In this document: in pieces, positions 1 to 33,052 of the stretch
How the letters are laid out: every line of letters starts with the position of its first letter
Numbering within the stretch: position 1 is the stretch's first letter
Program-made: the position numbers and the translations under genes
Notes under the pieces: model-generated
Told to the model about the DNA's origin: nothing
What the model saw: the letters and a program-made list of their open reading frames with translations, nothing else
Database searches by the model: none
Source: Candidatus Sabulitectum sp.
GTDB taxonomy: Bacteria; Fermentibacterota; Fermentibacteria; Fermentibacterales; JCC-6
Length of the DNA: 33,052 nucleotides
Direction: 5' to 3'
Assembly (NCBI GenBank): GCA_029938555.1
Contig: JAOZUR010000017.1
Coordinates: forward strand, 1-33,052

Positions 1-556
1 TTAAAGTTATCTGAATAACAATCATTGGTTCCCCTGAAGAAACATCAATATCTAGGACCTTACTCATGTATGTATTGCCAGCAGCACCTTCAAGATTTGT
101 TGGTGGTGAACCGAAGGAAACTTCAGATCCAAGCCATTCACCAGTAAAGTAGTCAAAGGCATGAATCCCAAGTAACTCTGAACCATCTCCTGCCAGAAGA
201 AAAGTACCATCTTCTGTGATTGTAAGAAATGCTGCGCTAATAAGTTCACCAGGGCCGTTTCCCTTTCTACTGATCTGTCTAATGTACTGGCCATCAGGGG
301 TAAATATTCTTATGCAACAAGCTGCCCGGTCTAAAACAGCTAAGTTACCATCAGGGCAGGTAACAACACCTTCAATCGCTCCAAAAGTAACGGTGGAATC
401 ACCAAGTTCTACACCAATTGAATCAGTTTTAAACATAGCTCTGATATCAGTCACAAGTTCAGTGCTTTCACTTGATTCGTTTTCAAGTTGAGTGTTATCA
501 CAACCGACTGTGAGCAAAATAGTGATAACGGCAAAAATAAGTATGAAACACTTCAA
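1..556 (-). CDS. Partial lipoprotein, 6-bladed beta-propeller-like (C-terminus beyond window edge)
   Basis: Reading the minus strand from TTG at 556 (preceded by GAAAGGAG) gives MKCFILIFAVITILLTVGCDNTQLENESSESTELVTDIRAMFKTDSIGVELGDSTVTFGAIEGVVTCPDGNLAVLDRAACCIRIFTPDGQYIRQISRKGNGPGELISAAFLTITEDGTFLLAGDG..., with a lipobox (LTVGC) and a propeller-type 'G.GPGE' pattern. The frame is open to position 1. The ORF track missed it and listed shorter ORFs in other frames. Confidence 0.8.
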   Translation of the reverse strand, partial: MKCFILIFAVITILLTVGCDNTQLENESSESTELVTDIRAMFKTDSIGVELGDSTVTFGAIEGVVTCPDGNLAVLDRAACCIRIFTPDGQYIRQISRKGNGPGELISAAFLTITEDGTFLLAGDGSELLGIHAFDYFTGEWLGSEVSFGSPPTNLEGAAGNTYMSKVLDIDVSSGEPMIVIQITL

Positions 557-619
557 ACGAGGCTCCTTTCATTATGTGTTGTTATAAAAGGACAGATGAA
601 AAGCACTTTGTGTTACAAA

Positions 620-652
620 ACAAAAACGGGCATTCTCTGAAAATGCCCGTTT
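620..652 (-). terminator. Rho-independent terminator of the minus-strand operon 5160-665
   Basis: 11-bp perfect inverted repeat aaacgggcatt(624-634)/aatgcccgttt(642-652) with a 7-nt loop, followed on the minus strand by TTTTGTTTTG. Confidence 0.8.
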
Positions 653-664
653 AGAGTGAATTGA

Positions 665-1627
665 TTATCTAAGTAGTTCGGCAGTGGCTGCAAAAACAGA
701 ATCAGGTCTGTCTACAACAGTGACTCCGGCACTTAGAAGGGCTTCTTTTTTAGCTAAGTATGTCTCATTTTTATTTCTTATCATGGCACCTGCATGGCTC
801 TGACTAACGCCTGCCTCGGTGAACTTACCACCAAGAAAAACTACAACTGGTTTAGTTATTTTACCATTCTTTATAGCTTTAGCAAGATCATTTTCTTGAG
901 TTGTGCCTGTTTCTGCATAAATCACCATGATTTTTGTTCTAGGGTCAGCTTCAAATGCTTTTGCAGCATCTAAAAGAGTTATTCCGGGAACAGGGTCACC
1001 TCCAACGCAGAGTACGGCAGAAAGCCCCGGATAATCCTTTCCCCATAGAGGACCAAAAGAGCCATCCGACTTAGGTCCAGGCAAGAAGGGTCTGCAGTGG
1101 AATGATGCGAGAAGTTGGCTTAACCCACCAGAGCGACTTATTACCCCTACTTTTCCAGGAAGGTAATTCTTTTTTGCCCAAGAGCTTTTTCCGCCAATTA
1201 AACCAAATAGGTATCCATCAGTATCAAGCATACCAACAGTGTTTGGTCCAAGACATTTTGCACCGGTCTCAAAAGCTTTTTCTTTGATTTTTATGGAATC
1301 GTGGGTGGCTACACCATCAGCAGTAAGAACAAGAAATTTAATACCTGCATCCATTGCATCAAAAGCAGCTTGTGCTATTGCTGCCGCTGGAACAAAAAAT
1401 ACTGCAGAGTTTATTTCAGGGTGAGCTGCAACCGCTTCGGCAGCTGTACTGTACACAGGAGTATCATCAACTTCCATACCACCTTTGCCTGGGGTGGTAC
1501 CAGCAACTATGTGTGTGCCAAAGCCTCTCATAAGTCTTGATCGACTTTTACCCTGACGCCCGGTGATTCCAAAAACTAACACTTTAGGTATATCAATGTT
1601 GCACAGGTATTTTAGTATACCAGCCAT
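665..1627 (-). CDS. Succinyl-CoA synthetase alpha subunit-like (CoA-binding/ligase) protein
   Basis: VFGITGRQGKSRSRLMRGFGTHIVAGTTPGKGG CoA-binding motif, GPNTVGML, PGKVGVISRSGGL, and conserved SHAGAM containing the phospho-His position. Confidence 0.85.
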   Translation of the reverse strand: MAGILKYLCNIDIPKVLVFGITGRQGKSRSRLMRGFGTHIVAGTTPGKGGMEVDDTPVYSTAAEAVAAHPEINSAVFFVPAAAIAQAAFDAMDAGIKFLVLTADGVATHDSIKIKEKAFETGAKCLGPNTVGMLDTDGYLFGLIGGKSSWAKKNYLPGKVGVISRSGGLSQLLASFHCRPFLPGPKSDGSFGPLWGKDYPGLSAVLCVGGDPVPGITLLDAAKAFEADPRTKIMVIYAETGTTQENDLAKAIKNGKITKPVVVFLGGKFTEAGVSQSHAGAMIRNKNETYLAKKEALLSAGVTVVDRPDSVFAATAELLR

Positions 1628-3090
1628 TAGAGAACCTCCCCTGGAAGATCTAGTTCAATTGTAAGCTCTCCATTACCATTAAGAAGTGAAACTGTTTCAC
1701 ATACCAAACATCCAATACATTTTGCATCAGGATTTGCTGTAATTCTGTTATTTTCCCACATGAGGTATTTAGTTGGACAATGTTTTATACAAACAGGTTC
1801 TTTAAAATCAGGATTTTTATCTGGATGATAAATAAATCTTGCTGGAGGGGTTTTTAACTCAAAAGCAAGTTCTCCTGCCGGTGGGGAAAAATTCTGCTTC
1901 ACCCTCTGTTCAGTTGCGATTTCTGCAAGATGTTCAACCATGGCGTTTGGAAATATTTCTGGTTCGAATGTTTTTACCTGAACCGGCAATTGTTCATCTA
2001 CCGTTTTAATAAGATTTATGGCCTTTTCCTGATCAGTTCCACCGAATCTAAGAAGACAGGGAAGAGGAGTACTTGATTCTCTAAGTGCTTTCCAAACAGC
2101 TGAAGCTAGATGATACTGGTTTTGAAAAGCCATTCCACTACCAGTAAGAATTAATACTTGAGCATCAGGTTGACTCATTATGGCTCTTAATATTCTGTAA
2201 CTTTTGAAACCGCTGAGCCCGCCGGAGGTATCACTTTCATTCAAAGGAAAAATGTCTTTTCTACCACCAATAGCCATTTCCCAGAGCATTTTGCCACCAC
2301 CACCACAAAGATTTGTTGCAACTTTAATGGCTGCTTCTGGTGCTATTTCTCGGGAAGATCGAAAGAATCCAGTTCCAGCAGGATCATCTGCATTGATAGC
2401 TTCTACAAGTATTTCAAGATTAGTTTTATTGCCACTAGTGGTTTCCGGTAACTCGAAAAGCTCAGAATTTTTTTTGGAAACTGCTTGTTGTTCAAATTCA
2501 GCACGACAGTCCACAGCAAGAAGCGAATCGTCCTGAAGAACTGCCATGGGATTTATCTCTAGTACTGTGAGTTTGTAATCAATAAAAGTAGTTATCATTT
2601 TCTGAAGAAAATCTGCCACATCATTTAAATTAGGTAGATCAGATATTTGTTTTTTTATGTCTGAGGTAGAAGGTGGATTAAGCAAACTGAAGCGTATTTT
2701 GTGTAATGAATCTGTTCTAGCTTCAATCCCTGAACCGCCCTCAGTGCTGAGCAACAGAACGCCTCCGGCAAGGTTCTCGCCATCACCGAAATCAAGCAAG
2801 CAGGCAGCGTAATACTCTTTTTTTATATCAACTGCTTGAGCTATTAGCACACCCTGGCAATTTTTTGCTTCAAGTAGTTCATTAAGACCATTGGTTATCT
2901 CATCAGTAGTTGAAGCTTTTCTAACAAGACCAAGAGCAGCACGGCTTGTTGCTCCTGGGATTTGAGCCTTCAAAAAAACAACTGGTTCAGGAAGATCAAT
3001 AGGTATTTTTTGGCAAAAAATAGCAGGAACCATGGGTACACCATGATTTTCAAGTAATACCCTTGTTTTGTACTCTGGCAGAGCTGGCAT
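1627..3090 (-). CDS. Succinyl-CoA synthetase beta subunit-like ATP-grasp protein with C-terminal FixX-like ferredoxin domain
   Basis: ATP-grasp/ligase features (LLLSTEGGSGIE, VLEINPMAVL, CLLRFGGTDQEKAINLI) plus a C-terminal extension CIKHCPTKYLMWENNRITANPDAKCIGCLVCE resembling FixX/ETF-QO ferredoxin (CP..Y ... C.GC..C). 487 aa, against about 390 aa for canonical SucC. Confidence 0.8.
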   Translation of the reverse strand: MPALPEYKTRVLLENHGVPMVPAIFCQKIPIDLPEPVVFLKAQIPGATSRAALGLVRKASTTDEITNGLNELLEAKNCQGVLIAQAVDIKKEYYAACLLDFGDGENLAGGVLLLSTEGGSGIEARTDSLHKIRFSLLNPPSTSDIKKQISDLPNLNDVADFLQKMITTFIDYKLTVLEINPMAVLQDDSLLAVDCRAEFEQQAVSKKNSELFELPETTSGNKTNLEILVEAINADDPAGTGFFRSSREIAPEAAIKVATNLCGGGGKMLWEMAIGGRKDIFPLNESDTSGGLSGFKSYRILRAIMSQPDAQVLILTGSGMAFQNQYHLASAVWKALRESSTPLPCLLRFGGTDQEKAINLIKTVDEQLPVQVKTFEPEIFPNAMVEHLAEIATEQRVKQNFSPPAGELAFELKTPPARFIYHPDKNPDFKEPVCIKHCPTKYLMWENNRITANPDAKCIGCLVCETVSLLNGNGELTIELDLPGEVL

Positions 3091-3091
3091 A

Positions 3092-4144
3092 TTAATCTCC
3101 TTTATTCTTCATTTTTTTTAGAAGCTCATCTGTTCGTTTTACCCCTTTTACCCAGTCAAGAGCCACGGGAACTTTAAGGGAATAAAGATAATTGTATTCA
3201 GGATAACAGGAAGCTGTACACGAATTGCATGGTAACTCTCTATTATTGAGATATTTAAAAGCTTCCTTAAAACCACCGTTTAGTGCATTTTTTGCACCAT
3301 CATATTCACCAATCAGCAATGAACACGGGTATACGGTGCCATCCACATCAATGTTACAGTAAGCATGACCTGCCTGGCAAGTGGTTCCATAAAATTTTTC
3401 GATGATTCTTGTTTTGGAATAATCTTTCCATCTGGAAGCTGCCTTTAAGTAATTATTACTTAAAATAATTGGGGCACCTGCTTTTTTCATATCTACAAGT
3501 TTCTTGAAGGCTTTGGAATACTCTTCAGCAGATGGCATCATGTCAGAAGTATTACCGCCAAGTGTATCATTGTGATGAAGGGTCTGAAAAGATGTCATAA
3601 AACCGTATTTATCGGCAGTAGACATTATTTCATCAAGAAGGAAAATGTTGTTTTTTGTTAAAACAGTGATTGACCATAAACGCACTTTGCCAGATGCCGC
3701 TTCAAAAGCTGCCATTACTTTTTTCCAGCTGCCTTTTTCTCGATTTTTGTCATGTGCTTCCTCGGGGCCATCGTAAGAAAGAACTAGATGATCAATATTA
3801 TCAAGAATTTCAGGTCTTGATGGAATAAAATAACCGTTTGAGTCAAGACTCACATACAATCCCAATTCTCTTGCGTAAGAACAAAGTTCAACAATATCTT
3901 TTCTGGCAAGAGGTTCACCGCCCCAAACACCAATGCGCATTGTGCCAGCATCGGCCAGTTGACGGAAAATGTCTTTCCATTGTTCAGTTGAAAGATCAGG
4001 TCTGCACCGCGATGGTATCTGACAGTAAGAGCATCTACTGGGACATCTATCGGTGACTGAAACCATAACATTTAGCGGAATATTAGCACCCATTCGGCAT
4101 CTTAAAGCTCCAATGCCCATCTTCGCCTGTCCGGCAAAATTCAT
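3092..4144 (-). CDS. Radical SAM/SPASM domain protein
   Basis: CPSRCSYC (CxxxCxxC) radical SAM motif, GVWGGEPL, and C-terminal SPASM-type Cys pattern CQAGHAYCNIDVDGTVYPC...CNSCTASC. Confidence 0.88.
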   Translation of the reverse strand: MNFAGQAKMGIGALRCRMGANIPLNVMVSVTDRCPSRCSYCQIPSRCRPDLSTEQWKDIFRQLADAGTMRIGVWGGEPLARKDIVELCSYARELGLYVSLDSNGYFIPSRPEILDNIDHLVLSYDGPEEAHDKNREKGSWKKVMAAFEAASGKVRLWSITVLTKNNIFLLDEIMSTADKYGFMTSFQTLHHNDTLGGNTSDMMPSAEEYSKAFKKLVDMKKAGAPIILSNNYLKAASRWKDYSKTRIIEKFYGTTCQAGHAYCNIDVDGTVYPCSLLIGEYDGAKNALNGGFKEAFKYLNNRELPCNSCTASCYPEYNYLYSLKVPVALDWVKGVKRTDELLKKMKNKGD

Positions 4145-5160
4145 TTTTCCTCCGGTTTACCTTGCCACTGAGGGCCGTAAGGTAAGCTATTTTTCCATTT
4201 TTCAGCTTCTTTTTTCTGACCAAATATGGAATATGATAAATTATACCAGTGTTTTGCACCAGTTTTCATAATGCCAATGAAAGGACCATCTACTTGAGAT
4301 CCTTCTTTTTTTCTATTTCCCCTGATTTTCTTTTCAACTTTTGCTACAAAGTTTGGTTCAGCTAATTTAAATTTGAAGGATGGAATGCTTTTGAGTGGGG
4401 GTAGACATACATTTTCTATATCTATACAGGAACCAACCTGTCCATTACCTTTTTGAATGGTTTCTACAGATTTTGGATTAATGCCCATAACTTTTGCTAT
4501 AGAAGCATCCATGGCAACTGGATCTGAAGATAACGCCAAAAAGTCAGTTTTTTTGGGAATACCTGGTTTGGGCCCAGACCCTTCCAAGCTTACAGTTCCA
4601 TCAGCGAGTATGAATTTTACAGGTATAGCCTTATTTACCGCAACAACATAATCTGCCAATCTGTGATGATAGTTATGTCTTCCATCATTAAGGCAACCAT
4701 ACAAGTGTTTCATAGCAATGGAAATTACAGATCTGTAATGTGTTTTTACAACAGGCAAAGAAATTACCGGCATCCTGGTGCAAATTTCAGGAATGCCGAA
4801 TGTTAGACCGTCTACAGTAACTTCTTTCCAGGTATTTTCACTGAAATTGTGCCAGATCAGCCCCTGTCTTTTTACAACGGCATCCATTCTTTGAACGCGA
4901 AGGGCTTTGGTTGCATTCACAAGAACCTGATTTGATTCTCCTATATAAATCTGCCCTGTGTGTGCTTTTAGCCTTTTACTTAGTGCTTCTACCACCCATG
5001 GTGAAGTATTTACCCCAGGGCGAAGATAGTCCCAAGTTAAATTTACTTTAAGTAATACATCCTGACCCTTTGGAAGAAATTCCTTCCAATTAAAATTGTC
5101 TAGAAGTTTTCCAACTGCGTTATCAACACCTTCAATAGACGATGCATAAAATACTTTCAT
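4141..5160 (-). CDS. DUF362 domain-containing protein
   Basis: DVLLKVNLTWDYLRPGVNTSPWVVEAL, ISLPVVKTHYRSVISIAMKHLYGCL, DFLALSSDPVAMDASIAKVMG are typical DUF362 motifs. Overlaps the downstream radical SAM start by 4 nt (ATGA). Confidence 0.8.
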   Translation of the reverse strand: MKVFYASSIEGVDNAVGKLLDNFNWKEFLPKGQDVLLKVNLTWDYLRPGVNTSPWVVEALSKRLKAHTGQIYIGESNQVLVNATKALRVQRMDAVVKRQGLIWHNFSENTWKEVTVDGLTFGIPEICTRMPVISLPVVKTHYRSVISIAMKHLYGCLNDGRHNYHHRLADYVVAVNKAIPVKFILADGTVSLEGSGPKPGIPKKTDFLALSSDPVAMDASIAKVMGINPKSVETIQKGNGQVGSCIDIENVCLPPLKSIPSFKFKLAEPNFVAKVEKKIRGNRKKEGSQVDGPFIGIMKTGAKHWYNLSYSIFGQKKEAEKWKNSLPYGPQWQGKPEEK

Positions 5161-5242
5161 ATGTTCCTCTTTCTAAGCTTAATGAAAAGCTGGTACACCA
5201 TGGAATATAATTGACTTTCTATGAGTAGTCTTATAGATGGCA

Positions 5243-5271
5243 TTGACATTTCTGTGGAATAGAAAAATATT
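5243..5271 (+). promoter_or_regulatory. Putative sigma70-type promoter for the 5318 gene
   Basis: TTGACA (5243-5248), 17-nt spacer, AATATT (5266-5271). Confidence 0.45.
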
Positions 5272-5317
5272 TAAATGAAGTCGATAATTTTACCGGCTAC
5301 AAAACTGGAGGGTAGTT

Positions 5318-5950
5318 ATGAAAAAAATGATACTTTTTCTTTTGATGATTTTCGCAACCGTCTCATTTGCTGCAAGGCTCGAGATCACGAATGATACAGG
5401 AAGTTATTCGTTCTATTATGTGAATATATCTTCTTCTTCTTCAGATTCTTGGGGTGATGACAAGTTAGGTTCAAGTGAAACAATTAGCGCTGGTGATACT
5501 CGTTCTTTTAGACTTAACAGTGGAACTTACGATGTTAAGATAGAAGATGAAGATGGTGATGAGTATATTTTCTGGGATGTTGAAGTTAGTGGTACTGTAG
5601 GTCTTAATGTTGACCTAGGCAATATTGGCGAACAGTACTGGGGTGGCGGTTCTTCACTTCCAAGTAATCCAAGTAGTGGTGGTTCAGCTCCTATAACAAT
5701 CGAAAATGATCTTGGCAGTTGGACAATTTGGTATATCCATGGTAGCCCTGTTGATGCTTCATGGGGTGAAGATCGTCTTGGTTCAGAGCTTCTTGATCCA
5801 GGAGAGTCATTTACTTTTTATGTAAACGCTGGTGAAAACTATGATCTGAAATGTGAAGATGAAGATGGAGATACCTACACACTTTGGGATGTTTATGTTG
5901 GATCTGATGGTTTCTACTGGAGTGTAGAACTTAGCGACATGGATAATTAG
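5318..5950 (+). CDS. Secreted protein with two tandem copies of a ~75 aa domain
   Basis: Signal peptide MKKMILFLLMIFATVSFAA. Internal duplication: ITNDTGSYSFYYVNIS...DSWGDDKLGSSETISAGDTRSFRLNSGTYDVKIEDEDGDEYIFWDV versus IENDLGSWTIWYIHGS...ASWGEDRLGSELLDPGESFTFYVNAGENYDLKCEDEDGDTYTLWDV. Confidence 0.8.
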   Translation: MKKMILFLLMIFATVSFAARLEITNDTGSYSFYYVNISSSSSDSWGDDKLGSSETISAGDTRSFRLNSGTYDVKIEDEDGDEYIFWDVEVSGTVGLNVDLGNIGEQYWGGGSSLPSNPSSGGSAPITIENDLGSWTIWYIHGSPVDASWGEDRLGSELLDPGESFTFYVNAGENYDLKCEDEDGDTYTLWDVYVGSDGFYWSVELSDMDN

Positions 5951-5963
5951 ATTTCATAGTATT

Positions 5964-6611
5964 TTATGGGAGTCCGTTTTGCGGGCTCCCATTTTCACAT
6001 GAAGGGCATATTTTGCAGAGAGAGCAAGAAATACAAAGAGGTTTTCGAGCTTTACAAACCTGTCTGCCATGATGTATAAGCCTGTGACTAAAAGCTGTTT
6101 GTTCTTTAATGGGTATAATTTCTTTCAAATCATACTCTATTTTTTCAGGTAGTTTGTTTTCAGAAAGCCCTAATCTTCCTGACAGTCGCTTAACATGGGT
6201 ATCTACTGTAATTGATGGTTTTTTGTAAATTACTCCCATAACTACATTGGCAGTTTTTCTACCGACACCTGGGATTTTTATAAGTTCACTTATTTCCTTT
6301 GGAAGATGATTTTGGGTCATGAATTTTGCTGCCTTAACAATAAACCCAGCCTTGTTTCTAAAGAGGCCAATTGTTTTTAGAATTTCTTCTACATCAGATA
6401 TCTCTGCTGCTGCAAGATCAGAAATTACCGGATACCTTCTCCATAATTCAGGTGTTACTTTGTTTACAGCTTTATCTGTTGTTTGAGCTGATAGAATGGT
6501 GGCAATCACCAGTCTTTCAGGAATTCCCTGATACAGCAACTCACAATCCGCATGAGGATAAAGTATTTTAAGCTCTTTTATGATTGCATTTATTCTTGAT
6601 TCCCTTTTCAT
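5964..6611 (-). CDS. nth: Endonuclease III
   Basis: LSAQTTDKAVNKVTP, helix-hairpin-helix IPGVGRKTANVV, VDTHVKRLSGRLGL, and C-terminal Fe-S Cys cluster CKARKPLCISCSLCKICPSC. Confidence 0.93.
   Translation of the reverse strand: MKRESRINAIIKELKILYPHADCELLYQGIPERLVIATILSAQTTDKAVNKVTPELWRRYPVISDLAAAEISDVEEILKTIGLFRNKAGFIVKAAKFMTQNHLPKEISELIKIPGVGRKTANVVMGVIYKKPSITVDTHVKRLSGRLGLSENKLPEKIEYDLKEIIPIKEQTAFSHRLIHHGRQVCKARKPLCISCSLCKICPSCENGSPQNGLP
5966..5995 (+). terminator. Rho-independent terminator of the 5318-5950 gene, overlapping the 3' end of nth
   Basis: 11-bp stem ATGGGAGTCCG/CGGGCTCCCAT (one G-U pair) with a 5-nt loop, followed by TTTT on the plus strand. Confidence 0.75.
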
Positions 6612-6666
6612 TTGCTTTCCTTTTTGTAATAATTGTAGAATAGTTTTAAAACATTGAAAGGATCCT

Positions 6667-7227
6667 ATGCGACCAAATATTACAAATCTTGAAGGAAAAA
6701 TCCATGGCGTAAAATTTCGTCAGTGTACAACCTTCCCAGATAACAGAGGTAGCTTTACTGAAGTTTTTCGATCTGAATGGCCTAAAGAAGTTAATTACAC
6801 AGACCAGATTCAACTCAATCTATCCAGGTCTTCCATGGGATCTATGCGTGGATTACATTTTCACCATAAACAGAGTGACTGGTGGATTCTGATCTCTGGT
6901 GATATGCAGGTTGTTCTTGCAGATCTGCGAGTAGGTTCCCCCACTTTTATGAAAAGTATGTGGTTCACAATGAGCTGGAAAGATTCTATTAGCCTTTTGA
7001 TTCCACCTGGAATTGCCCATGGTTTTCTCGCTATAAAAGATGTTTCACTTATGTACGCGGTCAATAGATATTATGATGGATCTGATGAACAGGGCGTTGC
7101 TTGGAATGATCCTGACTTGAATATTCAGTGGGATGCTTCTGATCCAATACGGTCAGCCAGAGACAAAAACAACCCAACAGTCAAGCAACTTGATTCAGAA
7201 GGATTGCTTCCTGAATTCAAGGAGTGA
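6667..7227 (+). CDS. rfbC: dTDP-4-dehydrorhamnose 3,5-epimerase family protein
   Basis: DNRGSFTEVFRSEW, SMGSMRGLHFHHKQSDWW, LIPPGIAHGFLAI, YAVNRYYDGSDEQGVAWNDPDLNI. Confidence 0.87.
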   Translation: MRPNITNLEGKIHGVKFRQCTTFPDNRGSFTEVFRSEWPKEVNYTDQIQLNLSRSSMGSMRGLHFHHKQSDWWILISGDMQVVLADLRVGSPTFMKSMWFTMSWKDSISLLIPPGIAHGFLAIKDVSLMYAVNRYYDGSDEQGVAWNDPDLNIQWDASDPIRSARDKNNPTVKQLDSEGLLPEFKE

Positions 7228-7232
7228 AAAAA

Positions 7233-8468
7233 CTATAGATCCCAATCAAAAGAAGGCTCTGGCAGAATAAGTGTTTTATCCAGCTCTTCTAACAAGGAAG
7301 AGGGTGCCACAATATCCTCTGTGAATGGAAGCATTGAGGGTTTTGTTGTTCCAGTCCATAGTTTTGAAAAGGTATTAACAGAACATTTCATAACTGGTAG
7401 TCCGGCAGTGGTACCGTATTGGGCTTTTGATTGACTCGAGAATTTAACGGTGTATTCGCCGCCACATCCTCTCCATTTAAACGATGAATTAAGGTATTTT
7501 TCAATAGGATCAGTAAGGATCAGATTGAAATTGCACTCTTCTCCAATGCAATTCATTCCATTTATACATTTCTCAACATCTAAAATTCTTCCCTGGGACC
7601 AGCTTCCTGTTCTAATTTCAGCCTTGCGCCCAGTTGAGTCGGCACTCTGACGATTGGTTGAGATGGGCTTGCGGAGTAATGACTGAAACTGAATACCATA
7701 AGGTTCCGGCAAACTCACAATATCTATCTGATCTCCATATGATTTAATTGAAAGTAGAATGTCTTTGAATTGATCCGGTGTTTGGAAGGCCATCCAGATA
7801 ATGTTCATTGGTCCGTGTTCTCCGTTGACGGATCTTACCACATAATGATGAGTCAGTTCTCCATTCTCATTTTTAAAACCAATTGCAAATGTTTTTTTGT
7901 TAATTTCCATATCAGCTTGGGTTATCACTGCTGGAAGATTTACTGAGCCGTGATTGCGAAATCGATTGATTCTGCTCTGGTGTATATCTTGCCAGTTTTC
8001 TTTTCCGAGCCTGATCGGATCTGACGAAAAGGATCCGGATAGTTTTAATTTAGATGGTCTGAATTTAACAATTCGTGAATACGGATAATTTGCAAACCCC
8101 AGTCTGTCGTAAAACCCCTGCTCAAACATTCCAAGCCCGGCGAAGGCTTCACCTCTTTCTGCACCGCGAGCAAGAAGCTCTGCTGTAAGCCTGCCGGCAA
8201 ACCCAAGTTTTCTTCCATGTAGGGCAACTGTTACTGCGGATATAACGCAGAAGGAAATGTCTTGTGAATGAGCAGCATGGTGGAAAGTACCAGAGTGAGC
8301 CAGAGCCAGTGCGACTACATCATTAATATGCTCTCCAACAAGAGCGTCAGCAGAATCAAACCAGAGATTTGCTAGTTTTTCTTGACCGTTCATAAGCCAT
8401 CCAACATCGGTCCAGATGGAAATGCATTTCTCAAAATGTTTTTCTTTATTGTAAAGAATACCACGCAT
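7233..8468 (-). CDS. GNAT/Eis-like acetyltransferase family protein
   Basis: ISFCVISAVTVALHGRKLGFAGRLTAELLARGAERGEAFAGLGMFEQGFYDRLGFANYPYSRIVKF resembles Eis-type GNAT proteins. 411 aa total fits the multi-domain Eis architecture. Confidence 0.65.
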   Translation of the reverse strand: MRGILYNKEKHFEKCISIWTDVGWLMNGQEKLANLWFDSADALVGEHINDVVALALAHSGTFHHAAHSQDISFCVISAVTVALHGRKLGFAGRLTAELLARGAERGEAFAGLGMFEQGFYDRLGFANYPYSRIVKFRPSKLKLSGSFSSDPIRLGKENWQDIHQSRINRFRNHGSVNLPAVITQADMEINKKTFAIGFKNENGELTHHYVVRSVNGEHGPMNIIWMAFQTPDQFKDILLSIKSYGDQIDIVSLPEPYGIQFQSLLRKPISTNRQSADSTGRKAEIRTGSWSQGRILDVEKCINGMNCIGEECNFNLILTDPIEKYLNSSFKWRGCGGEYTVKFSSQSKAQYGTTAGLPVMKCSVNTFSKLWTGTTKPSMLPFTEDIVAPSSLLEELDKTLILPEPSFDWDL

Positions 8469-8509
8469 GTTAATACCCCTAGTTTGTTTGAGTTATGCAA
8501 ATATAACGA

Positions 8510-8540
8510 AAAAGGGCCATAGCTTTCGCTACGACCCTTT
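8510..8540 (-). terminator. Terminator immediately after tRNA-Leu
   Basis: Minus strand AAAGGGTCGTAGC-GAAA-GCTATGGCCCTTT followed by TTCG. Long stem with a GAAA tetraloop. Confidence 0.7.
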
Positions 8541-8626
8541 GGTACCGTGGGGGGGACTTGAACCCCCACAAGGTTTCCCTCACTAGGTCCTGAACCTAGC
8601 GCGTCTGCCAATTCCGCCACCACGGC
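8540..8626 (-). tRNA. tRNA-Leu (anticodon CAG), 3' CCA encoded
   Basis: Minus strand GCCGTGGTGGCGGAATTGGCAGACGCGCTAGGTTCAGGACCTAGTGAGGGAAACCTTGTGGGGGTTCAAGTCCCCCCCACGGTACCA: acceptor stem, anticodon stem CTAGG/CCTAG with loop TTCAGGA, long variable arm, GGTTCAAGTC T-arm. Confidence 0.95.
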
Positions 8627-8710
8627 TTCGTGTTTCACAGGGGCAATTATGCTAAAACCCGTGCAAAAGTCAATCCCCCCTGATATATTCCCCCCATAGA
8701 AGGGAAACAT

Positions 8711-9181
8711 ATGACTGAAAAAATACGAGTTGTTGCCAGAAACAGAAGAGCCCGCCATGATTATCACATAATTGAGTCTATTGAGATGGGGTTGGTTCTT
8801 GTAGGAAGTGAAATCAAATCAATTAGAGCCGGAAAGGTCAGCCTTGTAGGAGCTTATGCGCAATTTGATGATGATCTGGAGCTTTGGGTTTACGGAATGC
8901 ATATAGCTGAATACCCTGAAGCGAGAGATAATCATGAACCAGAAAGAAAGAGAAAACTACTTGCCCACTCTAAAGAATTAAAAAAAATTAGAAGAAAGGT
9001 TGAAGAAAAAGGAATAACCTTAGTTGCTCTTGATGTTCATATTTCCGTAGGAGGTAGGGCAAAAATCCAAATTGGGTTATGCAAAGGTAAAACTAAGTAT
9101 GACAAAAGATCTGATATGGCTGACAGAGATAGTAAACGAAGAATAGATGCTGTTTTGAAACATTCCTTGCGAGAGTCATGA
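8711..9181 (+). CDS. smpB: SsrA-binding protein
   Basis: ARHDYHIIESIEMGLVLVGSEIKSIRAGKVSLVGAYAQF, HSKELKKI, KIQIGLCKGKTKYDKRSDMADRDSKRRID. Confidence 0.95.
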   Translation: MTEKIRVVARNRRARHDYHIIESIEMGLVLVGSEIKSIRAGKVSLVGAYAQFDDDLELWVYGMHIAEYPEARDNHEPERKRKLLAHSKELKKIRRKVEEKGITLVALDVHISVGGRAKIQIGLCKGKTKYDKRSDMADRDSKRRIDAVLKHSLRES

Positions 9182-10293
9182 CTTTTCTGTTTCTTTCAGT
9201 TATCGCTTCAATAAGCTTGAATCTATTTCCCAGATATGATGGTGTTGTTGTTGAGGTAATAGGAACTTCACTTCTGAAGCCTGTTGTTCAAACATCAGGG
9301 TACACAGTAAGGCTCGATTTTGCAGAACAAGTTCTTTTCAATGAAAATACTTTGATTCCAATTTGGGTGAATAACTTTCTGATTGATTCGCTGGGTTTTA
9401 CCGTTGAATTTGATCCATCAATTGCCTCTGTAGATTGGGCACTAAGCGGTGATTCAATGTCAATGATTTTGTTTGCAAGGGCTGAAGAGCAAATTCTGTT
9501 ACCTCCTGTATCCTGGCAGGCGCCTCCGCCTTTTGAACCAGATACAGCTTTATGGTCAGACTCACTTGTGTTTGCTGCTCTTGAAAGAGGTGAAGGTTCA
9601 CCATGGCTTGTGGATTTTGATTGTATTGTATTGGATCCAGGCCATGGTGGAAGAGATCCCGGTGCTGTTGGTCCAACAGGCAGCAGAGAAAAAGATAGAA
9701 CTCTTGAAATATCACTTATGGTTAGAGATATTCTAAGAATCAGAAAACCTGAACTCAGAATTGTTCTAACAAGAAGTGTAGATGAGTATGTATCACTGGG
9801 CGCTAGAACTCGTATGGCAAATAGAAATCAAGCAGATCTATTTGTAAGCTTGCACTGTAATGCTGCTGAAAATCGATCAGCCAACGGGTTTGAGACATAT
9901 TTTTTGTCAAGAGCCAGGACTGACGATGCAAGAGCTGTGCAGATGCTTGAAAATAATTCACTTGATCTTGATGATATATCTTCAGTACCAGAGGATCCAT
10001 TGTTTTTTTTGCTGGCAGATATGGCACAATCTGTTTTTCAGAACCAATCTAGCCATCTTGCCGGATCAATTCAGAGTCATTTGGGAAATGCTTTTCCAAT
10101 GAGAATTAACAGAGGAGTAAAGCGAGCAGGCTTTTTTGTTCTTCGGGGAGCTTATATGCCTGCAGTACTAATTGAAGTTGGTTTTATATCTAATATCACA
10201 GAAGAAGATAAGCTAAAATCATTGGACTTCCGTTTCAAGGCCGCACAAGCTATTGTTGAGTCTATAATTGAATATGCTGAAAGGGAGATTTGA
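9178..10293 (+). CDS. N-acetylmuramoyl-L-alanine amidase (Amidase_3)
   Basis: IVLDPGHGGRDPGAVGPTGSREKDRTLEIS, VLTRSVDEYVSLGARTRMAN, DLFVSLHCNAAENRSANGFETYFLS, VLIEVGFISNITEEDKL. Confidence 0.92.
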   Translation: MTFLFLSVIASISLNLFPRYDGVVVEVIGTSLLKPVVQTSGYTVRLDFAEQVLFNENTLIPIWVNNFLIDSLGFTVEFDPSIASVDWALSGDSMSMILFARAEEQILLPPVSWQAPPPFEPDTALWSDSLVFAALERGEGSPWLVDFDCIVLDPGHGGRDPGAVGPTGSREKDRTLEISLMVRDILRIRKPELRIVLTRSVDEYVSLGARTRMANRNQADLFVSLHCNAAENRSANGFETYFLSRARTDDARAVQMLENNSLDLDDISSVPEDPLFFLLADMAQSVFQNQSSHLAGSIQSHLGNAFPMRINRGVKRAGFFVLRGAYMPAVLIEVGFISNITEEDKLKSLDFRFKAAQAIVESIIEYAEREI

Positions 10294-10908
10294 TTGCCTG
10301 TAAAAAAGAAAAACAACAAGAAGCTTACAGCTTCCAGAGTAATTAGATCATTTATAATAGTTGCTGTAATTGCTGTAATGATGGGTATTAGTGCCAAGTT
10401 AGCCATGAATAGTCTTAATAAAAAAATGGGTATTGAAGGCGGTAACTCTGTAACAACAACAGATTCTACGATAATAGAAGAAATTACTGAAGAAGTTGTT
10501 ATGCCTGAATTTAATACTGCTGCCGCCATGGAGGCTGGTTCTTCCGCTTGGTCTCCCGACTGGAAGAGCACACCTTGCTCTATTTTTGTAACTGAAGGAT
10601 CTGATGCTATTCTGGATTCACTGCAGGAAGCCCCAACGGTTGAATTCAGGAATACAGAGCTTCAGCTTCTCATTGAGCTATGGGCATCTTACAGTGATTA
10701 TGAACCCATGGAAATAGAAAGAGTTTGGGTGTTCGCAAGTGGTGACACTTGTTTTGTGGATTTACCCCGTCAGGCGGACTGGCAAGGCATAGCAAATACT
10801 ATTGAAAATAGATTCATCTCTTACACAGTTCTTCTTCCATTTGTAGCAGGGGAAATCGTGGAAGGATTTGAAGAAGGTATTTCGATTGAAGGAGTACCCA
10901 CAAGATAA
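10294..10908 (+). CDS. Membrane-anchored protein, possibly GerMN-like
   Basis: TTG start directly after the amidase stop. N-terminal TM segment; C-terminal 'CFVDLPRQADWQGIANTIENRFISYTVLLPFVAGEIVEGFEEG' weakly GerMN-like. Position before rph-rdgB matches the gerM-rph-rdgB order known in Firmicutes. Confidence 0.5.
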   Translation: MPVKKKNNKKLTASRVIRSFIIVAVIAVMMGISAKLAMNSLNKKMGIEGGNSVTTTDSTIIEEITEEVVMPEFNTAAAMEAGSSAWSPDWKSTPCSIFVTEGSDAILDSLQEAPTVEFRNTELQLLIELWASYSDYEPMEIERVWVFASGDTCFVDLPRQADWQGIANTIENRFISYTVLLPFVAGEIVEGFEEGISIEGVPTR

Positions 10909-10936
10909 TTTACACAAACAAGAAAATAGGATTTTA

Positions 10937-11671
10937 ATGAATGAACTAAAACGAGTAGACGGAAGACTTTGGGATGATTTAAGAGATATTCAGCTGGAAA
11001 CAGGTTATCAACCTGGCCCTCAAGGTAGCGTGCTTGTAACTTGGGGTGAAAACAGAGTCCTTTGTTCCGCAACTGTTGAATACAAAGTACCAATTTTTCT
11101 TCGTGGTAAAGGCAAGGGTTGGGTAACTGCCGAATATGATATGCTTCCAGGTAGTGGTGATCGTAGAATACGTCGCGATAGGACTGGTAATGGTATAAAA
11201 GGCCGAAGTCAAGAAATACAAAGACTTATTGGGCGTTCACTAAGGCAGTGTGTGAACATGGCAGATATGCCAGACAAAACCATAACAGTTGACTGTGATG
11301 TTCTTGTGGCAGATGGCGGCACAAGAGTAGCAAGTATCACTGGAAGTGTTGTTGCTTTGCGTCTTGCTATTTTGCGACTTCTCGCTAAGGGCAAACTAGA
11401 AAAAGATCCTTGGAAGCAATATATCGGTGCTCTTAGTCTTGGGGTTGTGGGTGGAGATACTCTTCTTGACCTTTGTTACCATGAAGATAGCAGAGCAGAT
11501 ATGGATATGAACGTAGTGTGTGGTGAAGATGGAATGATAATTGAAATACAGGCTTCAGCTGAAGAGAATCCTGTTGCCTCTGATACAGTATTTAGCATGG
11601 CAACAAGTGCTATTCAGGCAATTCAAGAAATAGTTATTCCTGCTCAAAAAGTAGCTACAGGAGAGATATGA
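10937..11671 (+). CDS. rph: Ribonuclease PH (start corrected from 10868 to ATG 10937)
   Basis: MNELKRVDGRLWDDLRDIQLETGYQPGPQGSVLVTWGENRVLCSATVE...GWVTAEYDMLPGSGDRRIRRDR...RSQEIQRLIGRSLR. The ORF-track start overlaps the upstream CDS. Confidence 0.93.
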   Translation: MNELKRVDGRLWDDLRDIQLETGYQPGPQGSVLVTWGENRVLCSATVEYKVPIFLRGKGKGWVTAEYDMLPGSGDRRIRRDRTGNGIKGRSQEIQRLIGRSLRQCVNMADMPDKTITVDCDVLVADGGTRVASITGSVVALRLAILRLLAKGKLEKDPWKQYIGALSLGVVGGDTLLDLCYHEDSRADMDMNVVCGEDGMIIEIQASAEENPVASDTVFSMATSAIQAIQEIVIPAQKVATGEI

Positions 11672-12270
11672 CAGAATTGATTCTTGCTTCTGCCAATAAA
11701 GATAAGCTCAAAGAGCTCAGAAAACTCATTAATTTCACAGAAATAGTTGCCATAAATGATCTTATTCCTGGGTGGGATGTTGAAGAAACAGGCCTAACCC
11801 TTGAAGCAAATGCCCTTCTTAAGGCTAGGGCGGCTGCACAAGCCACAAACAAAACTGCCATTGCAGATGATACTGGGCTTTTCGTATGGGCTCTGGGGGG
11901 CGCTCCGGGCGTTTATACAGCAAGGTATGCAGGGGGGGACTGTAGTTACCGTGATAACACAGAAAAACTTCTCAATGCTCTTAATGGTGAATTAAATGAA
12001 AAGAGAAATGCTTCTTTTCAGACAGTAATCGCTCTTGTTACCACTCATGGGGAAGAGTTCATTTTTAAAGGAACAGTGGATGGAAGAATCACTGAAGATC
12101 ATTCAGGTATCGATGGTTTTGGTTATGACCCTGTTTTTCTCTCTACCGAGCTGAATAAGACTTTTGCTGATTGCACCATGGAAGAAAAAAATAGTGTTTC
12201 TCACCGTGCTCGTGCCATGCGTAAATTGAATGCTTTTTTAAAAACATCTTCATTTTCTAAGACTGAATAA
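11668..12270 (+). CDS. rdgB: XTP/dITP diphosphatase (RdgB/HAM1 family)
   Basis: LASANKDKLKELR, ETGLTLEANALLKARAAAQATNKTAIADDTGLFVWALGGAPGVYTARYAG, GFGYDPVFLSTELNKTFADCTMEEKNSVSHRARAM. Confidence 0.95.
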   Translation: MTELILASANKDKLKELRKLINFTEIVAINDLIPGWDVEETGLTLEANALLKARAAAQATNKTAIADDTGLFVWALGGAPGVYTARYAGGDCSYRDNTEKLLNALNGELNEKRNASFQTVIALVTTHGEEFIFKGTVDGRITEDHSGIDGFGYDPVFLSTELNKTFADCTMEEKNSVSHRARAMRKLNAFLKTSSFSKTE

Positions 12271-12288
12271 AAAGGTGAATTAGTTTAA

Positions 12289-12735
12289 ATGAAAACTGAA
12301 CTTGATCTCCATGGTTATCAAGTCGTTGAAGCCATAGATATTTTCGTTGTACATTATAACCAAAGAGTTAGGGCCAATGATTTTTCACCGATCTCAGTTA
12401 TACACGGTTATGGATCAAGTGGCGGTGGAAGCAAAATCAAAACGGCTCTCAGGAAATTACTTGAAGTAAGTGAATCTAATCTTACTTTTCAGTTGGATCC
12501 ATGGAATAAAGGTAAAACATTAGTTTTTCCCGTTTCTTTGATTTTAGAGGGGGCTGGAGTAATATCAACTGAAATTCTAGATTATTGCCGCTCTCCCAGA
12601 TCTCAGACCAAGATTTTGGGTAGATTGAGAAGATTTGGTGATGTAAAGGTAAAAAGAATTTTGCTTCTTTTGGAAAAACAGGGAAAATTATCATCTACTT
12701 TAAAAGGGAAATACCGTATTTATGTTAAAATTTGA
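12289..12735 (+). CDS. Smr domain-containing protein
   Basis: ELDLHGYQVVEAIDIFVVHYNQ...ISVIHGYGSSGGGSKIKTALRKLL: LDLHG and HGxGxxxG Smr motifs. Confidence 0.8.
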   Translation: MKTELDLHGYQVVEAIDIFVVHYNQRVRANDFSPISVIHGYGSSGGGSKIKTALRKLLEVSESNLTFQLDPWNKGKTLVFPVSLILEGAGVISTEILDYCRSPRSQTKILGRLRRFGDVKVKRILLLLEKQGKLSSTLKGKYRIYVKI

Positions 12736-12924
12736 GTATAAATAGATGTTACACTTAGACATTCTATTTAATTGCATTTGGCGTAAATAAGTGTGTTGAA
12801 TTAAAATAATCCAAGTAAATTTTGTAAATTAAACATATATCTTCTCTTGACGAACTGCTAAAAAAATTTTATCATTATTGAATCAAATCTTTCGTTGTTA
12901 CTTTTACTTGCGCATGGGGGTATA

Positions 12925-15900
12925 ATGAGTGACATGGGTAAAACAAAAACTCAACTAATCCAGGAATTGGAAGAGTTGCGTAAGGTGATTCACGATTCTC
13001 ATCCTTCTGGTATACATTCAGACACATCCGAAAAATCTGTCATTCACAATACTATGATGCTTAACAATATTTTGCGAAACTCCAAAGATGTTGCTATTAT
13101 AACAACAGATACTAATATGATTATTTCAAATTTCAATCCTACTGCGGAAAAGATTTTTAAATATTCAGCAGATGACGCTATAGGGAAATCAGTATTTGAA
13201 GTACATAAGACTAAAGGTGTTTCCGTAAGTGGATTCGAGCAAGCAATCAAAATAGTACGGGAAAAGGGTGAATTCAATCACTCTTTGATGCTCGAAGTCA
13301 AAGGCGAACCTCATTATTATAAAAGCAGATTTTCAACCATTGTTGACAAAGATGATACAATTGCTGGTTTTTCCCTTTTCTTAACAGATGACACTCACAA
13401 GGTAAATTCTAATAAAATACTTGAAGATAGTATATCTTTGTTGAATGATTCTCAAGCTATTGCTCATCTTGGAAGCTGGGATCTTAACTTGGTTACGAAT
13501 GATCTAAATTGTTCTGATGAGGTATATCGTATTTTTGGCTTAGAGCCACAAATTATACAAGCAACTTATGAAATGTTTCTCAGTTATATACATCCAGAAG
13601 ATAAAGATAAAGTAAATAGTATTTTTTTGAATTCAATAACAGAAGAAGAAGATTCGTATAAGATAGAACATAGGGTCATTCAATATGGTACTGGAGCAAT
13701 CAGAACTGTTTTAGAACAATACAGACATGAAAGAGACACAGCCGGAAATGTTGTTAGATCTATTGGTTCAATTATCGATGTGACAGAAGTAAAAAGAACA
13801 GAGCAAGCACTTCTTACTAGTAGGGAAAAGTATAGCAATCTTGTTGAAAATCTTAGTGACTGGGTTTGGGCAGTGGATACCAACGGTGTACATATATTTA
13901 CTAATTCAGCAATACATAAGATTTTAGGATATGATGTTGATGAAGTGCTTGAGGAATCTGCTTTCCCAATGATGCACCCTGATGATTTAGAAGCTTCACA
14001 AAAAATGGTTTCAGAATGTGTAAAAAATAAACATGGTTGGAAAAATGCTGAAATCAGGTGGCTTCATAAAAATGGCTCTATTCGTACTTTTGAAAGTTCG
14101 GCTGAACCTCTGTTTGATTCTTCAGGTGAAATTGTAGGGTTCACAGGGGTAGATCGAGATATTTCAGAACAGAAAAATACCGAAATAGCCTTAAGAAAAT
14201 CAGAATTGGACCTTAGGACATTGTTTAATGCCATGACTGATATTGTTTTTGAAATGGACTATGACGGAAAATACATAAACATTGCACCCACATCTCCAGA
14301 TTTAATGTATAAACCAGCAGATAATTCAGTTGGAAAAACTCTTCATGAGGTTTTTCCAAAATCAGTTGCTGATGAATTTTTAACTTTCATTCGCAAGTGT
14401 ATAGACACAAATAAAACTCAGAAAATAGAGTATCCACTTTGGGTGAACGATGAAACAGTTTGGTTTGAAGGAAGAGCCACTCCTAAAACAAGTAATTCAG
14501 TTTTGTATATTGCCTCTGATATTACAGTTAGAAAAAAATTAGAAGAGAAGGCAAAACACAGATTGATATCACTTACGCAACCCAAGGTTGATTTAGGCGA
14601 TCTTCTTCTTACTGATATCCTTGATATTGATTTATTGCAAAAAATGCAGGATTCATTCGCAGAAGCTTTTAATATGCCATCTATTATATATGATATTCAT
14701 GGTGCTTATATAACTCAACCTTCTAGGTTTACCGCTTTTTGTAAATTGGTTCAAAGCACAGAACAAGGTTTAAGTAAATGTGAACAACATGATGGAAAAC
14801 TAATGCAGAATCTACGAGAAAATCACGAGCCTGGAATTCGAAAAAAGTGTGTTCTTGGTAATCTTGTAACCGGTTCAGTTCCTATTATTATCCAGGGGCG
14901 TCATCTTGCTAATTGGGGAATCGGTCAGATGATTAGTAAAGATTTGGATGTAGATGAAATTAAACATTACGCAAATGAAATAGGTGTTGACTGCGATTTA
15001 CTGCTAGAGGCTGCTAAATCACTTATTTTAATAGAGGAGTCGTCTCTTGAATCTGCTGTTAAATTTCTCACAACTCTTTCCAATTATTTGAGTTTGTTGG
15101 GTTTACAAAATCTTCAGCAAGCACGAGATATTTCAGCACGAGATATAGCTGAAACTAGTCTGTTAAGAGAGCGTAGATTGTTTGTCTCAGGTCCAGTTGT
15201 TGTATTCCGATGGAGGGCACAAGACGGTTGGCCTGTTGAATATGTTTCACCTAATGTTAAAAACATTTTTGGTGTTGCTGCAGAAGATTTCTTGTCCGGA
15301 AAGATATCTTTCTCTTCAGTTATTTACCCTGATGATCTACAGCAAGTTTCAAATGAAATAACAGAATACACAAGTGCTAATGCAAGCTCATTTGAACAAG
15401 AGTACCGAATAGTTCGTGCTGATGGTGCAATACGCTGGTTGTATGATTTTACAACTGTTACCAGAGATGAAGGGGGCGTTGTAACACATTTCGAGGGCTA
15501 TATTCTCGATATCACTGACAGTAAGCAGAATAGGGTTGAGCGCGAGCGTCTTATGCAGGCCATTGAACAAGCTGCAGAAACAGTGGTTATTACAGATATT
15601 GATGGTAATATCGAGTATGTGAATCCCGCATTTGAAAAAATAACAGGGTTTTCTAAGGAATTAGCCATCGGTCAGAATCCCCGAATTCTAAACAGTGATA
15701 CACACGATGATTCATTCTTTAAAGAATTGTGGGAAACCATTACAGCAGGAAAAAACTGGAGTGGTCAAATTGTCAATACTAAAAAGGATGGTTCTCTTTT
15801 TACAGAAGAGGCAACAATTTCGCCTGTTAGAAATCAATCAGGTGAAATCATTAATTATGTTGCAGTCAAACGCGATATTACCACGGAAGTAAAACTTGAA

Positions 15901-17043
15901 GAACAATTGCGCCAGGCGCAAAAAATGGAAGCAATCGGCCAACTAGCCGGAGGAGTTGCACACGACTTCAACAACCTTCTGCAGGTAATAAACGGTTATA
16001 CTGAACTTGCACTTGAGGGAATTGATTCAAGTCATTCTGCTTTTCAATTTATCACAGAAGTTGCCAATGCAGGCGAGCGTGCAAGAACCCTTGTGAGTCA
16101 GCTGCTTTCTTTCAGTCGCAGACAGATAATTAATCCAACCGACCTTGATCTTAATCACATTACCGAGAACCTGTTAAGTATGATAAGAAGAGTTATCGGA
16201 GAACATATTGTCTGTGATTTTGTATCAGGCCATGAGCTTGGAACTATTCATGCAGATTCAGGTCAGGTGGAGCAGGTTTTAATTAATCTTTGCGTAAACT
16301 CCCGAGACGCATTACCAGACGGTGGTAGAATAACCATTGAAACAGGAAATGTTTTTATCGATTCTGAATACGCGAATGTACATCCATGGGCTAAGCCTGG
16401 TCGTTATGTTCTTTTATCAGTATCAGATAATGGACTTGGGATAGAAAAAAACAAGCTTAATCACATTTTTGATCCATTCTTTACTACAAAATCTGTTGGT
16501 AAGGGAACTGGTCTTGGTTTGTCAACTGTTTATGGTATTATAAAACAGCATAATGGTGATATACAGGTTTACAGTGAAATAGGGAAGGGAACAGTATTTA
16601 AGATATACCTTCCAGTTGTAGAAAGAAAAGCATCAACAATTTCTCATATACTAAAAAGTCCAATCATTGGTGGGTCTGAAAGTATTCTTATTGCAGAAGA
16701 TGATGAAATGGTTAGAAATCTCAGTAGGCAAACATTGATAATGGCTGGTTATACGGTAATTGAAGCAAAAGATGGAAAAGAAGCACTTAATCTATTTAGG
16801 AAATATACTGATAAAATTTCACTTTTGTTTCTAGATGTAGTAATGCCCGAACTTGGTGGTCGAGAGGTTTTTGATACAATTCAAAAAACCCACCCTGATG
16901 TTCCTGTTTTGTTTTGCAGTGGTTACAGTCAAAATGCAGTTCATAAAGGTTTTATTCTTGATGATAGTCTTAATTTTTTACAAAAACCATACGGACCAGA
17001 TCTTTTGTTGCGAAAAATAAGAGAAATTCTTGATTCAGAATAA
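12925..17043 (+). CDS. Hybrid sensor histidine kinase with multiple PAS domains, a PocR-type sensory domain and a C-terminal receiver
   Basis: Repeated PAS/PAC motifs; PocR-like region [62 protein letters not shown]...[34 protein letters not shown]-box [17 protein letters not shown]; HATPase N/G boxes; receiver [13 protein letters not shown]...[13 protein letters not shown]. Start set at ATG 12925 because of the upstream GGGGG; the ORF track uses 12895. Confidence 0.9.
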
Positions 17044-17079
17044 TGATAATCAAAATAGAATTGTGAGGCGAATTGTATA

Positions 17080-19740
17080 ATGACCGTTAAGAACCGCACT
17101 CCTGATAAATCCATAATTATAACCGATCTTGAGTTGCGATTACTATCTATCAATAGATCTGCACTTGACTTGTTTGACTTAACTGAAGGTTATTTAGCAG
17201 AAATGACAATTCACGATTTATTAATTAATTACGGCTTAAAACCAGATGAACTCACAATTGCCCTTGATTTAGATGATAATCAAGAAAATTACTCTTTCCG
17301 ATTTGATATGGTATTAGAGAGTAGCGAAAAAAATCTTGATATTGAAATTGAAGTGCTTTATAACTTTGCTGGAAAAAAAACTGGTTACTCAATGCGTTTA
17401 GCAGAAGTATTTAAACCAGACATGGTGAACAAAATAAAGAATACTGCACTTAGTGAACATAATCGATTTGTAACTGTGATGGATTCACTTAATGCGATTG
17501 TTTATGTAACCGATATGAATACAGATGAAATTTTGTTTACTAATAAAAAAGTACGAGACATATTCGGTGATGTTATCGGTCAAACATGCTGGAAAGTTTT
17601 ACAAACTGAGCAGACTGGCCCTTGCAGTTTCTGTACAAATCATAAACTTTTAGACAGTACTGGTAAACCGGTTGAATCTATCGTATGGGAATTTCAAAAC
17701 ACAAATGATGAACGCTGGTATCAGTGTAAGGATCAGGCAATTATATGGCCTGACGGACGGCTTGTACGAATAGAGATTGCTACGGATATCACTGAAAGGA
17801 AAATGGCAGAAGATGATCTTAGGTTAGAAAAGAGACGGTTGAATGATATTCTTACTGCGACAAATGTAGGCACTTGGGAGTGGAATATTCAAACGGGTGA
17901 ACTAGTATTAAACCAACGGTGGGTTGAAATGCTGGGTTATACACTTGAAGAACTTTCACCTATTTCTATAAATACTTGGAGTGAATTTGCTCATCCTGAA
18001 GATCTTTTAAAAGCTAATGAGTTACTTAAGAAGCATTTCAATCAAACTCTTGAGTATTATGACTGCGAAGTTAGGATGAAACATCGGAATGGAAACTGGG
18101 TTTGGGTTCTTGATAGGGGTAAGGTTCTTTCTTGGAGTACTGAAGGTAAACCTTTGTTGATGTATGGAACTCATTTGGAAATTACAAACAGGAAAAATAC
18201 TGAAATAAGTCTTCGCAGGAGTGAAGAAAAATCTTTTGCTTTGCTCAATGCAACTACAGATATTGCATTGCTTATTGATAAATCGGGTTTAATCATTTCT
18301 GCCAACACAGCCGCCGCAGAATATTTTAATAGTACCCCACAGGATTTGCTAGGCAAATTACCATTTAATTTCGATTTTGATCCTGCAGTGAAAAATTTTA
18401 GACTGAAAAAACTACGAGAGGTTGTTTCAAGCAAAAAACCTGCAAGGTTTGACGATGTAAGTGGTACAAGTTTTTTTAATACTTCATTGTATCCAATCTT
18501 AGATAATTCCGGAGAAGTTAGTCTTATTGCTTTGTTTGCTCGTGATGTTTCCCGAAAAATGCTCGATATTAATAAAATAGAAATGCGGGAGAAGTATTTG
18601 ACGGGGTTAAACAAATCTGCTCAAATTTTGTTGCGGTTTACTTTTCAGATTCCTTTCCAGGAGTTTTTGGACTGTATCGGTCCAGCAGCTAATGCTAGTC
18701 GCACATATCTTTTCATGAACCACACTGGGGTTAATGGTGAGTCTCTTATGAGTCAGAAAGCAGAGTGGTGTGCTGAAGGTATTCCTCCTGAGATAGACAA
18801 TCTTGTTTTACAAAATCTTTCTTATGACCAATGGCTTCCTAGGTGGATGGATATTCTAGAAAAAGGAGAGCTTGTAAACGGTCGAGTTGCTGATTTCCCA
18901 GAAAGTGAGCGTGCTGTACTAGAACCACAGGGTATTCTTGCAATTCTTATCATACCCATTTTGATTGAAGGGGATTTTGTAGGATTTATGGGTTATGATA
19001 ACTGCATTTCAGACAGAGAGTGGGATTCTGTAGAGCAGACCTTTCTTCGAACAGCTGCGAATAACCTTGCTCAGGCAATTAGGCGATCAAAAGCTGAGGC
19101 CACAGTAAGATCCTCTTTGAAAGAAAAAGAGTTGCTTCTTCGAGAAATCCATCACAGAGTAAAAAACAATATGCAAGTTGTAACAAGTTTACTTAATCTT
19201 CAGGCGCGTAAAATGACTGAAGGCGAAGCTCTTGATGCAATTCGCGAGAGTCAGAGACGGATCAGTACCATTTCTCAAGTTCATGAAGCGTTGTATTTAT
19301 CAAATGATTTGAGTAGAATTTCAATGGATAAATATTTGACAGGTGTTCTTTCGCAAATCGTTAGTCTTTATCTTGATAGTGAAGATAAAAATACAGTAAG
19401 ATGGAGTGTAAACGCAAGTAATATTACTTTACCCATAACTGATGCAATACCTGTAGGTCTTATTGCAAATGAGTTAGTTACAAATGCATTCAAACATGCC
19501 TTTCCAGATGAACAATTGGGTTTTGTTCGAATATTTATGCGTGAAGCAAGCAATGGCATGATTGAGTTAATTGTTGCTGATGACGGTGGTGGAATACTCA
19601 CTAGCACCGATTTAAATAGTGCAAAAACTCTTGGCTTACAGATTGTTAACAATCTGGTGAAAGTACAACTTGGTGGAACTATCACTATAGATTCGTTGGT
19701 AGGATTAGTATTCCGAATAATGTTCAAGCCATCTTGCTAG
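17080..19740 (+). CDS. PAS/GAF sensor histidine kinase with HisKA_2 (LREIHHRVKNN) domain
   Basis: PAS repeats, a PAS with Cys motif TCWKVLQTEQTGPCSFC, a GAF-like region, LLLREIHHRVKNNMQVVTSLLNLQAR and an HATPase domain NELVTNAFKHAF. Confidence 0.88.
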   Translation: MTVKNRTPDKSIIITDLELRLLSINRSALDLFDLTEGYLAEMTIHDLLINYGLKPDELTIALDLDDNQENYSFRFDMVLESSEKNLDIEIEVLYNFAGKKTGYSMRLAEVFKPDMVNKIKNTALSEHNRFVTVMDSLNAIVYVTDMNTDEILFTNKKVRDIFGDVIGQTCWKVLQTEQTGPCSFCTNHKLLDSTGKPVESIVWEFQNTNDERWYQCKDQAIIWPDGRLVRIEIATDITERKMAEDDLRLEKRRLNDILTATNVGTWEWNIQTGELVLNQRWVEMLGYTLEELSPISINTWSEFAHPEDLLKANELLKKHFNQTLEYYDCEVRMKHRNGNWVWVLDRGKVLSWSTEGKPLLMYGTHLEITNRKNTEISLRRSEEKSFALLNATTDIALLIDKSGLIISANTAAAEYFNSTPQDLLGKLPFNFDFDPAVKNFRLKKLREVVSSKKPARFDDVSGTSFFNTSLYPILDNSGEVSLIALFARDVSRKMLDINKIEMREKYLTGLNKSAQILLRFTFQIPFQEFLDCIGPAANASRTYLFMNHTGVNGESLMSQKAEWCAEGIPPEIDNLVLQNLSYDQWLPRWMDILEKGELVNGRVADFPESERAVLEPQGILAILIIPILIEGDFVGFMGYDNCISDREWDSVEQTFLRTAANNLAQAIRRSKAEATVRSSLKEKELLLREIHHRVKNNMQVVTSLLNLQARKMTEGEALDAIRESQRRISTISQVHEALYLSNDLSRISMDKYLTGVLSQIVSLYLDSEDKNTVRWSVNASNITLPITDAIPVGLIANELVTNAFKHAFPDEQLGFVRIFMREASNGMIELIVADDGGGILTSTDLNSAKTLGLQIVNNLVKVQLGGTITIDSLVGLVFRIMFKPSC

Positions 19741-19785
19741 TTTTAATAGAATAGATTATCTTATATAGATAACTAGGGAGGAATA

Positions 19786-21333
19786 ATGCATAAAGCAAAA
19801 ATTATGATTGTAGAAGATGAAGGGCTTGTTGGGCTTGATATCCAAAGCAATCTTCAAGATCTAGGATACAAAGTTACACCTGTTTTTGCTGATGCAAATG
19901 CCGCAATTTTGTATTTGTCAGAAGAACATGTGGATCTAGTTCTTATGGATATTCATCTTAAAGGGCAGCTTGACGGAATTGATGCTGCTAGAACCATTCG
20001 CGAACGATTTGATATACCTGTTCTATTTCTCACTGCTTTTGCAAATAATGAAGTTATTCAACGTGCAAAAGGAGTTGGAGCTTTCGGATATTTATTAAAA
20101 CCATTTAAAGCTAAAGAACTTGAGGTTATGGTTGAGATTATTTTTTCGAAACACAAAGTAGATAAGAAAAATGCTATCGTTAATAACCAATTGCATCGAG
20201 CACAAAAATATGAAAGCCTTAGACTTATGGCAGGGGGCGTTGCTCATCAGTTTAACAATAATCTTCATGCAGTTCTTGGAAATCTTTCCCTTGTTTTAGA
20301 GGAGTTGCCTGCAGAATCTCATGCAAGGATTGGTTTGATTGAAGCAGAAAAGGCCGCCTGGAAAGCCGCTGAGTTAAGCAAACAGATGTTAGCTTTTTCT
20401 GGGCATGGGCATGTAAATACAACAGAGCTTGATGTTAGTAAGTTTATCTCTCAGTTAAAGCATTTATTGAAATCTTTAACTTCTGATTCAGTTTTTATTG
20501 GTTACGATCTTACTGACGACTTGCCTTTCATTGTTGCAGACCCAGGGCAATTGAAACAGGTTATTTTTTCACTTGTAATCAATGCAACAGAGGCAATTAA
20601 TAAAACTAGTGGTATAATCTCTGTAAAAACCGGTTTAATTTATTGTGATGCTGAATTTTTATCACCCATTCGCTATAATCAGTTTCTTGATGAAGGCTAT
20701 TATGTTTATATTGATGTCATAGATACAGGTCATGGAATGAGTTCCAGTACCATGCAACAGGTGTTTGACCCATTTTTTTCCACTAAATTTATCGGTCGCG
20801 GTTTAGGATTACCATCATCTTTAGGGCTTATTCAGGCACATAGAGGAACCATTAAAATTTTAAGTACTATGGGAAAAGGAACTTCAGTTAAGGTGTTAAT
20901 TCCTGTTGGAAAAAATCAGAGTGATCATATCGAAAAACTAGTAAACAGTACAAATAGTCATACCACAGTAACAGGAACTATTCTGTTAGTGGAAGATGAA
21001 GATATTGTAAGCCAGGTTACCCGTACAATGCTTGAAAAACAAGGTTATAAAGTGCTTGATGCTGTGAACGGATTTGATGCTGTAAATATATATCGTGAAA
21101 AATCAGAAGAGATTGTATTAGTATTGCTTGATAATACAATGGCAGGAATGTCAGGTGAAGAAACATTTAAATCGTTAAAAGAAATTAATCCTGATGTATT
21201 AGTTATTCTTAGTAGTGGGTATGGCCGGGAAGAGGCTACTCAGAAATTTGCAGACGGTGATCTTGCGGGATTTATACAGAAACCATATAACTTAAAAACA
21301 CTGATAACATCACTACAAAAAGTTCTTAGTTAA
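19786..21333 (+). CDS. Hybrid histidine kinase with receivers at both ends (REC-HisKA-HATPase-REC)
   Basis: N-terminal REC IMIVEDEGLVGLDIQ...LVLMDIHL...FLLKPF-type; kinase core GGVAHQFNNNLHAVLGN...DPFFSTKFIGRGLGLPSSLGL; C-terminal REC ILLVEDEDIVSQV...LLDNTMAGMSGEE...QKPY. Confidence 0.88.
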   Translation: MHKAKIMIVEDEGLVGLDIQSNLQDLGYKVTPVFADANAAILYLSEEHVDLVLMDIHLKGQLDGIDAARTIRERFDIPVLFLTAFANNEVIQRAKGVGAFGYLLKPFKAKELEVMVEIIFSKHKVDKKNAIVNNQLHRAQKYESLRLMAGGVAHQFNNNLHAVLGNLSLVLEELPAESHARIGLIEAEKAAWKAAELSKQMLAFSGHGHVNTTELDVSKFISQLKHLLKSLTSDSVFIGYDLTDDLPFIVADPGQLKQVIFSLVINATEAINKTSGIISVKTGLIYCDAEFLSPIRYNQFLDEGYYVYIDVIDTGHGMSSSTMQQVFDPFFSTKFIGRGLGLPSSLGLIQAHRGTIKILSTMGKGTSVKVLIPVGKNQSDHIEKLVNSTNSHTTVTGTILLVEDEDIVSQVTRTMLEKQGYKVLDAVNGFDAVNIYREKSEEIVLVLLDNTMAGMSGEETFKSLKEINPDVLVILSSGYGREEATQKFADGDLAGFIQKPYNLKTLITSLQKVLS

Positions 21334-22772
21334 AGTTTTATAGCTGCACAGCTTATATTTGAATCATCGCAAGAAAGTACTATGAAATATATTCCAGGTT
21401 TAATCGTGGTGGTATTCCATTCTACTGTAGTGTTAGAAGCACTTAATTGTCCATCAAAAAGAGTAGATATCATTCTTCCAGATAAATCGAAAACACTGAC
21501 TTTACCGTGCCCATTTCCAGCCACTTGAACCAGTGTTGTTGATGGAACAGGATTACTTGGACAAATAGTTAAACTATTTACTCTTTGCTCGTTTGAGTTT
21601 TTACTATTGATTCCTGCTGAGGTTAGCCATGGATCATACAATACAAATCGACTGACATGATCACCGTATCCTGTTCCTAATCCTCCTGGTCCAGTGGAAT
21701 CACCCCACCAATTTAGAATAGCATTTATAGTCAGCCAGTCAAGTGAATTTCTGATGCCAAATACAGCGTTGCCTGTAATATTACAATGAGATACTGTTGC
21801 AGAAATAGTATAATTATCACTATTCAGTAATTCTCCTGCCCCAGCGCCAATTCCATCACCAGTGTTGTTTGAAAAGCTGGAAGTATCCGCTTGAAGGGTT
21901 CCATAATACAAATGAAGCCCATCACCATTATTCTCAAGAATTTCACAATTTGTGATTGTTAGATATCCGCCCTGTAAAGTAATACCAGCTCCCCATAGCG
22001 AAGAATTCTGCGATATAAGATTATCCACTAAAACAGTTGAGGATCCAAGATGATATAATCCACCGCCAAACCAACCGGAAGTATTTGAAGTGATTTGATT
22101 TCCTGATATCAGTGCATTTCTTGTACAGGTAATTCCTCCACCATAATCAGTACTGTAATTATTTGTAATGGTATTATTACTAATAATAGCCTGACCAATA
22201 CTATTGCCGGTGAAGCAAATCCCACCACCGTTTGTCATATCAATCTGTGTTGTATTTGATTGAAATTCTGTTACATTATACTGAATAAAATTATTATCAA
22301 TAATCGTTTGTGAGTTTGTACAATATAGGCCACCTCCTGCTGAGGAAGCCGAATTTCCTTCAATTATGTTTTGTTGGATTTGAGGCGAACACCCAGAAAT
22401 ATAAATTCCACCTCCCAGGTCAGACAAACCATTTCTTATGGTGAATCCTTGTAGAATGCTAGTAGTATCAATATTTGGATATGAGAAAGAAATTACAGAT
22501 CCTGAATTGTTTCCATCAATAGTAGTAACATCAGCACCATTTACCGACATTAGAACAATATCAGTAATTTCAGGCCAAATTAGATTTTCTGTGTAAACTC
22601 CCGAGGATACTAATATTGAATCGCCAACTTGGGCATTGTTTAAACCAGATTGAATACTACTATGATTTTCTGGAACAAGTAAAATAGATCCTAAGGAAGG
22701 CAGGCTAATAGTTAGCAAAAATACTAATTTTGGAAAATACATAAGAATCCCCAGTTTTTTAGATAAAATCAA
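21330..22772 (-). CDS. Secreted right-handed beta-helix repeat protein with C-terminal sorting-domain-like region
   Basis: Signal peptide; repeating 'GGGIYISGCSPQIQQNIIEGNSASSAGGGLYC' beta-helix repeats; C-terminal SNPVPSTTLVQVAG...VSVFDLSGRMISTLFDGQ...TTIKPGIYFIVL resembles type A sorting domains. Confidence 0.82.
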   Translation of the reverse strand: MILSKKLGILMYFPKLVFLLTISLPSLGSILLVPENHSSIQSGLNNAQVGDSILVSSGVYTENLIWPEITDIVLMSVNGADVTTIDGNNSGSVISFSYPNIDTTSILQGFTIRNGLSDLGGGIYISGCSPQIQQNIIEGNSASSAGGGLYCTNSQTIIDNNFIQYNVTEFQSNTTQIDMTNGGGICFTGNSIGQAIISNNTITNNYSTDYGGGITCTRNALISGNQITSNTSGWFGGGLYHLGSSTVLVDNLISQNSSLWGAGITLQGGYLTITNCEILENNGDGLHLYYGTLQADTSSFSNNTGDGIGAGAGELLNSDNYTISATVSHCNITGNAVFGIRNSLDWLTINAILNWWGDSTGPGGLGTGYGDHVSRFVLYDPWLTSAGINSKNSNEQRVNSLTICPSNPVPSTTLVQVAGNGHGKVSVFDLSGRMISTLFDGQLSASNTTVEWNTTTIKPGIYFIVLSCDDSNISCAAIKL

Positions 22773-22815
22773 TTCACGAAAAACTATTTTTTGCTTTATT
22801 TCTTTTAAATTTAAG

Positions 22816-22821
22816 TATAAT
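22816..22821 (+). promoter_or_regulatory. Possible -10 element (TATAAT) upstream of the 22980 gene
   Basis: Perfect TATAAT in the divergent intergenic region; no convincing -35 (TTGCTT at a 19-nt spacer). Confidence 0.25.
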
Positions 22822-22979
22822 AGACTGGTCGCTTACTGACAAGACATTGTTTTACTTTCATAAGTGAATATCAAAAAGCAAGTTAAGAATACAGAGTATT
22901 AGAGGAGTGCATAATTGATACATATTTAGTATGTTATTTTGTGTGTCTGTATTATAGAGTCTAAACATTGGATGGTATT

Positions 22980-23975
22980 ATGAAAAAACTGATGATTGTT
23001 ACTCTTTTGAGTATGGCTGTTGTTGCCATGGCTGCCGAAAGAGTGGTTCTGTGGGAGGAATTTACCCAGACTGGTTGAAGCAGTTGTGCTAGCAGCGCGG
23101 GCGCTGTAAAGACAATGATTGATAGTTACCTTGCTACCGGTGATATTGCACCAATGATTTTGTTTGCAAACGGTCCAGCATCTAATCCTTTTAACTCAGG
23201 AAGAGATGCTCTTTATGGATGGGGTTATACACCTACTTTTCAAGTGGATGGAAGTCTTCAAAGAATCGGATGGTCTCAATCCATAGTCGAAGGATTGATC
23301 AACGAGCGACTTTCAGTTCCCAGTTATCTCGAAATAGCAGTAGACATCAATGGAGATGCCACAGGTGGTATTGCTACATACACATTAACTGCTGAACAGG
23401 ATCTCGGTGCAGAGCCGTTGAAGCTTTACTCAGCCATTGTAGAAAGCGGCGATATTGCATCAAGCTCTTATGGATATTACGCAGGGCAAGAATTGCATTG
23501 GGAACCAAGGGTTTGGCCAGCAGGAGCTACAGGCACAGTAGTTGAATTCACAGGGCCTTATCCGCAAACAGTTATCATAGAAAAGCCTTATAACCTTAAT
23601 CCAACAATACATAATTTTGAAAACTTAGATATTGTTACAGCTGTTCAACTTACTTCGGGAAATCATGAAGTGATGAATGCGCATTTTATGGATGTTCCTG
23701 ACACATATACAGGAATTTATAATGGTGAAAATATTGATGCTCCTGAGTTCAGTTTAAGCAACAATCCATCTTCAGGAATCTTTAGCATTTATACAGCACT
23801 TCCAACAGGTACAACAGGAAATTTTACTATCTACGATACAAACGGTAGAATTCTAGATCAGATGGTAAGTCAGACGGTTACACCAGTAAGAATTGAAGAA
23901 ACTGGTGTTTATTTTATTCATCTTGTTACAAATAGTGGTGGTATATCAGTTAAGAGATGTACTGTCATTAAGTAA
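22980..23975 (+). CDS. Candidate selenoprotein: Omp28-like thioredoxin-fold secreted protein with in-frame UGA at a UxxC motif and a sorting-domain-like C-terminus
   Basis: ATG 22980 gives MKKLMIVTLLSMAVVAMAAERVVLWEEFTQTG[UGA 23076-23078]SSCASSAGAVKTMIDSYLATGDIAP..., continuous with the ORF-track protein (23115-23975). The UGA is the only in-frame stop in 331 codons, and it occupies the first Cys position of an Omp28/thioredoxin-type 'EEFT.T.CxxC' motif. Confidence 0.8.
23084..23115 (+). promoter_or_regulatory. Putative bacterial SECIS hairpin downstream of UGA 23076-23078
   Basis: UUGU(23084-87)/ACAA(23112-115), CU(89-90)/AG(110-111), GCAGCG(92-97)/CGCUGU(102-107), apical loop CGGG (98-101) with G at loop position 2. 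19 nt between UGA and the loop. Confidence 0.65.
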
Positions 23976-23988
23976 TTTGGCTAAAAAG

Positions 23989-24019
23989 CAGACAGGCCAT
24001 CAAAAGGATGGCCTGTCTG
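23989..24019 (+). terminator. Transcription terminator-like hairpin after the candidate selenoprotein gene
   Basis: 13-bp perfect inverted repeat CAGACAGGCCATC/GATGGCCTGTCTG with loop AAAAG; weak downstream T tract. Confidence 0.65.
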
Positions 24020-24068
24020 TATCTAATACCCAAATAATCCTGATACTATGATTACCGCTTAGTAAATA

Positions 24069-24407
24069 CTAAGATGTTTTTAGAAATAATCCAAGAACAA
24101 AAGCAGATAAACCAGCTAATACATTAATCAGAACAAATATTATTGCGGTGGTGTATGAGCCCGAACTCCAAAGTTTTACTGCATGACCGCTGAATGCACT
24201 AAATGTTGTCAGAGCCCCTAAAAAACCAGTAGCTGCAAACAAGACATATCTTGAATCCTGTGCAAGAAACCCCATAACCAAGCAACCAGCCACATTAACA
24301 GATACAATGCCAATTGTATTTCCAGTTAGGCTAACCACCAGATGGCGAACAATGGCGCCGGCAAAACCACCGGCACCAACTGCTGCAGCTTCATAGACTA
24401 GTTTCAC
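24069..24407 (-). CDS. crcB: CrcB/FluC family fluoride channel
   Basis: GAGGFAGAIVRHLV, SVNVAGCLVMGFLA, GFLGALTTFSAFSGHAVKL; about 4 TM segments, 112 aa. Confidence 0.88.
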   Translation of the reverse strand: MKLVYEAAAVGAGGFAGAIVRHLVVSLTGNTIGIVSVNVAGCLVMGFLAQDSRYVLFAATGFLGALTTFSAFSGHAVKLWSSGSYTTAIIFVLINVLAGLSAFVLGLFLKTS

Positions 24408-26485
24408 CCTTTTTTATATTCTTTTAATACTTCTTCGGCAACTGAAGCTGGAACAGCTTCATAGTGCTCAAATTGCATGGAGAAAGAAGCTCGCCCCTGA
24501 GTTGAGTTTCTAAGATCAGTGGCGTATCCGAACATCTTTGAAAGAGGAATTCTAGCTTTGAATTCTTTAGCATTTCCTCGAGCTTCCATCGCAACGATGA
24601 TGCCTCTTCGTTCATAGATACTACCAGAAACTCCACCGGAGTATTCTTCAGGAGTAATGATAGTAACAGCCATCATTGGCTCAAGAAGCCTTGGGCTACA
24701 CTTCATGAATGCTTTCTTGAATGCATTTCTAGCACAGATACGGAATGCCATTTCCGAAGAATCAACAGCATGGCTTGAACCATCTTTAAGTGTGACCTTC
24801 ACATCAACAACAGGGAAGCCACAATAAATTCCATCTTTCATTGCATCAATAATACCTTTTTCAACCGATGGAATGTATTCTCTTGGTATATTGCCACCTT
24901 TTACAGAGTTGACAAATTCAAAACCGCTTCCAGCAGATAGTGGTTTGACTGAGAAAATGATATGGGCGTACTGACCCTTGCCACCAGTTTGTTTTTTGTA
25001 TTTTTCATTCCAGTCGGTTGATCCATTAATAGTTTCACGATAAGCTACCTGAGGTTCATTAACTTCAACTTCTACGAAAAATTCGCGTCTGATTCGGTCA
25101 ATAAGAATTTCAAGGTGAAGTTCACCCATACCTGAAAGAACTGTATCGCCTGTTTCTTCGTTTGTTTCAACAGTAAAGGTAGGATCTTCTTCAGATAGTT
25201 TAGCTAAAGCATCTGTGAGTTTATCTCTGTCCTGTCGCTTTATTGGTTTAACAGCGATACTTAGAACTGGAGCAGGGAATTCAATTGCTTCAAGAATGAT
25301 TGGATCATCTGGTGAACAGATTGTATCTCCTGTGATAGTGCCTGAAAGACCAATAACAGCACCAATTTCACCTGTGTTCAATTGATCGACAGATTCTCTT
25401 TTGTTTGCATGCATACGCAGAATACGACTTACTCGCTGTTTTTTCCCATTAGTAGAATTAAGAACATGAGTTCCAGCTTTAAGAACGCCTGAATACACTC
25501 TGATGTAAATCAGTTTACCGGTATGTCGATCTGTGACAACTTTAAAGGCAAGAGCAGCAAGAGGTCCATCATTACCTGGTTCGCGTTGTTCTAGTTTTCC
25601 TGTTTTGCTTTTTCCACTGATAGGAGGTAGATCAACAGGTGATGGTAGATAAGCAACAACCGCATCAAGTAACCTTTGAACACCTTTATTCTTGTACGCA
25701 CTTCCACAGAGAACAGGGCAGACAAGACCAGAATGGGTTGCTTTTCTAATTGCAGCTGAAAGCTCTTCTTTTGTAATTTCTTCGTCGGAACAAAACTTAT
25801 CTAACAAATTCTCATCAACTTCGCTTACCTTTTCAACAAGAATTAACCGTTGTTTAGCAGAAATCTGTAGCATTTCAGGCGGAATGGGTTTTTCTTCATA
25901 CTTCATTCCCCCAGAAGATTCATCGTAATACACTGCACAATTATCAACAAGATCTATAATTCCTAAAAATTCTCTTTTATCGCCAAGAATAGGAATTGTG
26001 ATTGGAATTGCATTAGCATTAAGCCTTAAATGTAACTCCTTTAAAACGCCGTAAAAATCTGCTCCTGATCTGTCCATTTTATTAATAAATGCGATTCTTG
26101 GTACTCGATATTTATCAGCCTGTCGCCATACTGTTTCACTTTGTGGTTCCACTCCTCCAACAGCACAAAAAAGAGCAATAGTACCGTCGAGAATTCTAAG
26201 ACTTCTTTCAACTTCAACTGTAAAATCAACATGACCAGGTGTATCAATTAGATTGATTTGATGCTTGTCCCATTCTGTTGTGGTAGCGGCACTGGTTATG
26301 GTAATACCACGCTCTTGCTCTTGAGCCATCCAGTCCAGTGTTGCTTCCCCATCATGAACTTCACCAATTTTATGTGATTTCCCTGTGTAGAAAAGAATTC
26401 GTTCTGAAACAGTTGTTTTTCCCGCATCAATATGAGCCATTATTCCGATATTGCGTATCTTATCGAGACTGTAATCCCGTGCCAT
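24404..26485 (-). CDS. fusA: Elongation factor G
   Basis: RNIGIMAHIDAGKTTVSERILFYTGKSHKIGEVHDGEATLDWMAQEQERGITITSAATT, LIDTPGHVDFTVEVERSLR, INKMDRSGADF; full-length 693 aa. Confidence 0.96.
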   Translation of the reverse strand: MARDYSLDKIRNIGIMAHIDAGKTTVSERILFYTGKSHKIGEVHDGEATLDWMAQEQERGITITSAATTTEWDKHQINLIDTPGHVDFTVEVERSLRILDGTIALFCAVGGVEPQSETVWRQADKYRVPRIAFINKMDRSGADFYGVLKELHLRLNANAIPITIPILGDKREFLGIIDLVDNCAVYYDESSGGMKYEEKPIPPEMLQISAKQRLILVEKVSEVDENLLDKFCSDEEITKEELSAAIRKATHSGLVCPVLCGSAYKNKGVQRLLDAVVAYLPSPVDLPPISGKSKTGKLEQREPGNDGPLAALAFKVVTDRHTGKLIYIRVYSGVLKAGTHVLNSTNGKKQRVSRILRMHANKRESVDQLNTGEIGAVIGLSGTITGDTICSPDDPIILEAIEFPAPVLSIAVKPIKRQDRDKLTDALAKLSEEDPTFTVETNEETGDTVLSGMGELHLEILIDRIRREFFVEVEVNEPQVAYRETINGSTDWNEKYKKQTGGKGQYAHIIFSVKPLSAGSGFEFVNSVKGGNIPREYIPSVEKGIIDAMKDGIYCGFPVVDVKVTLKDGSSHAVDSSEMAFRICARNAFKKAFMKCSPRLLEPMMAVTIITPEEYSGGVSGSIYERRGIIVAMEARGNAKEFKARIPLSKMFGYATDLRNSTQGRASFSMQFEHYEAVPASVAEEVLKEYKKG

Positions 26486-26595
26486 CTATCCATCTCCGTT
26501 CTTAATTTATTAGTTTGAATACCCGAATATACTTTATCCCCCCTTATCTGTGCAAAAAAATTATATTTGAACATACAAAACAAGGAGAGTAAGAA

Positions 26596-28698
26596 ATGAA
26601 TAATCATGAAAGAATTGCCAAACAGCTGGGATTTACTTCAAAAAAAGTACAACAGGTTTTAGACCTTTTCGGACAAGGTGCTACCATTCCTTTTGTGGCC
26701 AGATACAGAAAAGAAGTTTCAGGTGGAATGGATGAAGTAGTTCTTACCTCTTTAAGAGATTCTTGGCAGAAAATGGAAGCTCTTGATAAGCGTAAAACCG
26801 CTGTCTTGTTATCTCTTGAACAGAGGGAACTACTTACAGAGCATTTAAAAAAGCAAGTTGAAAACTCTGTCACATTAACGGAATTAGAGGATATTTACCT
26901 GCCATTTAAGCCAAAACGAAGAACAAGGGCAGCAAAAGCAATTGAGAACGGTCTTGAACCACTTGCAGATATTATTCTTGAGCAAAAATCAAACATTACC
27001 CCTTTGCTTATTGCAAAGTCTTTTCTTAATGATGTTGTTTTAAATGTGGAAGACGCTCTTGCTGGTGCTAGAGATATTATCGCTGAAAGGGTATCGCAAC
27101 ATCCAAAAGTTAGAGCAGAAATGCGAAAACTATTTTTAAATCACGGGTACTTTGTATGCAAAGTTATAAAAGGAAAAGAGGAAGCAGGAGAACGATTCAG
27201 AGATTGGTTTGACTGGTCAGAAAAAGTTTCTACCTCTCCGTCCCATAGAGTTCTGGCAATGCGTAGGGGGGAGAGAGAGCTTTTTCTTAATCTTACAGTT
27301 TCTGTGGATAAAACCTCAGCATTATCTATTATAAATAGATATTTCAATGTTCAGCCAAACCTTTCAGGAGATCAGCTTCTAACTGCTAGTGAGGATGGTT
27401 ATAAAAGGCTTTTAGGACCACAAATGGAAACCGAAACCAGACTTGTATCAAAAGATAAGGCTGATAGAGAGGCAATTTCTGTTTTTTCTGTAAATTTGCG
27501 TGAATTGCTCATGGCAGCACCTCTGGGAGGTAAAAGAGCAATGGCTATTGATCCTGGATTTCGGACTGGATGTAAAACGGTGGCTCTGGACGAATATGGA
27601 AGATTTCTAGAGTATACAACTATTTTTCCCGTCACAGGTAAATCAGATAAAGCTGCTTCGGAAGTTTTAAGACTTATCAAGAAACACAAGTTAGAGTATA
27701 TAGCTGTAGGTAATGGAACTGCAGGCCGCGAAACTGAAAGCTTTCTTCGGGAATTGAAACTAGGTATACCTGTAGTTATGGTTAACGAGAGCGGAGCTTC
27801 TATTTATTCAGCGTCTTCTATTGCTCGTGATGAATTTCCAGATCTAGACTTAACAATAAGAGGTGCTATTTCCATTGGAAGAAGACTACAGGATCCTCTT
27901 GCCGAATTGGTTAAAATAGATCCAAGCAGTGTAGGTGTTGGGCAATATCAGCATGATGTAGATCAGAAACAATTGAAAAATGCGCTGGATGACACTGTTA
28001 TCTCATGTGTAAATTCAGTGGGAGTTAACTTAAATACAGCAAGTGCTAAATTGCTTTCTTATGTTTCTGGGCTTAGTCCTGCAAAGGCTTCTTCAGTAGT
28101 TAAATTTCGAGATGAAGCAGGAGGTTTTGTTTCAAGGACACAGTTAAAGAAAGTATCGGGCATTGGTTCTGTAGCATTTCAGCAATGTGCAGGTTTTTTA
28201 AGAGTACCCAATTCAAAAAATATTCTTGACAGCAGTGCAGTTCATCCGGAAAGTTATTCAATAGTCAAAAAGATGGCATCTGATATGGGCACAGATGTGA
28301 AAGGTCTGATAGATCAATCAGAAATACGCAAACAGATAAAACTTAGTAACTATGTCAATGAAAGTATTGGAATGCCCACTCTTAAAGACATTATTTCAGA
28401 GTTAGACAAGCCAGGAAGAGATCCAAGAAGCATTTTTGAGTCATTTTCATTTGCAGATGTACATTCTATAGACCAACTCACCCTTGGAATGAAATTGCCA
28501 GGGTTGGTAACAAATGTTACTGATTTTGGAGCATTTGTTGATATTGGTGTACACACAGATGGCCTTGTTCACCTTAGTCGAATGAGCAGGAAATGGATTA
28601 ATCATCCATCAGAAATTGTCAGGGTTGGTATGAAGGTTGAAGTCACTGTTACTGGTATCGAGAAAGACAGAAAACGAATCAGCTTATCTATGATATGA
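26596..28698 (+). CDS. tex: Tex family RNA-binding protein
   Basis: GATIPFVARYRKEVSGGMDEV, AIDPGFRTGCKTVALD (YqgF-like), helix-hairpin-helix VNLNTASAKLLSYVSGL, C-terminal S1 domain GLVTNVTDFGAFVDIGVHTDGLVHLSRMS. Confidence 0.95.
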   Translation: MNNHERIAKQLGFTSKKVQQVLDLFGQGATIPFVARYRKEVSGGMDEVVLTSLRDSWQKMEALDKRKTAVLLSLEQRELLTEHLKKQVENSVTLTELEDIYLPFKPKRRTRAAKAIENGLEPLADIILEQKSNITPLLIAKSFLNDVVLNVEDALAGARDIIAERVSQHPKVRAEMRKLFLNHGYFVCKVIKGKEEAGERFRDWFDWSEKVSTSPSHRVLAMRRGERELFLNLTVSVDKTSALSIINRYFNVQPNLSGDQLLTASEDGYKRLLGPQMETETRLVSKDKADREAISVFSVNLRELLMAAPLGGKRAMAIDPGFRTGCKTVALDEYGRFLEYTTIFPVTGKSDKAASEVLRLIKKHKLEYIAVGNGTAGRETESFLRELKLGIPVVMVNESGASIYSASSIARDEFPDLDLTIRGAISIGRRLQDPLAELVKIDPSSVGVGQYQHDVDQKQLKNALDDTVISCVNSVGVNLNTASAKLLSYVSGLSPAKASSVVKFRDEAGGFVSRTQLKKVSGIGSVAFQQCAGFLRVPNSKNILDSSAVHPESYSIVKKMASDMGTDVKGLIDQSEIRKQIKLSNYVNESIGMPTLKDIISELDKPGRDPRSIFESFSFADVHSIDQLTLGMKLPGLVTNVTDFGAFVDIGVHTDGLVHLSRMSRKWINHPSEIVRVGMKVEVTVTGIEKDRKRISLSMI

Positions 28699-28759
28699 TT
28701 TTATTATGGAACTCTTGGAGTTTAGCGGGGTAGAATCTCATGTGAAGGAGATGTAACAG

Positions 28760-29086
28760 ATGAAAATTGTTTTTTTTGTATTGGGTCTTTTATCAGTATT
28801 AAGCTGGGCTTCATCTACAAGCGCAACAGTAGAGATAAAGAATTGTACATCCACTGAGTTTTATTTTGTATGGGTAACAGAATCAGGCAGAGAAAAGTGG
28901 ATTGATATGCTTGGACTTTCCGTTCTTCCACCGGATAGTTCTGCAATTTTTCAGGTAACCGAAGGATGGTATGACTTTAGAATAGAAGATAACCAGTGGA
29001 GATCATTTTCATTCTCAAATATTCCAATTGAGGGCGGTACCAGCTTTTTGTGGGAAGTATTTCCAGTACACCAAGATTCTGATTAG
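28760..29086 (+). CDS. Small secreted protein, single-domain relative of the 5318-5950 protein
   Basis: Signal peptide; VEIKNCTSTEFYFVWVTESGREKWIDMLGLSVLPPDSSAIFQVTEGWYDFRIEDNQWRSFSFSNIPIEGG follows the same pattern as the two repeats in 5318-5950. Confidence 0.7.
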   Translation: MKIVFFVLGLLSVLSWASSTSATVEIKNCTSTEFYFVWVTESGREKWIDMLGLSVLPPDSSAIFQVTEGWYDFRIEDNQWRSFSFSNIPIEGGTSFLWEVFPVHQDSD

Positions 29087-29089
29087 CAA

Positions 29090-29596
29090 TTAAACACCTT
29101 CTAATTCCATTCTCACTGCAGCTTGCATTTCCGTAATAGCCTCTTTGATGTGTGAGTACTCTTGGTTAATAGCCTCTCCGTCACCAAACGCAACCTGCAA
29201 AAGAGCCTCATTTGCCAGTCGTAATCTGCCACTTACAACTCCTGCCAGGAACTTAATAAACAGAACGGCTATTCTAGGTTCTTTGTTAAGCATGTTAGAA
29301 AATTCTTTTTCACCCATAATAAGTAAACTACCATTGCATGTTGCACTGACAGATGCCGATCTAATAGAACCATCAAGAAAAGACATTTCTCCGAAAATAT
29401 CACCTCTGTGAAGTATTGCTAAAACAAAATCCTCACCTGCTGAATCATCATGAACTCGAAATTGACCACGGCTGATTATGAAAATATCTCTTCCATTGCT
29501 GTTTTTTTCAATGACTGTTTCACCGGATTGTACATTTCTACGACTACAGAACCAGACTATTTTGGTGGCGAGCTCGCGAGGCATGGTTATATTCAT
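29090..29596 (-). CDS. Cyclic nucleotide-binding domain protein (no evident DNA-binding domain)
   Basis: SGETVIEKNSNGRDIFIISRGQFRVHD...LHRGDIFGEMSFLDGSIRSASVSA: cNMP-binding fold and phosphate-binding cassette. Confidence 0.83.
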   Translation of the reverse strand: MNITMPRELATKIVWFCSRRNVQSGETVIEKNSNGRDIFIISRGQFRVHDDSAGEDFVLAILHRGDIFGEMSFLDGSIRSASVSATCNGSLLIMGEKEFSNMLNKEPRIAVLFIKFLAGVVSGRLRLANEALLQVAFGDGEAINQEYSHIKEAITEMQAAVRMELEGV

Positions 29597-30303
29597 AAAA
29601 TATTTTCCGATTGTTCTTGAAAAAAGTAATCCGGCGGAGGCGATAAATACCCTGGATAATAAAGACCTTCTCGAATGGCACTTCGGATAAATAAACTTCG
29701 TCTTCGATAAAAAGACCTGTAAGGATTCAATGAATCAGTTCGGGTTTCAAACACTTCAGTAAGAAGAGTAGCCGAGGATGGTTCATTGTATGAATGATCC
29801 CAGTCTCCATTAACTCTTCTGACCAGTGATCGATAAAACAATGTTTCTTGAATAATTTCCTCAGGTGAACCTGTTTCGGTCTCCCATAAAAGAAATGCAT
29901 ATTCAAATCTTACATCTAAACTGTCTGGATTGTTCTTTACACCTTCACGAATGAAATCCATCCCTGCACTAACATTACCAAGATTAATTGCTAAATGATA
30001 AGCTGCATCAGTATATACATCTGTAAACGAAGGATCAAGTTTGGCTATAAGCCACATTTGTGGTAAATAATCTGTAACTTCGGTCCATGAAGCACCTTGG
30101 AATTGTGCAATATGATGATAATCATCAAGTTGTAGGTACAATGCACTTGCTGCAAAGTGTTTTAGCCTTTGAAAACCAGAACTGGCAGTTTGAATGTGTT
30201 GAAATGTATCAATGCTTGCTCTGCGTGATACTGAAATACCTGAAATAATCGCTAAAAAAAGAGATAGTATTGCTATGGCGGAAAGTATAACTTTTGCTTT
30301 CAT
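29593..30303 (-). CDS. Membrane-anchored protein of unknown function (possibly TPR-like)
   Basis: N-terminal TM helix VILSAIAILSLFLAIISGI; helical segments such as AKLDPSFTDVYTDAAYHLAINLGNVSAGMDFIREGVKNNPDSLDVRFEYAFLLWE. Confidence 0.55.
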   Translation of the reverse strand: MKAKVILSAIAILSLFLAIISGISVSRRASIDTFQHIQTASSGFQRLKHFAASALYLQLDDYHHIAQFQGASWTEVTDYLPQMWLIAKLDPSFTDVYTDAAYHLAINLGNVSAGMDFIREGVKNNPDSLDVRFEYAFLLWETETGSPEEIIQETLFYRSLVRRVNGDWDHSYNEPSSATLLTEVFETRTDSLNPYRSFYRRRSLFIRSAIREGLYYPGYLSPPPDYFFQEQSENIL

Positions 30304-30740
30304 TTCCGCCTTCTTCGTCCTGTAATAATAAAAATAACAATACCGAGCGTTAAGAAAATCGCACCGTCTCGAAAAAGTTTACCCCATATAAAAGGCGCTG
30401 CCCATGGTTGATTAAAAAACCACTGAGTTCCATGATTCCTAGTTCCTGCTGCATGATTGTGACCAGCATGGGAATCTTCAACATGTTCACCAATAGATTC
30501 TTCGTTATTACATGGTTCACCAGGGGCGTGATCATGGCCTGCGTGTGGATCTTCCACGTGCTCATCTAATAATACTTCCTCGTGCGTACATGCTTCACCA
30601 GGAGCATGATCGTGGTCTGCGTGGGACTCTGAATCAAGGAAATCTTGTGGAGCAACTTCTGAAATATCATAATCTGTACGACATCCTGTAAAAAGAAGCA
30701 TGATTAAGGAAAAAGTAATTCCGATAAAAAGCTTCATCAT
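30300..30740 (-). CDS. His-rich lipoprotein with C-terminal TM helix
   Basis: Lipobox LMLLFTGC; imperfect repeats HADHDHAPGEACTHEEVLLDEHVEDP / HAGHDHAPGEPCNNEESIGEHVEDS / HAGHNHAAGT; C-terminal TM GAIFLTLGIVIFIITGRRRRK. Confidence 0.72.
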   Translation of the reverse strand: MMKLFIGITFSLIMLLFTGCRTDYDISEVAPQDFLDSESHADHDHAPGEACTHEEVLLDEHVEDPHAGHDHAPGEPCNNEESIGEHVEDSHAGHNHAAGTRNHGTQWFFNQPWAAPFIWGKLFRDGAIFLTLGIVIFIITGRRRRK

Positions 30741-31492
30741 TTTAGATCACGCCCTCGAAATACAGCAAGTGCAAGCGAAAGCATAAATATAGAGTAACAC
30801 AACCCATAAAAAATCGCAATTAGAAAGTAAACAGGTTCAATCTCAAAACCATGAGCTATAGGGTCTTTTATATGAAACACATCAGCATGTGGCAGAATCA
30901 TTCTAACTGCCCGCATTAAACCTGGAGCCGAAGGAAGAACATTTACAAATTCAGCAACGCTCATTTGGCTGAGAACAAAAAGCATGGTTGTTAAAGGCCA
31001 GTTCAAAGGGGGAGATGTGAAAAAACTGAAGAAAAACACTGTAGATAGCAAAAACCATCCTTCAACGATTATAAGAAGAGTAGCAGGAAGCAAATCGTTT
31101 GGAATAGATAACCCATGAAATAGAAGAATAAGCATAAGACCTAGGCATGTCACGAGCAAAGCAGCTGCCTGAACAAGCGCTGCACCGAAAAATCTTCCAA
31201 GCAAGTATTGCCAGCGAGAAAGCGGAACAGCAATCAATGGCATTAGTGTTCTTGTTTCACGGTCGCGGGGATATAGATTTGCTGCAAGACCTAGAGCTAA
31301 AAGTAAAGCTCCAATTTCAATACCGAACAAACCAAAATCAAGAATAAATCTTCCTTGATTAGAAACATCAAAATTGGGTACCGATGATATAGCTCCTAAA
31401 GCAAGAAGAATGACAAGTAAAATTCCCCAAAGTGTACGTCTGCGAAAGAGCATTCTTAAAGTCATCAAAGCAAATATGAATACTGCTTTCAT
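30737..31492 (-). CDS. ABC-2 type transporter permease
   Basis: Multi-spanning hydrophobic protein with FALMTLRMLFRRRTLWGILLVILLAL and NLYPRDRETRTLMPLIAVPLSRWQYLLGRFFGA; 4-nt overlap with the upstream ABC ATPase. Confidence 0.82.
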   Translation of the reverse strand: MKAVFIFALMTLRMLFRRRTLWGILLVILLALGAISSVPNFDVSNQGRFILDFGLFGIEIGALLLALGLAANLYPRDRETRTLMPLIAVPLSRWQYLLGRFFGAALVQAAALLVTCLGLMLILLFHGLSIPNDLLPATLLIIVEGWFLLSTVFFFSFFTSPPLNWPLTTMLFVLSQMSVAEFVNVLPSAPGLMRAVRMILPHADVFHIKDPIAHGFEIEPVYFLIAIFYGLCYSIFMLSLALAVFRGRDLK

Positions 31493-32367
31493 TTATGATC
31501 ACCTCCAGTTGCAGCCATGAAAACATCTTCCAGAGATTTTAAAGCCAGTTCAATTTTTATGATTGAAACATTATCTTTTCTTAAAGAATCAATTCTGGTC
31601 TGAAGGTCTGGTTCTGGAAGTATTTCTTCAACTTCTTGTCCTGTTTTTCTGCTGATAGAAACGATTCTATAAAGATGTAACTCACCAAGTAATTCTTTCA
31701 TTGAACCCTCTGTTATGAGTTTTCCACCGGAAAGAATTATTGCTTTACTGCATATTGTTTCAACATCGGAAAGGATGTGAGAAGATAGAAAAATAGAAGC
31801 TCCTCTTTTATTCTCTTCTAAAATTATTTCTCTGAATTCTTTTCTAGCGATTGGATCTAATCCCCCGGTGGGTTCATCAAGAATAAGTAAGTCAGGTGTT
31901 GATTGAAGAGCTATTGCGAGGCTTAAACGCTGTCTCATTCCCTTTGAGAACTGTCTTATACCGGTGGTCTCCCATTTAGTTAGGCCGACTCTAGCAAGAA
32001 GGTTCATCCAATCAGACTCTACGCCGGAAAGGTCACGCATAGAAGCGAACATTGTAAGGTACTCCATTGGAGAGAAAGAATCATCATAATCAGGATTTTC
32101 TGGGATATAACCTATTCGTTTTCTCACTTCGGCATCTGCCGGCTGCCCTCCCCACAATGAAACCTTGCCTTCAGAAGGTTTTAGTAGGCCAAGAATACAT
32201 TTTATTGATGTGGTCTTGCCGGCACCATTATGACCAATAAATCCTACTATTTCACCTTGATTAACATCAAAAGAAATATTTGAAACAGCCTGGATTGATC
32301 CTATACTGCGTTTTCGTGCAAAATGCTTGCTTAAATTAGAAACTTGAATCGGGGGTTTTTCAGACAT
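31489..32367 (-). CDS. ABC transporter ATP-binding protein
   Basis: Walker A GFIGHNGAGKTTSIK, signature FSKGMRQRLSLAIAL, Walker B LLILDEPTGGLDP. Confidence 0.95.
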   Translation of the reverse strand: MSEKPPIQVSNLSKHFARKRSIGSIQAVSNISFDVNQGEIVGFIGHNGAGKTTSIKCILGLLKPSEGKVSLWGGQPADAEVRKRIGYIPENPDYDDSFSPMEYLTMFASMRDLSGVESDWMNLLARVGLTKWETTGIRQFSKGMRQRLSLAIALQSTPDLLILDEPTGGLDPIARKEFREIILEENKRGASIFLSSHILSDVETICSKAIILSGGKLITEGSMKELLGELHLYRIVSISRKTGQEVEEILPEPDLQTRIDSLRKDNVSIIKIELALKSLEDVFMAATGGDHK

Positions 32368-32435
32368 AAATACTCCTATCTATTTTTCAAAATCAGACAT
32401 TGCAAAATATGCTGAATTGTTCCTATCCGCAAGGG

Positions 32436-32639
32436 CTAACCTAAATACCCTAAACCTTCTAGTTTTTTTCTGATTTCTTCTTCGGATTCATCGGCTCCTG
32501 GGTCAAGCTTATCGAGTTCTCTGCCAATAATATGAAGAACAAACTCTTCAATAGAAGAGTAACCTCCAGCTTCTGATACTTTATCTAGTCTGTCTTTCAT
32601 TTCGTTATCAATTTTAAATTTGAGTTTTGCCATTATCAA
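32436..32639 (-). CDS. Small ribbon-helix-helix/CopG-like protein
   Basis: KLKFKIDNEMKDRLDKVSEAGGYSSIEEFVLHIIGRELDKL then an acidic linker and EEEIRKKLEGLGYLG tail. Confidence 0.5.
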   Translation of the reverse strand: MIMAKLKFKIDNEMKDRLDKVSEAGGYSSIEEFVLHIIGRELDKLDPGADESEEEIRKKLEGLGYLG

Positions 32640-32645
32640 TCCCTC

Positions 32646-33052
32646 CTATAATTTTACTTTAAATACTACAGCACCCAATATGGCCCAAATACTGGAAAAA
32701 ACAAGAAATACTGTAAACCAGCCCCATCTGGCACCAAGAATAACAAAATGAGTTTCCTGAATATATGATTGAATTTTCAGAATTCCATCAGTTTTATCTT
32801 TATTCCATGGTCGGAAAAGAGCTTGAATTAAACTACTTTGCTCAGCTCCACGAAAATTGATAGAACCTGAAGACAAATCGCTGCCAAGTTCAATACCCAT
32901 TGATCTATATTCAAAAACACCATCATCACCATAAAAAGAAAAACTTTGTTCCAGTGAATCATTCAAAGTCACAATTGGAGATAAAAGTAAACCTATTTCT
33001 GGTTGTTCTGATTGCAATACAGGTATAGAATTCTCCCAATAGACAGTAACAG
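32646..33052 (-). CDS. Partial membrane-anchored protein of unknown function (N-terminus beyond window)
   Basis: The frame stays open upstream of the ORF-track start to the window edge (…VTVYWENSIPVLQSEQPEIG…). C-terminal TM WFTVFLVFSSIWAILGAVVF. Confidence 0.6.
   Translation of the reverse strand, partial: VTVYWENSIPVLQSEQPEIGLLLSPIVTLNDSLEQSFSFYGDDGVFEYRSMGIELGSDLSSGSINFRGAEQSSLIQALFRPWNKDKTDGILKIQSYIQETHFVILGARWGWFTVFLVFSSIWAILGAVVFKVKL

Follow-up and report, generated by a model that had tools for sequence, protein, structure and literature searches.

Why should the beta subunit of an acid-CoA ligase end in a ferredoxin domain, and which acid would such an enzyme activate in Fermentibacterota, a little-known bacterial phylum? 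The question is raised by a locus on contig JAOZUR010000017.1 of a Candidatus Sabulitectum species (assembly GCA_029938555.1, 93% complete), of which the first 33,052 nucleotides, hereafter the window, were analysed. The open reading frame at 1627–3090, for which the preliminary description gave no strand, is real, lies on the minus strand, encodes 487 amino acids and contains the motif CIKHCPTKYLMWENNRITANPDAKCIGCLVCETVSL that had been quoted from it. It belongs to a minus-strand run of genes in the order DUF362, radical SAM, beta, alpha, in which adjacent genes overlap or nearly abut. The features of this run are as follows.

4141–5160, minus strand: DUF362 protein, at the head of the apparent operon.
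3092–4144, minus strand: radical SAM protein with a Cys-rich C-terminal region (sub-threshold SPASM), accessory.
1627–3090, minus strand: predicted beta subunit (487 aa) of an NDP-forming acid-CoA ligase, ending in a ferredoxin domain.
2542–3081, minus strand: ATP-grasp_2 nucleotide-binding domain of beta, residues 4–183.
1891–2418, minus strand: CoA-ligase/acid-binding domain of beta, residues about 225–400.
1630–1899, minus strand: ferredoxin domain of beta, residues 398–487.
1777–1779, minus strand: codon of Cys438, the CP cysteine, a predicted ligand from its invariance (position computed from the ORF).
1699–1719, minus strand: codons 458–464 (CxxCxxC), with Cys458, Cys461 and Cys464 as predicted ligands from their invariance (position computed from the ORF).
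665–1627, minus strand: predicted alpha subunit, SucD-like and CoA-binding, 320 aa, with the SHAGA phospho-His and ETG Glu motifs.

The radical SAM gene is found directly upstream of the beta gene in 30/30 Fermentibacterota loci, and the alpha gene directly follows beta in 28 of the 30, the remaining two loci ending inside beta. DUF362 is seen in 23/30 loci, and several of the others are truncated where the locus or contig stops. DUF362 was dropped as a functional clue, as the paper found says of it only that it belongs to the same Pfam clan as the LarA superfamily, and uses it there as an outgroup (PMC11770544). Elsewhere in the window, a tRNA-Leu (CAG) at 8540–8626 on the minus strand is confirmed by ARAGORN and Rfam and is overlapped by a spurious ORF at 8390–8767. 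Three large signalling proteins, which by eye comprise PAS-type sensor kinases and a response-regulator hybrid, lie in series at 12895–21333. Two small, apparently secreted proteins at 5318–5950 and 28760–29086 look alike by eye (YDVKIEDEDG and YDFRIEDN motifs), and a similar sequence is held by another locus (L119:570-1583).

The alpha-beta pair is very likely an active NDP-forming ligase, predicted to work through a phospho-His intermediate, because its ATP/Mg residues and alpha motifs are conserved. The ATP-grasp_2 domain of beta scores 47.6 bits against a Pfam cut-off of 29.5; K41, E178 and N180 are invariant, as is D194 just past this domain, and by motif equivalence to E. coli SucC we take these four residues to be the ATP/Mg site. 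CoA_binding, Succ_CoA_lig and Ligase_CoA are all above the Pfam cut-offs in alpha, whose SHAGA and ETG motifs are kept in 27/27. Both succinyl-CoA synthetase (SCS) and citryl-CoA synthetase (CCS) work through a phosphorylated His on alpha. The preliminary description had called the protein an SCS beta-like subunit; the likeness to a CoA-ligase beta subunit holds through ATP-grasp_2, but the protein is not a canonical SCS. SCS is the best NCBIfam family for both subunits, with scores far below the cut-offs of the curated models TIGR01016/TIGR01019 (78.2 against 370 bits for beta, 201.4 against 336 bits for alpha), and beta lacks any Ligase_CoA (PF00549) match with E ≤ 1. The nearest PDB sequence and fold match of beta is Thermus SCS, and its fold matches are SCS, CCS and ACL. 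The full-length beta model is locally confident, with a domain placement that is off the crystal structures (rmsd 11–13 Å).

A real ferredoxin-type domain is present at the C-terminus of beta, as had been proposed. Taken singly, the protein of the window is weak evidence for an iron-sulfur site, because its 4Fe-4S profile scores are sub-threshold (Fer4_10, E 0.047), and it is the comparison of relatives that settles the matter. Without exception, C438, C458, C461 and C464 are kept in the full-length Fermentibacterota beta proteins (28/28) and in a further alignment of 28 rows, among them four metagenome-assembled genomes (MAGs) from outside the phylum, while the mean identity of the domain is only about 58% across aligned relatives. 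Homologues lacking these Cys residues, which would have spoken against the proposal, were thus not seen among full-length relatives. Every PDB sequence that a profile of the domain matched at E ≤ 0.01 (11 of 11, best E 1.3e-7) is an iron-sulfur or electron-transfer subunit. These matches, together with the invariant Cys, rule out that the Cys motif arose by chance or through a frameshift. The domain model (pLDDT 84) has a ferredoxin-like fold that superposes on the clostridial 2[4Fe-4S] ferredoxin 1fca at 1.8 Å over 35 residues, with a weak E of 0.096, and its Foldseek E-values are all above 0.01.

Eight Cys are present in the corresponding pattern of L027, L028 and L029, from other families within Fermentibacterota: CxxCx4Cx3CP...CxxCxxCx3C. 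Ferredoxins with two clusters bind one through Cys I–III of the second motif and the CP Cys of the first, and the other through Cys I–III of the first motif and the last Cys of the second. The window's beta keeps exactly Cys I–III of the second motif and the CP Cys, while three of the other four ligands are gone and Cys434 is what remains of the fourth, from the lost cluster. As L027–L029 keep all eight, beta would have lost the ligands of just one of the two clusters, which is the pattern expected of a functional single cluster. We therefore predict, with good confidence, that the domain binds one [4Fe-4S] cluster, most likely the remnant of a two-cluster ferredoxin. The domain had also been likened to FixX/ETF-QO. 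This stands for the ligand topology (the CP Cys plus CxxCxxC) but not at the family level, as neither FixX nor ETF-QO gives a Pfam match; of the profile searches that had been proposed, ATP-grasp_2 is above its cut-off, Fer4-type profiles are sub-threshold and FixX is negative. FixX homology was set aside on these grounds, and the resemblance is one of topology rather than of demonstrated descent, because the profile and fold matches point to other iron-sulfur subunits.

The same fusion of ligase and ferredoxin was found in 31/42 Fermentibacterota genomes, where weaker matches are SucC-like proteins. A scan of GTDB species genomes, keyed on two conserved peptides and therefore blind to more distant relatives, added four copies in MAGs labelled Phycisphaerae (two), Myxococcota and Riflebacteria, which are 57–59% identical over the whole protein. 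Besides the known copy, no relative of the fusion was found in 393 Planctomycetota genomes. One Planctomycetota locus (L091:134-2661, minus strand) encodes a 29% identical SCS-like pair without the Cys domain, in which the beta subunit is 504 aa long with a different C-terminal extension and, judged by its acid-binding loops, seems to stand between SCS and the ferredoxin-bearing ligase family. No published description of an SCS-ferredoxin fusion was found in the open literature (most subscription journals lay outside this search), and the arrangement is apparently undescribed so far. All of the material consists of MAGs, so that the absences reported here may reflect gaps.

What, then, does the ligase do? 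We tentatively favour a citryl-CoA-synthetase-like enzyme in a split, ATP-linked route of citrate cleavage or synthesis, with citrate or a close analogue as the acid, and put our confidence in each of these two statements at somewhat below even. Alpha (665–1627) and beta (1627–3090) would together form an NDP-forming acid:CoA ligase that operates via the phospho-His on alpha and catalyses ATP + citrate + CoA <-> ADP + Pi + citryl-CoA. A separate lyase would interconvert citryl-CoA and acetyl-CoA + oxaloacetate, namely a CitD-CitE fusion in Fermentibacterota and a citryl-CoA-lyase-like neighbour in the Myxococcota and Phycisphaerae MAGs. In the synthetic direction, citrate would be made and ATP recovered, feeding aconitase-like and IDH-like enzymes toward 2-oxoglutarate. 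Standard free energies put the overall citrate reaction near equilibrium. The ligase may run synthetically, as neither fold of citrate synthase turned up in the window's genome: the citrate synthase fold was found in 0/13 genomes of the genus, and no Re-type citrate synthase is evident, given that the genome shows only one weak HMGL-like match.

The link to a lyase comes from two kinds of evidence. The first is co-occurrence. The CitD-CitE fusion of Fermentibacterota (~400 aa) consists of an HpcH/HpaI domain and an N-terminal ACP domain, with the acyl-carrier Ser present in 17/18. Among the 24 genomes that are at least 90% complete, 18 have the ligase together with this fusion and six, spread over four genera, have neither, with no discordant genome (Fisher p 7e-6; p 9e-5 over all 42 genomes), although the p values overstate independence because the genomes are related. 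For citrate synthase and ACD, no comparable correlation with the fusion ligase is seen. A role as a substitute for an acetate-forming ligase (ACD) was rejected on this ground and on the presence of acetate kinase in the window's genome, in which no ATP-grasp_5/ACD match was found. At one locus viewed (L140:6550-7752, minus strand), the CitD-CitE fusion, which is apparently unusual, has no other recognised cit genes beside it.

The second is gene context outside the phylum. A conserved cluster in MAGs labelled Myxococcota and Phycisphaerae (L065:136-9453 and L067:5-9456) has the order IDH-like, HD, aconitase-like fusion, HacA-like, HacB-like, citryl-CoA-lyase-like, beta, alpha, which suggests horizontal transfer of a whole pathway, unless the MAGs are misbinned. 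Its lyase-like protein is of the citrate-synthase superfamily, with citryl-CoA lyase as best NCBIfam match (180–185 bits, below cut-offs); its IDH-like gene is closest to homoisocitrate/isopropylmalate dehydrogenase types, and its aconitase fusion is HacAB-like. All genes of the cluster except the citryl-CoA-lyase-like one have an orthologue in the window's genome, where the IDH-like (72% identity) and HD (59%) genes follow one another in the same order and both aconitase-like sets are 51–67% identical. An HD-domain protein beside an IDH-like gene, a pairing kept across phyla, is also seen at L117:7029-8841 (minus strand).

In the acid-binding domain, the Citrate_bind profile PF16114 reaches 17.4–20.4 bits against a cut-off of 26.8, with matches in 3/12 members. 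Several observations count against citrate. The similarity of this domain is weak and about equal to SCS (E 0.0021) and ACLY (E 0.0038). The citrate contacts of human ACLY, N346, T348 and R379, are replaced at the aligned positions of beta by A/G, Q and F. In addition, both candidate lyases score below their NCBIfam cut-offs, the proposed partners are scattered in Fermentibacterota rather than placed in one operon, and the radical SAM and DUF362 neighbours are left unexplained by a citrate role.

In a first alternative, the ligase would activate another hydroxy- or tricarboxylic acid (e.g. malate, citramalate, homocitrate or methylcitrate), the CoA ester then being split by the CitE-type lyase. 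The substrates of CitE-family lyases also include malyl-, methylmalyl- and citramalyl-CoA, and after citE the CitD-CitE fusion scores next best with the RipC and malyl-CoA lyase models. The dehydrogenase type, a second aconitase-like enzyme that goes beyond the need of a plain citrate route, and the missing ACLY contacts would fit as well. However, the fusion is matched clearly best by citE (253 against 182 bits for the next, below curated cut-offs), citryl-CoA lyase is the best model for the alternative lyase, and citrate is the sole substrate common to both. We regard this alternative as unlikely.

A divergent SCS beside a 2-oxoglutarate (or other 2-oxoacid):ferredoxin oxidoreductase, with the domain exchanging electrons while succinyl-CoA passes between the enzymes, appears rather improbable. 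The closeness of both subunits to SCS by profile, and of beta by PDB sequence and fold, is what this reading would predict; a second ATP-grasp_2 protein was not found in the window's genome, the L065/L067 cluster can also be read as TCA-cycle genes, and PorD-type ferredoxins are among the weak fold matches of the domain in a genome that holds four POR_N proteins. Against it stand the equivalog scores and the missing Ligase_CoA of beta described above, the second, SucC-like protein that the genomes of many relatives keep besides the fusion, and the strict co-occurrence with a CitE-type lyase and the citryl-CoA-lyase-like neighbour, which a divergent SCS fails to predict.

For the citryl-CoA-synthetase-like ligase that we favour, the cluster is dispensable for the ligase/citrate chemistry itself. 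The preliminary description suggested that ligase chemistry is coupled to an electron-transfer step or redox sensor; this is a guess, because no ligase reaction considered here needs electrons and the copies outside the phylum keep the domain without a radical SAM neighbour. The cluster might serve as a docking site for, or a sensor of, the part of metabolism run by ferredoxin-linked 2-oxoacid oxidoreductases, a doubtful proposal that we prefer on the weak hint of the PorD-type fold matches and the POR-type proteins. That the domain feeds the radical SAM enzyme, or that this enzyme modifies the ligase within a cofactor- or protein-modification operon, is very unlikely: the gene is constantly adjacent in Fermentibacterota and encodes a CxxxCxxC motif with conserved C-terminal Cys, and radical SAM enzymes require low-potential electrons, but the four copies outside the phylum keep domain and alpha without such a neighbour (one is cut by a contig end) in genomes that hold only distant radical SAM matches (23–34% identity). 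A more speculative extension of the favoured route, which we consider quite improbable as a whole, is that in Fermentibacterota without citrate synthase the CitD-CitE fusion joins acetyl-CoA and oxaloacetate, the ligase yields citrate and ATP, and the cluster gates the step by ferredoxin redox state; the product of the fusion would be citryl-CoA, or citryl on its own CoA-like prosthetic group.

If the favoured reading is right, the succinyl/citryl-CoA ligase superfamily gains an iron-sulfur-bearing subfamily, and the anaerobic fermenters of a whole phylum could get from acetyl-CoA and oxaloacetate to 2-oxoglutarate with no citrate synthase, the ligase perhaps replacing part of the missing step. 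Two unrelated lyase folds would then appear to serve one type of ligase, and the four Cys make redox control of a CoA ligase a directly testable question.

Comparison with known systems places the domain nearest, by profile, to electron-transfer subunits of the HycB/FdnH/ArrB/NrfC type. These and PorD share CxxC-x4-C-x3-CP ... CxxCxxCxxxC with the eight-Cys outgroup members, along with profile and fold similarity, whereas the window's domain is fused to a ligase and keeps the ligands of one cluster. FixX and ETF-QO have in common with it a single cluster built from a CP cysteine and CxxCxxC, but match by no family profile, and by fold through one Fix/EtfABCX chain (E 0.28). SucCD shares the two subunits, the ATP-grasp beta, the CoA-binding phospho-His alpha and the Mg/ATP residues; it lacks the ferredoxin domain, its acid-binding loops differ, and the window's family stands apart in score and in context, with radical SAM or citryl-CoA-lyase-like genes nearby. 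In citrate lyase, CitF is the classical partner of CitD and CitE; the co-occurring counterpart in Fermentibacterota has the two subunits fused, the acyl-carrier Ser conserved, and no citF or other cit gene recognised adjoining in the loci viewed. Hydrogenobacter CCS and ACLY belong to the same superfamily and fold (6hxq_B, ACLY), and the GGG, GS..F.N and RxGG loops of ACLY are resembled by those of the window's beta, which differs in its replaced citrate contacts, sub-threshold Citrate_bind score and added ferredoxin domain. The L065/L067 cluster, with a separate citryl-CoA-lyase-like gene beside the ligase, mirrors the CCS/ACLY-like split, whereas Fermentibacterota would use a CitE-fold lyase instead.
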